From the NCBI RefSeq assembly GCF_020164495.1, contig NZ_JAIQYZ010000003.1, forward strand, positions 124,001-188,000: a DNA stretch of 64,000 nt, in the 5' to 3' direction. This document shows positions 1 to 64,000 of this stretch, piece by piece. The notes beneath the pieces are model-generated. The model did no database searches. It was not told the DNA's origin and saw only the letters and a list, made by a program, of their open reading frames with translations. Both the position numbers and the translations under genes were made by a program. This DNA is from Psychroflexus lacisalsi (lineage in GTDB: Bacteria > Bacteroidota > Bacteroidia > Flavobacteriales > Flavobacteriaceae). Every line of letters starts with the position of its first letter. The stretch's first letter is position 1.

Positions 1-2285
1 CCATTTTTCTTCAAAACATTCGCCATTTTGTTGACGCGTTTTGATAAGTCGTTATAACTTATATGTAGCGCTTTTTCCTGAGGATTATTAGGTTCCCAAA
101 TAATAGCAGTCTTGTTCCCTCTGGTTTTCAGATGCCTGTCTACAGCATTTTCAGTGATATTAAGCTGAGCGCCTTCAAACCAGCTAACCTCAGCTTTTTC
201 AGGGTCCCATTTCAAAACTGAATTCCATTTTCGCTTCCACTCAAAATTACGTTCTGCGATGGTAGCCCAGAAATTCTCTGGATCATTTTGAGAAATTCTG
301 TAGACATCCATATACTTGGCAAGCGAATCAATGTTATAATAACTCTTGGTCAGTGCTTTTAAAGACTGAGTCACTTGATCTTTGTTTTTACTAAAAGCTC
401 CGATTCTCTCATGACTAAAGGTTTCAATAATCTCACTAATGACCATGGGGTCTTCAATAGTGGAAGGAAGTTTATAAGGCTGTCCTGCAACCAGTTTCCT
501 TAAAGTCCTTCTTAAAGTTTTACCACTTCTAGTTTTAGGTAGACGTTTAACAATGACCACATTTTTTAAAGCCGCAATAGCTCCGATTTTATCTCTTACC
601 AACTGAATTATTTCAGTCTGCATTTTATAAGATTCGTAGCCTTCTTCACCTGTTTTTGGGACAACAATAGCTAATGGAATTTCTCCTTTCAGCTCGTCCT
701 GCAATCCAACTACGGCGCATTCTGCAACGGATGGATGTTGAGAAACTACCTCCTCCAGAGCAGCTGTAGAAAGCCGATGACCGGAAACATTAATGACGTC
801 ATCTATTCTACCGGTGATATAGACATACCCCTCTTCGTCAATATAGCCACCATCGCCGGAAAAGTAGAACCCTGGAAATTTACTTAAGTATCCGTTTTTA
901 TAGCGCTCGTGGTTATTCCATAGCGTTTGCATAAAACCTGGAGGAAGCGGCAACCTTGAGCAAATATAACCTTCAGTATTTGCTGGCAACATTTCACCAT
1001 CTTCAGAAAGAATTGCCAGATCGTATCCAGGAACAGCCTTTCCTGCAGAACCAGGTTTAACCGGCTGAGGATCTAGTCCCATATAATTGGCTACAATAGA
1101 CCAACCCGATTCGGTCTGCCACCAATGGTCGATGACAGGGATTTTTAAGTGATCTTCGGCCCATTTTAATGTCGTTTCATCACAACGCTCACCGGCCAGA
1201 AACTGATATTTCAAAGAAGAGATATCATGTTTTTTTATGAATTCACCATTGGGGTCTTCCTTTTTGATGGCTCTGAAGGCCGTTGGAGCAGTGAACATCA
1301 CATTCACTTTATGATCTTCTATAACTCTCCAGAAAGCTCCCGCATCTGGAGTTTTGATAGGCTTTCCTTCATAAATTATGGTGGTATTCCGATGAATCAT
1401 AGGAGCGTAAACGATATAGCTATGGCCAACTACCCAACCAACATCAGATGCTGCCCAGAATACATCTCCGGGTTGTGTTCCGTAGATATTCTTCATGGAA
1501 TATTTCAGTCCGACAGCATATCCCCCTGTATCTCTTACCACTCCTTTAGGTGACCCTGTGGTACCGGAAGTATAAAGTATATAGGAAGGATCTTTAGATT
1601 TTAAAGCGATTGCTTCTGCTGGTTTGGCTTTTTCCAGCAATTCTGAATAATCGATATCATAGGATTTCTCCTCAAATTCTACCCCAAGCTTTCTATTGAA
1701 AACTACAACTTTTTCAACCTTATGTTTAGCTTTTTCAATAGCCTCGTCCACCATGGGTTTGTAAGCTATAAGCCGATCGACTTCAATTCCTGAGGTTGCT
1801 GTAATAATTACTTTTGGTTTGGCATCGTCTATTCTCATGGCCAATTCATCTGGAGCAAAACCTCCAAAAACTACTGAATGAATAGCGCCGATCCTCGCAC
1901 AAGCCAACATGCTGAACACAGAATGAGAAATCATAGGCATATAAATAATGACCCGATCCCCTTTTTCTACACCCAACTCTTTAAGGCCTCCAGCTAGTTT
2001 GGAAACCTTTTCCAAAACCTCATTATAGGTATATTTCACTTGCTTTTGCCTCACAGCTGAATCATAAACAAGAGCTAGTTCATCTCCGTATCCATCCTCA
2101 ATGTGTTTGTCTAAACACAAATAGCTCAAATTGGTTTCACCATCAGGAAACCAGTGATAAATACCTTCAGATGTTTGCTCCAAAGCTTTGGTCGGTGCTT
2201 TGAACCATTTGATTGCTTTTGACTCTTCCATCCAGAATTCCTCTGGCTTCTCAATACTTTTTTGATAAACTTCTTTATAATTCAT
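1..2285 (-). CDS. Tandem acyl-CoA synthetase fusion: PrpE-type module followed in frame by an AcsA-type module (3' end outside window)
   Basis: The frame stays open from ATG at 2285 to the window edge (761 codons). Residues 1 to about 623 form a complete AMP-forming acyl-CoA synthetase of the propionyl-CoA synthetase (PrpE/ACSS3) type. It has the adenylation loop YTSGTTGSPKGV near residue 240, HWWQTESGW, and the C-terminal PKTRSGK motif with catalytic Lys589. After the usual family C-terminus (ISEIIETF, about 616-623) there is no stop. A linker of about 25 residues leads into a second start-like region from about residue 649. It contains NDPENFW, WFEGAQLNITENAVDRH and TAIIWEPNNPQEKA, which is the N-terminal domain of acetyl-CoA synthetase (AcsA). 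The predicted role is ATP-dependent activation of acetate and propionate in the cytoplasm. The start lies 11 nt after the response-regulator stop, so the gene is probably the last of that operon. The fusion is seen directly; that both modules are active is inference. The rest of module 2 cannot be seen. Confidence 0.85.
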   Translation of the reverse strand, partial: MNYKEVYQKSIEKPEEFWMEESKAIKWFKAPTKALEQTSEGIYHWFPDGETNLSYLCLDKHIEDGYGDELALVYDSAVRQKQVKYTYNEVLEKVSKLAGGLKELGVEKGDRVIIYMPMISHSVFSMLACARIGAIHSVVFGGFAPDELAMRIDDAKPKVIITATSGIEVDRLIAYKPMVDEAIEKAKHKVEKVVVFNRKLGVEFEEKSYDIDYSELLEKAKPAEAIALKSKDPSYILYTSGTTGSPKGVVRDTGGYAVGLKYSMKNIYGTQPGDVFWAASDVGWVVGHSYIVYAPMIHRNTTIIYEGKPIKTPDAGAFWRVIEDHKVNVMFTAPTAFRAIKKEDPNGEFIKKHDISSLKYQFLAGERCDETTLKWAEDHLKIPVIDHWWQTESGWSIVANYMGLDPQPVKPGSAGKAVPGYDLAILSEDGEMLPANTEGYICSRLPLPPGFMQTLWNNHERYKNGYLSKFPGFYFSGDGGYIDEEGYVYITGRIDDVINVSGHRLSTAALEEVVSQHPSVAECAVVGLQDELKGEIPLAIVVPKTGEEGYESYKMQTEIIQLVRDKIGAIAALKNVVIVKRLPKTRSGKTLRRTLRKLVAGQPYKLPSTIEDPMVISEIIETFSHERIGAFSKNKDQVTQSLKALTKSYYNIDSLAKYMDVYRISQNDPENFWATIAERNFEWKRKWNSVLKWDPEKAEVSWFEGAQLNITENAVDRHLKTRGNKTAIIWEPNNPQEKALHISYNDLSKRVNKMANVLKKN

Positions 2286-2296
2286 AACCGTGGATT

Positions 2297-2671
2297 TTAA
2301 TTTTTTGGGGTTAGTAACTCGTTTACTGTACTTAAAATTTTTTTCATTGAAAATGGCTTTTTTATATACTCCTTCGCACCAAGATTAAGCCCTTTTTGCA
2401 CATCACTTTGCTTGTGCTTGGCACTTATGATTATGGTTTGAGTAGTATCTTTTAGGGTATCATGACTTTTCAAAAATTCTAAAACTTCATAACCATCAAC
2501 TTTTGGCATCATAATGTCCAGGACTACTAAATCTGGTTTGAGCTTTTCTGCGAGATCAATCGCTTCTTCGCCATCTCTGGCAATATAGATGTCATAATTA
2601 TTTTTTCTTAAACTGTACTCCAGGGCCATAATAATATTAGGCTCATCATCTACGAGTAAAATCTTTTTCAT
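2297..2671 (-). CDS. Single-domain response regulator (CheY-like receiver)
   Basis: This is a 124-residue receiver domain with no output domain. The acidic pair D8/D9 (LLVDDEPN), the phosphoacceptor D52 (VVLDIMMPK) and the conserved Lys in EYIKKPFS are all present. Its start overlaps the stop of the upstream symporter-kinase by 4 nt (ATGA), and its stop lies 11 nt before the acyl-CoA synthetase, so the three genes look translationally coupled. It is most likely the phosphorylation partner of the adjacent kinase. Lacking a DNA-binding domain, it must act by protein-protein contact or pass the phosphate on. Which output it drives cannot be read from the sequence. Confidence 0.93.
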   Translation of the reverse strand: MKKILLVDDEPNIIMALEYSLRKNNYDIYIARDGEEAIDLAEKLKPDLVVLDIMMPKVDGYEVLEFLKSHDTLKDTTQTIIISAKHKQSDVQKGLNLGAKEYIKKPFSMKKILSTVNELLTPKN

Positions 2672-5364
2672 GGTCTACATTTTGGTAAATTCACAATAAG
2701 TTCTGCACCAGTTTCAACATTTGGATTTGCATAAATCACTCCTCTATGCATTTCTACAATTTGTTTACAAATCGCCAGTCCAAAACCACTGCCTTGAAGT
2801 TTTTTGAAGGTTTGGTTCTTGGATTGATAGAATTTTTTAAAAATCAAGTGGAGGTCCTCTTCCGGAATTCCTTTTCCATTGTCTTTAAGTTTGAAAATAA
2901 CTTCTTCTGAATTTGCTTCAAGAAACACTTCTATTTTGCCGTTGTCTTCTGGAACAAATTTTAATGAGTTTGAGAATAAATTTGTGAAAACTTGAAGCAT
3001 TTTGCTATAATCAAATTCAATCATGATAGAAGATGAAGAGTGAAAACCCACCTCAATACTCTTTCTCTCGGCTATGCTACTTATGCCGTTGATTGCATCC
3101 TCAATACATCCGTTTAAGCTTTGAAGCTGAAGATTTAATTCATCTCTTCCTGAAGCCATTTTCTCCAAGTCTAAAATATCGTTGATTAGGATAGTCAATC
3201 GTTCTGTGTCCTGAATAATATTATTTAAAAATTTATGCTGAAGTTCTTCCGGCATATCATTGCCATCCGATAAGACCTCAGAACTTGCTTTGATCGACGT
3301 TATTGGAGTCTTAAGCTCATGAGCAACAGTATCCAGAAAATCATCTTTCAATTGATCTTGAATTCTCAACTCTTCATTGGCAGATTTTAGTTCTGAAGTG
3401 AGTTTAATCAACTTTTGAGATTGTTCTTCCAGCGACTTGTTGACGGAAATAGTTTCTTTATTTTCTTCCAAAATCTTAAGAACTTCAACAAGAGATACCG
3501 GTTTTTCTTTTGCGACATTGGAAATTAAAATTTTTGCTGAAGCACTTCCCACGGCTCCTGTAAGCAAGCGTTCGGAAAAATTGATGAATCGGGCATCTGC
3601 CAATTTTTCTTCCGAATTGACGGCATATCGTTTTCTGAAAACTCTCAAAGCCTTGTCTGCTTTAGCTTGGCCTAAAAAACGAACCAGTATATTCTGAATA
3701 TCCTTAACGTAAGCCTCACCTTTCCAGACGTATGCATTTTCTTTCAGTTCAACTACTTTTTCACTGTTTACGAACATTTCACCATAATTGCGCTCCCGGT
3801 AATTTCCTTTTTTAATGACCGATAGAATCAAATAAGCACCCGTATTAACCAATAAACTCCAGTATAACGCATGATTAACAGGATTTAAAAGGTCAATTCC
3901 AAAAAGTGCATAAGGCTTCAGTGATTCTATTCCCAAAAATCCTTCATCCACAAATTGATGATAACCTGTAACATATTCAGTAATAAAAGGAAGAAGATAG
4001 GTGAATATGATAAGGATCAATCCAAGAATAATTCCCACTTTAGAACCTAAAGCCGAGCCTCTATTCCAAAACATACCTATAAAAAAACTGGGAGCCAACT
4101 GCACGATAATCAAAAAGGAAATAAGCCCAATAGAGAACAATGAAACCTTGGGATCGAAAAGCGCATAAAGTAAATAAGCAAGGATAATAGAACTGAAAAC
4201 ACAAAGTCGTCTTATGTTTTTAATGGTCTTTTCGTTTTTGAACGATTTGCTTCGGGTTAAGTTTTTTATAAATCCATAAGGAATGATAAGGTTATTGCTC
4301 AACATGGTAGACAGAGCTACTGTGGAAACAACGACCATGGAAATCACTGCTGAAAGACCTCCTAGAAACACTAAGATAGCTAACCAATGGTCTCCGAAAT
4401 GCAACGGAATAAGAAGTGTGAAGTAATCGGCATTGGCTTGTTCTCCCAAAACCAGTAATCCTCCCCAGGCAATGAAAATGACAAATACATTGAATAAAAA
4501 AAGGTAAAACGGAAACAACCAGATCGAAGTTTTAAGCTGTTTCCTGTTGGTAAATTCGACCACAGAAGTTTGAAACTGACGCGGCAGCAAGAAAATAGCT
4601 AAAAAAGAAAGGACAATGCTGAAATACCAATTGATACCACCACTCAAACCGTTAATGGTGCTCAACTGATTCAAATCTAAACCAAGACTTGCTTTTTGGT
4701 ATATATCTGTAGTCCCATCAAACACATAGTAAGTGACGTAAACACCAACAATAAGAAAAAAAGTCAATTTCAAAACAGATTCAAACGCTACTGAAAACAT
4801 GACACCCGTTCTATTTTTGGAAGCATCCAAAGCTAAAGTTCCAAAGAATGACGCGAAAATGGCCAGAATTAAAGCAATATAAAAGGTAGAATCCGTCATC
4901 ACCGACGACCCTTCAATTCCAAGTGTAGAAGTAGAAACAATCTCAAAAGTTTCAGAAATCGCTTTGAGCTGGAGGGAGATATAAGGAATAATACTCGCTG
5001 CACAAACCAAAGTAACCAAAGCTCCAAGCGATCTACTGTTCCCATATCTAAGCGAAATAAAATCAGCAATACTGGAAATGTTATACACTTTGGAAAGTTG
5101 AATGATTTTCTTCAGTAAAACAATCCATAAAGGAGCAGCAATGATAGGTCCAAGATAAATGGTAAGGAACTCAACTCCAGATTTTGCAGCCATGCCCACA
5201 CTACCATAATAAGTCCAAGCCGAGCAGTATACGGCCAGGGAAAGCGCATAAACGATGGGGTGTGACACCAGTTTTGAACCTTTATTTTTTTCAGCAAAAA
5301 GAGCAATGAGAAATAGTATTCCCAAATAAACAAAAATGAGTGCTATGAGAGCGGTTTTACTCAT
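2668..5364 (-). CDS. Na+/solute symporter-coupled sensor histidine kinase (CbrA-like)
   Basis: This 898-residue protein has three parts. Residues 1 to about 500 are a multi-spanning membrane region of the sodium/solute symporter (SSS) family. A cytoplasmic STAC-like segment follows, with the characteristic stretch FSERLLTGAVGSASAK. A coiled coil (about 640-670) then leads to a HisKA/HATPase core with H682 in DTVAHELKTP, an N-box (FTNLFSNSLKF), a G1 box (DNGKGIPEEDL) and a G2 box (GSGFGLAI). This is the architecture of CbrA, which links nutrient transport or binding to a two-component switch. It overlaps the response regulator by 4 nt and the small membrane gene upstream by 4 nt. Given the symporter, porin and acyl-CoA synthetase around it, a short-chain carboxylate is the likely signal, but the ligand is inference. 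Confidence 0.93.
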   Translation of the reverse strand: MSKTALIALIFVYLGILFLIALFAEKNKGSKLVSHPIVYALSLAVYCSAWTYYGSVGMAAKSGVEFLTIYLGPIIAAPLWIVLLKKIIQLSKVYNISSIADFISLRYGNSRSLGALVTLVCAASIIPYISLQLKAISETFEIVSTSTLGIEGSSVMTDSTFYIALILAIFASFFGTLALDASKNRTGVMFSVAFESVLKLTFFLIVGVYVTYYVFDGTTDIYQKASLGLDLNQLSTINGLSGGINWYFSIVLSFLAIFLLPRQFQTSVVEFTNRKQLKTSIWLFPFYLFLFNVFVIFIAWGGLLVLGEQANADYFTLLIPLHFGDHWLAILVFLGGLSAVISMVVVSTVALSTMLSNNLIIPYGFIKNLTRSKSFKNEKTIKNIRRLCVFSSIILAYLLYALFDPKVSLFSIGLISFLIIVQLAPSFFIGMFWNRGSALGSKVGIILGLILIIFTYLLPFITEYVTGYHQFVDEGFLGIESLKPYALFGIDLLNPVNHALYWSLLVNTGAYLILSVIKKGNYRERNYGEMFVNSEKVVELKENAYVWKGEAYVKDIQNILVRFLGQAKADKALRVFRKRYAVNSEEKLADARFINFSERLLTGAVGSASAKILISNVAKEKPVSLVEVLKILEENKETISVNKSLEEQSQKLIKLTSELKSANEELRIQDQLKDDFLDTVAHELKTPITSIKASSEVLSDGNDMPEELQHKFLNNIIQDTERLTILINDILDLEKMASGRDELNLQLQSLNGCIEDAINGISSIAERKSIEVGFHSSSSIMIEFDYSKMLQVFTNLFSNSLKFVPEDNGKIEVFLEANSEEVIFKLKDNGKGIPEEDLHLIFKKFYQSKNQTFKKLQGSGFGLAICKQIVEMHRGVIYANPNVETGAELIVNLPKCRP

Positions 5365-5558
5365 TGATCTGTATATTTTTTTAAAATGAAAAAAGAAATA
5401 AAAATACTAGCCAACCATATGGTGAAAACACAGAAATAAAACAAAGGGAAACCCAATACTGAAGTCAGCCGGTTAAAAGCAAACACTAAAGGAATATTGA
5501 AAAGTAAAATCAAGCCGAAGCTTAAAAAAACAAGTTTTTGTTGATGTCTTTTTTTCAT
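5361..5558 (-). CDS. Small two-helix membrane protein upstream of the sensor kinase
   Basis: A 65-residue protein with a basic N-terminus (MKKRHQQK) and two hydrophobic helices (about 9-30 and 35-60). I do not recognise a named family. It overlaps the kinase gene by 4 nt (ATGA at 5361-5364), which suggests translational coupling, and its length and position suggest an accessory subunit of the symporter-like sensor. The true symporter in the next operon also has a small two-helix subunit (DUF4212), so this gene may be the equivalent partner for the sensor. That comparison rests on topology and position only; I see no clear sequence similarity between them. Confidence 0.75.
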   Translation of the reverse strand: MKKRHQQKLVFLSFGLILLFNIPLVFAFNRLTSVLGFPLFYFCVFTIWLASIFISFFILKKYTDQ

Positions 5559-5590
5559 TCGTATAAAAATAAATTTTTAATTTAAATAAA

Positions 5591-5632
5591 ATTCTCAAGA
5601 GCATGCATGGCTAATCACAGACTCTTGAGAAT
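5591..5632 (-). terminator. Inverted repeat with T-rich tract between symporter gene and sensor operon
   Basis: The arms ATTCTCAAGAG (5591-5601) and CTCTTGAGAAT (5622-5632) are perfect 11-bp complements around a 20-nt loop. Read on the minus strand, the hairpin is followed by TTTTATTT. It sits between the symporter stop (5645) and the small membrane gene (5558). It probably reduces or ends transcription of the uptake operon before the sensor operon. The long loop makes it an imperfect terminator. Confidence 0.55.
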
Positions 5633-5644
5633 AAATATATACTA

Positions 5645-7432
5645 TTAATGTCCTGAAGCTTCTTTTGCTCCACTAGGAATTCTCACGTTTTCTACCATCT
5701 CCTGAACATCTGCCGGAGGTGGTGCAGTAAACTTGCTGATGACAATAGATACTATAAAGTTGAAAATCATAGCCACCGTACCAAAGCCCTCTGGTGAAAT
5801 TCCAAACCACCAATCTTCTTTAGTACCACCTCCAAAGAAATCAAATTTAAATTTCAACATATAAAATAACATGAGTGAAATTCCAACGATCATACCGGCA
5901 ACTGCACCTTCTTTATTCATACGCTTATAAAAAATGCCCAAGATAATAGCAGGAAAGAAAGATGCAGCAGCCAGACCAAATGCGAGCGCTACAACGGCAG
6001 CAACAAATCCTGGGGGATTAATTCCAAAATATCCTGCAATCACAACAGCTCCTGTTGCAGAAAGACGAGCAGCAATTAATTCTCCTTTTTCAGATATTTT
6101 GGGGTATACCATTTTTTTAATTAAATCGTGAGATACAGAAGATGAAATTACCAACAAAAGACCTGCAGCAGTGGACAATGCAGCCGCAAGACAGCCTGCA
6201 GCAACCAAGGCAAAAACCCAGTTGGGAAGATCTGCAATCTCTGGATTGGCCATCACCATAATATCATTATCGACATATAACTCATTTTTATTTTCTGAAG
6301 GATTTGTAACTAAACGTTGTCCGCTTTCTCCTCTTTTAGAATCTTGAAATGCAGGTATTCCTGTTAAAGCATCTCCTCCTTCTTTGGCTTTGCCTAAATA
6401 TTGAATCTTTCCATCAGCATTTTTATCTGTCCAAGCCAATAAACCTAAATCCTCCCAGGTCGTAAACCATTCAGGCATTTCAGCATAATCCTTTTGATTG
6501 ACAGTTTCAATTAAATTCAATTTACCAAAAGAAGCAACCGCTGGAGCTGTGATGTAAAGAATACCAATAAATAACAAGGCATATCCAGCAGACTTTCGCG
6601 CGTCCTTCACTCTTTTAACAGTAAAGAATCTCACAATAACATGAGGTAATCCAGCTGTTCCTACCATCAATGCAAGAGTGATTGCTAAAACATCAATCAT
6701 GCTTTTTGATCCTTCGGTATATTCATTAAAACCCAATTCCTTGCTTAAACCATCTAATTTGTCCAGCATATAGGTGTCGGGTTGACTTGCGAGTGTATCA
6801 CCCATACCAAACATTGGAATAGGATTTCCTGTAGCTTGGAAAGAAATGAAAATTGCAGGAACTAGAAAAGCAAAAATCAGCACACAATATTGTGCAACTT
6901 GGGTATAAGTGATTCCTTTCATTCCGCCTAGAACTGCGTAAAATAAAACTATTACCATACCGATGATTACACCGGTTTCAATCTCAACTTCTAGAAATCT
7001 TGAAAAGACAACTCCAACACCTCGCATTTGACCAGCAATGTAAGTGAAGGAAACGATTAGGGCACAGAATACGGCCACAAAGCGAGCAGTCTTGGAATAA
7101 TACCGGTCTCCAATAAAATCTGGAACAGTAAATTTTCCAAATTTCCTTAAGTAAGGCGCAAGTAACAAAGCTAATAATACAAAACCGCCTGTCCAGCCCA
7201 TCAAGAATACTGAACCGTCGTAGCCCATGAACGAAATAATACCTGCCATGGATATAAATGAAGCTGCAGACATCCAGTCGGCTGCCGTTGCCATACCGTT
7301 GGCTAAGGGAGACACGCCGCCACCTGCAACATAAAATTCTTTTGTTGAACCGGCCCGGCTCCAAATCGCTATTCCAATGTAAATAGCGAACGAAACGCCG
7401 ACGAAAATATAAGTTAGTGTTTGAGCATCCAT
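5645..7432 (-). CDS. Sodium:solute symporter, ActP/VC_2705-like large subunit
   Basis: A 595-residue SSS-family transporter with about 13 predicted membrane helices. The N-terminal helix is followed by FYVAGGGVSPLANGMATAADWMS, cut here to its key residues GGGVSPLANG and AADWMSAASF, typical of acetate/monocarboxylate permeases. Between the middle helices there is a hydrophilic insertion of about 90 residues with an EF-hand-like loop (DKNADGKIQ). The stop-to-start gap to the DUF4212 gene upstream is 6 nt, and the porin precedes that, so porin, small subunit and symporter form one uptake operon. The likely substrate is acetate or another short carboxylate, because an acyl-CoA synthetase follows in the locus; the exact substrate is inference. 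Confidence 0.92.
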   Translation of the reverse strand: MDAQTLTYIFVGVSFAIYIGIAIWSRAGSTKEFYVAGGGVSPLANGMATAADWMSAASFISMAGIISFMGYDGSVFLMGWTGGFVLLALLLAPYLRKFGKFTVPDFIGDRYYSKTARFVAVFCALIVSFTYIAGQMRGVGVVFSRFLEVEIETGVIIGMVIVLFYAVLGGMKGITYTQVAQYCVLIFAFLVPAIFISFQATGNPIPMFGMGDTLASQPDTYMLDKLDGLSKELGFNEYTEGSKSMIDVLAITLALMVGTAGLPHVIVRFFTVKRVKDARKSAGYALLFIGILYITAPAVASFGKLNLIETVNQKDYAEMPEWFTTWEDLGLLAWTDKNADGKIQYLGKAKEGGDALTGIPAFQDSKRGESGQRLVTNPSENKNELYVDNDIMVMANPEIADLPNWVFALVAAGCLAAALSTAAGLLLVISSSVSHDLIKKMVYPKISEKGELIAARLSATGAVVIAGYFGINPPGFVAAVVALAFGLAAASFFPAIILGIFYKRMNKEGAVAGMIVGISLMLFYMLKFKFDFFGGGTKEDWWFGISPEGFGTVAMIFNFIVSIVISKFTAPPPADVQEMVENVRIPSGAKEASGH

Positions 7433-7438
7433 AGTTTT

Positions 7439-7708
7439 TTATTTATCGAATCCGTATTTTTTATCTAATTTGTTCATTAACCTCACGTAGACGAAAATCA
7501 AAATGATGAATACGTAGATGGAGCCTTGTTGTGCAAACCAAAAGCCTAGTTTAAAGCCACCAATTTGAAACTGGTCTAACCAGTCTTTAAAAAGTATGCC
7601 TGCTCCATAGGATACAATAAACCATATGGGGAGAAGAATAGCAAGATACTTCAGGTTCTCTTTCCAGTAGGCGGTAGCGTGTTTCTGTTTTTTGTTGTTT
7701 GTTTCCAT
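7439..7708 (-). CDS. DUF4212 symporter small subunit
   Basis: An 89-residue protein with two membrane helices and the family-typical start of a charged N-terminus, then TAYWKENLKYLAILL, then a second helix with FWFAQQGSIYVF. DUF4212 proteins are found next to SSS transporters of the VC_2705 type and are thought to be their small subunit. It lies 6 nt before the symporter gene and 2 nt after the porin gene, as expected for a two-part permease. Confidence 0.93.
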   Translation of the reverse strand: METNNKKQKHATAYWKENLKYLAILLPIWFIVSYGAGILFKDWLDQFQIGGFKLGFWFAQQGSIYVFIILIFVYVRLMNKLDKKYGFDK

Positions 7709-7710
7709 AA

Positions 7711-8925
7711 TTATAAGTATATCATTGCTTGAAGATTTATTCTATTAAAAGTTTGATTTAAGAATCTTTCGTTTTGAAATTCTAGTGTAAGTTTTGAATT
7801 ATGGCCGTTTAAAAATGCGTTGATTCCCAACCCAAAAATTGTTCTATCCTGATTTGAAGCATCTATGAAAGTGTGATTATAGGATGTGTAAGGCTGAAAT
7901 CTTACCGGCTTAGAGCCGGGTAACAAATAACCAACATGACCGTAAAGCATATCCCCAGAAGCGTAAGGACCAAAAAGATAGTTTGTACCATAATCATTGG
8001 ATTGGTAAATAGCGTAGCCAGTTATTGCTGAACCATTATTACCCACGGGAGCATCGTAAAATGCATCTACGGCAAAAAGATTGACATTCTCGCCAACAGG
8101 TTGATCGCTCTGAAGCATTACAGCTCCATTAGGATGATGAAAAAAACCAGCACCCACATTAAAAATACGCTGTGTACCCATGTAGGTGCCTACTTTGTAA
8201 GGAAGAAAATTACTTTCTAAGTTAAAGAAGTTGTATGCAAAATATCCAGTATACGTTTTTCCAGCCTCAGCTGTTCCAAGTAGATTGGCTCCCTGATATG
8301 AAGCGCTAATGTCTGATAGTGGTCTTGAATCAAGACCATTGACAATTGCCTCATTAACAGCTACATTATATTGAAGTTTACCAAAGTTACCCTTGGCAAA
8401 CACACCTATATGCCTTGCAAATTGATCTGTTAAGCCCAAAGTTGCCCAGGATGCCCTATTATTGTCCAAGGTCATCAAGTTAAGGGTTCCTTGGGAATTT
8501 GATCTTGACAATCCATTCCAATAATGAAGGCCTCCTCCTATTACGTGTTGTTCTGAAACGTTATATTGAGCCCAAGCATCATGCATAAACGCCTGAGGAG
8601 TTCCTTCAGAACCAACAGGCTCCATGTTCGAGGAGTTCAAGCTATTGATTCCTATATGAGTTAAAACCAAAAAATCCTTAGTAATTTGTCCATAAACAAG
8701 AAGTCTTGCGCGTCTCAATTGAAAAGAAATAGCAGCCTGATCCTCTGCACGTGAATCTGAGTAATTGGCTTGAGTCTGGACCCAGGTTAAAATCCTTACG
8801 TATTTATTGTCGTTGTCATCAAATTTTATTTTGAAACCACCTTTGTAATAGGGTGAACCCTGAGAAATAGCATTATGACTAAATAAAGCAGCAAACACTA
8901 ATAAAAATGCAATATTATATTTCAT
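7711..8925 (-). CDS. Outer-membrane porin (phosphate-selective porin O/P-like beta barrel)
   Basis: A 404-residue protein with a Sec signal peptide (MKYNIAFLLVFAALFSHNAIS, first 20 residues hydrophobic). Alternating aromatic/polar strands and a C-terminal aromatic-rich strand (INLQAMIYL) mark it as an outer-membrane beta barrel. The strand pattern and the segment LRRARLLVYGQITKDF fit porin families related to OprO/OprP that are common in Bacteroidota. As first gene of the uptake operon it probably lets small anionic substrates into the periplasm for the adjacent symporter. The substrate is inferred only from the neighbours. Confidence 0.85.
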   Translation of the reverse strand: MKYNIAFLLVFAALFSHNAISQGSPYYKGGFKIKFDDNDNKYVRILTWVQTQANYSDSRAEDQAAISFQLRRARLLVYGQITKDFLVLTHIGINSLNSSNMEPVGSEGTPQAFMHDAWAQYNVSEQHVIGGGLHYWNGLSRSNSQGTLNLMTLDNNRASWATLGLTDQFARHIGVFAKGNFGKLQYNVAVNEAIVNGLDSRPLSDISASYQGANLLGTAEAGKTYTGYFAYNFFNLESNFLPYKVGTYMGTQRIFNVGAGFFHHPNGAVMLQSDQPVGENVNLFAVDAFYDAPVGNNGSAITGYAIYQSNDYGTNYLFGPYASGDMLYGHVGYLLPGSKPVRFQPYTSYNHTFIDASNQDRTIFGLGINAFLNGHNSKLTLEFQNERFLNQTFNRINLQAMIYL

Positions 8926-8929
8926 TACC

Positions 8930-8976
8930 TAACAAGTTTTCAATTTATTATAGCATTCTTTGCTAATAACTTGTTA
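8930..8976. promoter_or_regulatory. Nested dyad directly upstream of the porin-symporter operon
   Basis: TAACAAGTT (8930-8938) and AACTTGTTA (8968-8976) are perfect 9-bp inverted arms. Inside them TAGCA (8951-8955) and TGCTA (8961-8965) form a second dyad around 5 nt. The outer arm ends 4 nt before the porin start codon. It could be an operator or a 5'-UTR hairpin. No clear TAnnTTTG box is visible here, so the promoter position is unknown. Confidence 0.4.
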
Positions 8977-9038
8977 CGAACTTCAAATAATTTGTTTGTT
9001 AAATAAAATTAAATATATATTTAAGTTAATCTATATAT

Positions 9039-9452
9039 TTATTCTTTAAACCGCTCCCATTTAATCATCATAAACTTATCCCCAAGTTCGGTTACAATCA
9101 TACCAGAACCTTTGGTGTTTTCTGAAGAAGAAAAGAATTGCTCAAGCTCAGTCTGGTTTAATATCTTATAAGTAGGATGAAACCCTGTATTTTGAACTTT
9201 ATGAATATTGTATTTTCTCACCCAATTCATTACACTAACGTGAGAGACTCCCAAAATTCTTTCAATTTCACGATAAGTCAACCCTTCTAAATAAAGCTGA
9301 AGAGCCTTAGTGACATAGTATTGATCAATTTTTTTTCCTAATTTATTAACAGTGAAAAAGTAATTACAAGACTTGCATTTATAGCGTTGACGACTATTTA
9401 TAACACCGCTTTTTACGATTTTATCAGATTGACATTGAGGACAAAAATTCAT
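9039..9452 (-). CDS. InsA-like zinc-finger/HTH protein (probably domesticated IS1-type DNA-binding protein)
   Basis: This 137-residue protein starts with a four-cysteine zinc finger (CPQC near residue 4, YKCKSC near residue 25), as in the InsA N-terminus of IS1-family elements. A helix-turn-helix follows (GLTYREIERILGVSHVSVMNW, about 53-73). The last 45 or so residues match nothing I know. No InsB transposase gene follows and no terminal inverted repeats are visible, so it is not an intact insertion sequence. It sits in the same orientation 113 bp upstream of the porin-symporter operon, which suggests a transcription factor recruited from a transposon. A regulatory role there is inference; a transposon remnant is the alternative, though the frame is intact. 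Confidence 0.75.
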   Translation of the reverse strand: MNFCPQCQSDKIVKSGVINSRQRYKCKSCNYFFTVNKLGKKIDQYYVTKALQLYLEGLTYREIERILGVSHVSVMNWVRKYNIHKVQNTGFHPTYKILNQTELEQFFSSSENTKGSGMIVTELGDKFMMIKWERFKE

Positions 9453-9547
9453 ATATATTAAATTTGCATAAATATATTAATTTAGCAACATAATTTTTCA
9501 CTCCCAGTTGAATAATTTATGGTTTAGATTTTTTCATCAAAAAACCC

Positions 9548-9575
9548 TGTCTCGATGTTTCGGGACAGGGTAATG
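9548..9575 (-). terminator. Terminator of bshB1
   Basis: The arms ACCCTGTC(t)CGA and TCG(g)GACAGGGT around TGTT form a near-perfect hairpin. On the minus strand it is followed by a T6 run. It lies 25 nt past the bshB1 stop and before the InsA-like gene, separating the two. Confidence 0.75.
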
Positions 9576-9600
9576 TTTCTAAATTCTATTTAATATTTTA

Positions 9601-10317
9601 TTAAACTAAATCAAAAATAGAGTCAACAGCCGGGTAGCGCTCAACAGTATAACCCTCTGCATGCTCGGTGCCAATAATCCGGCCAAGGTTTCTGGCTCGG
9701 TAAGTGATGCTGTCAAAAAAGTTTGAACTAGAGATAGGAGTTTGAGGTTCTTTACTTTTGGTATCGTGAAACTGAGTTTTATAAGCTTTTACACATTTTA
9801 ATTTCTTCTCCATAAAACCAGAAATGTCTACGACTATATCAGGCTCTATGTCATACCATTGTATGTAGTGATAAATATGTTTCGGTCTCCATTCCTTTTG
9901 AGAATTACCTTCGTAAATAGTTTCTATTTTTTTCAAACCACTTAAAAAGCAAGCATCGCTTACCAATTGACTTCCTTTGCCATGATCGATATGCCTATCA
10001 TGTATCGCATTACATAAAATAACATCAGGTCTGTATTTTCTTAGTATTTTAATAATTTCTAGTTGATGAGCTGTGTTGTTAGTGAAAAACCCATCGCTAA
10101 ACTCGAGATTTTTTCTCATACTTACTCCAAGAATTTCAGCAGCATTTTTAGCTTCTTCATCGCGAGTTTCGGCTGTTCCCCGGGTCCCTAATTCACCGCG
10201 AGTTAAATCCAGAATCCCCACTTTTTTTCCTTTACTGATTTCTTTCGCTAAAGTCCCCGAGCAACTTAATTCTACATCATCTGGGTGGGCTCCAATAGCC
10301 AATATATCTAATTTCAT
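9601..10317 (-). CDS. bshB1: Bacillithiol biosynthesis deacetylase BshB1
   Basis: A 238-residue LmbE/PIG-L family zinc deacetylase. It has the metal-binding motif AHPDDVE (residues about 9-15), the DLTRGELGTRGT segment and the HDRHIDHGK motif (about 111-119), with length and end as in BshB1. It removes the acetyl group from GlcNAc-malate in bacillithiol synthesis in the cytoplasm. Other bsh genes are not in the window. It lies 6 nt after nhaC, so the two are probably co-transcribed from a promoter upstream of nhaC. Confidence 0.93.
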   Translation of the reverse strand: MKLDILAIGAHPDDVELSCSGTLAKEISKGKKVGILDLTRGELGTRGTAETRDEEAKNAAEILGVSMRKNLEFSDGFFTNNTAHQLEIIKILRKYRPDVILCNAIHDRHIDHGKGSQLVSDACFLSGLKKIETIYEGNSQKEWRPKHIYHYIQWYDIEPDIVVDISGFMEKKLKCVKAYKTQFHDTKSKEPQTPISSSNFFDSITYRARNLGRIIGTEHAEGYTVERYPAVDSIFDLV

Positions 10318-10323
10318 ACTGTA

Positions 10324-11796
10324 TTATTTTTGAGTCAGTTGTCTTATTTTAATATTAAATGCAGCGAAGAATAAGGTTACAAACGGACTTAGGTAATTAA
10401 AAATCGCGTAAAAGAAATAATCCACTACTGGCACTCCCAAAACGCCACTGTGGTAAGCACCACAAGTATTCCATGGAATAAGCACGGATGTGACTGTACC
10501 CGAGTCTTCAAGGGTTCTGCTCAAGTTTTCTGGTGCCAGGCCTTTTTTCTCGTAAGCTTTAGCAAACATTTTCCCTGGCACTACAATCGCGAGATATTGA
10601 TCTGATGCTGTAAGGTTTAATGCTAAACAGCTCGTCACTGTACTAAAGAAAAGCCCGAAGGTAGACGTAAATAAATTCAACAACGCTTCACTTATTCTTT
10701 CCAGAGCTCCGATAGCATCCATAATACCTCCAAAAACCATAGCACAGATAATCAACCAAATTGTTCCTAACATACCATACATTCCTCCTGCTGAAAATAG
10801 GCCTTGTAAAACTAAATTGTCGGTAGGAATTGTGATATTTACAGTAATAGCGTCAATTATACCACGGTAAGCGGTTTCAAAAGTTAACACCTCTCCTCCT
10901 CCAATCATTTTGACCAAATCTGGCTGAAAGATTAAAGCGGCCAAAGCCGCTAGAAGGGTACCTAAAAGTAACGCAATAAGTGGAGGTGTTTTTTTAATAA
11001 TCAAAGCAATAACCAAAACTGGAACGACAAATAACCAACCTGAGACATTAAAAGAAGATTCTATGCTATTCAAAATCTCTGTGGGATTGGTTTGACCTGT
11101 CGTGTCTAGATTCAAACCAATAATGATAAACACAACCAAAGTAATTATAATGGTAGGAACTGTAGTAATCGTCATGTACCGAATATGAGTAAACAAATCT
11201 GTTCCTGCCATAGCTGGCGCTAAATTTGTAGTATCGCTCATCGGAGACAATTTATCCCCAAAATAACCTCCAGATAAAACAGCACCTGCCGTCATTGCTA
11301 CAGAAACACCGAGGGCTTCCGCAATACCTATTAAAGCAATGCCAACAGTGGCAGAAGTCGTCCAACTACTGCCTGTTGCAACAGAAATGACAGAACAAAT
11401 GATAACACAAGCAGCCAGAAATATGGTGGGATTCAAGATTTGAAGTCCATAATAAATCATGGTCGGTATGATACCACTCAGGAGCCATGTTCCAGCTAAA
11501 GCACCTACCATCAATAGAATTAAGATGGGCTCGGTTGTGGACTTGATATTTTTGGCCACATCTTCGATCATGGCTTCAAACTTTGCGCCTTTTGAAGCCC
11601 CAACAATCGCCGCAACTGCTGCTCCCAGCAATAGAATAAATTGATTGGATCCTGCAAGTGCATCATCACCATAAATAAATACGTTGTATGCTAACATGGC
11701 AATGAGAGCAAGAACCGGGATTAAAGCTTGCCAAATACTGAGTCTTATTTTGGTGTTGGATGTGTCTTCTTCAGGTGCAGTTGAGGGTTCACTCAT
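10324..11796 (-). CDS. nhaC: Na+/H+ antiporter NhaC
   Basis: A 490-residue integral membrane protein of the NhaC family with about 11-12 helices. Family features include GGYFGDKLSPMSDTTNLAP (about 176-194) and the C-terminal segment TVTSVLIPWNTCGAY. It exports Na+ in exchange for H+ at the inner membrane, which suits a marine host and would maintain the gradient used by the Na+ symporters in this window. It is the first gene of a pair with bshB1 (6-nt gap). The 256-bp space to lpdA is divergent and holds the lpdA promoter; I see no convincing -7 box for nhaC. Confidence 0.94.
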   Translation of the reverse strand: MSEPSTAPEEDTSNTKIRLSIWQALIPVLALIAMLAYNVFIYGDDALAGSNQFILLLGAAVAAIVGASKGAKFEAMIEDVAKNIKSTTEPILILLMVGALAGTWLLSGIIPTMIYYGLQILNPTIFLAACVIICSVISVATGSSWTTSATVGIALIGIAEALGVSVAMTAGAVLSGGYFGDKLSPMSDTTNLAPAMAGTDLFTHIRYMTITTVPTIIITLVVFIIIGLNLDTTGQTNPTEILNSIESSFNVSGWLFVVPVLVIALIIKKTPPLIALLLGTLLAALAALIFQPDLVKMIGGGEVLTFETAYRGIIDAITVNITIPTDNLVLQGLFSAGGMYGMLGTIWLIICAMVFGGIMDAIGALERISEALLNLFTSTFGLFFSTVTSCLALNLTASDQYLAIVVPGKMFAKAYEKKGLAPENLSRTLEDSGTVTSVLIPWNTCGAYHSGVLGVPVVDYFFYAIFNYLSPFVTLFFAAFNIKIRQLTQK

Positions 11797-11989
11797 GTCA
11801 AAGGTTTAAAATCGACGTAATGTTACAATTTTGTGGCTTATTTCACAAAACAAACCTTTAGTTTATTCTTCAATCAATGTTTGGCTAATATTCTTTGTTC
11901 AAACAAAATGTTGAAAAAACCTTGGATTCATGCAAGTAATGATATTTAGATTATACATAAGAATTTAACAAGGATTTCAAGGGATTCAA

Positions 11990-12019
11990 TTGTCCTTTGT
12001 GATAGAAGGTGTAAATTTG
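11990..12019 (+). promoter_or_regulatory. Bacteroidota-type promoter of lpdA
   Basis: TTG at 11990-11992 and TAAATTTG at 12012-12019 are separated by 19 nt, the classic spacing of the flavobacterial -33/-7 elements. The -7 box is 33 nt before the lpdA start codon. Confidence 0.65.
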
Positions 12020-12052
12020 TAATACTCATTTTTAGAAACCAAAATTCATTTT

Positions 12053-13459
12053 ATGAACTCATATGATGTAGCCATAATTGGCTCTGGACCCGGAGGATAT
12101 GTAGCAGCCATCCGTTGCGCACAACTAGGTCTAAAAACAGTAATTATTGAAAAGTACGCCACCAAAGGTGGAACCTGCCTTAATGTGGGTTGCATCCCTT
12201 CCAAAGCATTACTGGATTCTTCCCATCACTACGAAGACGCTATAAAAAATTTTGAAGAACACGGTATAGATATTTCTGGAGAAGTAAAAGTCAACCTGGA
12301 AAATATGATGAAACGCAAGTCTGGAGTTGTTGACCAAACAACGAAAGGAATTGATTTCCTCATGGATAAAAACAATATTGAATCATTACAGGGTGTTGGA
12401 TCTTTCAAAGACAAAACCCATATCATCGTTACCGATAGTGATGGTAAGGAAACAGAAATTGAAGCCAAAAACACAATTATAGCGACTGGAAGTAAGCCTT
12501 CTAGTTTACCATTTATAGACATCGATAAAGAACGCATCATCACTTCTACCGAAGCACTTTCTCTCAAAGAAATTCCAAAACACCTGATCATGATAGGTGG
12601 TGGAGTTATTGGCCTTGAACTTGGTCAAGTTTATAAAAGATTGGGCGCAGAAGTGACTGTGATAGAATATATGGACCGCATAATTCCTGGTATGGACAAA
12701 GACCAAAGCAAGGAATTGATGAAAGCCATGAAAAAGCAGAAAGCTAAATTCATGCTATCTCACAAGGTAAAATCTGTGGAGCGCAAAGGCGACGAAATCA
12801 TAGTGAAAGCTGATGATAAAAACGGTAAAGAAGTAGAATTCAAAGGCGATTATTGCCTGGTTTCTGTAGGTCGCCGACCTTTCACAGATGGTTTAAATGC
12901 CGATAAAGCTGGAGTGGAGATCAATGATAAAGGCAAAGTCGTAGTCAATAAAAAGCTTCAAACTTCTACAGAAAACATCTACGCCATCGGTGATGTCGTG
13001 GAAGGCTTAATGTTGGCTCACAAAGCTGAAGAAGAAGGAACTTTTGTTGCTGAAGTGATTGCAGGACAAAAACCACACATTGATTATAACTTGATTCCTA
13101 ACGTGGTCTACACTTGGCCAGAAGTTGCTTCAGTTGGAAAGAATGAAGATCAGCTAAAAGATGAAAACATCGAATTCAACACTGGTAAATTTCCCATGCG
13201 AGCTTTGGGACGTTCCAGAGCCAGTGGAGATGTTGACGGATTTGTGAAAATCTTTTCAGACAAGAAAACTGACGAAGTTCTGGGCGTACACATGGTAGGT
13301 GCTCGAGTCGCCGACCTTATCGCAGAAGCGGTGACGGCTATGGAATTCCGTGCTAGCGCTGAGGATATCGCAAGAATGAGCCACGCTCACCCTACTTATG
13401 CAGAGGCTGTGAAAGAGGCTGCTCTTGCTGCCACTGGGGACAGAGCTTTACATATATAA
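12053..13459 (+). CDS. lpdA: Dihydrolipoyl dehydrogenase (E3)
   Basis: A 468-residue FAD disulfide oxidoreductase. It shows the N-terminal FAD loop (GSGPGGYVAAIRCAQLG), the redox disulfide motif GGTCLNVGCIPSK (about 40-52), the NAD-binding loop MIGGGVIGLELG, the second FAD motif YAIGDV and the C-terminal active-site HAHPTYAEA. It reoxidises the lipoyl groups of the 2-oxoacid dehydrogenase complexes. It stands alone here with its own promoter and terminator; no E1/E2 genes are nearby. Codon choice is somewhat richer in GC than its neighbours, as expected for a well-expressed enzyme. Confidence 0.96.
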   Translation: MNSYDVAIIGSGPGGYVAAIRCAQLGLKTVIIEKYATKGGTCLNVGCIPSKALLDSSHHYEDAIKNFEEHGIDISGEVKVNLENMMKRKSGVVDQTTKGIDFLMDKNNIESLQGVGSFKDKTHIIVTDSDGKETEIEAKNTIIATGSKPSSLPFIDIDKERIITSTEALSLKEIPKHLIMIGGGVIGLELGQVYKRLGAEVTVIEYMDRIIPGMDKDQSKELMKAMKKQKAKFMLSHKVKSVERKGDEIIVKADDKNGKEVEFKGDYCLVSVGRRPFTDGLNADKAGVEINDKGKVVVNKKLQTSTENIYAIGDVVEGLMLAHKAEEEGTFVAEVIAGQKPHIDYNLIPNVVYTWPEVASVGKNEDQLKDENIEFNTGKFPMRALGRSRASGDVDGFVKIFSDKKTDEVLGVHMVGARVADLIAEAVTAMEFRASAEDIARMSHAHPTYAEAVKEAALAATGDRALHI

Positions 13460-13482
13460 AGTTAAGTTTTAAATTTAATTCA

Positions 13483-13513
13483 AGCCGATATAGTGATGTA
13501 TCGGCTTTTTTTA
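13483..13513 (+). terminator. Terminator of lpdA
   Basis: AGCCGATA (13483-13490) pairs with TATCGGCT (13499-13506), followed by a T-rich run. Confidence 0.85.
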
Positions 13514-13630
13514 TTTTGATTTTGAGCACGTTAACTTTTGTTATCTAGATATTCAACTTAAGCTAAAAAGTTAACTTAAAGCCACGTCCAAAGATTTAGA
13601 AGGATTAAAAAGTTTAAGTTTAAACTCTAT

Positions 13631-13638
13631 TAATTTTG
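13631..13638 (+). promoter_or_regulatory. -7 box of the DUF429 gene
   Basis: TAATTTTG fits TAnnTTTG and lies 21 nt before the start codon. No TTG is seen at the expected -33 position, so confidence is moderate. Confidence 0.4.
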
Positions 13639-13659
13639 TTAACCTGAAGCATCCAAAAA

Positions 13660-14358
13660 ATGAAAATAGCAGGAATAGACTCTTGTCCACTAGGTTGGAT
13701 TGTAGTTTTACATGACACCAATGGATTTTCCTATAAAGCGGTGTCATCTATCGAGGAGTTGATAGAATTTCACACTGACCTACAACGAATTTTCATCGAC
13801 ATTCCCATTGGTTTGTCTTCTGAAAAGTTTACAAGAACCATCGAGTCTAAGTTGAGGAAGGAACTCGGTAAAAGGTCTTCTACTATTTTTACACCAGCTT
13901 GCAGAAAAGCTGTGTATGCTAAGAATTATGATGAAGCCAGAGAAATTAATAAAGAAATTCTCGGAAAAAGCATTTCCATACAGAGCTACAATATTTCCAA
14001 AAAAATCAAAGAAGTAGATCAATTCATGGAAATTAAAGCTACAGAATTAGAAATCTATGAAAGCCATCCTGAAATCTGCTTTAAGTATTTAAATAATTCA
14101 GAGATCATTCAGACTAAAAAGTCCACTAAAGAAGGGTTTCAAGAACGTTTTCAATTGCTTCAGAAGCATTATCCTCAGCTCAAATCAGTTTATCATAACA
14201 TTACAGAAACGTATTCAAAATCAAAAGTAAAACAAGACGACATATTGGATGCCATGGTGCTTTGTGTGTCCAATTTAAATTCTAAAGAAAAGCTTAGGTA
14301 TTTACAAGATGAAAATGATTTAGATGAAAAGGGAATTCTTGTGAAGATAACATATTAG
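13660..14358 (+). CDS. DUF429 domain protein
   Basis: A 232-residue protein with the DUF429 start pattern (AGIDSCPLGWIVV) and further family-type acidic segments IFIDIPIGL (about 45-53) and KQDDILDAMVLC (about 190-201). These fit an RNase H-like fold with conserved aspartates. The family's biochemical role is not established; a nuclease-type function is inferred only from the fold. A TAnnTTTG box (TAATTTTG) lies at 13631-13638, without a clear -33 TTG. It converges on the MarC gene with 63 bp between the stops. Confidence 0.88.
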   Translation: MKIAGIDSCPLGWIVVLHDTNGFSYKAVSSIEELIEFHTDLQRIFIDIPIGLSSEKFTRTIESKLRKELGKRSSTIFTPACRKAVYAKNYDEAREINKEILGKSISIQSYNISKKIKEVDQFMEIKATELEIYESHPEICFKYLNNSEIIQTKKSTKEGFQERFQLLQKHYPQLKSVYHNITETYSKSKVKQDDILDAMVLCVSNLNSKEKLRYLQDENDLDEKGILVKITY

Positions 14359-14421
14359 AAATATGATATTAAAAGTGAAATTTTCAAATCTTCAAATCAA
14401 AAAAATCCTCAAATCAAAGAT

Positions 14422-15060
14422 CTACCTCCCGGCAATGATATCTTGAAAAATAGGCTTAAAACCACTTAAAAAGAATTCGATTGCAATGACCATGATGATA
14501 AGTCCCATCAATCTCATCAACACATTATTACCAGTTGGACCAAGGATTTTTATGATTTTTCCCGCACTCAGAAGAATAGCTAATGTCAATACCATTACCA
14601 AAACGATTGCACCTATCAAAACTGCTTGCATCTCTACAGATCCAGCATCTTCCATCAAGACAATAGCATTGGTAATAGCGCCTGGACCACAAATCATAGG
14701 AATAGCAAGTGGCGTTATAGAAATATCATTGACGTAAGTTTTAATTTCAGACTCCTGCACTTTCACTTTGCCAAGTCTGGCTTGTAACATGTCCATACCC
14801 ATTAAGAAAAAGATAATTCCACCTACTACACGAAAGCTATTCACAGATATCCCAAAAAACTTAAATAAGATCTGACCCGTAAAAGCGAAAAGAATAATAG
14901 TGACAAAGGAAGCAAGAATCGCTTTTTTAGCGGTAGCTTTTCTGCTCTCCTTATCCAAATCGGAGGTCATCGTCATGAAAATTGGCATAACACCAAGTGG
15001 ATTGATGATGGTGAAAAAGGTGGTGAAAGATAAAACACCAAAAGCGATTAACTCTGTCAT
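14422..15060 (-). CDS. MarC family integral membrane protein
   Basis: A 212-residue protein with six predicted membrane helices. Features typical of MarC include FTIINPLGVMPIF near residue 15 and the repeat motif ITPLAIPMICGPGAIT (about 113-128). The family's transport role remains unproven, and the old multiple-antibiotic-resistance link is not well supported. It is monocistronic, with a strong promoter just upstream (15092-15121). Confidence 0.92.
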   Translation of the reverse strand: MTELIAFGVLSFTTFFTIINPLGVMPIFMTMTSDLDKESRKATAKKAILASFVTIILFAFTGQILFKFFGISVNSFRVVGGIIFFLMGMDMLQARLGKVKVQESEIKTYVNDISITPLAIPMICGPGAITNAIVLMEDAGSVEMQAVLIGAIVLVMVLTLAILLSAGKIIKILGPTGNNVLMRLMGLIIMVIAIEFFLSGFKPIFQDIIAGR

Positions 15061-15091
15061 TTATAATGGATTATAAAATTCTAAAATTCTG

Positions 15092-15121
15092 CAAAAGTAT
15101 TTTGAATTTTCCGATTGACAA
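15092..15121 (-). promoter_or_regulatory. Promoter of the MarC-family gene
   Basis: On the minus strand TTG (complement of 15119-15121) and TACTTTTG (complement of 15092-15099) are 19 nt apart. The -7 box ends 31 nt before the start codon. Confidence 0.65.
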
Positions 15122-15247
15122 TACTTACTAGTAAAAATATTAACTAATATTTTCTGAGTCAAATTTGGATAAATTTCAAGACTAAAAAGTTAAAGAAATA
15201 TCTATCTTATTATTCAAAAAATGGATTACGAAAACGTTTGAGTTTTA

Positions 15248-15255
15248 TATTTTTG
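15248..15255 (+). promoter_or_regulatory. -7 box of the glyceraldehyde-3-phosphate dehydrogenase gene
   Basis: TATTTTTG fits TAnnTTTG and lies 27 nt before the ATG at 15283. It falls downstream of the TTG at 15238 that would otherwise extend the frame, so it supports the later start. No well-placed -33 TTG is visible. Confidence 0.45.
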
Positions 15256-15282
15256 CGAAAAATTTTAAAATTCAATTTTATA

Positions 15283-16731
15283 ATGAATCCATCACAAGTT
15301 TATGAAAAGGAACTTTCCTTTCAAGCTGATAGGCGTCGCGCTTCAGTAAAGTTTATCAGTATTGTTAACGACCTATGGTATGAAAAATCCATCGAACTCG
15401 TTTTATTCAGAAATTCTCTCATCAATAAAAATGTTGGTGAAATTCTAAAACTTCATGAGTATGCTGGAAAATTTGTAGATAAACCCATTTCTATTTTTGA
15501 TTCAACAGAAATTGCTGAGGGCATCAAAAATCTAAATTTACCTCCATCTAAGTTAGATATTGGCAAACTCACCTATGAATACCTTCAAAATGGGAATAAG
15601 GATCAAAATATAACGAGTTTCTTATCCAACAAATTGAAAGATTCGGAGAATTTCAATTCTATTACCCCAAAAGATGTCGTACTCTATGGATTTGGTAGAA
15701 TTGGTCGTCTTATCGCAAGAGAATTGATGGCCAAGACTGGAAAAGGAAATCAATTACGACTCAGAGCTATAGTGACTAGAGGTGAAATCAATCGGGAAAT
15801 TCTTGAAAAAAGAGCTTCTTTGCTTAAAAACGATTCGATCCACGCCGATTTTAATGGAACTGTACAAATTGATGTTGAAAATTCAGCTTTGATCATCAAT
15901 GATACTACCGTTAAAATGATTTCTGCCAATCAACCGGAAGACATTGACTATACGATTTATGGCATCAATAAGGCATTGATCATTGACAATACTGGTGCCT
16001 TCAGAGATAAAGAGGCTCTAAACAGACATCTACAATCTAAAGGAGCAGAAAAAGTTTTATTGACAGCACCAGGAAAGGGCATACCAAATATTGTACACGG
16101 TGTTAACCATAAAGATTTTGACATTCAAAAGAATTCCATATTCTCAGCAGCTTCTTGTACCACAAATGCAATCACACCAATCCTGAAAGCTATAGAAGAT
16201 AATTATGGCTTAGAACATGGACATCTGGAAACTATACATGCTTATACCAATGATCAAAATTTGGTAGATAATATGCATAGCAAATACAGGAGAGGACGAG
16301 CCGCAGCCCTCAATATGGTCATCACGGAAACTGGTGCAGGAAAGGCAGTCGCAAAAGCTCTACCCCAACTTGAAGGCAAATTGACTTCCAACGCCATTCG
16401 TGTTCCTGTACCTAATGGATCCTTAGCTATTCTCAATTTGAATCTAAAAACAAAAACTACCAAAGAAGAATTAAACATTAGAATTAAGGAAGCAGCCTTA
16501 AACGGCGAATTGGTTGAGCAAATTAAATATTCTATAGATAATGAGTTAGTTTCTTCTGATATTGTGGGTGTTTCTGCCCCAGCAATTTTTGACAGTCATG
16601 CTACAATTGCAGATGAAAATACAAACTCAGTAGTCCTTTATATATGGTATGATAATGAATTTGGTTACAGCCATCAAGTGATACGACTTGCGAAATATAT
16701 TTCCAATGTAAGACGATTCACTTATTATTAG
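15283..16731 (+). CDS. gap: Glyceraldehyde-3-phosphate dehydrogenase, long form with N-terminal extension
   Basis: A 482-residue protein. Residues about 1-125 form an extra helical N-terminal region. A complete GAPDH follows, with the Rossmann motif YGFGRIGRLIA, the catalytic SAASCTTNAITP (Cys292) and the C-terminal WYDNEFGYSHQV. The usual enzyme has about 335 residues. This longer form is known from Bacteroidota and related groups and may serve a different direction or cofactor from the short glycolytic form; that is not readable here. The start is placed at ATG 15283 because an upstream in-frame TTG at 15238 precedes the likely transcription start. A terminator follows directly. Confidence 0.9.
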   Translation: MNPSQVYEKELSFQADRRRASVKFISIVNDLWYEKSIELVLFRNSLINKNVGEILKLHEYAGKFVDKPISIFDSTEIAEGIKNLNLPPSKLDIGKLTYEYLQNGNKDQNITSFLSNKLKDSENFNSITPKDVVLYGFGRIGRLIARELMAKTGKGNQLRLRAIVTRGEINREILEKRASLLKNDSIHADFNGTVQIDVENSALIINDTTVKMISANQPEDIDYTIYGINKALIIDNTGAFRDKEALNRHLQSKGAEKVLLTAPGKGIPNIVHGVNHKDFDIQKNSIFSAASCTTNAITPILKAIEDNYGLEHGHLETIHAYTNDQNLVDNMHSKYRRGRAAALNMVITETGAGKAVAKALPQLEGKLTSNAIRVPVPNGSLAILNLNLKTKTTKEELNIRIKEAALNGELVEQIKYSIDNELVSSDIVGVSAPAIFDSHATIADENTNSVVLYIWYDNEFGYSHQVIRLAKYISNVRRFTYY

Positions 16732-16737
16732 ATAAAT

Positions 16738-16770
16738 AAAATCCCTAAGAAATTAGGGATTTTATTTTTA
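16738..16770 (+). terminator. Terminator of the glyceraldehyde-3-phosphate dehydrogenase gene
   Basis: AAAATCCCTAA and TTAGGGATTTT form an 11-bp stem around a 4-nt loop, followed by a T-rich tract. Confidence 0.85.
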
Positions 16771-16800
16771 AGAAATGAATGGTATTAAAAGCATTTTAAA

Positions 16801-16808
16801 TACTTTTG
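16801..16808 (+). promoter_or_regulatory. -7 box of the coiled-coil/MFS/trmD operon
   Basis: TACTTTTG fits TAnnTTTG and lies 17 nt before the start at 16826, just past the preceding terminator. No clear -33 TTG. Confidence 0.45.
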
Positions 16809-16825
16809 CGCTAAATACTTGACGC

Positions 16826-17440
16826 ATGAAATCTTTCCACTTTATTATTTTCGCTTTACTTTTTTCTTTTTCAGGCTTTTCTCAAGAGCCTTCCAGCGAA
16901 GATCAGGTAGAAAAACAGCCTTCATCTGTAGACAATTTAAAAACTGTAGTTGATGAGTCAAACAACTATCAACAATATAAAGTAGTTGAAAAAGTAAAAA
17001 TCAATTCTGCGATCAATAAAGTTTTTTCAGAATTTGATGCTCTCACAACTGAAATTTCAAGCTTAAATGACAGCATTGTAAATAAAGATCAACAAATAAA
17101 GTCGCTGAAAAAACAGGCTTCCAACTTGCAAACAGAACTCACAAATCTTCAGAATGAAAAAGATGAGATTCAATTCTTAGGTATAGCGTTTACAAAATCT
17201 GGATATAATACTCTCGTTTGGTCTATTATAGGAGTTTTAGTCATTCTCCTACTATTCTTTATCTTTAGATTTAATAGAAGTAACCTTCTCACAAATGAGG
17301 CCAAACAAAACTTGAAAAACCTTGATGCTGACTACGAAAACTACAAACGTATAGCTTTAGAGAAACAACAAAAATTGGGCAGACAACTTCAAGACGAAAA
17401 AAATAAAAATCAAAAACTGAATAAGGGCAACAAAAAATAA
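16826..17440 (+). CDS. Signal-peptide, coiled-coil, single-TM protein of the trmD operon
   Basis: A 204-residue protein with a signal peptide (about 1-19), a long coiled coil (about 60-112), one membrane helix (VWSIIGVLVILLLFFIF, about 132-148) and a charged cytoplasmic coiled tail. I recognise no enzyme domain. Related flavobacterial proteins are sometimes labelled tRNA (guanine-N1)-methyltransferase by transfer from the nearby trmD, but none of the TrmD motifs occur here. Its stop overlaps the MFS start by 1 nt, so the two are probably coupled. The function is unknown; a scaffold or envelope role is possible. Confidence 0.85.
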   Translation: MKSFHFIIFALLFSFSGFSQEPSSEDQVEKQPSSVDNLKTVVDESNNYQQYKVVEKVKINSAINKVFSEFDALTTEISSLNDSIVNKDQQIKSLKKQASNLQTELTNLQNEKDEIQFLGIAFTKSGYNTLVWSIIGVLVILLLFFIFRFNRSNLLTNEAKQNLKNLDADYENYKRIALEKQQKLGRQLQDEKNKNQKLNKGNKK

Positions 17441-18738
17441 TGTCTAGGTCAGAAAAGTTCTATGAATTTTTAACCGAGGATACTGATGCTAGGGTTTGTA
17501 AATCTATACCTGATGATCAATGTACTCACCTGCCGAAAAACTTCACATTAAACGTATTTAATGGTAGCCTTACCAAACTAGCTGAAAAATTGATAAGTCC
17601 TGGGCTGACATTACCCTGGATTTTGAGTTTTATTGGTGCACCTATTTTTTTTATTGGTATGCTTGTTCCTATAAAAGATATTGGTTCTCTTTTGCCTCAA
17701 TTGTTTGTAAGCGGACAAATAAGAAAAAAAGAAAAAAGAAAACCTTATTGGGTTGGAGCTGGATTAGTTCAAGGGGCCTCTTTGCTTATTTCAGCTGTTA
17801 TTCTCGCTTTCATAGAAAATCAAATTTTTATTAGTTACGCTTTAGTCTTTTTGTTGCTCATCTTTAGTATTGCCTCTGGCGTAGGATCGATAAGCTTTAA
17901 AGATGTGACTGGCAAAACAGTACCCAAAGGAGAAAGAGGTCAAATGCTTAGTTATAGATCCACCTTTGGCGGAGCTCTAGCGCTTATTGCGGGAGGTTCT
18001 TTAGTGTTTTTTTTGAAGGGGGAAGATAGCAAATGGCTGTACGTTGGTTTATTTACATTAGCCTCTTTACTTTGGATCGCAGCATCAGTTATGTTTTCTT
18101 TCATTCAAGAAATGCCTGGTTCTACCGAAGGAGGAAGAACTCCTTTAGAAGAAATAAAAACTGGAGCATCTTTATTGAGAAAAGAGAAATCCTATAGAAA
18201 TTTTATAATCACAAGAGCTTTGTTAATGGCAATACCACTGCTCGATCCATTTTTTATTTTAGTCGCAAAAGAAATTAGTAACACTAGCTGGAACTATTTA
18301 GGGTTGATCATTGTTATTGGTAGCCTTGCACAGATAGTTAGCAGTCCAATCTGGGGAAGATTGGCAGACAAATCTAGTCTTCAGTTGATGAGAATTTCCG
18401 CTAGCTTATCCATACTAAGTATTTTATATGCTTTGGTTTTTATTTACTTTAAAACCGATGCACTCAATTTTTATTATTTCATGCCTGTATTTTTTATTAA
18501 TGGCATAGCCTATTCTGGAGCGAGATTAAGCAGAAAAACGTATATAATTGATTACGCTCCTGAAGAAGAAAGACCAACATATGTATCTGTCGCCAATACA
18601 TTGATTGGATTGTTTACTATTGTCGCAGCTTCATTCGGGCTTATTGCGGAGTATTTTGGACTAACTTACCAATTCTGGTTTTTCCTATTACTTTTGGTTG
18701 CTTGTATCATATTAAGTTTCACCCTCAAAAAAGTTTAA
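17440..18738 (+). CDS. MFS transporter
   Basis: A 432-residue protein with 12 predicted membrane helices in two halves separated by a charged loop (about 225-245). A short hydrophilic N-terminal region (about 50 residues, with several Cys/Asp) precedes the first helix. Motifs such as GRLADKSSLQLMR resemble the loop-2 signature of the major facilitator superfamily. The substrate is unknown. It shares 1 nt with the upstream gene and lies 3 nt before trmD, so it is in one transcription unit with both. Confidence 0.87.
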   Translation: MSRSEKFYEFLTEDTDARVCKSIPDDQCTHLPKNFTLNVFNGSLTKLAEKLISPGLTLPWILSFIGAPIFFIGMLVPIKDIGSLLPQLFVSGQIRKKEKRKPYWVGAGLVQGASLLISAVILAFIENQIFISYALVFLLLIFSIASGVGSISFKDVTGKTVPKGERGQMLSYRSTFGGALALIAGGSLVFFLKGEDSKWLYVGLFTLASLLWIAASVMFSFIQEMPGSTEGGRTPLEEIKTGASLLRKEKSYRNFIITRALLMAIPLLDPFFILVAKEISNTSWNYLGLIIVIGSLAQIVSSPIWGRLADKSSLQLMRISASLSILSILYALVFIYFKTDALNFYYFMPVFFINGIAYSGARLSRKTYIIDYAPEEERPTYVSVANTLIGLFTIVAASFGLIAEYFGLTYQFWFFLLLLVACIILSFTLKKV

Positions 18739-18741
18739 ATA

Positions 18742-19419
18742 ATGCGAATTGATATCATCACAGTGGTTCCTGACTTGCTAAAAAGTCCTTTTGAAGCATC
18801 AATCCTTAAAAGAGCCATTGAAAAAAATCTAGTCGAAATTCATTTGCATAACTTAAGAGATTATACAACATTAAGTTATAAACAAATTGACGATTACCAA
18901 TATGGTGGAGGTGCTGGTATGGTAATGATGATTGAACCTATTGATAAATGCATTTCTAAACTAAAATCTGAAAGATCTTACGATGAAGTCATTTATTTAA
19001 CTCCAGACGGAGATGTTCTCAACCAATCTATGGCTAATTCATTATCGTTAAAAGGAAACTTGATCATGCTTTGCGGACACTATAAAGGCGTAGACCAAAG
19101 AGTACGGGACCTATTTGTTACCAGAGAAATTTCTATTGGTGATTACGTCTTGTCAGGAGGAGAATTGGCAGCGGCAGTTTTATGCGATTCAATTATTAGA
19201 TTAATTCCTGGTGTTCTCGGTAACGAAACATCTGCTCTTACAGATGCTTTTCAGGACGATTTACTCTCGCCACCAATATATACAAGACCCTCAAACTATA
19301 AAGGTCACATGGTACCAGAAGTGTTACTAAGTGGTCATCAAAAAAAGATTGATAACTGGAGGGATGATAAAGCATTACAAAGAACAAAGGACCGAAGACC
19401 AGATTTATTGGAAGAATAA
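18742..19419 (+). CDS. trmD: tRNA (guanine-N1-)-methyltransferase
   Basis: A 225-residue SPOUT methyltransferase that forms m1G37 in tRNAs. Typical TrmD features are [12 protein letters not shown] at the start, [11 protein letters not shown] (about 53-63), the knot motif [12 protein letters not shown] (about 110-121) and [12 protein letters not shown] (about 133-144). Length is as usual. It sits directly upstream of rplS, the common bacterial order, although rplS here has its own promoter. Confidence 0.96.
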
Positions 19420-19429
19420 AATTTAACAC

Positions 19430-19459
19430 TTGCAATTTTAGAATTTTTGTCTATTTTTG
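19430..19459 (+). promoter_or_regulatory. Promoter of rplS
   Basis: TTG at 19430-19432 and TATTTTTG at 19452-19459 are 19 nt apart. The predicted start of transcription lies near 19463, about 64 nt before the rplS ATG. Confidence 0.65.
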
Positions 19460-19526
19460 CAATCTCTAAATTAACCTCTGACGAGATGCGTGAATGTTGG
19501 TTTGGGTAACAGAAAAACTAAAAAAA

Positions 19527-19877
19527 ATGGATTTAGTAAAATTTGTTCAAGACGAATTTGTAGAGAAGAAAGATTTTCCAAAATTTTCTTCTGGTGATAC
19601 CATCACTGTTTATTACGAAATTAGAGAAGGCCAAAAAACACGTACACAGTTCTTTAAAGGTGTTGTGATTCAGATCAAAGGTTCTGGTTCTTCAAAAACT
19701 TTTACCATTCGCAAAATGAGTGGTACTGTAGGTGTAGAGAAAATATTTCCTATCAACATGCCTGCTATTCAGAAAATTGAAATTAATAAAAGAGGTAGCG
19801 TTAGACGTGCTCGTATTTATTACTTCAGAAACCTTACTGGTAAAAAAGCAAGAATTAAAGAAAAAAGAACTAACTAG
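19527..19877 (+). CDS. rplS: 50S ribosomal protein L19
   Basis: A 116-residue L19 with the conserved opening MDLVKFVQDEFV, then FSSGDTITVYYEI, the RTQFFKGVVI motif and the C-terminal basic KARIKEKR. The frame could extend upstream to 19494, but the ATG at 19527 matches the family N-terminus. L19 lies at the 30S-50S interface. A strong terminator follows. Confidence 0.96.
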   Translation: MDLVKFVQDEFVEKKDFPKFSSGDTITVYYEIREGQKTRTQFFKGVVIQIKGSGSSKTFTIRKMSGTVGVEKIFPINMPAIQKIEINKRGSVRRARIYYFRNLTGKKARIKEKRTN

Positions 19878-19899
19878 TTTTGATTTCCGAAATTATAAG

Positions 19900-19934
19900 A
19901 ACCTTCTCTCATTTATGACAGAAGGTTTTTTTGT
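19900..19934 (+). terminator. Terminator of rplS
   Basis: AACCTTCT (19900-19907) pairs with AGAAGGTT (19920-19927), followed by a T-run. Confidence 0.85.
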
Positions 19935-19941
19935 TTTAACA

Positions 19942-19991
19942 GGGTTATAACCCCCACAGCAAGGTTTTTATAACCTTAATCTTTATATTTG
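19942..19991 (+). promoter_or_regulatory. Two related dyads and a -7 box upstream of icd
   Basis: GGGTTATAACCC (19942-19953) is a perfect palindrome. AAGGTT (19961-19966) and AACCTT (19972-19977) form a second dyad with the same GGTT/AACC half-sites. TATATTTG at 19984-19991 fits the -7 box; the second dyad covers the place where a -33 TTG would be expected. They may be operator sites for icd or a small repeat element. Confidence 0.4.
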
Positions 19992-20036
19992 AAAGGTTCA
20001 ATTATTTATAATTAATTCTAAAAACAAATAAAACTC

Positions 20037-22265
20037 ATGGCAGATCATAGTACCAAGATCATTTACACAAAAACAGATGAAGCTCCTGCATTGGCTACAT
20101 ATTCTTTCTTACCTATTGTAAGAAGGTTCACCGAAAGCGCAGGAATAAAAATTACATCAAAAGATATCTCATTGGCAGCAAGAATACTTGCAAATTTTAA
20201 TGATTACCTCACAGATGATCAAAAAGTTAAAGATAACTTGGCTTACTTAGGTGAATTAGCTAAAACTCCAGAAGCAAATATCATCAAGTTACCAAACATA
20301 AGCGCTTCTGTTCCTCAATTGACTGCTGCAATAAAGGAACTACAGGATAAAGGATACAAAATACCCGATTATCCTGAAGACCCCAAAAACAGCGATGAAG
20401 AGCAAGTCAAAAAAAGATACGCTAAAGTATTGGGCAGTGCTGTGAATCCAGTATTGAGAGAAGGTAACTCCGACCGTAGAGTTGCTCAACCGGTAAAAGA
20501 ATATGCTCAGGCGCATCCACACAAATTGGAGGAATTTAGTAAAGATTCAAAATCTCACGTGTCTGCTATGTCTGAAGGGGACTTCTATGGAAGTGAAAAA
20601 TCTGTGGTTTTGGAACAAGAAGATGATGTCAAAATAGTGCATTTTGATACGGATGGAAATAGCATTACTCTTAAGGAATCAACCCCCTTGGAAGAGAGCG
20701 AAGTTATTGATGCTTCTGTGATGAATGCTAAGTCCCTAAGAAAGTTTCTAGCCCAAGAAATTGAAGATGCTAAAGAAAAGAATGTTCTTTTCTCTATACA
20801 CTTGAAGGCAACAATGATGAAGGTCTCTGATCCCGTTATCTTTGGTCATGCCGTTACTGTATTTTTTGAAGAAGTCTTCAAAAAATATGAAGCCGAATTT
20901 AAAAAAATAGGTGTCGATCCAACTAATGGTCTTGGAGATGTTTATAATAAAATATCTGAACTTCCTGAAGAAAAATCCAAAGCCATCATTAAGGATCTTG
21001 ACGCTATTTATGAGCAGAAAGCAGACTTAGCAATGGTAGATTCTTCTAGAGGAATCACCAACCTACACGTTCCTAGCGATATCATTATAGATGCTTCTAT
21101 GCCGGCAGCCATGAAATCTGGCGGACAAATGTGGAACAAAAATGATGAAACCCAAGATATGAAGGCTGTTATTCCAGACAGAAGTTATGCTGGAATTTAT
21201 CAACAAGTCATTGAATTCTGTCAAAAACATGGAGCTTTTGATGTAACTACTATGGGAAATGTTTCCAACGTAGGTTTGATGGCTAAGAAAGCGGAAGAAT
21301 ATGGTTCTCATGACAAAACTTTCATTATACCTAAAGAAGGACGAGTGGATGTGTTGGACAAAGCAGGACATGCCTTAATGTCTCATGAAGTCGAAGAGGG
21401 AGACATTTGGAGAATGTGCCAAACCAAAGATTTACCAATAAAAGACTGGGTAGGACTTGCAGTAAAAAGAGCCAAAAACACCGGTCAACCCGCAATCTTC
21501 TGGTTAGATTCCAACAGAGAGCATGACTCAAATCTTATCAAGAAAGTCAACACCTATTTAAAGGAATACGATCTTGAAGGACTAGACATACAAATCATGA
21601 GTCCAAAAGATGCTATGCAGTACACTCTTGAAAGAGTTAAGGCTGGCAAAGATACCATCTCTGTTACTGGTAATGTATTGAGAGATTATTTAACCGACCT
21701 CTTCCCTATTTTGGAATTGGGCACAAGTGCCAAAATGCTTTCTATTGTTCCTCTACTTGCTGGTGGTGGATTATATGAAACTGGTGCCGGCGGTTCTGCT
21801 CCAAAACACGTACAACAATTTGTGAAAGAAGGCCATTTAAGATGGGATTCTTTGGGTGAATTTCTCGCATTAGCTGTGTCTATAGAAGACATTGCAGAAA
21901 AAACTAATAATGAGAAAGCTAAAGTAATTGCCAAAACTTTGAATGCGGCTAATAGTCGATATTTGAAGAACGACAAGTCTCCTTCCAGAAAGGTTAATGA
22001 AATTGATAACCGAGGTACTCACTTTTATTTGGCACTATACTGGGCAAAAGCTCTTGCAGAGCAGAATGAAAATACTGATCTAAAATCTGAGTTTGAAAAG
22101 GTAGCGAGCTATCTTGAAGAAAATGAAGCTAAAATCAATGAAGAGTTGCTTAAAACTCAAGGTGAACCTCAAGACATGAATGGATATTTCTTTCCAGATG
22201 AAGATATTGTGACTGAAAAAATGCGCCCTAGTTCTACTTTAAATTCAATTGTAGACGAAAGATAA
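20037..22265 (+). CDS. icd: NADP-dependent isocitrate dehydrogenase, monomeric type
   Basis: A 742-residue protein matching the monomeric IDH family over its whole length: [17 protein letters not shown] at the start, [17 protein letters not shown] (about 141-157), SLKATM-like [13 protein letters not shown] (about 255-267) and [17 protein letters not shown] (about 578-594). It oxidises isocitrate to 2-oxoglutarate with NADP in the TCA cycle. It is unrelated in sequence to the dimeric Icd of enterobacteria. It is monocistronic, with dyads upstream and a strong terminator downstream. Confidence 0.97.
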
Positions 22266-22291
22266 GCTGTACATTTTTTTAAAAGACAGAA

Positions 22292-22322
22292 AGCCTTGAG
22301 AATGATCTCAAGGCTTTTTTTT
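22292..22322 (+). terminator. Terminator of icd
   Basis: AGCCTTGAGA and TCTCAAGGCT form a perfect 10-bp stem around a 4-nt loop, followed by T8. Confidence 0.9.
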
Positions 22323-22354
22323 ACGTCAAAACTAAGGTACTGAAGTAAAGCCAT

Positions 22355-22382
22355 AAAAAAAGCCTTCTCAGTGGAAGGCTTT
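22355..22382 (-). terminator. Terminator of rpmE2
   Basis: On the minus strand AGCCTTC and GAAGGCT form a 7-bp stem followed by T7. It is tail-to-tail with the icd terminator. Confidence 0.8.
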
Positions 22383-22403
22383 CAATATAATATAGCGTTT
22401 TGC

Positions 22404-22664
22404 TTATTTTTCTTCTTTTTTGAATTTCTTGTATTTGTTTTTAAACTTATCAATACGTCCAGCACTATCAACAAGTTTAGTTTTTCCAGTATAAAAAGGA
22501 TGAGATGTTCTTGAGATCTCAAGTTTTATTAAAGGATATTCAGTTCCATCAACTTCGATGGTTTCTTTAGTTTGAGCTGTAGATTTAGTTAAAAATACAT
22601 CATCGTTAGACATATCTTTGAATGCTATTAATCTATAATTTTCTGGATGTATTTCTTTTTTCAT
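22404..22664 (-). CDS. rpmE2: 50S ribosomal protein L31, type B
   Basis: An 86-residue type-B L31 with the start MKKEIHPENYR and the segment SRTSHPFYTGKTKLVDSAGRIDKF. It lacks the zinc-binding cysteines of the type-A form, as usual for type B. It has its own promoter and terminator. Confidence 0.95.
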   Translation of the reverse strand: MKKEIHPENYRLIAFKDMSNDDVFLTKSTAQTKETIEVDGTEYPLIKLEISRTSHPFYTGKTKLVDSAGRIDKFKNKYKKFKKEEK

Positions 22665-22695
22665 CGTAACGTCTTTACTAATTTATTTCAGGTTG

Positions 22696-22725
22696 CAAAT
22701 TTAATCAAAAGATTATATTACACAA
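22696..22725 (-). promoter_or_regulatory. Promoter of rpmE2
   Basis: On the minus strand TTG (complement of 22723-22725) and TAAATTTG (complement of 22696-22703) are 19 nt apart. The -7 box ends 31 nt before the start codon. Confidence 0.65.
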
Positions 22726-22762
22726 ACAAAAAAATGAATTATTGATACAATATTTCAAAGTT

Positions 22763-23761
22763 TCAGGATATTTGATTTTTCATGAAATTTTGAAAAGCTT
22801 CAGGTTGATTCATTATTTGAGTTTCGATTGGTAAATAATATAAGTTTTTCAGTTCAAACTTGGATTTCAATCGCATAAAGTCTTTTTGTGAAGTCAATAT
22901 TTTTGATTGTTTTTTTAGGAGCTCTAGATCATTTTCTGTGAACTCATAATGATCTGAAAACTGAATATGTTCAAAAGTTTTACCAATAGACTTTAGATGA
23001 CTCACTAGTGGTTTAGGATTTGCAATGCCGGTGACCAATGTAAAATCATCAAAGTTTGCTATCTCTACACTTTCAGTTCTGCTGGTGGCACATTCAGAAT
23101 AAACAATCGTAGAGAAAAACAATTTTTGATATGATTTTAGCTTTAAGTGTCTAAATATTTTTTCCTGTTCATCAAATGAAAGTTTACCTGGGCATTTAGT
23201 CACGATTATAAGTTCTGCCCTTTTTGCTCCAGTTTGAAATTCTCTTAAATTTCCTGTTGGTAATATAAAATCCTGAGTATAAAGATCCCCATAAGTCGTT
23301 AAAAGTATAGATAGACTTGGCTTTACTTTCCTATGTTGAAATGCGTCATCGAGCAAGATGACATCTAACTGAGGATATTTGTCAAGTAGCTCTGAAATTC
23401 CCCGTTGTCGATTCTCATCCACAGCTACGGTTATTTCAGGAAAATTGGTTTTGAATTGAAGGGGCTCATCTCCTACCTCTGAAGTGGTGTGTGAGAGTTC
23501 AACTTCTAAAAATCCACTGGTCACCCGCTTATAACCTCTACTCAAAGTGGCTAAGTTGTAATTATCTTTAAGAAATCTGATCAGCAATTCTATCATTGGT
23601 GATTTTCCTGTACCTCCAGTATTCAAGTTACCGACACAAATAATGGGAATTGGATATGATTTAGATTTTAGGATATCTACATTGTAGAGAAAATTTCGAA
23701 TAGCCATGACACAGCCATAAAGGACTGAAAAAGGAAAGAGTAAATATCTTAGGTATTTCAT
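22763..23761 (-). CDS. lpxK: Tetraacyldisaccharide 4'-kinase LpxK
   Basis: A 332-residue inner-membrane-associated kinase that phosphorylates the lipid A disaccharide at position 4'. It has an N-terminal hydrophobic segment, the Walker A motif NTGGTGKSP (about 43-51), LSRGYKR and LLDDAFQHR. A TTG at 23806 would extend the frame by 15 residues, but MKYLRYLLFPFS at 23761 matches the family start. A -7 box (TAATTTTG, complement of 23767-23774) ends 5 nt before this ATG, implying an almost leaderless mRNA. It is divergent from the Nif3-like gene. Confidence 0.93.
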   Translation of the reverse strand: MKYLRYLLFPFSVLYGCVMAIRNFLYNVDILKSKSYPIPIICVGNLNTGGTGKSPMIELLIRFLKDNYNLATLSRGYKRVTSGFLEVELSHTTSEVGDEPLQFKTNFPEITVAVDENRQRGISELLDKYPQLDVILLDDAFQHRKVKPSLSILLTTYGDLYTQDFILPTGNLREFQTGAKRAELIIVTKCPGKLSFDEQEKIFRHLKLKSYQKLFFSTIVYSECATSRTESVEIANFDDFTLVTGIANPKPLVSHLKSIGKTFEHIQFSDHYEFTENDLELLKKQSKILTSQKDFMRLKSKFELKNLYYLPIETQIMNQPEAFQNFMKNQIS

Positions 23762-23766
23762 GACTG

Positions 23767-23774
23767 CAAAATTA
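23767..23774 (-). promoter_or_regulatory. -7 box of lpxK, 5 nt before the start codon
   Basis: The complement reads TAATTTTG followed by five bases and ATG. If the usual spacing from box to transcription start holds, the mRNA would have 0-3 leader bases. No -33 TTG at standard spacing. Confidence 0.45.
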
Positions 23775-23809
23775 TAATTTTTAAATTTAGAGTTTAAAAT
23801 ACACAACTG

Positions 23810-24904
23810 ATGATTGTAAAAGATATAATAGAAATTATCGAGGAACTTGCTCCTTCTTATTATGCTGAAGATTTTGATAATACCGGATTACTTGTTGGAG
23901 AACAGGACATGAAAGTGACTGGAGCGCTAATAACACTGGATACATTAGAATCAGTAATTGATGAAGCAATAAAAAATAATTGCAATTTGATCATAAGCTT
24001 CCACCCCATCATTTTTTCAGGATTAAAAAAACTGAATAATAAGACATATGTAGAACGTGTCATTCATAAAGCCATCAAACATGATGTCGCTATCTATGCT
24101 ATGCATACAGCTCTAGATAATGTGTCTAAAGGAGTGAATGGGATGATTTGCGAAAAACTAGGATTAAAGAATACATCGGTTCTTATTCCTAAGTCAAAAA
24201 CTATTAAGAAACTAACGGCCTATGTGCCTAAGGCAAATGCTAAAGCCGTAAGAGATTCACTTTTTAATGCTGGAGGAGGTAGCATTGGTAATTATGACTT
24301 GTGCAGTTTCAATATTGAGGGCATTGGCACCTTCAACGGGAATGAGAATTCCAATCCAACTATCGGAAAGCCTGGAAAGACTCAGTTTGAAGAAGAAATT
24401 CAAATCAATATGACTTTTTCCTCACACTTGCAGTCAAAAATTCTTAAAGCTCTTTTCGAAAACCATCCATATGAAGAAGTTGCTTATGAAATTGAAACTT
24501 TAGAAAATAATGATCAGGATCGCGGAATAGGAATGGTCGGAGAATTTGAAAAAGCCCTCGATCCTTCTGAAGCTTTTGCACATATAAAATCTGTTTTTAA
24601 AACAGGAGTCATAAGGCATTCTCAATTTAACAAAAAAATTATTAAGAGAGTTGCAGTATTAGGAGGTAGTGGTGCATTTGCTATAGAACGCGCTAAAGCG
24701 GCAAAAGCTGATCTTTATATAACAGCAGATTTAAAATATCATGACTTCTATAAGGCTGAAAATGAGATCCTCTTGGCTGATATTGGACATTATGAAAGCG
24801 AGCAGTATACAAAAGATTTAATACATGCTTATCTTACGAAAAAAATCCCTAATTTTGCACTCGTTTTATCTAATATTAATACCAATCCAATTCAATACTA
24901 TTGA
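23810..24904 (+). CDS. Nif3-like dinuclear metal centre protein (DUF34)
   Basis: A 364-residue protein of the Nif3/YbgI (DUF34) family. Metal-site motifs are visible: SFHPIIFSG (about 64-72), HTALDN (about 98-103) and the C-terminal GHYESE (about 325-330). A central insertion (about 130-235) corresponds to the PII-like inserted domain of the long family members. Members form toroidal hexamers; a GTP cyclohydrolase-like or metal-chaperone role has been proposed, but the function is not settled. Its stop is 2 nt before the zinc-ribbon-like gene, and the two are commonly paired in Bacteroidota. Confidence 0.92.
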   Translation: MIVKDIIEIIEELAPSYYAEDFDNTGLLVGEQDMKVTGALITLDTLESVIDEAIKNNCNLIISFHPIIFSGLKKLNNKTYVERVIHKAIKHDVAIYAMHTALDNVSKGVNGMICEKLGLKNTSVLIPKSKTIKKLTAYVPKANAKAVRDSLFNAGGGSIGNYDLCSFNIEGIGTFNGNENSNPTIGKPGKTQFEEEIQINMTFSSHLQSKILKALFENHPYEEVAYEIETLENNDQDRGIGMVGEFEKALDPSEAFAHIKSVFKTGVIRHSQFNKKIIKRVAVLGGSGAFAIERAKAAKADLYITADLKYHDFYKAENEILLADIGHYESEQYTKDLIHAYLTKKIPNFALVLSNINTNPIQYY

Positions 24905-24906
24905 TT

Positions 24907-25689
24907 ATGGCAAAGAAAAAAGAGGTTACAGTAGAGCAGAAGTTAAGAGCTCTATACGATTTACAACTAATAGACTCACGTATTGACGAAATAAGAAATA
25001 TGCGAGGTGAACTACCTCTTGAAGTTGAAGATTTGGAAGATGAAGTCGCAGGTCTTACCAAAAGAATTGAAAAACTTGATACTGATCTGAAGGTAACAGA
25101 GGAGAAGATAAAGGAGAAAAAACAATTCATAGTGGATGCAGAAGCTATGATCAAGAAGTATAAAGGCCAGCAAGATAATGTTAGAAATAACAGAGAGTTT
25201 GATGCTTTAACTAAAGAGATCGAATTCCAGGAGTTGGAAATCGAATTGGCTCAAAAACACATCAGAGAATATAGTGCACAAATTGAGCACAAATCAACAG
25301 TCATAGAAGAAACAAAAGAGAAGTTAGCTGAAAGACAAAATCACCTAGACCATAAGAAATCTGAGCTTGACAATATCTTAAACGAAACTCAAAAAGAGGA
25401 GACTTCTCTTACTGAAAAGTCTGACAAATTCAAGAAAGATATTGAGGAACGTTTAGTTAAAGCTTATACTAGAATTCGTAAGAATGTAAAAAACGGAATG
25501 GCTGTCGTAACAATTGAGCGTGGCGCTTCAGGTGGTTCATTCTTTACAATACCTCCTCAAGTTCAAGTAGAAATTGCTGCTAGACGTAAAGTCATTATCG
25601 ATGAACATAGTGGTAGAATACTAGTTGACCAAGAACTTGCTAGAGAAGAAGAAGAAAAAATGGAGAAAATGTTTAAAAAACTTTCTTAA
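24907..25689 (+). CDS. Coiled-coil zinc-ribbon family protein (CT398/DUF164-like) that has lost its zinc cysteines
   Basis: A 260-residue protein. A long N-terminal coiled coil (about 25-180) is followed by the C-terminal domain normally called a C4 zinc ribbon. In the family the ribbon carries two CxxC knuckles; here they read GASGGSFF and DEHSGR, so all four cysteine positions are Ser, Asp or Ser. The fold-defining neighbours (VVTIERG, IPPQVQ, GRILVD) are kept. The start is set at ATG 24907 (MAKKKEV) rather than TTG 24901. It follows the Nif3-like gene by 2 nt. The family is linked to flagellar or secretion scaffolding in some bacteria; the role here is unknown. Confidence 0.88.
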   Translation: MAKKKEVTVEQKLRALYDLQLIDSRIDEIRNMRGELPLEVEDLEDEVAGLTKRIEKLDTDLKVTEEKIKEKKQFIVDAEAMIKKYKGQQDNVRNNREFDALTKEIEFQELEIELAQKHIREYSAQIEHKSTVIEETKEKLAERQNHLDHKKSELDNILNETQKEETSLTEKSDKFKKDIEERLVKAYTRIRKNVKNGMAVVTIERGASGGSFFTIPPQVQVEIAARRKVIIDEHSGRILVDQELAREEEEKMEKMFKKLS

Positions 25690-25717
25690 CCTCCATTATC
25701 ACATAATATATACTAAA

Positions 25718-25745
25718 AGCTCGGACGAAACTCCGAGTTTTTTTG
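25718..25745 (+). terminator. Terminator of the zinc-ribbon-like gene
   Basis: CTCGGA (25720-25725) and TCCGAG (25732-25737) form a stem followed by T8. Confidence 0.75.
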
Positions 25746-25799
25746 TGTTTAATACATTAATATCTCAGATCAAGATGAATAAATTTAACGTCACATTAA

Positions 25800-25830
25800 T
25801 TGATGTCACCCAATTTAACTCCTAATTTTA
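25800..25830 (+). promoter_or_regulatory. Probable promoter of msrA
   Basis: TTG at 25800-25802 and TAATTTTA at 25823-25830 are 20 nt apart; the last base of the -7 box deviates from G. The TTG that could be read as a start codon is better explained as the -33 element. Confidence 0.45.
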
Positions 25831-25841
25831 CAGCAAAAAAC

Positions 25842-26492
25842 ATGAAATCATTTTTTAGTTTAATTTTCCTTTCCATTTTCTTTGTAAGTTGTAGCAAAGC
25901 TCAAAATTCCGCAACTCCGAGTGAGAAGGCTTCATCAAGTTTTGATGATAAAATTTATGAAAGAGCTTACTTTGCTAGCGGCTGCTTTTGGTGTGTAGAA
26001 ACTATCTACGAAAGCGTAAAAGGTGTTGAAGAAGTTTTTTCTGGCTATTCGGGAGGTCATACAAAGAATCCAACCTATGAGTCAAGCAATACTGGCAGAA
26101 CCGGTCACGCTGAAGCTGTTGAGGTTATTTATGACCCAGAGGTGGTAACTTTTGAAACTCTTGTGGATGTGTATTTCGGTTCACAAAATGTCATTCAGCA
26201 AAATGGACAGGGTCCAGATATTGGTTCTCAGTACCGCTCTATCATTTTTTACCAGAATGAAGATGAGAACAAAATAATTGATTATAAGATAGATGAATTA
26301 TCAAAAGAATATGAAAAGCCAATAGCAGCAGAAATTAAAGAATTTGATAAATTCTGGATGGCAGAAGAATACCACCAAGACTATAAGGTCAATAATCCAA
26401 ATAATCCTTACATTAGAAATGTCTCGACTCCTAGATTTACCAGATTCAAAGTAAGATTTCCAAAATTACTGAAATCAAAATCTGATAAATAA
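25842..26492 (+). CDS. msrA: Peptide-methionine (S)-S-oxide reductase MsrA, lipoprotein form
   Basis: A 216-residue protein. A lipoprotein signal peptide (about 1-17, lipobox FVSC) is followed by a complete MsrA domain with the catalytic motif SGCFWCVE (about 46-53), GYSGGHTKNPTYE and YHQDY. It reduces methionine-S-sulfoxide in oxidised proteins. The signal places it on the periplasmic face of a membrane, not the cytosol. The start at 25842 is chosen because the earlier TTG lies upstream of the likely transcription start. A bidirectional terminator follows. Confidence 0.94.
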   Translation: MKSFFSLIFLSIFFVSCSKAQNSATPSEKASSSFDDKIYERAYFASGCFWCVETIYESVKGVEEVFSGYSGGHTKNPTYESSNTGRTGHAEAVEVIYDPEVVTFETLVDVYFGSQNVIQQNGQGPDIGSQYRSIIFYQNEDENKIIDYKIDELSKEYEKPIAAEIKEFDKFWMAEEYHQDYKVNNPNNPYIRNVSTPRFTRFKVRFPKLLKSKSDK

Positions 26493-26508
26493 TCTGATTA
26501 GTAAAATT

Positions 26509-26536
26509 AAAAAAGCCACTCTCGAGTGGCTTTTTT
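26509..26536. terminator. Bidirectional terminator between msrA and the alpha/beta hydrolase
   Basis: An A-tract, then GCCACT-CTCG-AGTGGC, then a T-tract make a symmetrical hairpin that can end transcription from both sides. Confidence 0.85.
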
Positions 26537-26569
26537 AATTTTTGTTTATATGGATATAGTATTATAAAT

Positions 26570-27403
26570 CTATTTCAAGAAGTCAAGCAATAGAGAATTA
26601 AACTCCTTATGATGAGTAGTAACTAAACCGTGCGGTGCATCCTTAATGACCTCTAATTTAGGATTTGATATTAATTCCTTTGCCCTCTTTGCTGAAAATT
26701 CCAAAGGAACTATTTGGTCTCCATCTCCATGGACAATCAATGTCGGGATATCAAATTTTTCACAATCCTTTCTAAAATCTGTTTTTCCAAAACTATCCAC
26801 ACAGTCTAAAGTTGCTTTTCTGGAACCTTGCATAGCGAGATTCCAAGTAAATTCAAGCATTGCTTCACTTATTCTCTCACTTTTGAATGTATCATAGTTA
26901 TAAAAGTTTTTACAAAATTCTTTAAAAAACTGAGGTCTGTCCTTAGATATGCCCTCTTTCATTCCATCGAATACAAATGCATCAACGGCATCATTGTCAT
27001 CTGTCTTCATCATAAAAGGTGTCACGGCAGAAACGAGAACAGCTTTATCGATTAAAGAAGTTCCATAGTTTCCAATAAATCTGGCCACTTCTCCTCCACC
27101 CATTGAGAATCCAACAAGAATAACATTTTCAAGTTTTAATGTCTCAATAAGGTCTTTAAGATCTCTTGCAAGAGTATCATAATCGTATCCGTTCCAAGGC
27201 TTTGAGCTTTCACCAAATCCTCTACGGTCGTAAGAAATGACTCTATAGCCATTAGTTACCAAACTATCAATTTGGTATTCCCACATGGCACGATTTAAAG
27301 GCCATCCGTGAATTAATATAACAGGTTGACCACTTCCATAATCATTATAGGCTAGTTTTATGGCTTTTGATTTTTCTAGTGAAGATGTATTTAATTCGCT
27401 CAT
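26570..27403 (-). CDS. Alpha/beta hydrolase (non-haem chloroperoxidase/esterase type)
   Basis: A 277-residue alpha/beta hydrolase. The oxyanion segment is HGWPLNRAMWEYQ, the nucleophile elbow GFSMGGGE holds the catalytic Ser, an acid lies in HGDGDQIVP, and the catalytic His is in DAPHGLV near the C-terminus. This pattern is that of the bacterial cofactor-free haloperoxidase/esterase group. Starting at 27403 (MSELNTSS) avoids an implausible upstream extension from 27430. The natural substrate cannot be told from the sequence. It is monocistronic between two terminators. Confidence 0.9.
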   Translation of the reverse strand: MSELNTSSLEKSKAIKLAYNDYGSGQPVILIHGWPLNRAMWEYQIDSLVTNGYRVISYDRRGFGESSKPWNGYDYDTLARDLKDLIETLKLENVILVGFSMGGGEVARFIGNYGTSLIDKAVLVSAVTPFMMKTDDNDAVDAFVFDGMKEGISKDRPQFFKEFCKNFYNYDTFKSERISEAMLEFTWNLAMQGSRKATLDCVDSFGKTDFRKDCEKFDIPTLIVHGDGDQIVPLEFSAKRAKELISNPKLEVIKDAPHGLVTTHHKEFNSLLLDFLK

Positions 27404-27486
27404 AAGTGTTTTCTTTCTAAGGTAAAACAAATCATAAATGTTGAAATTGAATTAAATAAAATTTAACCTTAAACTATATCCTACAA

Positions 27487-27516
27487 AAAAACCCTGCTTT
27501 TAGAAGCAGGGTTTTA
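27487..27516 (-). terminator. Terminator of rpsA
   Basis: AAACCCTGCTT (27489-27499) pairs with AAGCAGGGTTT (27504-27514). On the minus strand it is followed by T7. Confidence 0.85.
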
Positions 27517-27537
27517 ATTTTTGAAATAAACTAAAAA

Positions 27538-29367
27538 TTATTTATTTTCCATTTTATCCTTAAGTGCCTGCAATTCTGCATTGGCATCTCCGAAAGTAGT
27601 TTTCTTAGATTCGTCTTCAGACTTCTTAGCAGCCTTCTTAACAATCTGAGCTTCCTCTTCTCTGTGGATAGATGTATGTGAAGCGACAACACGCTTGAAC
27701 TCTTTGTTGAATTCAATAATGATAAATTCTGCTGCTTCGCCTTTAGTAAGTTTTGTACCATCTTCTTTTTCAAGATAACGTTGAGGAACAAAAGCTGTAA
27801 CATCTTCATTGAACTCAACAGTAGCACCTTTATCAACTATCTCAGTGATAGATGCAGCATGCTTAGTAGCCACTGCAAATTCATCAGAATATTTATCCCA
27901 TGGATTTGTTTCAGTTTGCTTGTGTCCGAGGCTCAATTTGCGTCCTTCAACATCAAGTTCTAATACAACTACGTCAAGTTTATCTCCAACTTTACAGAAT
28001 TCTGATGGATGCTTTATTTTCTTAGTCCAAGACAAATCAGAAATATAAATTAAACCATCAATTCCTTCTTCTAGTTCTACAAACACTCCGAAGTTTGTAA
28101 AGTTTCTTACTTCACCAACATGCTTAGATCCAACAGGATATTTGTTTGTAATATCAGTCCAAGGATCTGGAGTCAATTGCTTGATACCAAGAGACATTTT
28201 TCTATCTTCTCTATCGAGAGTAAGAATTTTAGCTTCTATCTTATCACCAACGTTTACAAAATCTTGTGCAGATCTCAGGTGAGTACTCCATGACATCTCA
28301 GAAACGTGGATCAACCCTTCAACACCTTCTTCTACTTCAATGAATGCACCGTAGTCTGCGATAACTGTAACTGTTCCGTTAACAACATCACCAACTTTTA
28401 GGCCTTCATCTAAAGCATCCCAAGGATGTTTATGTAATTGTTTTAAACCAAGTTGAATTCTTGTTTTATCTTCATCGAAATCAAGAATAACAACATTCAA
28501 TTTTTGATCTAATTCTACAACTTCATTTGGATGGTTAATTCTTGACCAAGAAAGGTCAGTAATGTGAACCAATCCATCAACTCCACCAAGGTCTACAAAT
28601 ACTCCGTAAGAAGTAATGTTTTTCACAATACCCTCAAGTACTTGTCCTTTTTCTAGCTGACCAATGATTTCTTTTTTCTGTTCTTCGATATCCGCTTCGA
28701 TAAGCGCTTTGTGAGAAACAACAACATTTTTGAATTCGTGGTTGATTTTCACAACTTTGAATTCCATGTTTTTTCCTACGTAAGCGTCATAATCACGAAT
28801 AGGCTTCACATCGATTTGAGAACCTGGCAAGAAAGCTTCGATGCCAAAAACATCTACGATCATTCCACCTTTTGTTCTACATTTTACAGAACCGTTTACG
28901 ATTGTTCCGTCCTCTTGAGCTTTATTAACACGCTCCCAAGCACGAATAACTCTCGCTTTTCTATGTGAAAGAATAAGTTGACCTTCAGCATCTTCTTTGA
29001 TGTCGATGAGAACATCTACCTTATCTCCTACTTTTAGATCTGGATTGTAACGAAATTCATTTAATGATATTACACCTTCACTTTTCGCATTGATGTCGAT
29101 AATCGCATCTTGATCTGTAAGGTGAACTACTGTTCCATCTACAACTTCGTTATGAAGTGTATCTACGAAATTTTCCTCAACTAATTTTTCGAATTGCTCT
29201 AACTGTGCATCATCAACTTCATCAATACCTTCTTCGTATTTGTGCCAGTTGAAATCTTCTAGAAATTGTTTTGGATTTTCTTGTTGTTCAGAAGGAGCAA
29301 CTTTAGGGGTTGACTCTTCAGAACTTGCAACAGATTGTTGCTCTTTGGTTGTTTTGTCTTCAGCCAT
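27538..29367 (-). CDS. rpsA: 30S ribosomal protein S1
   Basis: A 609-residue protein with a Gln/Glu-rich N-terminal tail (about 1-45) and six S1 (OB-fold) repeats. Repeated motifs such as GVFVDLGGVDGLVHITDLSW and GVFVELEEGIDGLIYISDL mark the middle repeats. A charged C-terminal tail follows (about 560-609). S1 is the main mRNA-binding protein of the 30S subunit. ATG 29367 (MAEDKTT) is preferred to 29397 because it gives a family-like N-terminus, but the choice is not certain. A well-formed promoter lies upstream with a leader of about 115 nt. Confidence 0.95.
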   Translation of the reverse strand: MAEDKTTKEQQSVASSEESTPKVAPSEQQENPKQFLEDFNWHKYEEGIDEVDDAQLEQFEKLVEENFVDTLHNEVVDGTVVHLTDQDAIIDINAKSEGVISLNEFRYNPDLKVGDKVDVLIDIKEDAEGQLILSHRKARVIRAWERVNKAQEDGTIVNGSVKCRTKGGMIVDVFGIEAFLPGSQIDVKPIRDYDAYVGKNMEFKVVKINHEFKNVVVSHKALIEADIEEQKKEIIGQLEKGQVLEGIVKNITSYGVFVDLGGVDGLVHITDLSWSRINHPNEVVELDQKLNVVILDFDEDKTRIQLGLKQLHKHPWDALDEGLKVGDVVNGTVTVIADYGAFIEVEEGVEGLIHVSEMSWSTHLRSAQDFVNVGDKIEAKILTLDREDRKMSLGIKQLTPDPWTDITNKYPVGSKHVGEVRNFTNFGVFVELEEGIDGLIYISDLSWTKKIKHPSEFCKVGDKLDVVVLELDVEGRKLSLGHKQTETNPWDKYSDEFAVATKHAASITEIVDKGATVEFNEDVTAFVPQRYLEKEDGTKLTKGEAAEFIIIEFNKEFKRVVASHTSIHREEEAQIVKKAAKKSEDESKKTTFGDANAELQALKDKMENK

Positions 29368-29398
29368 ATGCTGATTTAAAATTTGTATTCTGTTCATC

Positions 29399-29466
29399 CA
29401 AGAAACTCAAGCAAAACTTACAGAAGAGATTAAATTATTTAAAATCAACCTTTTAAACGTTTCTTG
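29399..29466 (-). promoter_or_regulatory. Inverted repeat in the rpsA leader
   Basis: CAAGAAAC (29399-29406) and GTTTCTTG (29459-29466) are perfect 8-bp complements within the predicted 5' leader. The start-proximal arm ends next to the first possible ATG (29397). It could fold into a structure that controls translation, as autoregulation of S1 is known in other bacteria. Confidence 0.35.
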
Positions 29467-29486
29467 TATTGCATTCAAAAGGATTG

Positions 29487-29515
29487 CAAAAATACAACTA
29501 TTTATTGAAAATCAA
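29487..29515 (-). promoter_or_regulatory. Promoter of rpsA
   Basis: On the minus strand TTG (complement of 29513-29515) and TATTTTTG (complement of 29487-29494) are 18 nt apart. Confidence 0.65.
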
Positions 29516-29539
29516 AACCTTAGTTAAAAATTTTAAAGG

Positions 29540-30469
29540 CTATTCCTCAACCTCAACTTCTTCTACTCTAACTGCTTCTTTTTTAGGCTTCACCCCACCA
29601 CCAATATTTCTAGCTATATAGTAGGTCACCTGTGCACCAAATAAGAAAATCACCACAGAGTAATAGATCCAAATTAAGAGTATAACAAGAGAACCTGCAG
29701 CTCCATAAGTAGAACTCAAGTCATTGGTCCCCATATAAAACCCGATAAGAAATTTTCCTACAATAAATAATAAGGCAGTGACTATAGCTCCAGCCCATGT
29801 GTCTTTCCATCGCACCTTTGCGTCTGGAAGTATTTTATACATCAGTGCAAAAATGACGATAAGAATAAGTTGTGAAATTATTATTTGAGCAATTGATATT
29901 AATTCCAAATTGATATCTGGTAATAGGTCGTCCAATTTGCCAAAAGAATAGGACACAATAGCATCCAGGATTAAGGAAACAATAAGGATAAATCCAATAA
30001 CCAACACGACTGAAAAACTCAAGAGTCTGTCAAAAGCTAGTTTAACGTAACCTCTGTTGGGGATAGGTTTGATGTGCCAAATGTGATTAATACCCCTTTG
30101 TAAGCTCACAAAAACGGTAGTTGCAGAAAAAATAAGAATTGAAATACCAATAGTGGCAGATATTGCGCTGTCGGCATTGAAGGCAAAGTTTTCCAGAATA
30201 CTTTCTAAAGTTTGCCTCGATTCTTCTCCAGCTAAACTTGTTATCTGACTGAAAAGCTCTTCTCTTATTTCGGATCGTTCATAAAGACTAGCTCCAACAT
30301 TTAATATAATAATTAATAAAGCAGGAAGGCTAAAGATGGTGTAAAATGCAGTTCCTGCTGCAAAACTCATAGAATCATTGGAAGTGAAATCTTTGATAGA
30401 ATCTACCAATATTTTCACATACTTAAACTCTAAAACTTTTTTTGTTCTTCTTTTTATTTCTGAAAACAT
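29540..30469 (-). CDS. YihY/virulence factor BrkB family membrane protein
   Basis: A 309-residue protein with six predicted membrane helices and the family motif MSFAAGTAFYTIFSLPALL (about 33-51), a central IWHIKP-type loop and an acidic C-terminal tail (VRVEEVEVEE). The family was once called ribonuclease BN; that activity belongs to another protein. The frame can begin at 30493, but the codons for those extra residues contain the -7 box TACTTTTG (complement of 30475-30482), so ATG 30469 is the likelier start, giving a nearly leaderless mRNA. Function in the inner membrane is unknown. Confidence 0.9.
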   Translation of the reverse strand: MFSEIKRRTKKVLEFKYVKILVDSIKDFTSNDSMSFAAGTAFYTIFSLPALLIIILNVGASLYERSEIREELFSQITSLAGEESRQTLESILENFAFNADSAISATIGISILIFSATTVFVSLQRGINHIWHIKPIPNRGYVKLAFDRLLSFSVVLVIGFILIVSLILDAIVSYSFGKLDDLLPDINLELISIAQIIISQLILIVIFALMYKILPDAKVRWKDTWAGAIVTALLFIVGKFLIGFYMGTNDLSSTYGAAGSLVILLIWIYYSVVIFLFGAQVTYYIARNIGGGVKPKKEAVRVEEVEVEE

Positions 30470-30474
30470 GCTTG

Positions 30475-30482
30475 CAAAAGTA
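30475..30482 (-). promoter_or_regulatory. -7 box of the YihY-family gene, 5 nt before the start codon
   Basis: The complement reads TACTTTTG, then five bases, then ATG 30469. No -33 TTG at standard spacing. Confidence 0.45.
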
Positions 30483-30548
30483 AAGGTGAACATTGCAACT
30501 TAAGCTAACATTAATAAAATTTATTAGTTTTAACTTGATTAAATAAAA

Positions 30549-30671
30549 TTATCCAGGTTTTATGAGGTAATACTGAAGTGCTGTCAAGACTTTTCGGTAA
30601 GTCCAATGCACAAGTTTATCCTCTTCAACCATAGGCAAGCATTGTTTTTTTGAATAAAACTTGAATTTCAT
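30549..30671 (-). CDS. Candidate 40-residue small ORF downstream of the GlmU-family gene
   Basis: ATG at 30671 opens a 40-codon frame (MKFKFYSKKQCLPMVEEDKL at its start) ending at 30549. It begins 20 nt after the GlmU-family stop in the same direction and fills most of an otherwise empty 198-bp gap. The composition looks protein-like: a basic start, an acidic centre and a tyrosine/leucine-rich end. It resembles no family I know. A chance frame remains possible. Confidence 0.35.
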   Translation of the reverse strand: MKFKFYSKKQCLPMVEEDKLVHWTYRKVLTALQYYLIKPG

Positions 30672-30691
30672 CAAAAAAATCTCAATAATTT

Positions 30692-31864
30692 CTAATCTCG
30701 GCGATAACTTGATGTCTTTTCAAATATTTCTTCCAAAATAGATTTATCTTTTTTTGTCAAGCTTAGGCCTCGGCGTTTCATCACAAGCTCTGCGACCTCA
30801 AATACTTTATTCAATTTGTAAGTAATCACACCTTGACTTCCTCCCCAGCTGAAACTCGGTACAAAGTTACGTGGAAATCCAGATCCAAAAATATTGGCGC
30901 TAACACCAACGATAGTTCCGGTGTTGAACATCATATTAATACTACATTTGGAATGATCTCCCATAATTAAACCACAAAATTGAAGCCCTGTGTCTTTAAA
31001 TCTTCCGGAATCGTAATCCCAGAGTTTGACATTAGCATAGTTATTTTTGAGATTGGAGGTGTTGGTATCTGCTCCGATATTGCACCACTCCCCGATTACA
31101 GAATTACCCATAAAACCGTCATGCCCTTTGTTGGAATAGCCTAAAATCATTGAATTACTCACTTCTCCACCCACTTTGGAATGTGGACCGATTGTCGTTC
31201 CTGTATAAATTTTAGTCCCCATCTTCACTGTAGAATGATCACAGAGCGCAAAAGGTCCTCTTATGGCCGAGTTTTCCATCACTTCAGCACCTTTACCTAT
31301 ATATATTGGGCCGTCAGTTGCATTAAGTGTCCCATTATAAAGTTTTGCTCCTTCTTCTATAAAAATAAAATCAGAATTAAAACAAGTTACCGTTTCTGGA
31401 ATAGGCTGAGATGTTCTTCCACTGGTTAGTAACTTGAAATCACCCTCAATCGCCTTATGATTTTTTGAAAACAAGTCGGTCACATTTTCTATATAATCCA
31501 GTTCTATATTTAGTTGAGAATTTTTTGGTGTTTGTAAATCAAGACTTTGATTTAGAGATAATCGATAAGCCAAAACAATTTCTCCGTGCTTCAGGACTTC
31601 ATCTTTATTTAAATTTTTCACCTGTTCAAAAAAGTCTTCAGAAGCTAAATATCTGGCATTGATATAAAGATTGTCTCCTTCAACGTGTTCGGGATATTTT
31701 TGTGTGAGATATGTTTCAGTTTTGTAAGAAACGTCGGCTTTAGAAATATGCTCCCATTTTTCTTTCAGAGTTAAAATCCCTAATCGTAGCTCCGCAATAG
31801 GTCTCGTATAAGTTAAGGGAAGAAACTGTGAACGTAAATGGTCGTCAAATAGAATAATATTCAT
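30692..31864 (-). CDS. GlmU-family putative sugar nucleotidyltransferase with left-handed beta-helix
   Basis: A 390-residue protein. The N-terminal half (MNIILFDDHLRSQFLPLTYT) is the form found in Bacteroidota GlmU-like proteins and lacks the classic GGxGTRM nucleotide loop. The C-terminal part (about 165-370) has hexapeptide repeats of a left-handed beta-helix (GPIYIGKGAEVMENSAIRG, GPHSKVGGEVSNSMI), as in acyltransferases. The substrate is uncertain. It may act in amino-sugar or cell-envelope metabolism. It is divergent from panB; a TAGCTTTG sequence lies only 2 nt before the start codon. Confidence 0.85.
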   Translation of the reverse strand: MNIILFDDHLRSQFLPLTYTRPIAELRLGILTLKEKWEHISKADVSYKTETYLTQKYPEHVEGDNLYINARYLASEDFFEQVKNLNKDEVLKHGEIVLAYRLSLNQSLDLQTPKNSQLNIELDYIENVTDLFSKNHKAIEGDFKLLTSGRTSQPIPETVTCFNSDFIFIEEGAKLYNGTLNATDGPIYIGKGAEVMENSAIRGPFALCDHSTVKMGTKIYTGTTIGPHSKVGGEVSNSMILGYSNKGHDGFMGNSVIGEWCNIGADTNTSNLKNNYANVKLWDYDSGRFKDTGLQFCGLIMGDHSKCSINMMFNTGTIVGVSANIFGSGFPRNFVPSFSWGGSQGVITYKLNKVFEVAELVMKRRGLSLTKKDKSILEEIFEKTSSYRRD

Positions 31865-31900
31865 GGCAAAGCTAGTTTTAGTTTCGGGTTATGAAATCGT

Positions 31901-31931
31901 TTGAGCGTGAACTTAAAATTAAGTAATTTAG
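31901..31931 (+). promoter_or_regulatory. Probable promoter of panB
   Basis: TTG at 31901-31903 and TAATTTAG at 31924-31931 are 20 nt apart; the -7 box has A for T at one position. Confidence 0.45.
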
Positions 31932-31953
31932 CAATTCAAATAAAACTAAAATT

Positions 31954-32772
31954 ATGTCTGTAGCCAAGAAGCAATACAAAAGAATTACGGTTAAGTCTCT
32001 TATTGAGATGAAAGCAAATTCTGAAAAAATATCTATGCTGACTTCCTACGACTTCACCATGGCTCAAATTGTTGACCATGCTGGAATAGATGTGATTTTG
32101 GTTGGTGATTCTGCTTCCAACGTTATGGCTGGTCATGAAACTACACTTCCTATTACACTAGACCAAATGATTTATCATGCTTCTGGTGTAATACGTGCAG
32201 TCAAAAGAGCTTTGGTTGTGGTTGACTTACCTTTTGGAAGTTACCAAAGTGACCCGAAAGAAGCTTTGCGTTCTTCAATCCGCATTATGAAAGAAAGTGG
32301 AGCTCATGCAGTAAAACTTGAGGGAGGAAGTGAAATAAAAGATTCTATAAAACGTATTTTAAAAGCTGGAGTCCCTGTGATGGGTCATCTTGGATTGACT
32401 CCACAATCCATCTACAAATTTGGGACTTACACGGTGAGAGCCAAAGAAGAATATGAAGCACAAAAGCTTAAAGAAGATGCATTAATGCTGGAACGCATTG
32501 GGTGTTTTGCGATTGTTCTTGAAAAAGTTCCTGCCAAACTTGCCGAGGAAGTTGCAAAAAGTGTTCAGGTTCCTGTAATTGGTATTGGTGCCGGTGCGGG
32601 AGTTGACGGCCAAGTACTGGTACTTCACGATATGTTGGGAATGAACAAAGAATTTAGCCCTAAATTCTTAAGACGATATGCTGATTTAGAATCGGTTATG
32701 ACAAAGGCGATACAGCATTATAACGAAGATGTGAAAGCTCAAAAATTTCCGAATGAAGAAGAGCAATATTAG
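31954..32772 (+). CDS. panB: 3-methyl-2-oxobutanoate hydroxymethyltransferase
   Basis: A 272-residue PanB, the first committed enzyme of pantothenate synthesis. Family motifs are [19 protein letters not shown] (about 29-47), [18 protein letters not shown] (about 49-66), VKLEGG (about 127-132), [10 protein letters not shown] and the C-terminal [15 protein letters not shown]. Length is usual. No other pan genes are adjacent, although coaD in the same pathway lies 15 kb away. Confidence 0.96.
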
Positions 32773-32776
32773 ACCC

Positions 32777-32902
32777 GCCTGAATGAATTAGTCGGGCAAA
32801 CCCACTTCAATAAGCTATTCTCGCAAATACGACTAAATAACTGGGCTGGGCTGGACTGAATGAGTGAATTAATCAGAAAATCCAGCCTGAATGAATTAGT
32901 CG
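32777..32902 (+). repeat. Intergenic direct repeat cluster between panB and tamL
   Basis: The 18-mer GCCTGAATGAATTAGTCG occurs at 32777-32794 and again at 32885-32902. A degenerate copy (CTGAATGAGTGAATTAATCA) lies between them from 32855. GGCTGGA (32849-32855) and TCCAGCC (32881-32887) form an inverted repeat around the degenerate copy. Twelve bases (CTCGACTAATTC) also occur in reverse orientation at 63157-63168. No gene lies in the 150 bp. Confidence 0.65.
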
Positions 32903-32922
32903 AGTAGATTCAGTATTATTTT

Positions 32923-35196
32923 TTAAAAAGGATAACCAATAGCAAAATTGAGCACTGGGTTTGCAGAATCAAAATTCCATGACGATGTTGGTTCTTTAAT
33001 AGGAGTAGCTAAATCTAACCTGATGACAAATCCTTGAATATCTACACGCAAGCCAAAACCTGCGCCAGCACCAAGCTCATTTAAGAAATTTGAAGAAAAT
33101 TTACCACCTGGTGTTGCTTCGTTATCATTAACAAGCCACACATTTCCTGCGTCTGCGAAAAATGCTCCATTGAGATATTCTGTAATAGGAAATCTGTATT
33201 CAAGATTCGCTTCTAATTTGATATCGCCGGATTGATCAAAAAATGAATTGCTACTATCTTCTGGAGAAAAAGTTCCTGGGCCTAATGAACGTATTCTGAA
33301 TGCACGCACACTGTATGGTCCACCTGAGAAAAATTGCTTTACAAAAGGTAAAGACTCGGTCGTACCCATTGGCTGACCCATGCCCGCAAAAATTCTTCCA
33401 ATCAGCTTTTGTCTTTTTTCATCTAATTTTAGGTGATAACGTATATCTAAATCAGCCTTAAAATAATGAGCATACTCAAGTCCTATAAATTCATTTTGTC
33501 CAGCATCGTTCTGTGAACCCAGTAAATTCAAACCATTACCAGCCATATCGTAATTAAACCCAAAATAAAAACCCTGGCTTGTCGATTGGTCCTTAATTTC
33601 ATTGTAAGTGAAATTATAAGTGAGACCAGCTATAAATTGCTGTTCAAAACTTCGTCTTAAAAAAGGATTATTATCAAGAATTTGATCAAAATCTTCTGAA
33701 GTATTACCCAAATTCACATATTCTAGATTGATTGGTCTCAACTGATGGGAGACATAACTATTGCCTTCCCACAGGTAACCAAAGGAAGATGAAATAGAGT
33801 TTAAGGTGTAAAGTCTGGTTCTGCTTAAATAGTCTAGACCGAGGCTTACCTTAGTTTTTGGAATCGCATATGCAAAGTTTTCATTGAGATCTATTGGAAA
33901 AATTAATCGTGGTAATAAAATCGAAGCATTCAATCCTACCTGGATACTACTCAACCCCTGATCTCCAGTTTTTCCAAAAAATTGTTGTTCATAACCTCCA
34001 CTGAGAGAAAGTCTAAACAATTCCCCTCCTTTGAATAAATTCCTCTTAGAGTAAACCGCACTCAAATTTGGACCAGCAAAATTATTTGATTTGGTCACAC
34101 CCTGAAGCTCTAGCCTTAAGGAACGCTTATTCATAGGAGACAAGAAAATATCTGCCTTAAGATTTCTTTCACCATCAGTGTTTGTAAGCGTGTCGATTTC
34201 CTGATAATCGATATTTACAAACTTATAGGTGTTTAGGGATGATAAACGTCTACTTGTATATCTTGATAGTTTAGGATTATAAGTTTCTCCTGGTTCGATG
34301 AGAACATAAGGCTTTAAGTATTTTGGTTTTATAAATTCTGAATTTTGTACAAAGTTGAAACCCTGGTAATTGATTGTATCTTTAGCTTCTTCTTTATTTT
34401 CTAAAGTCCTATTAGGGTGAATGTTAACCTCATCAATCACATAAGAAACCAGAGACTTTTCTGGCACTTGAGTTTTCAATCTCAAATATAAATTAAAACG
34501 CCTGTCATCATAAGCATTTGTATCTGCTTCAAAAATTAAAAAATCCGAGTTGAAGTTATAGTAACCGCGATCCTTCAGATAATTATCGATTCGCTCACGT
34601 TCAGAAATAAGTTCATCAAAATTGAAAAGACTTTTTTCTTTTATTTCGGTAAACTCCAGCGATGACTGTATATCCTTATAAATCTGAAGAGAGTCTTCAA
34701 AAGTTTTATTGAGCTGGTAAGATTCAAGGCTATAAGGTTCTGGTAAGTTGATTGAGTATTGCACCGATGTAGAGACATCGGCCGAGTCAATTTCTACTAT
34801 GGAAGATATACCACCGCCAAAGTAACCGCTATTTTGTAGTCTGTTTTTCAAAATTTTTTCAACCTCGGAAACATTGATATCCTCAAAATAATAGGGATCT
34901 TCTCCAACTTGCTTATTCAAAAATTTATTAATGAAACCTGGTCTTTCTCTATTTGACTTATAATTGAAGTATAATCCAGGACGCATTCCAAGAAACTTCG
35001 TATTCTTATTTCTAGAAATGGCAGAATTGAGCTTGGACCTCAGTTTATCAATTTCTTTTCCCTTTTTGTTTTCAAATTTAATTTCTGACCCGGTGTACAA
35101 GGTTTTATCTTCTGGAATATATTCTTGAACACTACAAGAAGACAACACAAGAAATGCAGTAATGGCAAACAAAAAGTATTTTAAAAAACTACTCAT
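32923..35196 (-). CDS. tamL: TamL: lipoprotein BamA/TamA-family outer-membrane assembly protein
   Basis: A 757-residue Omp85-family protein. A lipoprotein signal peptide ends in the lipobox LSSC (Cys about 20), which distinguishes the Bacteroidota TamL from classical TamA. POTRA-like domains follow (about 25-330), then a C-terminal beta barrel with the Omp85 motif GGPYSVRAFR (about 635-644). With TamB it moves lipids or outer-membrane proteins across the periplasm. Starting at 35196 gives an 8-nt overlap with the tamB stop, so the pair is translationally coupled; the frame extends to 35244, but that part lies inside tamB. Confidence 0.92.
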   Translation of the reverse strand: MSSFLKYFLFAITAFLVLSSCSVQEYIPEDKTLYTGSEIKFENKKGKEIDKLRSKLNSAISRNKNTKFLGMRPGLYFNYKSNRERPGFINKFLNKQVGEDPYYFEDINVSEVEKILKNRLQNSGYFGGGISSIVEIDSADVSTSVQYSINLPEPYSLESYQLNKTFEDSLQIYKDIQSSLEFTEIKEKSLFNFDELISERERIDNYLKDRGYYNFNSDFLIFEADTNAYDDRRFNLYLRLKTQVPEKSLVSYVIDEVNIHPNRTLENKEEAKDTINYQGFNFVQNSEFIKPKYLKPYVLIEPGETYNPKLSRYTSRRLSSLNTYKFVNIDYQEIDTLTNTDGERNLKADIFLSPMNKRSLRLELQGVTKSNNFAGPNLSAVYSKRNLFKGGELFRLSLSGGYEQQFFGKTGDQGLSSIQVGLNASILLPRLIFPIDLNENFAYAIPKTKVSLGLDYLSRTRLYTLNSISSSFGYLWEGNSYVSHQLRPINLEYVNLGNTSEDFDQILDNNPFLRRSFEQQFIAGLTYNFTYNEIKDQSTSQGFYFGFNYDMAGNGLNLLGSQNDAGQNEFIGLEYAHYFKADLDIRYHLKLDEKRQKLIGRIFAGMGQPMGTTESLPFVKQFFSGGPYSVRAFRIRSLGPGTFSPEDSSNSFFDQSGDIKLEANLEYRFPITEYLNGAFFADAGNVWLVNDNEATPGGKFSSNFLNELGAGAGFGLRVDIQGFVIRLDLATPIKEPTSSWNFDSANPVLNFAIGYPF

Positions 35197-38100
35197 CCTT
35201 TTTAGTTTCCTGTTCTGTTTTATTTTCAAATTTTGATTCAGCATTGACCTCTTCTTCTTTTAAAGATTCTCTATAAGCTTTATCCCAAAGTACTTTGAAT
35301 TTATTGAATTCCCGGGTAAAAATAAGTGCAATACCACTAACGAAAACCTGACCATCAATAACATTCTCATATTCACTTTTTCTAAATCCTCTCAATTTCC
35401 ATCTCCCATCTTCGGTAAGTAGATATTCTACACTTACATTTCCTACAAGTGCCTGGCTTTCTCCAGCCCGCTGCTGACCCTGGACATTCATTGAGCTTCC
35501 TGCTTCCACAACAAGTCTATCGTCCATTAATTTCTTTTGTGCTGTCACATCTACATCTGTTCTATTTTGAGAAGTATTTCCCTGATAATCTGTATAACTA
35601 TTCACGTCAAAATTGAGTGAGATTCCAGTATTCCCTGTCAACTTATCTGAAAAGGTATTCAATTGATCCGATAAGGCCTGGTTAATGTTGTCTCTAGCCA
35701 TTGTCGCCGGACCACCTTGGCTTCCGTCGCTACCAGATTCAGGATAAAAGCGGTTCAATACTAGCAATGAAAACACTTGTTTGTTTAACTGATCTTCTTG
35801 CTGGTTAACCTGAGAAATTTTTGAATAGACGGATCCATTGATAGCTCCTTGCCTATCTTCTGGCATATCCAGTTGAAAATTGAGTTCTGGTGACATCAAT
35901 TGTCCTTCAACCCCTAGATAAACTAAAAATGGTAATTGTTGTTTATATCTATTTTGTGTAATAGAATTTTCTCCAGCTGTTTGAGAAGCCATTAAGGAAC
36001 TTGCAGAAGTTTCTACTTTATAAATTGCTCTCAAATCCAATTCTGCGTTATATGGGTCTCCACTCCATGTCACCGAACTTGATGGAGCAATATCGAACTT
36101 TCTCTTTACAATATTATAGAGGTTTAATTCTACACTACCGTTTGAAACTTCATACTTTCCAGCAAGATTCATTTTACCAGTTCTTGAAATCGAAAACTTA
36201 AAATCTCCGCCTCCTTGTATGCTTACATTATCGTTGGTCCTTTTATTCAAGATGACTTTAACTCTAGATTTATCTTGAATGTTAATATTACTATTCAAGT
36301 CGATTCCAGTCAAAACTGCCTCAAAATCTTCATCTTCTTTTTGAGTGAGTATGTCGTCTGGATTTTGCTTATTTACAAACACAACGACACCGTCTCTTTC
36401 TTTAATACTAGCTTGAGATTCTGGGATTATGTAAGTAAGAGTTGTTGCATCTTTTATGGAAAGGTCAAGATTTACCTTAGGAAAATCTAAGTCACCTTTT
36501 AATTTTGCTGAAGCATCAAAAACTAACTTACCGAAGTATAAATCATTATTTTCTGCTGTTGTGTTTAATAGTCGAAAGTCTTTTGCATCAAAGGACAAAT
36601 TAAATTTAGGATTAGTGAGTTCTTTAGTAGAGATGGACCCATTAACCGATAGTTTATTTCCATCATTATCTACAACTGAAAATTCTTTTAAACTAATTTT
36701 ATCCTTAGAAAATTCAATTCGTTCATCTTTCAGGTTGTAAAGCGTATTTAATAGCTTTAAATTGAATTGAACATCGTTAAAAGTCAAGTCGCCTTTGTAA
36801 TCTAAATCATCCAGAGGTCCACTGATTTCGAAATCACCTTTTAAATATCCATTTGTTTTTTTGATGAAATCTTGTGCAAAACTTTCTATGGTTTCCATTT
36901 CAAGCTTATTCAACCCTATTGTGAAATCGATGCTAGTTTCTGTTGAACTTGCACGGTAATTACCAACCACATCGAGGTCTATTCCAGCATCTTTCAAGCT
37001 AAGTTTTAAGTCGTAATCTTCATCAGATTTTGCTTCTGCTGTCAATGATAAATTCCCTAAAGGGACTTCAGTGACTCGCAAATCTTCAATATTGAGATTG
37101 GAAACCAATCCATTGGAAACAAAAGGTTCTATCAAAACTAAGTTACCGCTCAATTTTCCTCCAGCCAGTTTTTCATCTGGATTAAAATAACTAGTGAAAT
37201 TGGAAAGTCTAAAGTTATCGATAACTATTCCCAGATGTCTTTTTTCAAAATCTAACTCGTCTGTTAACTCTATGGTTTGAGAATTACTATTTAATTTAAA
37301 ATTATTGACATCAATTCTATCGCTTTGGTAAACGATCTCATTATCATCTGGTATTGACCACTCAGAAGCGTTCAAAATCAATTGATCTGGAGAAACAGTT
37401 ATCCTGTAAAGGCCATTTTCCTCAAATTTCACTGTAATCAAAGAGCTAAAAAAGTCCTTTTCATCCTTGGAAGCATCCAGGTTCAAACTCAGTAAATCAT
37501 CTTCAAACTTACCTTGCAATAGGGTTTCGGCTACATCCAAAGGACCGGAATTTATATTATCGAATCCAAAGCTAAAATTCGCAGAATTTCCGTTGGAATC
37601 CAGATCGAGTGCTAAACCCAAAATCTCATTGTTCTGATAATTTAGATAAGGAAGCTTAAGGCTTGATGCAAGTTTATTTTTTTCTCCTTCAAACTGGATA
37701 AAAGCTTTAAGTGTATCCATTTGTTGGATCCCATCCACAAATACGTCAGACAGAATCGGAGAATTAGCAAAATCTAGTTTTAAGTCCAAGTTGACCTTAG
37801 AGCTTGGAATTTTGCCCTGAAGCGTGTCTTTAGAATAGGTTTTAAAGTGATTTTGTATAGCATTGGACATCCCTTGAATATTTGAATTTGAAGTTAAATT
37901 GGCATTCAAAAACTTACTAGTAATTTCTGCAATGGTTTGAGTGGAATCTACTTTGGAGGAAAAATCAAAACCACCTAAATAATAAGGGCGATCATCATAA
38001 ACTACCAAGCCGTCATTTAGCTGGGCATCGAGTTTAAATTTCTCCAAATTTCCTTCGAATTGAATCTTAGCGAGCACTTTTGCTCTCAAATCTTTGGAGG

Positions 38101-40243
38101 AAAGTCCAAGTGCCTTAGTATTTATACCCTCTAAATTAAAATTCAGATCAACTATACTTGATATAGAATCCAATTCTAAAGCTGAAGCAAAATCAAACTG
38201 AAGATTTTCATCACTGTAATCAAATTCTATATCTCCACTACCATGTTCTAAATTTCCATTGATTTCCAGACCAGAAAACACATAATCATCCAGTCTGATG
38301 CTGTCAATTTTAGAAGATAGCTGAGCAGTAAGATCGTAGATGGACTTACCATTACCTTTGGAAGAAAGTTGCATGCTCAATTCTCCAAGGTTTTCATTTT
38401 TGAGAATATCGCCAACTTTTATGGATTTTAGATCCACACTTACATCATAATCAAAAGCAGTGGTTGAGTTTAGATATCCATTTAGTTGGATAGTTCCAAA
38501 TGAACTTTTCAGCTTGCTTTTCGTTGAGAAATCATTCCTATCTTTTTTGAAATTTCCAGAAAGAACGACATTTTCAGGAAATGAAATTCCTAAATCTTCT
38601 GCTGAAATAAATTTAGATAAATCTTTACGACTGGATCTTGCTTTAAGGCCATTCAAATCAAAACCTAAAGCCTCAACATCACTAAGTTGAGTTAGGTTTC
38701 CTTTAAATTCAATTTTAGTATGTTCTCCCCAATCAAGAATGAATTCTGGAACATTAAGTTTTTCCAGATCACCATCAGCCTGAAATTTTCCTTCAAATGT
38801 GTGTTGTGCCAGGTTTTGAATCTGATTATTTTTCTTTAATTCAGAAGAAAAAATATAAGCATCTTTTACATCAACTTTTATGCTGCTGACATCTAGATTT
38901 ATAACTGACTTTTTCGGAGAATTAATCAGACGATCAAGATTGCTGTAATTCAATTTCAGGTTAGCATAGAGCAAACTATTATTCAATTTGAATCTTAAGT
39001 TTTGTAGAGTAGTTTCTTCTGAATTTAATTTTGCATCTACTTTTAACTCCTGCAAGGAAAGTCCGCTTTCCTCCTCAAATCGTAGGTCGTCGAGATCAAA
39101 TCTCAAACTTTCATCTTTGGATACTTGTAAATTATTTAGCTTAAAGTAGAGTGACTGGAATGCAAGAGCCTCAGGAGAAAAAATATTTTTTAATGGTCTT
39201 TTACCATTTTGATAGAATTCAATGTTCTGGTTCTGAATATCAATTTCGTTTATATTCACAGCCCACTGAGGCCAGATAAACGATTTTGGTTCTGTACTTT
39301 CTTTAAGATTTTCATCTGTATTTTGATTAGAATCCATCTCCAACTTCACGCGGCTATCTTTCCAGACCAGCTGATCTAAATTCAAAACTTGATTCTCCAG
39401 ATTCAAGTCCAGTTCAGACAAATTTAAATCGTTGAAATATGTTTCAGATGTTATACTTTGAGGTCGAGAATTATAATTGATTTTAACATTACTTATGCTC
39501 AAATCATCCACTAGAATCCATGGTAACTTCGTTGTATCTTCTTCTTCTGAAGGTGGTGCTTCTTTATTTTGATTAAACGTAACAGAAGTGTTTTTCAAAT
39601 TAACTTCAGCTATATGGAATTTCATATTTTGAAGATCAATCTCTTCACTTTCCACTTCTAAATTGCCTAAAACAAGTTCTGTATTAATTCCAGTCACCTC
39701 GTCTTGGTAGGACAAATCAAATTCTGAAAATGAAATTCGACCAATTGATATCTGATAAGAATCTGTTTGACTACTCTCTGTATTAACATCTTCTGTGCTT
39801 TCTTCAGAAGAGGCAAACGCATCAATTATGTATTGAAAATTAAAACCTTTGAGGGTGTCTTTCCGATGGACGTAAGCTTTTAGTCCACGCCAGTCAACCA
39901 AGTCTATTTTTATTTCATCGCCAAAAAGAAGAGGTCGAAAAGGAACATTGGCTTCTAAATATTTTGAATACACCAAAGTATCTTCTGAAGTGTCTTCCAG
40001 ATAAAGGTCTTCTAATGTCAGATTCCCTGAAAAAGTAAGGTAAAGCTTTCCAACTGTGAATTCGGTATCGATCTTTTCACTCACATAGTCAGTTACCTTT
40101 CCTACGATGATATTTTGTCCCCAAGGGCTTCTTACAAATAGGATAAGTAGGATAAAAAGGGTGAAAACTATAAATAAGAATCTAAGAGTAAATAGAAGAA
40201 TTTTCTTGACAGTAGATCGAGATGTGGGTTGCTTGTTTGTCAC
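35189..40243 (-). CDS. tamB: Translocation/assembly module protein TamB (DUF490)
   Basis: A 1684-residue AsmA-like protein. A single N-terminal membrane anchor (about 13-37) precedes a very long region of repeated beta-strand segments predicted to form a periplasm-spanning groove. The conserved C-terminal DUF490 domain (about 1250-1640) interacts with the Omp85 partner. The start is GTG at 40243. A -7 box (TAAATTTG, complement of 40261-40268) lies 17 nt upstream and supports it. The gene precedes tamL with an 8-nt overlap. The charged lysine/glutamate-rich tail after the domain is longer than I expect. Confidence 0.93.
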   Translation of the reverse strand: MTNKQPTSRSTVKKILLFTLRFLFIVFTLFILLILFVRSPWGQNIIVGKVTDYVSEKIDTEFTVGKLYLTFSGNLTLEDLYLEDTSEDTLVYSKYLEANVPFRPLLFGDEIKIDLVDWRGLKAYVHRKDTLKGFNFQYIIDAFASSEESTEDVNTESSQTDSYQISIGRISFSEFDLSYQDEVTGINTELVLGNLEVESEEIDLQNMKFHIAEVNLKNTSVTFNQNKEAPPSEEEDTTKLPWILVDDLSISNVKINYNSRPQSITSETYFNDLNLSELDLNLENQVLNLDQLVWKDSRVKLEMDSNQNTDENLKESTEPKSFIWPQWAVNINEIDIQNQNIEFYQNGKRPLKNIFSPEALAFQSLYFKLNNLQVSKDESLRFDLDDLRFEEESGLSLQELKVDAKLNSEETTLQNLRFKLNNSLLYANLKLNYSNLDRLINSPKKSVINLDVSSIKVDVKDAYIFSSELKKNNQIQNLAQHTFEGKFQADGDLEKLNVPEFILDWGEHTKIEFKGNLTQLSDVEALGFDLNGLKARSSRKDLSKFISAEDLGISFPENVVLSGNFKKDRNDFSTKSKLKSSFGTIQLNGYLNSTTAFDYDVSVDLKSIKVGDILKNENLGELSMQLSSKGNGKSIYDLTAQLSSKIDSIRLDDYVFSGLEINGNLEHGSGDIEFDYSDENLQFDFASALELDSISSIVDLNFNLEGINTKALGLSSKDLRAKVLAKIQFEGNLEKFKLDAQLNDGLVVYDDRPYYLGGFDFSSKVDSTQTIAEITSKFLNANLTSNSNIQGMSNAIQNHFKTYSKDTLQGKIPSSKVNLDLKLDFANSPILSDVFVDGIQQMDTLKAFIQFEGEKNKLASSLKLPYLNYQNNEILGLALDLDSNGNSANFSFGFDNINSGPLDVAETLLQGKFEDDLLSLNLDASKDEKDFFSSLITVKFEENGLYRITVSPDQLILNASEWSIPDDNEIVYQSDRIDVNNFKLNSNSQTIELTDELDFEKRHLGIVIDNFRLSNFTSYFNPDEKLAGGKLSGNLVLIEPFVSNGLVSNLNIEDLRVTEVPLGNLSLTAEAKSDEDYDLKLSLKDAGIDLDVVGNYRASSTETSIDFTIGLNKLEMETIESFAQDFIKKTNGYLKGDFEISGPLDDLDYKGDLTFNDVQFNLKLLNTLYNLKDERIEFSKDKISLKEFSVVDNDGNKLSVNGSISTKELTNPKFNLSFDAKDFRLLNTTAENNDLYFGKLVFDASAKLKGDLDFPKVNLDLSIKDATTLTYIIPESQASIKERDGVVVFVNKQNPDDILTQKEDEDFEAVLTGIDLNSNINIQDKSRVKVILNKRTNDNVSIQGGGDFKFSISRTGKMNLAGKYEVSNGSVELNLYNIVKRKFDIAPSSSVTWSGDPYNAELDLRAIYKVETSASSLMASQTAGENSITQNRYKQQLPFLVYLGVEGQLMSPELNFQLDMPEDRQGAINGSVYSKISQVNQQEDQLNKQVFSLLVLNRFYPESGSDGSQGGPATMARDNINQALSDQLNTFSDKLTGNTGISLNFDVNSYTDYQGNTSQNRTDVDVTAQKKLMDDRLVVEAGSSMNVQGQQRAGESQALVGNVSVEYLLTEDGRWKLRGFRKSEYENVIDGQVFVSGIALIFTREFNKFKVLWDKAYRESLKEEEVNAESKFENKTEQETKKDE

Positions 40244-40260
40244 TAAAATTAAATAAAGGT

Positions 40261-40268
40261 CAAATTTA
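40261..40268 (-). promoter_or_regulatory. -7 box of tamB
   Basis: The complement reads TAAATTTG, 17 nt before the GTG start. No TTG is found at the expected -33 spacing. Confidence 0.4.
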
Positions 40269-40441
40269 TAACAACAAAGCTAGTCCAGATGATTTAAGGT
40301 GTTTAATTTTAAGAAAATGAGTTTTCGTTTAGATGAATGATGGCAAATTCCAAAGAAAAATAAAGCAAGAGTTAGCGAAAACGATTAAGGATTATTGGAT
40401 TGGTTTTGTATTTTAGCGACTCAACCTATAGAACTTAATTC

Positions 40442-42070
40442 ATGGACATAAAATTCAATAAAAACGAAGATCACAATAAACTTCTGGTTTCAGACTTAAG
40501 AAGCAGATTTGCGAAAGTAAGTCTTGGTGGTGGCGAGAAAAAAATAGAAAAGCACCATGGTAAAGGTAAAATGACAGCCCGTGAGCGGATAGATTTCCTA
40601 CTGGATGATGCCAATAATGCTATTGAGATTGGAGCTTTTGCAGGCGACGGAATGTATGAAGAGCATGGTGGTTGCCCTGGAGGAGGTGTTGTAGTGAAAA
40701 TTGGAAAAGTCTCTGGAAAGAAAGTTATAGTTGTCGCCAATGACGCTACAGTAAAAGCTGGCGCCTGGTTTCCTATTACAGGAAAAAAGAATTTGAGAGC
40801 TCAGGAGATTTCAATTGAAAATAGATTACCGATTATCTATTTGGTCGATAGTGCTGGCGTTTATCTTCCTATGCAGGATGAAATTTTTCCAGATAAAGAA
40901 CATTTCGGGAGAATATTCAGAAACAATGCCGTCATGAGCAGTATGGGCATCACACAAATTTCTGCTGTGATGGGAAGCTGTGTTGCTGGAGGAGCTTACT
41001 TGCCTATTATGAGTGATGAAGCGATGATAGTTGACAAAACGGGAAGTATTTTTCTTGCCGGTAGCTATTTGGTAAAAGCTGCTATTGGTGAAAGTGTAGA
41101 TAATGAAACCCTTGGTGGTGCGACAACGCATTGCGAAATAAGTGGTGTTACAGACTATAAGGCTACAGATGATAAAGATGCTTTGACCAAAATCAAAAAT
41201 ATAGTTGATAAAATTGGCGATTTTGACAAAGCAGGATTTAATCGTAAAAAACCTAAAAAACCTAAACTCGATCCAAAAGAGATTTATGGATTACTTCCGG
41301 CGAAACGAAGTGACCAATACGATATGATGCCTATTATTGAGCGTCTTGTGGATGACTCTGAATTTGATGAATATAAAAAAGGCTTCGGCCAGACCATTAT
41401 CACTGGTTACGCACGAATTGATGGATGGGCCGTCGGTATTGTGGCCAATCAGAGAAAGATTGTAAAAACCAAAAAAGGTGAAATGCAGTTTGGTGGTGTT
41501 ATTTACAGTGACTCTGCCGACAAAGCCACTCGATTTATCGCCAACTGTAATCAGAAAAAAATTCCGTTGGTTTTTATTCAAGATGTCACAGGATTTATGG
41601 TAGGTAGCAAGAGTGAGCATGGAGGAATTATAAAAGACGGTGCTAAAATGGTAAACGCTGTGAGTAATTCTGTCGTTCCTAAATTTACGGTGATTATTGG
41701 TAATTCCTACGGTGCTGGAAATTATGCCATGTGTGGTAAAGCTTATGATCCGAGATTGATTTTTGCCTGGCCGAGTGCTGAACTTGCTGTGATGAGTGGG
41801 AACTCAGCAGCCAAAGTCTTGCTTTCTATTGAAACTTCACGACTAAAAGCAAAAGGTGAAAAAATCACTGAAGAGAAACAAAAAGAACTTTACGATAAAA
41901 TAAAGAATAATTACGACGAGCAAACCAGTCCTTATTATGCTGCTGCAAGATTATGGACAGATGCCGTCATTGAACCACTAGACACTAGAAAATGGATTTC
42001 TAATGGTATAGAAGTTGCAAACCATGCTCCTATCACCAAAGACTTTAATTTGGGAGTGATTCAAACCTAA
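40442..42070 (+). CDS. Acyl-CoA carboxylase beta (carboxyltransferase) subunit
   Basis: A 542-residue carboxyltransferase of the methylcrotonyl-/propionyl-CoA carboxylase beta type. Family segments are KMTARERIDFLLD (about 43-55), the first-half crotonase motif around LVDSAGVYLPMQ (about 138-149), the SCVAGGAYLPIM glycine loop, GGATTHCEISGVTDY (about 225-239) and the second-half NSYGAGNYAM (about 420-429). It transfers carboxyl groups from biotin to an acyl-CoA. No biotin carboxylase or biotin carrier is adjacent, so its partner is elsewhere and the acyl-CoA substrate cannot be fixed. A terminator follows. Confidence 0.92.
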   Translation: MDIKFNKNEDHNKLLVSDLRSRFAKVSLGGGEKKIEKHHGKGKMTARERIDFLLDDANNAIEIGAFAGDGMYEEHGGCPGGGVVVKIGKVSGKKVIVVANDATVKAGAWFPITGKKNLRAQEISIENRLPIIYLVDSAGVYLPMQDEIFPDKEHFGRIFRNNAVMSSMGITQISAVMGSCVAGGAYLPIMSDEAMIVDKTGSIFLAGSYLVKAAIGESVDNETLGGATTHCEISGVTDYKATDDKDALTKIKNIVDKIGDFDKAGFNRKKPKKPKLDPKEIYGLLPAKRSDQYDMMPIIERLVDDSEFDEYKKGFGQTIITGYARIDGWAVGIVANQRKIVKTKKGEMQFGGVIYSDSADKATRFIANCNQKKIPLVFIQDVTGFMVGSKSEHGGIIKDGAKMVNAVSNSVVPKFTVIIGNSYGAGNYAMCGKAYDPRLIFAWPSAELAVMSGNSAAKVLLSIETSRLKAKGEKITEEKQKELYDKIKNNYDEQTSPYYAAARLWTDAVIEPLDTRKWISNGIEVANHAPITKDFNLGVIQT

Positions 42071-42093
42071 AATTTTTTAATTTATAAAATTGG

Positions 42094-42128
42094 AAACCCT
42101 GCGAAATCAAATTTCTCAGGGTTTTTTT
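42094..42128 (+). terminator. Terminator of the carboxyltransferase gene
   Basis: AAACCCTG and CAGGGTTT close a stem extended by GAAAT/ATTTC, followed by T7. Confidence 0.85.
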
Positions 42129-42260
42129 ATTAAATACAGCTCAAAATCCTTAATTGCCAAAAAGCTGATTATACTCAGTAAACCAATCAATTAATATCTA
42201 AAGCTCTTATTTCTTGTTAGGAATATTGTAATTTAGATACTTAAATAAAATTATATAATA

Positions 42261-42926
42261 GTGTGGTTCATTAAAAACGCAATAACCCGAAAAAATTTGA
42301 TGGCTTTAACGGGCCTTTTCCTATGTTTTTTTTTAATTATTCATTTGCTCGGGAATTTACAACTCTTAATGCCTCCAAATGAAGCACGATTGCAGTATAA
42401 TTTATACAGCGATTTCCTGTCAAATAATATTCTGGTAAAACTGATTTCTTATGTATTATATGCCAGTATTCTGGTCCATACCATAGATTCCATTTACTTA
42501 AGCATCAAAGCAAAGAAAGCCTCTGGCTCTTCGTATGTTGTAGATAAACGAAATCGAGCCAGCAAATGGTATTCAAGGCAAATGATGCTACTCGGTACTC
42601 TTATATTTGCCTTTTTGGTCATTCACTTCAAAGATTTTTGGTTCATCTACAAATTTGGTACACTTCCAATGGATTCTGCTGGAAATAAGGACCTTTACGG
42701 ATTGGTAGTGGCTTCCTTTCAGGATTTGTGGTACGTTATTTTGTATGCTATCTCCATTTTAGTTTTGGGTTTTCATTTATTACATGGTTTTTTTAGCGCA
42801 TTTAGAACCATTGGTTTGTATAATCCTAAATACAATCGCATTGTCAAATTGATAGGTGTGATTTTCGCTGTCTCGATGACCATAGGTTACTTCGTCATTC
42901 CTTTTTATATTTATTTAAACGTTTAA
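42261..42926 (+). CDS. sdhC: Succinate dehydrogenase cytochrome b subunit
   Basis: A 221-residue membrane protein with five predicted helices and the opening FIKNAITRKNLMALTGLFL, the pattern of single-subunit cytochrome b anchors in Bacteroidota-type succinate dehydrogenase/fumarate reductase. Histidines in helices (FFLIIHLLGN, ILVHTIDS, FLVIHFKDF, GFHLLHGFF) are haem-ligand candidates. The start is GTG at 42261; the next ATG (42301) would remove the conserved N-terminal segment. It lies 3 nt before sdhA. Confidence 0.93.
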   Translation: MWFIKNAITRKNLMALTGLFLCFFLIIHLLGNLQLLMPPNEARLQYNLYSDFLSNNILVKLISYVLYASILVHTIDSIYLSIKAKKASGSSYVVDKRNRASKWYSRQMMLLGTLIFAFLVIHFKDFWFIYKFGTLPMDSAGNKDLYGLVVASFQDLWYVILYAISILVLGFHLLHGFFSAFRTIGLYNPKYNRIVKLIGVIFAVSMTIGYFVIPFYIYLNV

Positions 42927-42929
42927 GTT

Positions 42930-44852
42930 ATGGCTAAAAAAATTTATGCTAACATTCCTGAAGGAGATTTGAAAGACAAATGGAGTAATTATAAAGCACA
43001 TGCAAAACTTGTAAGTCCAAACAATCGAAAAAAACTTGATATCATAGTAGTTGGAACTGGATTGGCAGGTGCTTCGGCAGCAGCATCTTTAGCTGAAATG
43101 GGCTATAAAATCAAGAGTTTTTGTTTCCAAGATTCGCCTCGGCGTGCACATTCTGTTGCTGCTCAAGGTGGCGTCAATGCCATGAAAAACTATCAAAACG
43201 ATGGTGATAGTGTATACCGTATGTTTTATGATACACTTAAAGGAGGAGATTTCAGATCACGTGAAGCTAACACCTATCGCTTGGCAGAATGTTCAGCTAG
43301 CTTAATTGATCAAGCAGTTGCTCAAGGAGTACCTTTCGGCCGGGAATACAGCGGTTATCTGCGGAACAGATCCTTTGGTGGTGTGCAGGTTTCAAGAACC
43401 TTTTATTCTCGTGGACAAACCGGACAGCAGTTGCTTTTAGGTTCATACCAAGCCTTAATGAGACAAAAAGAACAGGGAAATGTTCAACTTTTTGCTCGCC
43501 ATGAGATGTTGGATCTTGTCCTTATTGATGGAAAGGCAAAAGGAATTATTGCCAGGAATTTGGATACAGGAAAAATTGAACGCCACGGCGCACATGCGGT
43601 TATTTTGGCCACAGGTGGATTTGGTAAAATTTATTATTTATCTACTCTAGCGATGGGCTGTAACGCATCGGCTCTTTGGCGAGCGCATAAAAAAGGAGCA
43701 TTGATGGCAAATCCTAGCTGGACTCAAGTTCACCCTACTAGTTTACCACAAAGTGGTCCATACCAATCCAAGTTAACCTTAATGTCGGAATCTTTACGAA
43801 ATGACGGTAGAATTTGGGTTCCACAATTAAAAAATGAGCAAAGATCAGCAGTTGAGATTCCAGAAGAAGAACGCGATTATTACCTTGAACGAAAATATCC
43901 GTCCTTCGGAAATTTAGCGCCAAGAGATATTGCTTCCCGAGCAGCAAAAGAACAAATTGATAAAGAAAAGGGAGTAGGAGCTTTAAAGAATGCTGTTTAT
44001 CTAGACTTTTCTCATGCCATCAAAGAATACGGACAGGAATTAATTGCTGAGCGTTATGGAAATTTATTCAATATGTATCAGAAAATCACAGGAATTGACG
44101 CTTACAAGGAGCCTATGAAAATATCACCCTCTGCGCACTTTTCAATGGGTGGGTTGTGGGTTGATTACGATTTGATGACTACTATTCCCGGACTTTTTGC
44201 CATTGGAGAGGCAAATTTTTCTGATCATGGGGCAAACAGACTTGGAGCCAATTCCTTACTTCAGGCCTGTGTGGATGGTTATTATATAACCCCTTACACA
44301 ATACAAAATTATTTAGCCGATCAAATTCAGGTTGAAAAAACAGATACAAATCATCCAGCTTTTGCTACAGCAGAAAAACAAGTTCAAGAGCAATTGAATC
44401 GGTTTATAAATCAAAAAGGCACTAGAACAGCAGAAGAGTTTCATCGTGAATTAGGTAAAATCCTATACGATAAATGTGGCTTATCTCGATCTGAAGAAGG
44501 TCTGAAAAGTGCCATTTCTCAAATTCATAACCTCAGAGAGGAATACAAGAAAAATCTACTCGTCCCTGGTGATGCAGAAGATATTAATAGCGAACTGGAA
44601 AAAGCAGGAAGAGTCAGTGACTATATGGAGCTTTCTGAACTCATGTGTATCGATGCTCTCAATCGAAATGAATCCTGCGGAGCTCATTTTAGGGAAGAAT
44701 ATCAAACAGAAGATGGTGAAGCCCAACGAGATGATGAGGAGTTTGCTTACAGTGCTGCCTGGGAATGGAATGGAGAGGCGTCCTCTCCTATTTTGAATAA
44801 AGAGCCACTTGAGTTTGAATATGTTCAGCCTACTCAAAGGAGTTACAAATAA
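42930..44852 (+). CDS. sdhA: Succinate dehydrogenase flavoprotein subunit
   Basis: A 640-residue flavoprotein. It has the dinucleotide loop [19 protein letters not shown] (about 41-59), the covalent-FAD histidine motif [14 protein letters not shown] (about 71-84), active-site segments HPTSLPQSG and [14 protein letters not shown], and the C-terminal [20 protein letters not shown]. It oxidises succinate to fumarate at the inner membrane. It is the middle gene of sdhCAB: 3 nt after sdhC and 7 nt before sdhB. Confidence 0.96.
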
Positions 44853-44859
44853 AATTGCA

Positions 44860-45603
44860 ATGAAAATAGATCTAAAAGTCTGGCGACAGAAAAATCAAAA
44901 TACTAAAGGCCATTTAGAATCTTATGTTCTGGAAGAAGTTGATGCAGAAATGTCTTTCCTTGAAATGTTGGATATGCTTAACTTAAAACTGGCCAAACAA
45001 GGAGAACGTCCAGTTGAATTTGATCATGATTGTCGCGAAGGCATTTGCGGACAATGTGGAGTAATGATAAATGGAATTGCACATGGACCCATTAAAAACA
45101 CAACCACCTGTCAATTGCACATGCGTTATTTTAAAGATGGCGATACTATTTATGTTGAACCCTTTAAAGCAAAAGCTTTTCCTGTTATTCGTGATTTGAA
45201 GGTTGATCGCTCCGCATTAGACGATATCATTGCCGCGGGTGGATATATATCAGTAAACACTGGACAAGCTCCAGAAGCTAATAGTATTTTGATTTCTCAC
45301 GAAGAGGCGGAATCAGCATTTGACTCTGCGGCCTGCATTGGTTGCGGAGCTTGCGTGGCCACTTGCAAAAATGCGAGTGCTGCTCTTTTTGCCTCATCAA
45401 AAATCAGTCAATTGGCAAAACTACCTCAAGGAAAAAAGGAGAGTAGCAAACGAGCGGTCGATATGGTGAACCGCATGGAAGATTTGGGTTTTGGTCACTG
45501 TACAAATACTGAAGCCTGTCAAGTCGAATGTCCACAAGATATTTCAGTATTGAATATTGCACAAATGAATTACGAGTACAATAAAGCAAAGCTAAAAAAG
45601 TAG
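44860..45603 (+). CDS. sdhB: Succinate dehydrogenase iron-sulfur subunit
   Basis: A 247-residue protein with ligands for three clusters: the [2Fe-2S] motif CREGICGQCG (about 59-68) with a later Cys, the [4Fe-4S] motif CIGCGACVATC (about 157-167), and the CTNTEACQVECP region (about 209-220). The ORF can be extended to 44809 inside sdhA, but MKIDLKVW at 44860 is the family start. It completes the sdhCAB operon. No clear terminator follows; a weak TACAACT/AGTTGTA hairpin lies at 45610-45643. Confidence 0.96.
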   Translation: MKIDLKVWRQKNQNTKGHLESYVLEEVDAEMSFLEMLDMLNLKLAKQGERPVEFDHDCREGICGQCGVMINGIAHGPIKNTTTCQLHMRYFKDGDTIYVEPFKAKAFPVIRDLKVDRSALDDIIAAGGYISVNTGQAPEANSILISHEEAESAFDSAACIGCGACVATCKNASAALFASSKISQLAKLPQGKKESSKRAVDMVNRMEDLGFGHCTNTEACQVECPQDISVLNIAQMNYEYNKAKLKK

Positions 45604-45739
45604 TTTTAGTACAACTTTCAAAATAAAACTTTATAGAGTTGTAGATTTGAATTCAATTTATAAAATTTAAAAACTTCAATTATAAAGCGAAATTGATAAG
45701 TCTAAAAAACTATTTATTTTTAAAATAAACCCCTAATTC

Positions 45740-46429
45740 ATGCGCTCTACTCCTGAAAACCTTCAGATTATTTTTGAAGATAATCATCTTATCGTTATCA
45801 ATAAACGCTCAGGTGACATTGTCCAAGGCGACAAAACTGGCGATCTGCCCTTAAGTGAAGTCATCAAGCTATACCTCAAAGAAAAATACAACAAACCAGG
45901 TGATGCTTATTTAGGAGTCGTACATCGATTGGACAGACCCACAAGTGGCGTGATTGTTTTCTCCAAAACTTCCAAAGCTCTGTCTAGATTAAATAAAGCC
46001 TTTGCTGATAGAGATACTAAAAAAACGTATTGGGCAGTCGTCAAAAACAAGCCAAAAAATGATTCTGCAAGACTTGTTCATTACCTAAAGCGCAATCCAA
46101 AACAAAACAAATCCTACGCACACATCAAGCCGGTTCCTGAGTCTAAAGAAGCTATACTTTCCTACCAGCTTATTAAATCTTTGGATAACTACCACCTCTT
46201 GGAGGTTGCTTTAGAAACTGGAAGGCATCATCAAATCAGAAGTCAACTCTCCGCAATCGGTTGCCCGATAAAAGGTGATCTCAAATATGGATTCGACAGA
46301 AGTAATAAAGATGGAAGCATTCATCTTCATGCTCGAAAACTTACCATAATTCATCCTGTACGAAAAGAAAAAATCACTTTTGAAGCCGCTCCTCCAGAAG
46401 ATGTAATATGGAACACATGTTTGTCTTGA
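45740..46429 (+). CDS. RluA-family pseudouridine synthase
   Basis: A 229-residue enzyme with the RluA catalytic motif VVHRLDRPTSG (about 57-67, Asp62 catalytic) and the RHHQIRSQL segment (about 154-162). It has no S4 domain and is short, like the RluA/RluC-minimal group. It converts uridine to pseudouridine in RNA; the target site is unknown. It precedes ddl by 37 nt. Confidence 0.92.
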   Translation: MRSTPENLQIIFEDNHLIVINKRSGDIVQGDKTGDLPLSEVIKLYLKEKYNKPGDAYLGVVHRLDRPTSGVIVFSKTSKALSRLNKAFADRDTKKTYWAVVKNKPKNDSARLVHYLKRNPKQNKSYAHIKPVPESKEAILSYQLIKSLDNYHLLEVALETGRHHQIRSQLSAIGCPIKGDLKYGFDRSNKDGSIHLHARKLTIIHPVRKEKITFEAAPPEDVIWNTCLS

Positions 46430-46466
46430 TTAGCATTTGAAAAGTTATATTTGAAAAAAATAAAAG

Positions 46467-47456
46467 ATGATCAAAACTATAGCCGTAGCCATGGGCGGTT
46501 ATTCTAGCGAAGCAGATATTTCACTCCAAAGCGGAGAAGTTGTCTATAAACACTTGTCTACAAATCCAAAATATAGAGTTTATAAAGCTCATATTTTAAA
46601 GAAAAGCTGGTTTGTTAAATTGGATTCTGGAGAAGAATTTCCAATCGATAAATCCAATTTTTCTGTAACTATAAATGCTAAAATCATTTATTTTGATTGT
46701 GTTTTCAACACAATTCATGGAACACCTGGAGAAGATGGACTGTTTCAAGGCTATTTACAAACCTTGAAAATTCCACAAACTGCCTGTGATTATTATCAAG
46801 CTGCACTTACATTCAACAAAAGAGATTGTATTTCTGTACTCAAGTCGCATGGTATACAAACCGCCAAAAATGTTTACGTAAATAAAGGTGATGATATCGA
46901 CCCACAAGCTGTTATTGATCATGTTGGTTTACCTTGTTTTGTAAAAGCCAACAGAGCTGGAAGCAGCTATGGAATTTCAAAAGTGAAAAAGAAAGAAGAC
47001 ATCTTAACAGCCCTAGAACATTCTTTTAAAGAAGATGATGAAGTTATCATTGAATCATTTCTGGATGGCAGAGAGGTAAGTGTAGGTGTTATTAATATTG
47101 ATGGGAAAATTCAAGCATTGCCAGTCACGGAAATTATTTCTGAAAATGAATTCTTTGACTTTGAAGCTAAATATCTTGGAAAATCCAAAGAGATAACTCC
47201 AGCCAACCTTGATGATCAGCAGACCAATAAAGTTAAGGAATTAGCGGTCAAAATTTTTAAATCCCTAAAGTTAAAAGGCTTAACGAGATCAGAATTTATT
47301 TTTCACAACAATCAACCTCATTTTTTGGAGTGTAATGCTTGCCCTGGTCTTACCGAAGCCAGCATTCTTCCACAGCAAGCTAAAGCTGCAGGAATTTCAC
47401 TCCAAGATTTATTTACCAATGCTGTAGAGGTTGCTCTTCAGAACTTTGAGCACTAA
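46467..47456 (+). CDS. ddl: D-alanine--D-alanine ligase
   Basis: A 329-residue ATP-grasp enzyme that makes D-Ala-D-Ala for peptidoglycan. Visible features are the N-terminal VAMGGYSSEADISLQSG (about 6-22), the HGTPGEDGLFQGYL motif, the ATP-loop NRAGSSYGISKV and the C-terminal LECNACPGLTEASI. Length is normal. It is followed after 36 nt by coaD. Confidence 0.95.
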   Translation: MIKTIAVAMGGYSSEADISLQSGEVVYKHLSTNPKYRVYKAHILKKSWFVKLDSGEEFPIDKSNFSVTINAKIIYFDCVFNTIHGTPGEDGLFQGYLQTLKIPQTACDYYQAALTFNKRDCISVLKSHGIQTAKNVYVNKGDDIDPQAVIDHVGLPCFVKANRAGSSYGISKVKKKEDILTALEHSFKEDDEVIIESFLDGREVSVGVINIDGKIQALPVTEIISENEFFDFEAKYLGKSKEITPANLDDQQTNKVKELAVKIFKSLKLKGLTRSEFIFHNNQPHFLECNACPGLTEASILPQQAKAAGISLQDLFTNAVEVALQNFEH

Positions 47457-47492
47457 TTCAGTTTTAAGTATCTTAGAAGAAATTTTAAATTT

Positions 47493-47951
47493 ATGAAAAG
47501 AGCTGTTTTTCCTGGATCTTTTGATCCTATTACAATTGGACATTATGATATTATCATGAGAGGACTCACTCTTTTTGATGAAATTATTCTAGCCATTGGA
47601 GTAAATTCAGAAAAAAAATATATGTTCACTTTGGAAGAAAGAAAGTTGTTTATGGAGGAAACGTTTAAGGATGAACCAAAAATAAAAGTAGATACATATC
47701 AAGGCTTAACCGTTAACTATTGTAAAGAAAATAATGCGGACTTTATTCTCAGAGGTCTAAGAAATCCAGCAGATTTTGAATTTGAAAAAGCAATCGCTCA
47801 TACCAATAGAAAGTTAGAAAAAATTGAAACTGTCTTTTTACTCACTTCCAGTGGCAAAAGCTATATCTCCTCCTCTATTGTAAGAGATGTCATTCGACAT
47901 AATGGAGATTATTCTACTTTGGTGCCAGATGCTGTTTTTGTAAAATCTTAA
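47493..47951 (+). CDS. coaD: Pantetheine-phosphate adenylyltransferase
   Basis: A 152-residue nucleotidyltransferase for the penultimate step of coenzyme A synthesis. It has FPGSFDPITIGHYDII (about 5-20, the T/HxGH motif), ILRGLRNPADFEFE (about 86-99) and the C-terminal SYISSSIVRD. It follows ddl and precedes a DsrE-like gene by 4 nt, so it is probably in the same operon. Confidence 0.95.
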   Translation: MKRAVFPGSFDPITIGHYDIIMRGLTLFDEIILAIGVNSEKKYMFTLEERKLFMEETFKDEPKIKVDTYQGLTVNYCKENNADFILRGLRNPADFEFEKAIAHTNRKLEKIETVFLLTSSGKSYISSSIVRDVIRHNGDYSTLVPDAVFVKS

Positions 47952-47955
47952 ACTC

Positions 47956-48492
47956 ATGAAGAACATACTAGCTTATTTTATCATTTTTGTAATCCCCATT
48001 TTGGGATTTACCCAAACATCAAAAACTTTAGAGGATTTTGGTCCTGTTTACGAAATTGAAGAACCCGATTTTAAAGTTGATTTAAATCAGGAATTAAAAG
48101 CAGTTTTTGATATTGCTAAAATTTCTTACTCCAAAGACCAGCCAAATCGAATGTTTCAAACTTTAGCAAGATATATAAGAATACATTCTGCTCCAGAGCT
48201 AGAAAATAATTCTGTAAAAGCCTTTATGGTTTTGCACGGTTCGGCTATTTATGATCTCCTTGCCCATAAAGAATATGCTAAATATCATAATCAAGAAGGA
48301 TTGAAAAATCCGAACTTAGAACTTCTAAGCCTTTTATCTGAAAATAATGTAGAAATGGTTTTATGCGGACAGACTTCAAAACATAGAAAAATTTCAAAAT
48401 CTATGATGCATCCCGACGTTAAAATTGCTTTATCTGCAATGACGGCGTTAATCGAGCTTCAAAACAAGGGCTATAAACTTATTAACTTTTAA
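47956..48492 (+). CDS. Secreted DsrE-family protein
   Basis: A 178-residue protein with a Sec signal peptide (about 1-19, cleaved after FTQ) and a DsrE/DsrF-like domain. The core has VKAFMVLHGSAIYDLL (about 83-98) and one Cys in EMVLCGQT (about 133-140), as seen in sulfur-handling DsrE proteins. It lies 4 nt after coaD and 9 nt before a secreted amidohydrolase. The role is unknown; periplasmic location and one Cys are compatible with thiol or sulfur transfer. Confidence 0.82.
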   Translation: MKNILAYFIIFVIPILGFTQTSKTLEDFGPVYEIEEPDFKVDLNQELKAVFDIAKISYSKDQPNRMFQTLARYIRIHSAPELENNSVKAFMVLHGSAIYDLLAHKEYAKYHNQEGLKNPNLELLSLLSENNVEMVLCGQTSKHRKISKSMMHPDVKIALSAMTALIELQNKGYKLINF

Positions 48493-48501
48493 ACACATCT
48501 C

Positions 48502-49779
48502 ATGAAAACAATTATGATCAGCTTAAGCCTATTGTTTTGCTTAGGCCTATTTGCTCAAATGGATTCTAAATTACTTAAAGATGTTGAAGACATTGAAAAA
48601 CAAGTAATTGAATGGAGGCACGACTTCCATCAACACCCCGAACTCTCCAACAGAGAATTCGAAACTGCAGAAAAAATAGCTAAACATTTAGAAAGCTTAG
48701 GTTTTGAAGTAAAAACTGGAGTAGCACATACCGGAGTCGTTGCGACACTCAAAGGAGATCGACCAGGAAAAACTGTAGCTCTAAGAGCAGATATTGATGC
48801 GCTGCCGGTGACAGAACGTAACGATTTACCTTTCAAAAGTGAGGTAGTTACAACCTTTCTAGGAACTGAGACTGGAGTAATGCATGCTTGCGGTCACGAT
48901 ACGCATACTGCTATTTTAATGGGTGTAGCTGAAGTATTGACCAAAAATAAGCACTTATTAAATGGAAATGTCAAGTTCATATTCCAACCTGCTGAAGAAG
49001 GTCCTCCTCCAGGTGAAAGAGGTGGAGCAAGCTTGATGATAGAGGAAGGCGTCTTAGAAAATCCAGATGTGGATGCAATTTTCGGATTACACATCAATTC
49101 ATCAACTCCTGTTGGAACTATTCGATATAAACCGGGAGGAACAATGGCAGCTGTTGAACGTTTTGTCATTACAGTTAAAGGAAAAGGTTCACACGGTTCT
49201 GCACCTTGGACAGGGGTAGATCCCATTTTGATTTCAGCAAAAATAATTGACGGTTTGCAGACGATTATAAGTCGGGAAGCAAAGTTAGTCGACGAACCCG
49301 CTGTCATTACCGTTGGAAAAATAACTTCAGGAACGCGATTTAATGTGATTCCTGAGTCTGCGGAGATGATTGGAACGGTGAGAACTTTGGATCCTGATAT
49401 GCGTGAAATGATTATCAGACGAATGAAAGAGATGGCTCCTGCTCTTGCAAAAGCTTATGGAGGAGATGCCGAAGTTGAATTTCAGAATAATACTGCTATT
49501 ACCTACAATGACTTAGAGTTGACTGCAGATATGCTTCCTACACTTCAGAGTTTGGCTGGAGAAGACAAAGTTGAGTTGGTAAAAGCTACGACGGGTGGAG
49601 AAGATTTTTCATTTTTTCAAGAAAAAGTCCCAGGATTTTACTTTTTTCTTGGCGGAATGACACCAGGAAACACGACACCTTACCCCCATCATACAGCAGA
49701 TTTTATGATTGATGATGACGGGATGCTTTTAGGTGTGAAGTCCTTATCCCAATTGGCTATTGATTATCTCAATAAGTAG
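48502..49779 (+). CDS. Secreted M20-family amidohydrolase
   Basis: A 425-residue M20 peptidase/amidohydrolase with an N-terminal signal peptide (about 1-19). Zinc-ligand motifs are RRHQHPEL-like WRHDFHQHPELS (about 38-49), HACGHDTHTA (about 130-139) and the EEGPP segment; HHTADF lies near the C-terminus. This is the IAA-amino-acid/N-acyl amino acid hydrolase group. It is likely periplasmic and releases amino acids from acylated or amide-linked substrates. It ends an operon with ddl, coaD and the DsrE gene. Confidence 0.9.
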   Translation: MKTIMISLSLLFCLGLFAQMDSKLLKDVEDIEKQVIEWRHDFHQHPELSNREFETAEKIAKHLESLGFEVKTGVAHTGVVATLKGDRPGKTVALRADIDALPVTERNDLPFKSEVVTTFLGTETGVMHACGHDTHTAILMGVAEVLTKNKHLLNGNVKFIFQPAEEGPPPGERGGASLMIEEGVLENPDVDAIFGLHINSSTPVGTIRYKPGGTMAAVERFVITVKGKGSHGSAPWTGVDPILISAKIIDGLQTIISREAKLVDEPAVITVGKITSGTRFNVIPESAEMIGTVRTLDPDMREMIIRRMKEMAPALAKAYGGDAEVEFQNNTAITYNDLELTADMLPTLQSLAGEDKVELVKATTGGEDFSFFQEKVPGFYFFLGGMTPGNTTPYPHHTADFMIDDDGMLLGVKSLSQLAIDYLNK

Positions 49780-49844
49780 GAAGACTAAAGGGTAGAAAAT
49801 TATATTAAAGCAGTTTAAAATTTAATGCGTTTTTATCTTTTTAC

Positions 49845-49879
49845 AAGACCTCACAGGTTTTTAAAACCTGTGAGGTCTT
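49845..49879. repeat. 35-nt palindromic repeat, copy 1 (also bidirectional terminator-like)
   Basis: AAGACCTCACAGGTTT (49845-49860) pairs with AAACCTGTGAGGTCTT (49864-49879) around a 3-nt centre. It stands between the converging M20 and TonB-receptor genes. A related copy lies at 63357-63384. Confidence 0.75.
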
Positions 49880-49925
49880 TCTATTTTTAAATGTTTGTAA
49901 TTTCCTGATCGGACACAATTAATTT

Positions 49926-51989
49926 TTAAAATGTATAATTTAAAGCAAAGCTTCCAAAGTAATTTCTAGGTTCACCGGGGTAGAAATACCTGGGTTCACT
50001 ACCTCCAAATCCAACGGCATTGGTAACAATACTCGATGCGTATTTTTCATTGAAAGCATTATTGACTCCAACATTAACTCTAGCTGAAATGGATTTGTAC
50101 AATGGAAACCTATATTCTGCTTTCAGATTTGAAAACGCATAAGAATCAGCAAATACCGAATTTGCATCGTTTACTGGAATTTCTGAAACTGCGTTCGTTT
50201 GAAAATAAAAATAAAACCTATCCCCGATCTGTGCATCAAGACCAAAACTGAATTGCTGTGACGGAACTCCAGTTAAGTCGTTTCCTGAAAACGATTCACC
50301 TTGGTCAACAAATTCATCAAATTCATAGAAATTGAAACTTCCGTTGACATAAGGTTGCATTTTTAGCCATGAGTTATAATTCAAATTTGATTTGAAAGAA
50401 AATTCAATTCCAGGATGGGAGGTTGAACCGGCATTGATGCCCACAAATCGATCTTCTGCCACTCGTCTGGCAACCAATAAATTTTCAACATCCATATAAT
50501 ATGCGCTTAATTCTGTAAGTAATTTATCGTCAAACCATTTGGCTTTATAGCCAATCTCATAATTCCAGCCTTTTTCTGGTTCAAGTTCTGTATTAAAAAC
50601 ACCTTCTTCGGTAAGGCTTTGTTCTACTGTCGGGACTGAAAAACCTTTACTTATGGAAGCTGAAACTTTTTGATTTTCATCAAGAGAATAAGTTCCAACT
50701 GCATTCGGCAGCCAAACCTGGTCATAATCGTATTCTCCTGTTTGGGAATTTTCCGGATTAGAAAACACATCCTCAATTTCATAAGTGGTTTTATTCGTTG
50801 CGAGACCAAGCTTTAAATCAAATTTTCTTGAAAATAAAATATTTAGAGTTGCAAATCCTTCAATATATTGTCGGGTTTGAGACAAATCTGAAAGTACATC
50901 ACCTTCCAAAGCTCCTTGTCCGTTATTATCGCGATATTGATTTTCTAATGTAGAAACCTCAAAATCATCTCTTAAAAATTCACCTCCAATATTAAGTCTT
51001 GATGTAAGTCCAAATAATTGCAAATCAATTTCCGTAGTATGTCTTAATCCAATACCTATATTTTTTTCGTCTAAAATATCAAATGGTCTTGGCTCATAGG
51101 CGTCTCTAATGTTAGTGAAAACAGCTGTGTTTTGTTGGATAGTAGAGGTTAACTGATTAGAATAATTAATCCCGAAAATTCCTCTTGTGTAGGATTCATA
51201 ACCTCTGGCTTCACCCCAAGTGAAGGCAGCTCTTGTTGGATTTTCCTCCAGGTCTGTTCTACTAAGCGAACTTGGTATAAATCCTTTAAGCTGAACTACT
51301 TGCCCAACTAGCTGTAATTTAGAAGATTCTGATAAATCCCACTCTGAGTTTAAAAAGTAAGATTCGCGCTGATAATTAGAATTATCTCTAAAACCTCCAG
51401 AACTTAGATTGTTATAAGTCAGGTTCACTTTTTTGTTACCCTCCGAAAAATTCAAAGAATAATTTTGTTTCAAAAGGTCAAAACTACCAAACAGCAACTC
51501 AGATTCGGCATAGTTTTTATCTCTCAATACAGATTTCAATTGAATGACTCCGCCAAGACCAGCACCAAACTGAGTAGCTTGAGGACCTTTGATCACCTTT
51601 ACTTCAGAAATAGTGGTAAGGTCTATATCATGTAAAATAGAAGTTCCATTGGCTGTACTTAGGGGAATATTATTATAGTAAAGTTTTAGCCGGTTGGTCT
51701 CAAATTGCGCCCTTGCTCCTATTCCTCTTATATTAATTTTGGTGGTATTGACACCTCCTTGTTGCATATAAACTCCAGGGATTTTATTCAGTATTGGCGC
51801 AATAGTGGTTTGATTGGATTGCAGTAATTCCTCTTGTTTTAAAAAAGAAATATTAGATTCCGTTTGGAATGCCTTTTCAATTTCTAGCGAGGTTTTAAGG
51901 TTTACTTCTTTTAATGTAGTGGTGTCTTTTTGGGTTTGAGAAAAAATTATTCCCGAAATCAAAAAGATAATGAGGCTAAACTGTTTCAA
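49926..51989 (-). CDS. TonB-dependent outer-membrane receptor
   Basis: A 687-residue receptor (with a TTG start at 51989). A signal peptide (MKQFSLIIFLISGIIFSQ) is followed by a plug domain with LNKIPGVYMQQGGVNTTKIN (about 71-90) and GPQATQFGAGLGGVIQL. A 22-strand-type barrel ends in FGSFALNYTF. The frame runs back to 52028 but starts with non-ATG codons there; the -7 box TACTTTTG (complement of 52008-52015) lies inside that stretch, supporting the later TTG. FecA-like receptors take up siderophores or other large ligands with TonB energy; the substrate here is unknown. Confidence 0.88.
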   Translation of the reverse strand: MKQFSLIIFLISGIIFSQTQKDTTTLKEVNLKTSLEIEKAFQTESNISFLKQEELLQSNQTTIAPILNKIPGVYMQQGGVNTTKINIRGIGARAQFETNRLKLYYNNIPLSTANGTSILHDIDLTTISEVKVIKGPQATQFGAGLGGVIQLKSVLRDKNYAESELLFGSFDLLKQNYSLNFSEGNKKVNLTYNNLSSGGFRDNSNYQRESYFLNSEWDLSESSKLQLVGQVVQLKGFIPSSLSRTDLEENPTRAAFTWGEARGYESYTRGIFGINYSNQLTSTIQQNTAVFTNIRDAYEPRPFDILDEKNIGIGLRHTTEIDLQLFGLTSRLNIGGEFLRDDFEVSTLENQYRDNNGQGALEGDVLSDLSQTRQYIEGFATLNILFSRKFDLKLGLATNKTTYEIEDVFSNPENSQTGEYDYDQVWLPNAVGTYSLDENQKVSASISKGFSVPTVEQSLTEEGVFNTELEPEKGWNYEIGYKAKWFDDKLLTELSAYYMDVENLLVARRVAEDRFVGINAGSTSHPGIEFSFKSNLNYNSWLKMQPYVNGSFNFYEFDEFVDQGESFSGNDLTGVPSQQFSFGLDAQIGDRFYFYFQTNAVSEIPVNDANSVFADSYAFSNLKAEYRFPLYKSISARVNVGVNNAFNEKYASSIVTNAVGFGGSEPRYFYPGEPRNYFGSFALNYTF

Positions 51990-52007
51990 GTGCTTATTTT
52001 TAGAGTT

Positions 52008-52015
52008 CAAAAGTA
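52008..52015 (-). promoter_or_regulatory. -7 box of the TonB-dependent receptor
   Basis: The complement reads TACTTTTG, 18 nt before the TTG start proposed at 51989. No -33 TTG at standard spacing. Confidence 0.4.
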
Positions 52016-52051
52016 ACCGAATAATCAAAGGATTATTTTAAAAAAATACTA

Positions 52052-53794
52052 ATGTTAAAATACTGGTTCATACTTCCTGTTTCAATTCTCATCATTGCTT
52101 GCGAGTCGTCTTCAAAACAAGAATCTTCTAAAGAAACTTCAGAAGAATTCAAAATTGCATTTGAACGCTCCAATGGAGACTCCACATCGACTTATCAAGA
52201 AGTCATTAAGTTTTATAAGTTTTTAGCAGACAAAGATGACAGGATCACACTTGAAGAAGTATATGAAACTGATATTGGGGAACCATTGCACTTGGTGAAA
52301 TTTACTCCTTCTGAACTTGAAGAAAAGCCTTTGAGGATATTGGTCAACAATGGAATTCATCCAGGAGAATCCGATGGTGTTGATGCGACCATGCTTCTCT
52401 TTAAAGACTTGTCAAATAACGTTTGGTCCTTGCCAACAGATATTGAATTGTTTGCCATACCCATTTATAATGTTGGTGGCGCTTTGAATAGAAACTCAAC
52501 TTCGAGGACCAATCAAAATGGTCCTGAAGCTTACGGTTTCCGAGGAAATGCAAGAAATTTTGACTTAAACAGAGACTTTATAAAGTCTGATACCAAGAAC
52601 AGTAAAGCCTTTTACAGTATCTATCATCAGGTAAATCCGGATGTATTTGTAGATACTCACGTGAGTAATGGTGCAGATTATCAATACACACTCACGCACC
52701 TGTTTACTCAGCATAATAAGCTTGGCGGAGAAATGGGCAAGCATCTGGAGAACAATTTTATCCCAGCAGTTGAAGATCAATTGAGTGAGAAAGACTGGGA
52801 AATCACTCCTTATGTAAATGTCAACAATGAAAGTCCAAAAAATGGATTTACTCAATTCAACGATTCTCCAAGATATTCTTCTGGCTTTACGACTTTATGG
52901 AATTCTTTAGGCCTAATGATAGAAACTCACATGCTAAAACCCTATAAGCAAAGAGTAGATGGGACTTTTGAAATGCTTAAAACACTGGTGAAGGTTTCTC
53001 ACGAACAGAAAATAAATATCCAAAAAGCTAGAGAGCAAAACTTTCAGATGTATTCTAATACTGATTTTTATCCTCTCAACTTTAGGGTGGATACATCAGA
53101 CTACAGATGCTTTAATTTTCTTGGTTACGAGCTTGAAAATTTAACCAGCGAAATCACGAATTTACCGAGAATCAAATTCAGAAAAGATCAACCCTTTGAA
53201 GAGGAAGTGAAATATTATAACCAATTTAAATCCACAGATTCAGTAAGTATACCGAGGGCGTATATCATCCCAAAACAATGGTCCAAAGTTGTGGATCTGA
53301 TGAAATGGAATAACATTACTTATACTCGGTTTGGAAATGATACTGTGATTGAAGTTGAGGAATATAAAATCAAGGATTTCAAAACTAGAACATCTGCCTA
53401 CGATGGTCATTATTTGCATTATGACACTAAAGTTACCGCCAGAAAAGTAAAACAAACTTATTCTCAGGGGGATGTTTTGGTGGAAGTCGATCAGCCTGGT
53501 ATGCGCTATCTTTTGGAAACCTTGGAGCCTATTGCCGTAGATTCATTTTTTAATTGGAATTTCTTCGATAGCATTTTACAGCAAAAGGAAAACTTTTCGC
53601 CTTATGTATTTGAAGATTTAGCTTTGGAAATTTTTAAAAAAAATCCTGACTTAAAGACTGAATTTGAAGAGAAACAAAAAAATGATCCTGAATTCAGAAA
53701 AAGCTGGTATGCCCAATTAGACTGGATTCATAAGAATTCAAAATACTATGAAGAAGCTCATCTAACTTACCCTATCGTTAGGGTGCTGAACTAG
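52052..53794 (+). CDS. M14-family zinc carboxypeptidase, lipoprotein
   Basis: A 580-residue protein with a lipoprotein signal peptide (about 1-16, lipobox IIAC) and an N-terminal M14 domain. Zinc and substrate motifs are GIHPGESDG (about 105-113), DLNRDF (about 173-178) and VDTHVSNG (about 200-207), with IETHML near residue 295. The C-terminal half (about 340-580) has no motif I know. It is likely exported and anchored on the cell surface or periplasm. It is divergent from the TonB receptor (62 bp) and overlaps the convergent NUDIX gene by 33 bp. Confidence 0.85.
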   Translation: MLKYWFILPVSILIIACESSSKQESSKETSEEFKIAFERSNGDSTSTYQEVIKFYKFLADKDDRITLEEVYETDIGEPLHLVKFTPSELEEKPLRILVNNGIHPGESDGVDATMLLFKDLSNNVWSLPTDIELFAIPIYNVGGALNRNSTSRTNQNGPEAYGFRGNARNFDLNRDFIKSDTKNSKAFYSIYHQVNPDVFVDTHVSNGADYQYTLTHLFTQHNKLGGEMGKHLENNFIPAVEDQLSEKDWEITPYVNVNNESPKNGFTQFNDSPRYSSGFTTLWNSLGLMIETHMLKPYKQRVDGTFEMLKTLVKVSHEQKINIQKAREQNFQMYSNTDFYPLNFRVDTSDYRCFNFLGYELENLTSEITNLPRIKFRKDQPFEEEVKYYNQFKSTDSVSIPRAYIIPKQWSKVVDLMKWNNITYTRFGNDTVIEVEEYKIKDFKTRTSAYDGHYLHYDTKVTARKVKQTYSQGDVLVEVDQPGMRYLLETLEPIAVDSFFNWNFFDSILQQKENFSPYVFEDLALEIFKKNPDLKTEFEEKQKNDPEFRKSWYAQLDWIHKNSKYYEEAHLTYPIVRVLN

Positions 53795-54385
53795 GTATTC
53801 CTTAGGAAATAAAAGTTTAATGTTTGCGTAGGATTTTTGAAGGGCTTTTTGAGTCTGCTCAAAGTTTTTCCATTTTGCCTTTTTTATACCTTCAGAAAGT
53901 TCTGGAACTAGTTCGCCTCTATAATCTGTACTCATTTGGTACCAGTGAGTAACTTTGAGCTTGTATTTATTATTTCTGTTGATGATATGATAAGTGGTCT
54001 GTAGAAACGATTCTATAGCCAGGCCTTCTACATTAGTTTCTTCTTCAACTTCTCGAAGTGCCGTTTGCTCAATGTCTTCTCCTTTTTCAGTTTTACCTTT
54101 TGGAAGATCCCATTTTTTATTACGATAAATAAATAGGATTTCCTTGTTTGAATTATAGACTAAACCGCCTCCAGCTACAATGACCTTAAGTTTCCTTTTT
54201 AGATGTTTTAAAAGCTTATGTTCTTTTTTGTGATATAGGTTAAGGTAAAGAAGTTCTCCTGATTCTATTTTGCGAATAAGTTGCTTTATTTTTGCCTTTT
54301 TAATTGGAATATTAGTGTAATTTGAGCCTATATTTTCTTGAGTTGACAATATTATTGGCACATCATTCACGAAAACTTTATACAT
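53762..54385 (-). CDS. NUDIX hydrolase with N-terminal extension
   Basis: A 207-residue protein. The first 65 or so residues are basic and match nothing I know. The NUDIX domain follows with the signature GKTEKGEDIEQTALREVEEE (about 99-118, nucleotide pyrophosphohydrolase motif). The substrate cannot be told. Its C-terminus overlaps the convergent M14 gene by 33 bp, and its start is 8 nt from the divergent pyrE start, so the pyrE promoter lies within its first codons. Confidence 0.88.
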   Translation of the reverse strand: MYKVFVNDVPIILSTQENIGSNYTNIPIKKAKIKQLIRKIESGELLYLNLYHKKEHKLLKHLKRKLKVIVAGGGLVYNSNKEILFIYRNKKWDLPKGKTEKGEDIEQTALREVEEETNVEGLAIESFLQTTYHIINRNNKYKLKVTHWYQMSTDYRGELVPELSEGIKKAKWKNFEQTQKALQKSYANIKLLFPKEYLVQHPNDRVS

Positions 54386-54388
54386 TTG
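54355..54388 (+). promoter_or_regulatory. Promoter of pyrE, -7 box 5 nt before the start codon
   Basis: TTG at 54355-54357 and TACATTTG at 54381-54388 are 23 nt apart, at the long end of the accepted range. The -7 box ends 5 nt before ATG 54394, so the mRNA should be almost leaderless. Confidence 0.5.
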
Positions 54389-54393
54389 TAACT

Positions 54394-55038
54394 ATGATTT
54401 TAGATGAAAATACTGCCCACAAAACTGCAGAGCTATTGCTGCAAATTAACGCAATAAAATTAAATCCACAAGAGCCTTTCACCTGGGCAAGTGGTATAAA
54501 ATCTCCAATTTATTGTGACAATAGAATAATTTTGTCCTACCCTAGCATCAGGAACTATATCGTTTCTGAATTAGCAAAACCTATCGAAACTCTTTTTGGC
54601 AAACCAGATGCAATAGCTGGGGTTGCTACAGGAGCGATTGGCATAGGTGCTATTATTGCAGACTACTTGGGTTTACCTTTTGTGTACGTAAGGCCCGAGC
54701 CTAAAAAACACGGACGTCAAAATCAAATTGAGGGCAAGCTAAATCCTCATGCCAATGTAGTAGTGATAGAAGATCTTATAAGCACTGGAAAAAGCAGTAT
54801 GAATGCTATTAAAGCTTTGAAAGCTGAAGGGAAAGCCAATATAAAGGGTATGATGGCAATTTTCACTTATGGCTTTGAAGAGTCTGAGGCTTTGTTTAAA
54901 AACGAATATCTGGATGTTTATACCCTTGGCAACTATGAAATTCTTTTAGAAAAAGCTTATAAAACCAATTACCTCAATAAAACTGAACTTGAATTATTAA
55001 AAACCTGGCGTAAAGATCCTGCCAACTGGAAATATTAA
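54394..55038 (+). CDS. pyrE: Orotate phosphoribosyltransferase
   Basis: A 214-residue enzyme that forms orotidine monophosphate in pyrimidine synthesis. It has WASGIKSPIYCDNR (about 31-44), the loop YVRPEPKKHGRQNQIEG (about 97-113) and the PRPP motif VVIEDLISTGKSS (about 120-132). The start at 54394 is preferred over 54322 because the promoter lies between them. It is 2 nt before the SRPBCC gene. Confidence 0.96.
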   Translation: MILDENTAHKTAELLLQINAIKLNPQEPFTWASGIKSPIYCDNRIILSYPSIRNYIVSELAKPIETLFGKPDAIAGVATGAIGIGAIIADYLGLPFVYVRPEPKKHGRQNQIEGKLNPHANVVVIEDLISTGKSSMNAIKALKAEGKANIKGMMAIFTYGFEESEALFKNEYLDVYTLGNYEILLEKAYKTNYLNKTELELLKTWRKDPANWKY

Positions 55039-55040
55039 TT

Positions 55041-55433
55041 ATGTACATAGAAAGCGAGAAAAAAAACGTTGCTAAGAGCCAAAAAGAAACTTTTGAATTT
55101 TTAAAAAAAGTTGAAAATTTCGAAAAATTAATGCCGGAAAGCATTGAAAAATTCGAATTACTTTCAGAGGAAAGCTTCCTTTTTCAACTCAAAGGAATGC
55201 CAGCAATCAAATTGAAACTTGACAACACTGAAGCCAACCACCTTGTAGTTTTGGCTGCGGCAAGTGATAAACTTCCTTTTACACTAAGAGGTGAGATTGA
55301 AGAAAAAGGAGAGAACGCATCTGAAGTACAACTTATTTTTGAAGGGGAATTCAATAGTATGATGGCAATGATGATAAAGAATCCTATCAAAAAATTTATC
55401 ACTACACTCAGTGAAAATCTTGAAACCATTTAA
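55041..55433 (+). CDS. SRPBCC-family protein
   Basis: A 130-residue protein with START/SRPBCC-like features: MYIESEKKNVAKSQKETFEFLKKVENFEKLMP at the start (first 20 shown as IESEKKNVAKSQKETFEFLK) and alternating beta segments later. The family binds small hydrophobic ligands or acts in coenzyme or membrane pathways. It follows pyrE by 2 nt, an arrangement common in flavobacteria; function is unknown. Confidence 0.8.
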   Translation: MYIESEKKNVAKSQKETFEFLKKVENFEKLMPESIEKFELLSEESFLFQLKGMPAIKLKLDNTEANHLVVLAAASDKLPFTLRGEIEEKGENASEVQLIFEGEFNSMMAMMIKNPIKKFITTLSENLETI

Positions 55434-55555
55434 AAATAGTTTCAACAAGGCTAAATACATTAAAAGGTGATTAATTAATATTAATTGCCTTTTCTACTTA
55501 TATATAACTGTTTGTTTTAATAAATATCTTAAATTTAAGATTCTATACTATTTTC

Positions 55556-58500
55556 ATGGATAAGAAAAAGCTGGATTCAGTAGATCGATATAGAATTTTA
55601 GATTCTGGTCAAGACAGGGGTTTTGATAGATTGGTCGAAATGGCCGCCAAGGTTTGCGATTGCTCCCATGCTACATTGAGCACAATTAACAAAAAAAGAT
55701 TCTGGATAAAATCAAGCTATAATTTTGATTTAGACGATATATCAGAAGAGGATTCTATGTGTCAAATCACTATTGAAAGTCCAAATGAACTTCAAGTAAT
55801 TAGTGATATATCAAAACTAGATGCAAAGGATAAAAAAGTTAAGTATCTACAAACTAATAATATTAATTTTTATGCAGGTAAATCTATTGTAGATCCTGAA
55901 GGCATAGTCATTGGTACTTTGTGCGTATTAGATCCTGAACCAAGAAAACTTAGTCAAACTCAAAAAAATATTCTTAAAGATCTTTCTGATGAAGCGATGG
56001 ATAAAATCATTTCTCACAAAGAGAAACTGGAACTTGAAGAGCTTAACAAAAGCATCTCGGACGGTAAAGGCAGATTTCAAACACTATTAAACAATACAGG
56101 AGATTTAGTTTTTCTTCTTGATTCAGATCTCAATTTCATCGAATTCTATCGAGACGAAGAAAATTTACTGGTTGAAAAGGAAGATCTTATTGGAAAGCAT
56201 ATTGATGAAATAACATCTATTAATAAAATAGCGTCTAAAATAAAAATGGCTGTTAAAGCCAGTACACTCTACAACTCTAGCATACCAATAGAATACGATC
56301 TTACTACTGATGGCGTTCAAAGATGGTTTAACATGAATGTGAATGTGATAAAAAGAGAAAATCGCAATAATGAAATTCTATGTGATGTCCGGGAAGTGAG
56401 TGATCGAAAGAAAACTGAAAAAAAACTAAAGCTAATCAACAACTTATTCAAAGAAGCTGAGAGTTTAGCTAGAGTCGGTGGATGGAGGTATGATGTGAAA
56501 AAGGGAGAATTATTCTGGACTCCTATCCTGAAAAAAATTGCTGAAATAGATAGTAACATTCAGCCGAGTCTTGAAGAGGCTAAAGTTTTTTTTAAAGATG
56601 GTAAAAGTATAGAATTGATCACCGAAAAGGTTTTGGAAAGTATTCACTTCAATACATCGTACACTGGTGAATTTGAAATCTTAACAGCCAAAAAAAGACC
56701 ACTTTGGGCTCTTATCAATATAAAACCTGAAATTATAGACGGAGAGTGCGTGAGTGTTTATGGCTCTTTTCAAGACATCACAGAATCAAAAAAAAATAAA
56801 GAGAAACTCAAACAAGAAAGAGAAAGACTCAATAATATAATCAACGCCACCAATCTTGGTACTTGGGAATGGAATGTACAAACAGGAGAAGCTAAATTCA
56901 ATAACCGATTTGTAGAAATGTTGGGATATTCTACACATGATATACCATTAAATAACTCTATATCGGCCTGGAACGATAGAACTCACCCCGAAGATCTTAA
57001 GAATAGCAATTTAGCTCTGGAAGACCATTTCCAAGGAAATACAGATTTTTACAAGTTTGAATTAAGACTTAAACATAAAGAAGGCCATTGGGTTTGGATA
57101 CTCGACAAAGGAAAAGTTATCTCCTGGACAGAAGATGGTCAACCAGAATGGATGTTTGGAACTCATCAGGATATTTCTGACAAGAAAATGCTGGAAAAAG
57201 ATCTCAAACAAAATGTTCTGCAATTCAAAAATATCTTTGAACTCTCCCCTGTCGGTATTGTTATTACTGAATTTACATCGGGTAAGTTTCTTGATATTAA
57301 CAAAGCCATGCAGGACATGGTTGGATATACTGAGGACGAAATTCTTGGAATGAGCATTTGGACAATAACTCCCGAGAAGACAATCACATCCAAGGATAGC
57401 AAGTCCATAGAAAATCTAAAGAATTTAAATAGAATAGGACCTATTGAGAAAGTCCTGAAGACCAAGTCTGGTGACTTGATCACTGTCGTCATTAACGGCC
57501 TTATTCACTTTGATAAAAAAGGAAATAGAATTGTCATCTCTACATTACAAGATGTTACAGAACAGAAAAAAATAGAGAAAAGATTGAAAAATTCTGAAAC
57601 TGAAGCCATCAAAGCAAGTCAGGCTAAGTCAGAATTTGTGGCAAATATGAGTCATGAGATAAGGACACCGCTCAATGGTGTCATTGGATTCTCTGATTTG
57701 CTGATGAAAACTCCGCTTAATGATGTTCAACATCAATACATGAAGACAGTTTTCCAATCTGCCAATATTCTATTAGACTTGATTAATGATGTTTTAGATT
57801 TTTCTAAAATTGAATCTGGAAAATTACAACTAGATACCGATAAAACGAATTTATTAAAGATTGCAGAGGAGGTTGTAGATCTTATAAAATATGAAGCACA
57901 CAAAAAAGGCCTGGAATTAATTCTCGTAGTTGATGACAAAGTACCAGATTATGTATGGGTTGATGGAGTGAGGTTTAAACAAATTCTAATCAATCTATTG
58001 AACAATGCCATAAAATTTACAAAAGAAGGTTCTGTGAAATTCAAGATATCTTGTAAAAACAATGTAGATGATCTTGCAAATCTTGTGTTTTCGGTCGAAG
58101 ATACTGGAGTTGGAATAGCCAAAGAAAATCAGAAGAAAATTTTTAATGCATTTATACAAGAAGACACTTCTATAACCAAAAAATATGGTGGTACTGGATT
58201 AGGTTTAGCTATTTCAGATAAGATCTTAAACTTGATGGATAGCAAGCTAAGATTGAAAAGTGAAATTGGGCAAGGGAGTAATTTCTATTTCGAGATTTCT
58301 TTACGTTCAGAAAAGAATCCAAAAACACAAACTCAAACTATTGAAGACGTAAGAGATATTTTGGTAGTCTCTTCGTTTTCAGAACATTTTGGGACCATCA
58401 GAAGCCATTATGGTGGTTACAACCTGAAGCTTCACTACGCAAATGACCTTGAAACTGCATCAAAAAGACTTGTAGAACTATCCCCTCAAGTTATTTTTGT

Positions 58501-59524
58501 AAACCAAGAAGATTCTCTTGAGCTCTCTTGTAGTTTAACTTCAAGATTAAAAACGAACACCAAGTCTAAAAATGTACGTTTCATACTACTTAAAAAATCA
58601 AATGCAAATGATAGAGCTGAAGAGATAAAATTGAAAAGATGCTTTGAACATTTAATAGTTAAGCCAATAAAGAAAATCGATTTATTGAGAGTTATGACCA
58701 ATGAAGATAAACCGCAAAGCGATTTATACTCGGATAGTAAAAAAATAAAAACTATTGAAGAAACTGAAGGATTGAAATTTCTTATCGCAGAAGACAACCT
58801 TATCAACATGGAGTTGATTAAGTCCTACTTAACAAATATTTATTCCAAGGTGAATATATATGAAGCGGAAGATGGCCTTAAAGCCCTCAAGTTATTTAAA
58901 AAACACACCCCGGACATTGTTTTTTCCGACATTCAAATGCCTAACATGAATGGTTATGAACTAGCAGAAGCCATCAGGAAAGAGAAGAAGGGAAGAACAA
59001 CTCCTATAATTGCCATTACAGCTGGAACCGTAGTAGGAACAAAGGAAAAATGTATTGAAGCTGGAATGAACGATTATATTTCAAAACCCATCTTGCAGGA
59101 GTCTTTAAGAAATGTAATCTTAAAATATAGCCCTGATAAAAATCAACTTGTTGAAAGTTCATACTTTGATGACAAAACAAGTGCAGATGAAAGTAAGGAT
59201 GAAATTTTCAATAAAAATCAAGTTATGGCAATGATAGGCCATAATGAAAAGTTTTTTGATGAGCTTATTAATCTCGCCAATGAATCTCTAGTTGAAGCTT
59301 TGGAAAATTTAAGAGAAATCGAAAACGAAGATCAGCTTAAAAAGCTTGCACATAAAGTAAAAGGCACTGCACTGAATCTCGGAGCCAATTCTTTATCTGA
59401 TTCTGCATTACGTATAGAAAAGTCCAAAATCAAAACTAAAAAAGATCTTGTGACTTATAATAAGGAATTAGACCTTGAGATTAACAAATTAATAGAAGCG
59501 CTTCCTGAGCTCAGCAGTAAGTAA
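55556..59524 (+). CDS. Hybrid sensor histidine kinase: GAF-PAS(x4)-HisKA-HATPase-pseudoREC-REC-Hpt
   Basis: A 1322-residue soluble phosphorelay protein. A GAF domain (about 1-160) is followed by four PAS domains (about 175-680), HisKA with H700 in MSHEIRTPLNG, and HATPase with DTGVGIAKENQ and GGTGLGLAIS. A receiver-like domain (about 920-1045) has lost the phosphoacceptor (VIFVNQED). A true receiver follows with D1125 (FSDIQMPN), then an Hpt domain with H1266 (LAHKVKGTALNLG). The protein has no membrane helices, so it senses a cytoplasmic signal. It is monogenic, with no clear partner gene beside it. Confidence 0.9.
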   Translation: MDKKKLDSVDRYRILDSGQDRGFDRLVEMAAKVCDCSHATLSTINKKRFWIKSSYNFDLDDISEEDSMCQITIESPNELQVISDISKLDAKDKKVKYLQTNNINFYAGKSIVDPEGIVIGTLCVLDPEPRKLSQTQKNILKDLSDEAMDKIISHKEKLELEELNKSISDGKGRFQTLLNNTGDLVFLLDSDLNFIEFYRDEENLLVEKEDLIGKHIDEITSINKIASKIKMAVKASTLYNSSIPIEYDLTTDGVQRWFNMNVNVIKRENRNNEILCDVREVSDRKKTEKKLKLINNLFKEAESLARVGGWRYDVKKGELFWTPILKKIAEIDSNIQPSLEEAKVFFKDGKSIELITEKVLESIHFNTSYTGEFEILTAKKRPLWALINIKPEIIDGECVSVYGSFQDITESKKNKEKLKQERERLNNIINATNLGTWEWNVQTGEAKFNNRFVEMLGYSTHDIPLNNSISAWNDRTHPEDLKNSNLALEDHFQGNTDFYKFELRLKHKEGHWVWILDKGKVISWTEDGQPEWMFGTHQDISDKKMLEKDLKQNVLQFKNIFELSPVGIVITEFTSGKFLDINKAMQDMVGYTEDEILGMSIWTITPEKTITSKDSKSIENLKNLNRIGPIEKVLKTKSGDLITVVINGLIHFDKKGNRIVISTLQDVTEQKKIEKRLKNSETEAIKASQAKSEFVANMSHEIRTPLNGVIGFSDLLMKTPLNDVQHQYMKTVFQSANILLDLINDVLDFSKIESGKLQLDTDKTNLLKIAEEVVDLIKYEAHKKGLELILVVDDKVPDYVWVDGVRFKQILINLLNNAIKFTKEGSVKFKISCKNNVDDLANLVFSVEDTGVGIAKENQKKIFNAFIQEDTSITKKYGGTGLGLAISDKILNLMDSKLRLKSEIGQGSNFYFEISLRSEKNPKTQTQTIEDVRDILVVSSFSEHFGTIRSHYGGYNLKLHYANDLETASKRLVELSPQVIFVNQEDSLELSCSLTSRLKTNTKSKNVRFILLKKSNANDRAEEIKLKRCFEHLIVKPIKKIDLLRVMTNEDKPQSDLYSDSKKIKTIEETEGLKFLIAEDNLINMELIKSYLTNIYSKVNIYEAEDGLKALKLFKKHTPDIVFSDIQMPNMNGYELAEAIRKEKKGRTTPIIAITAGTVVGTKEKCIEAGMNDYISKPILQESLRNVILKYSPDKNQLVESSYFDDKTSADESKDEIFNKNQVMAMIGHNEKFFDELINLANESLVEALENLREIENEDQLKKLAHKVKGTALNLGANSLSDSALRIEKSKIKTKKDLVTYNKELDLEINKLIEALPELSSK

Positions 59525-59599
59525 TCATAAGCTACATTTTCCCAAAACTAAACATTTGTAAATATTGAGCCAATGCTGGTAAAATAGATATAAAACTTA

Positions 59600-59628
59600 T
59601 TGATAATGCCTTTCATTAATTATGTTTG
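59600..59628 (+). promoter_or_regulatory. Promoter of the fatty-acid-hydroxylase-family gene
   Basis: TTG at 59600-59602 and TATGTTTG at 59621-59628 are 18 nt apart. The -7 box is 15 nt before the start codon. Confidence 0.6.
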
Positions 59629-59643
59629 TAAAAAAAATAATAC

Positions 59644-60549
59644 ATGGAGAAGGTAAAATTGAGTTTAGAAGATGTTGCAAATTTAGATTTTACAACCATT
59701 ATTTGGATTGCTGCGCCTGTAATGTTTTCATTGGTTGCTCTAGAATCCTATTTTAGTTATAAACAGAATAAAAAACTTTACGAAGGAAAAGATTTTTTAG
59801 CCTCAACTTTTATTGGAGTGGTTAACATTCTTCTTAATGGTGTGATGAAGTTGGGAGTTTTTGCTTTCTTTTTGTTTTTCTACAACATCACTCCTTTTTA
59901 CATTCCTATGACCTGGTGGTCGTTTATACTTTGCTTTATTGCGCTAGATTTTGTAAGATACTGGTCGCACAGAATAGCTCATGAGCAACGTTTTTGGTGG
60001 TCTACGCATGTTGTTCATCACAATTCAGAATATTACAACCTCTCAACTTCTTTCAGATTATCATGGACGCAGAATTTGAAAATCATATTCTTTCTTCCAG
60101 TGATTTTAATGGGATTCCATCCTTTTGTATTTTTAGTTATTCACCAATTAGAAGTTCTTTATCAATTTTGGATCCATACAGAATACATCAAAAAATTACC
60201 TAAACCAATTGAATATATTTTTACTACACCTTCTCACCACAGGGTTCATCATTCCAAAAACGAAAAGTATCTCGATAAAAATTACGGATCTACTCTTATT
60301 ATTTGGGACAGGATTTTCGGAACTTTTGAGGAGGAAGTCGAGAAACCAGTTTATGGCATAACTAAACCAATAGACACTTACAATCCTTTTATGTTAGTAT
60401 TTCACGAATGGATTGCGCTTTTCAAGGACATGACCAAGGCAAAATCTGCAAAACACGCATTTCAGATGGCTTTTGGAAGTCCTGTAGATTATCACAAGAC
60501 TGAAATGAAGAAAATGAAAGTAAAACAGGCCGGATTAAAAAATAAGTGA
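59644..60549 (+). CDS. Sterol desaturase/fatty acid hydroxylase family membrane enzyme
   Basis: A 301-residue integral membrane protein with about four helices and the three histidine clusters of the di-iron hydroxylase superfamily: HRIAHE (about 110-115), HVVHHNSE (about 123-130) and HRVHHSKN (about 201-208). It would use O2 to hydroxylate or desaturate a lipid; the substrate is unknown. It has its own promoter. It is followed by the second M14 peptidase after 68 bp. Confidence 0.9.
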   Translation: MEKVKLSLEDVANLDFTTIIWIAAPVMFSLVALESYFSYKQNKKLYEGKDFLASTFIGVVNILLNGVMKLGVFAFFLFFYNITPFYIPMTWWSFILCFIALDFVRYWSHRIAHEQRFWWSTHVVHHNSEYYNLSTSFRLSWTQNLKIIFFLPVILMGFHPFVFLVIHQLEVLYQFWIHTEYIKKLPKPIEYIFTTPSHHRVHHSKNEKYLDKNYGSTLIIWDRIFGTFEEEVEKPVYGITKPIDTYNPFMLVFHEWIALFKDMTKAKSAKHAFQMAFGSPVDYHKTEMKKMKVKQAGLKNK

Positions 60550-60580
60550 TTCAATAAAAATTAAATCTATAGAGTTGTAT

Positions 60581-60611
60581 AGAGTTTTCTGTTAAATTTA
60601 CAGCAAACTCT
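60581..60611. promoter_or_regulatory. Dyad upstream of the secreted M14 peptidase
   Basis: AGAGTTT (60581-60587) pairs with AAACTCT (60605-60611), and CTGT (60589-60592) pairs with ACAG (60600-60603), separated by a single mismatch. The symmetric site lies 6 nt before the start codon and could be an operator or a leader hairpin. Confidence 0.4.
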
Positions 60612-60617
60612 ATTCAC

Positions 60618-63092
60618 ATGAAATTCAATCTTACTTTTCTACTAGTTTTTTGCTTTTTTGGAATTAATCAGGCTCAAAACTCAATTTTATCGCCAGATGA
60701 ATATTTGGGATATAAAATTGGTACAGAATTTACTCGTCATCATGAGGTTCTTAACTATTTCAATCACTTATCAGAAAGTAGCCCAAACCTAAATTTTTCT
60801 TCTTATGGTAAAACCAACGAACGTAGAATATTAAGCTATGCAGTAGTTTCTTCAGAAGAAAATTTGAAAAATCTAGAGAATTTAAGAACCAATCACCTTA
60901 AACAAACGGGAATAATTGATGGTGATGCCTCTTCAAATATCGCTGTAGTTTGGTTAAGTTATAATGTTCACGGTAACGAAGCTTCCAGTACCGAAGCAGC
61001 TATGGTCACTGCTTATGAGCTTATCACTAAACGTAAAGGTATACTAAAGAATACAGTCGTCATAATAGATCCCAGCATAAATCCGGATGGACGTGATCGC
61101 TACGTCAACTGGTACAATCAAGTCAAAGCGTCACCCTATTCGTCATTTCAAGATGCTGTAGAACACAATGAGCCATGGCCTGGAGGAAGACCAAATCATT
61201 ACCTTTTTGACCTCAATCGTGACTGGATGTGGGCAACACAAGTAGAGACTCAACAGCGTCTAAAACTCTACAATCAATGGATGCCTCACGTGCATGTAGA
61301 TTTTCATGAGCAGGGCATCAACTCCCCTTACTACTTTGCGCCAGCAGCCGAACCTTTTCATGAAGTAATCACCGATTTTCAAAAAGAATTCCAAACTAAA
61401 ATCGGGAAAAACAATGCAGAGGCTTTCGACGAAAATGCCTGGTCTTACTTCACCCGAGAACGATTCGACCTATTCTATCCCAGTTATGGCGACACCTATC
61501 CAACCTACAACGGCGCCATTGGCATGACCTACGAGCAAGCAGGAAACGGCAGAGCTGGACTTGGCATCAACACCGACGAAGATTATGAACTCACCCTCTT
61601 AGATCGGGTAAAACACCATGTGATAAGCGGACTTTCTACGGTTGAAATTTCTTCGGAAAATGCCACAGAATTAAATTCGGAGTTTAAGAAATACTTCAAA
61701 CATTCTCCTGACTTTGATTATTACGTCCTGGCTGGGGATGAACAAAAACTGAAGATTTTAGCTGAACTTTTTGATCGGCATGAGTATAGATACACTTTTG
61801 CGACAGATAAGTCTTTGAAAGGCAAAAACATGTATAGCAATGCCAAAATGAACTTTGAATCTGAAAATGCTCTAGTTTTACCTGCCAATCAGCCAAAGGC
61901 TAAAATGCTTAAAGTTTTATTTGAGGCAGATCCAGAATTAAGCACTCCCCTCACCTATGACATCACCTCCTGGAATTTGGGCCTCGCCCACGGAGTTGAT
62001 GTGTATACCGTAAGTGGAAAAGTCGATTCAAAACAAGAGAAAAAAGCTTCTCAAGACCTGAAGGTTAATGAGGATACCGTTGGTTATATCGCTCCGTGGA
62101 AGAGTATGACTAATGCAAAATTTCTCGCTAAGCTTTTAGAACATGGTATCGATGTGCGAGCTACTACAAAACCTTTCAAAATTGAGGGTAAGTCATACGG
62201 CCGTGGAAGTTTAATCATCACAAAAACCAACAATCAACAGCCAGAATTTGATTCCCTGATGGTGGAGACTGCCAATGAATTAAAAATAGATTTAAAATCA
62301 ACTACTACTGGTTTTTCAGATTCTGGAACTGATTTTGGATCACCAGATGTTAAGAAAATTCATCCTCAGCGCATCGCCGTTTTGAGAGGAAAAGGAACTT
62401 CATCGCTGAGCTACGGTTCACTGTGGTATTTCTTTGAGCAGGAATTGAATTATCCCATCATTTCTATTTCTACAGACGATTTCAAAAAAGTAGATTTCAA
62501 AGATTATGATGTGCTGGTGCTTCCCAACGGAAACTATGTTTCAGTGTTAGATAAAAAAGATCTGGAAACTATATCCACCTGGATGAAAAGTGGAGGAAAA
62601 GTGATAGCTATAGGCAGTGCGCTTTCCACTTTTGAAGGCAAAAAAGATTTTGGCTTAGAAAAAGTGAAAGTAGAAAAAGACACAACTGAAATGAATCTCA
62701 TTCCTTACGCGAAGCGAGAAGAAGAACGCACCAAGGATAATATTACAGGAGCTATTTTTAAAACTAAAGTGGACAACACCCATCCCCTTGGCTTTGGTTA
62801 TGACGAGAATTATCAATCTCTGAAAACAAGTTCTACAGCCTATCAATATCTCAAAAAAGGTTTTAATGTAGCTTACTTTGATGATTCCTCTAAGCGTTTA
62901 AGTGGCTTTGTAGGAGAAAAAGCTTCAGAAAAAATATCGAAATCTCTGGTTTTTGGTGAACAACGTATGGGAAGAGGCAGTATAATCTACATGGTAGATG
63001 ATGTGATGTTCCGTTCCTTCTGGGAAAATGGAAAACTATTTTTCGTCAACGCTTTATTTATGGTTAATAATCAAAGTCAGAAGTTTAAGTAA
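60618..63092 (+). CDS. Secreted M14-family zinc carboxypeptidase
   Basis: An 824-residue protein with a signal peptide (about 1-20) and an M14 domain. Motifs are VHGNEASSTE (about 117-126), DLNRDW (about 197-202), HVDFHEQGINSP (about 222-233) and a conserved region up to about 400. The C-terminal half is less conserved and has a glutamine-amidotransferase-like stretch (about 590-680). It is likely exported, possibly through the outer membrane, for peptide degradation. Part of the domain (around 61300-61600) is clearly richer in GC than the rest. A strong hairpin follows the stop. Confidence 0.88.
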   Translation: MKFNLTFLLVFCFFGINQAQNSILSPDEYLGYKIGTEFTRHHEVLNYFNHLSESSPNLNFSSYGKTNERRILSYAVVSSEENLKNLENLRTNHLKQTGIIDGDASSNIAVVWLSYNVHGNEASSTEAAMVTAYELITKRKGILKNTVVIIDPSINPDGRDRYVNWYNQVKASPYSSFQDAVEHNEPWPGGRPNHYLFDLNRDWMWATQVETQQRLKLYNQWMPHVHVDFHEQGINSPYYFAPAAEPFHEVITDFQKEFQTKIGKNNAEAFDENAWSYFTRERFDLFYPSYGDTYPTYNGAIGMTYEQAGNGRAGLGINTDEDYELTLLDRVKHHVISGLSTVEISSENATELNSEFKKYFKHSPDFDYYVLAGDEQKLKILAELFDRHEYRYTFATDKSLKGKNMYSNAKMNFESENALVLPANQPKAKMLKVLFEADPELSTPLTYDITSWNLGLAHGVDVYTVSGKVDSKQEKKASQDLKVNEDTVGYIAPWKSMTNAKFLAKLLEHGIDVRATTKPFKIEGKSYGRGSLIITKTNNQQPEFDSLMVETANELKIDLKSTTTGFSDSGTDFGSPDVKKIHPQRIAVLRGKGTSSLSYGSLWYFFEQELNYPIISISTDDFKKVDFKDYDVLVLPNGNYVSVLDKKDLETISTWMKSGGKVIAIGSALSTFEGKKDFGLEKVKVEKDTTEMNLIPYAKREEERTKDNITGAIFKTKVDNTHPLGFGYDENYQSLKTSSTAYQYLKKGFNVAYFDDSSKRLSGFVGEKASEKISKSLVFGEQRMGRGSIIYMVDDVMFRSFWENGKLFFVNALFMVNNQSQKFK

Positions 63093-63108
63093 ATTTGATA
63101 AACAAAAA

Positions 63109-63147
63109 ACAACAAAGCCCACAATTGATAGTTGTGGGCTTTGTTGT
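63109..63147 (+). terminator. Terminator-like hairpin after the M14 peptidase
   Basis: ACAACAAAGCCCACAA (63109-63124) pairs perfectly with TTGTGGGCTTTGTTGT (63132-63147). The T-run after it is short, so it may be less efficient than the others. Confidence 0.75.
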
Positions 63148-63356
63148 CTTAAATAACTCGACTAATTCGAAATAATCGTACTATAATCCAAATTAACAGA
63201 AATCTTTGAGTGGACGTTTTAGTCGCTGAGTTGTTATAAATCACATTATCAAAGCTTTTTGCTATTTTAAAATTCAAATCTATTTATACCAATAGACTTA
63301 TACATTAAAGAAGTCCGAAGTAATACAAGCATTGATTTTCAAGCTTGAATAGATTT

Positions 63357-63384
63357 ACCTCACAGGTTTTCAAACTTGTGAGGT
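63357..63384. repeat. Palindromic repeat, copy 2
   Basis: ACCTCACAGGTTT (63357-63369) pairs with AAACTTGTGAGGT (63372-63384) with one mismatch. It matches the core of the palindrome at 49845-49879. Confidence 0.7.
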
Positions 63385-63529
63385 CTCATAATTGAAATAT
63401 TTAACTTAAATAAAAATACTTAATGTTATGTTCAGAAGTCAATACGGATGAAATCCACTAGCGTTAAAAATTTTATCATTTATTTTAAAGTCTTGCTTGA
63501 TTGAGTCCTGTAATTTAGCTCAAAAAATA

Positions 63530-64000
63530 ATGAAAGCAGTTTTACATACAGCCAATAGCCGAGGCCACGCCAACCATGGCTGGTTAGATTCTCATCATAG
63601 TTTTAGTTTTGCAGGGTATTTTAACCCTGAACGTATGAATTTTGGAGTTCTGCGGGTGTTAAATGATGATATCGTTGCGCCTAGCATGGGTTTTGGGACG
63701 CATGGACATCAAAACATGGAAATCGTTTCTATTCCGTTGGAGGGAGATCTCAAACACAAAGATGATACTGGAAGGGAAACTATTATAAAAGCTGGCGACA
63801 TCCAAGTGATGAGTGCAGGGACAGGAATTCAACACAGCGAGTTTAATTACAGTGATAAACATTCCGTCAATTTTCTTCAAATCTGGATCGTTCCAAATCA
63901 ACAGAACGTCACTCCGAGATATGATCAAATCTCTATTGACACTTCAAGCATTAAAAATAAATTTCAACAGATTTTATCCCCAAATAAAGATGATGATGGC
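63530..64000 (+). CDS. Pirin family protein (3' end outside window)
   Basis: ATG at 63530 opens a frame to the window edge (157 codons). It has pirin motifs: RGHANHGWLDSHHSFSFAGY (about 11-30), MGFGTHGHQNMEIV (about 53-66) and VMSAGTGIQHSEFN (about 93-106), with the metal-binding histidines in place. Pirins are cupins; some act as quercetinases or redox sensors. The function here is not fixed. No promoter is evident in the 437 bp upstream. Confidence 0.93.
   Translation, partial: MKAVLHTANSRGHANHGWLDSHHSFSFAGYFNPERMNFGVLRVLNDDIVAPSMGFGTHGHQNMEIVSIPLEGDLKHKDDTGRETIIKAGDIQVMSAGTGIQHSEFNYSDKHSVNFLQIWIVPNQQNVTPRYDQISIDTSSIKNKFQQILSPNKDDDG

Follow-up and report, generated by a model that had tools for sequence, protein, structure and literature searches.

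The first 2285 nt of the window, the 64,000-nucleotide stretch of the Psychroflexus lacisalsi genome that was analysed (G000:C23:124001-188000), belong to one gene on the minus strand that encodes two complete, usually separate ligases end to end, a PrpE-type enzyme and an acetyl-CoA synthetase (Acs). Within the window, this prpE::acs fusion gene is represented by its first 761 codons (1..2285; open frame of 761 residues at 3..2285), which run off the window edge. The assembly continues past this edge and the frame closes there as one gene; the complete sequence (L006:4422..8285, minus strand) extends from an ATG to a TAA codon and specifies 1287 residues without an internal stop, the end of the gene lying outside the window at L006:4422. 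The PrpE-type module (residues 1-623; 417..2285, minus strand) is complete and contains the P-loop, WWQTE, Y.SGDG and PKTRSGK motifs. It is followed by a linker of ∼33 residues (624-656; 318..416, minus strand), inside which no ATG is conserved among the 16 complete genes of the genus, and by the first part of the Acs module (residues 657-761; 3..317, minus strand), the remainder of which lies outside the window and ends at about residue 1281. Pfam ACAS_N, AMP-binding and AMP-binding_C are each detected in two stretches of the protein, with the PrpE-like match covering residues 1-622/623 and the Acs match residues 647/657 to 1281. This agrees with an earlier note on this DNA, which had placed a complete PrpE-type enzyme up to residue ∼623 and an AcsA-type enzyme from ∼649 with no stop between them; past position 1 of the window, where that note suggested looking, the second module is indeed complete, and its catalytic lysine (K1244) is retained. 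Identity between the two modules is 39% over 629 aligned positions, and they represent the only close acyl-CoA synthetase matches in the genome, other matches to the protein being 21-28% alike.

A scan of L006:4000-8700 detected 19 promoter-like sites, where shuffled sequences gave 12.7 +/- 3.6, and three terminator-like sites, where they gave 3.3. The one strong hairpin (L006:4149-4184) lies beyond the tRNA-His gene (4187-4261) found downstream of the fusion gene.

The sensing and uptake cluster

The fusion gene is the last in a series of genes, all on the minus strand, in the order porin, DUF4212, symporter, 65-aa ORF, histidine kinase, response regulator and prpE::acs. Its location at the end of a sensing and uptake locus, also proposed in the earlier note, is borne out by the conservation of this cluster in related loci. 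The response regulator (2297..2671, minus strand; 124 aa) precedes the fusion gene by 11 bp and is a single-domain protein in which Response_reg covers residues 4-116 only. The membrane histidine kinase (2668..5364, minus strand; 898 aa) matches only HisKA and HATPase in Pfam; its N-terminal part looks like SLC5 on visual inspection alone, with no SSF call by Pfam. A 65-aa ORF without a Pfam match (5361..5558, minus strand) occupies the gap between symporter and kinase, as it does in many related loci. The sodium/solute symporter (5645..7432, minus strand) is assigned to the VC_2705 family and adjoins a DUF4212 protein (7439..7708, minus strand) that recurs in related loci. The porin-like protein (7711..8925, minus strand) scores below the cut-off of NCBIfam porin_ExtI (70 of 150 bits). 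Next to the cluster, a 137-aa IS1-like protein (window 9039-9452) scores 78.8 bits against a cut-off of 100.

The distribution of the kinase front part (>150 bits) was surveyed in 101 of 211 loci, with flank lengths that differ in all groups. It was found in 22 of 34 loci with prpE (7/9 fused, 15/25 unfused) versus two of the 67 that carry acs only; six of the loci that gave no hit (L084-L089) are truncated within the kinase gene and show its kinase part together with the regulator. The two acs-only loci with a kinase, L164 and L171, carry kinase and regulator genes directly before acs without a prpE, which argues against a strict tie of the kinase to prpE. Within the genus, the kinase is present (E 1e-100 or better) in 19 of 27 genomes, all of which have prpE; at this threshold it is absent from the five acs-only genomes, from the fused G005 and G022, and from G021 (Fisher p 0.0007 for the association, with G021 counted among genomes with prpE and kinship ignored).

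CrbR has an output domain; the regulator encoded here is a bare receiver domain, in which no output domain was detected, and the enzyme gene of the locus is prpE::acs. The accessible part of PMC5715377 describes the regulation of acetate by CrbS/CrbR, with acs and actP, and as far as described there the present locus resembles that system in having a histidine kinase (the front of which looks like SLC5 on inspection), a response regulator, a symporter and an Acs.

Distribution and origin of the fusion

The genome samples that were screened (genus, family, order and phylum) overlap. Among 27 genomes of the genus, 16 contain a complete one-frame gene and four more a contig-cut copy that crosses the junction, so that 20/27 are fused; the possibility raised in the earlier note, that homologues in close relatives might always be split into two genes, was looked at and is not what these genomes contain. 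The seven not seen fused comprise five with acs alone (G001, G002, G006, G016, G019), one with separate prpE and acs genes (G024) and one with acs and part of a prpE where the contig ends (G021). In the family, a PrpE-type match of >670 bits (the next being 567) was obtained from 28 of 299 genomes, none of the matches being above the family's cut-off, and most genomes of the family therefore lack this prpE; six of the 28 are fused (in four genera), 21 have an adjoining separate acs and in one (G303) no acs was seen beside it. Across 395 genomes of the order, full-length stop-free matches were found in six (G000, G003, G007, G335, G339, G666), and a further 23 align over both halves, one of them partly, with stops between. 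A strict threshold yielded matches in 40 of 296 genomes of the phylum, with G000 and G003 the only fused ones among these. Named genomes, of which the best 80 loci were considered, include at least one fusion (Pontibacter litorisediminis, L134), at least 17 with prpE and acs side by side and at least 62 with acs only. Fusions were also counted in three of four members of the genus of G029 (the fourth being split over contigs), in one of three of the family of G339 and in one of two of the family of G335. The plasmid collection gave 320 matching records; among the best 15, 12 matches span ∼1.9 kb, corresponding to single genes, and three (H1, H3, H6) span 4.7-4.9 kb. Open frames of 1320-1497 aa in six genomes of family f5 (G664, G494, G489, G419, G377, G602) proved not to be fusions, their prpE and acs ORFs being separate. 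A contig labelled Chloroflexi contains adjoining PrpE-like and Acs-like genes (L138:238-4290); its PrpE sits on a long branch and groups with Bacteroidota PrpEs, suggesting transfer or mis-binning.

Adjacent prpE and acs genes, in that order on the same strand, were detected at 73 loci with gaps of -8 to 636 nt, 40 of the 73 being in the same frame; the screen of the order favours same-frame pairs, and the 73 include one prpE fragment and two loci (L042 and L152) from what is, by its length, the same contig. In relatives that possess prpE, acs usually lies directly after it, at the end of the conserved porin, DUF4212, symporter, histidine kinase and response regulator cluster, and loss of the stop codon between neighbouring genes is thus the likely origin of the fusion.

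The linkers are of four kinds, belonging to the own genus, to a class B (G029, G263, G229, G294, G335, G339), to L103 and to Pontibacter. Clade tests of the PrpE halves used a quick LG+G4 tree from which the long branches L103 and L136 were left out. A single clade of fused PrpE halves that includes Pontibacter was rejected (27 rows, AU p 0.0018); one that unites the own genus with class B was not (26 rows, p 0.544). For the Acs halves, a reduced tree was employed (85 of 194 rows, after removal of L138, L055, roughly half the pairs and three-quarters of all acs-only rows), on which a clade of the own genus, class B, G001 and G002 gave p 0.057, and p 0.47 when L103 was added. The label changes needed number four on the PrpE tree (100 rows; three without L103 and L136) and five on the Acs tree (194 rows; four on the reduced tree). 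These results suggest at least two origins of the fusion; a single older fusion that was several times re-split is possible as an alternative.

Secondary loss also appears to have contributed to the present distribution. In the Acs tree, the acs-only genomes G001 and G002 fall in one clade with 20 fused rows of the genus (support 100), G002 deep inside a 16-row clade (100) and G001, with less certainty, inside a 6-row clade (88). The Acs proteins of both begin with a linker-like tail (SLKELSKEYYNIDSLAKY in G002 versus SLKALTKSYYNIDSLAKY in the window). In G002 (L091:3551-6312), the gene directly before acs is LmbE-like and 89% identical to its counterpart in the window. There, 9.2 kb separate this gene from the corresponding position in the linker, so G002 has no equivalent of the window block that comprises an IS1-like gene, the porin, DUF4212, symporter and kinase genes, the regulator gene and the PrpE half. 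As judged from these comparisons G002 later lost its PrpE half, and G001 probably did likewise; the IS1-like protein is possibly linked to the loss of the cluster in G002. The acs genes of G006, G016, G019, G021 and G024 fall on a separate branch of the Acs tree, perhaps as a result of replacement.

Constraint on the fused gene was estimated by comparing the 16 complete genus genes with one another (120 pairs), pairs being dropped where dS was <=0.05, >=2 or not computable. Median dN/dS values, which are rough since mean dS exceeds 1, were 0.081 for the PrpE core (29 pairs), 0.047 for the PrpE tail (61), 0.20 for the linker (37) and 0.080 for Acs (22), indicating purifying selection in the PrpE and Acs halves, with the linker as the least constrained part. 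The P-loop, WWQTE, Y.[ST]GDG and the PKTRSGK lysine were checked in 28 fused proteins (24 complete and four cut by contig ends). Of the 24 complete proteins, 23 have all of these motifs in each module, the exception being L103; three of the four cut proteins lack motifs, in each case from the region removed by the contig end. Both halves look able to work.

It is quite possible that the fusion is neutral, a lost stop having been tolerated and inherited without any gain from joining. The gene order is the same in 73 pairs, 40 of them in one frame, and few mutations suffice for fusion; the linker is weakly constrained, and loss of the PrpE half from G002, and probably from G001, implies that the fusion is dispensable. 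Against this, the fusion has been kept in most congeners and in lineages whose fused PrpE halves are down to 66% identical to that of the window. Fused, unfused and secondarily reduced forms in close relatives provide a natural test of covalent 1:1 coupling of ligases.

Probable activities of the two modules

The whole-protein scores of model searches sum both modules and only the scores of each module alone are comparable with cut-offs, so whole-protein scores are not to be taken as passing, a caution that applies equally to annotation pipelines. Module 2 alone (residues 641-1287) scores 959.7 bits against the TIGR02188 Acs equivalog, above its cut-off of 724.95, and its closest solved chain is 2p20, a Salmonella-type Acs. 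Relative to the reference pocket of the latter (W309, V/I310, T311, V386, W414, and catalytic K609), module 2 has an acetate pocket composed of W941, I942, T943, V1018 and W1046, in which T943 corresponds to Thr311 and V1018 to Val386, and K1244 aligns with K609. Module 2 thus resembles AcsA (TIGR02188; PDB 2p20/1pg4) over its full length, in its motifs and in its pocket except for Ile in place of Val310, and differs in being the second half of a double protein and in having lost, in the genus, a start methionine for itself. Its substrate would be acetate and its product acetyl-CoA, a well-grounded assignment and a better one than that of a substrate to module 1. According to the accessible text, a fungal Acs uses propionate much less well than acetate (PMC8383264), and an anammox Acs is nearly as active with propionate (PMC3477478); from these partial sources, an Acs need not be acetate-only.

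Module 1 alone (residues 1-640) scores 752.3 and 700.1 bits against the PrpE equivalog models NF007815 (cut-off 955) and TIGR02316 (cut-off 827.4), and passes the loose Acs subfamily model with 669 bits (cut-off 657). It is nearer to the PrpE than to the Acs models (752/700 versus 669/660 bits), and the unfused prpE of G024, used as a control, behaves likewise (732, 680 and 675 bits) and is also below the PrpE cut-offs. The tandem of PrpE-type and AcsA-type enzymes described in the earlier note is upheld, the motifs of both being intact, with the reservation that its first half falls short of both PrpE equivalogs. Module 1 is like PrpE in best match, in full-length alignment and at two positions of its pocket, and unlike it in scoring below the curated cut-offs on its own and in being joined to an Acs. 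Its aligned acyl-pocket positions are W284, V285, V286, A364 and W389, with V286 and A364 corresponding to T943 and V1018 of module 2; Val and Ala occupy these two positions in all 72 unfused PrpE rows aligned. A Val-to-Ala change at position 386 of Acs widens the acyl range towards propionate. The hypothesis that the acyl range is determined by exchange of one among four conserved residues of the pocket is put forward in the accessible part of PMC3477478, and Lys592 of Salmonella PrpE is cited as the lysine needed for propionate activation in that of PMC7143216. A C3 acid, giving propionyl-CoA or acryloyl-CoA, is most likely the substrate of module 1; since the module alone lies under the PrpE cut-offs, as does the unfused control, this is a substrate that we infer.

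Activity of module 1 on a small acid other than propionate (acrylate from DMSP, 3-hydroxypropionate, butyrate or isobutyrate) is rather unlikely, yet its scores below the PrpE cut-offs would fit such a role. The closest solved chain to module 1 is 5gxd (775 bits, the next chain having 471), which we take to be the PrpE of Dinoroseobacter shibae. The PrpE of D. shibae was used to form acryloyl-CoA from acrylate, according to the accessible part of PMC5651017. PrpE models are still the best matches of module 1, and the genome encodes methylmalonyl-CoA mutase to use propionyl-CoA, but acrylate too can end in propionyl-CoA (PMC5651017, same part). Presence of the mutase genes, together with the lack of any PrpD match at E 0.001 in the genome, points to the methylmalonyl-CoA route rather than the methylcitrate route. 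One SIR2-type gene is found in the genome, and the catalytic lysines (K589 and K1244) are conserved in both modules; a shared lysine-acetylation control, as put forward in the earlier note, would be conceivable. A second methylmalonyl-CoA-mutase-like gene (G000:C12:353084-354769) lies in a frame of 1148 aa that is perhaps an IcmF-type fusion.

Taken with the gene order, these features make it likely that prpE::acs specifies a real double acyl-CoA synthetase, produced from neighbouring prpE and acs genes by loss of a stop and combining an acetate ligase with a probable C3 acid ligase. In the proposed scenario, neighbouring ancestral prpE and acs genes, the last ones in a cluster for sensing and taking up short-chain acids, were merged when the stop between them was lost, placing two complete AMP-forming ligases on one chain joined by ∼33 residues. 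Each module would adenylate its own acid and swing its own C-terminal lid to form the CoA thioester; a lid swing of ∼140 degrees and the role of K609 are described in the accessible text of PMC4053389. The linker would permit the swing of the first lid. Module 2 would yield acetyl-CoA, and module 1 most likely propionyl-CoA (or acryloyl-CoA), which would feed the methylmalonyl-CoA route. Any gain would lie in a single message and a single protein supplying both ligases at a constant 1:1 ratio. An AlphaFold2 model of residues 500-1120 (12 sequences) was poor (mean pLDDT 46) and unusable for the packing of the halves.

A regulatory role for the joining, in which the PrpE-type half would control the Acs half or act as its scaffold, is improbable; it is suggested by L103 (4265-8050) of G666, a genome of the same order, because there a first half without the four motifs persists before a lysine-bearing Acs half. 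Module 1 of this fused 1261-aa protein lacks all four motifs including the lysine (SGVKGSARG at the P-loop, WWHSEG, PKNKSGE) and still spans ∼600 open codons; module 2 keeps the P-loop, WWQTE and the final lysine (PRTRSGK), with YFTGDA replacing the strict Y.[ST]GDG. Such loss was seen in this one genome only, where the PrpE-like half is possibly a pseudo-ligase domain.

Production of two proteins from the fusion gene, through a start codon within it or cleavage of the linker, is very improbable. The Pontibacter fusion keeps a methionine (M652) where the acs start would be, and some GTG or TTG codons occur in the linkers of single genes; however, across codons 606-672 of the 16 complete genus genes the only conserved ATG is codon 614, within the PrpE C-terminus, ATG 659 is present in 10 of the 16, and the junctions of the six class B fusions contain no ATG. 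Disappearance of a stop through faulty sequencing or assembly can be dismissed, because 16 complete and four contig-cut one-frame copies occur among the 27 genomes of the genus, including the single-contig G018 and G025, and the frame is also single in other genera.

No description of a PrpE-Acs fusion was found in the open-access papers searched, subscription papers lying largely outside this scope, and the accessible parts of PMC4053389, PMC7143216, PMC11861179, PMC2702500 and PMC11212195 do not mention one. Two normally separate enzymes of central carbon activation form one chain in most genomes of the genus and in some other Bacteroidota, a genuine and conserved fusion of two known enzymes that is probably recurrent, and a real but modest surprise. 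An AMP-forming acyl-CoA synthetase domain within a large chain is also seen in PDB 6eqo (1850 aa), which we take to combine a ligase, a hydratase and a reductase acting in turn on one substrate, whereas the protein described here contains two parallel ligases of the same fold.
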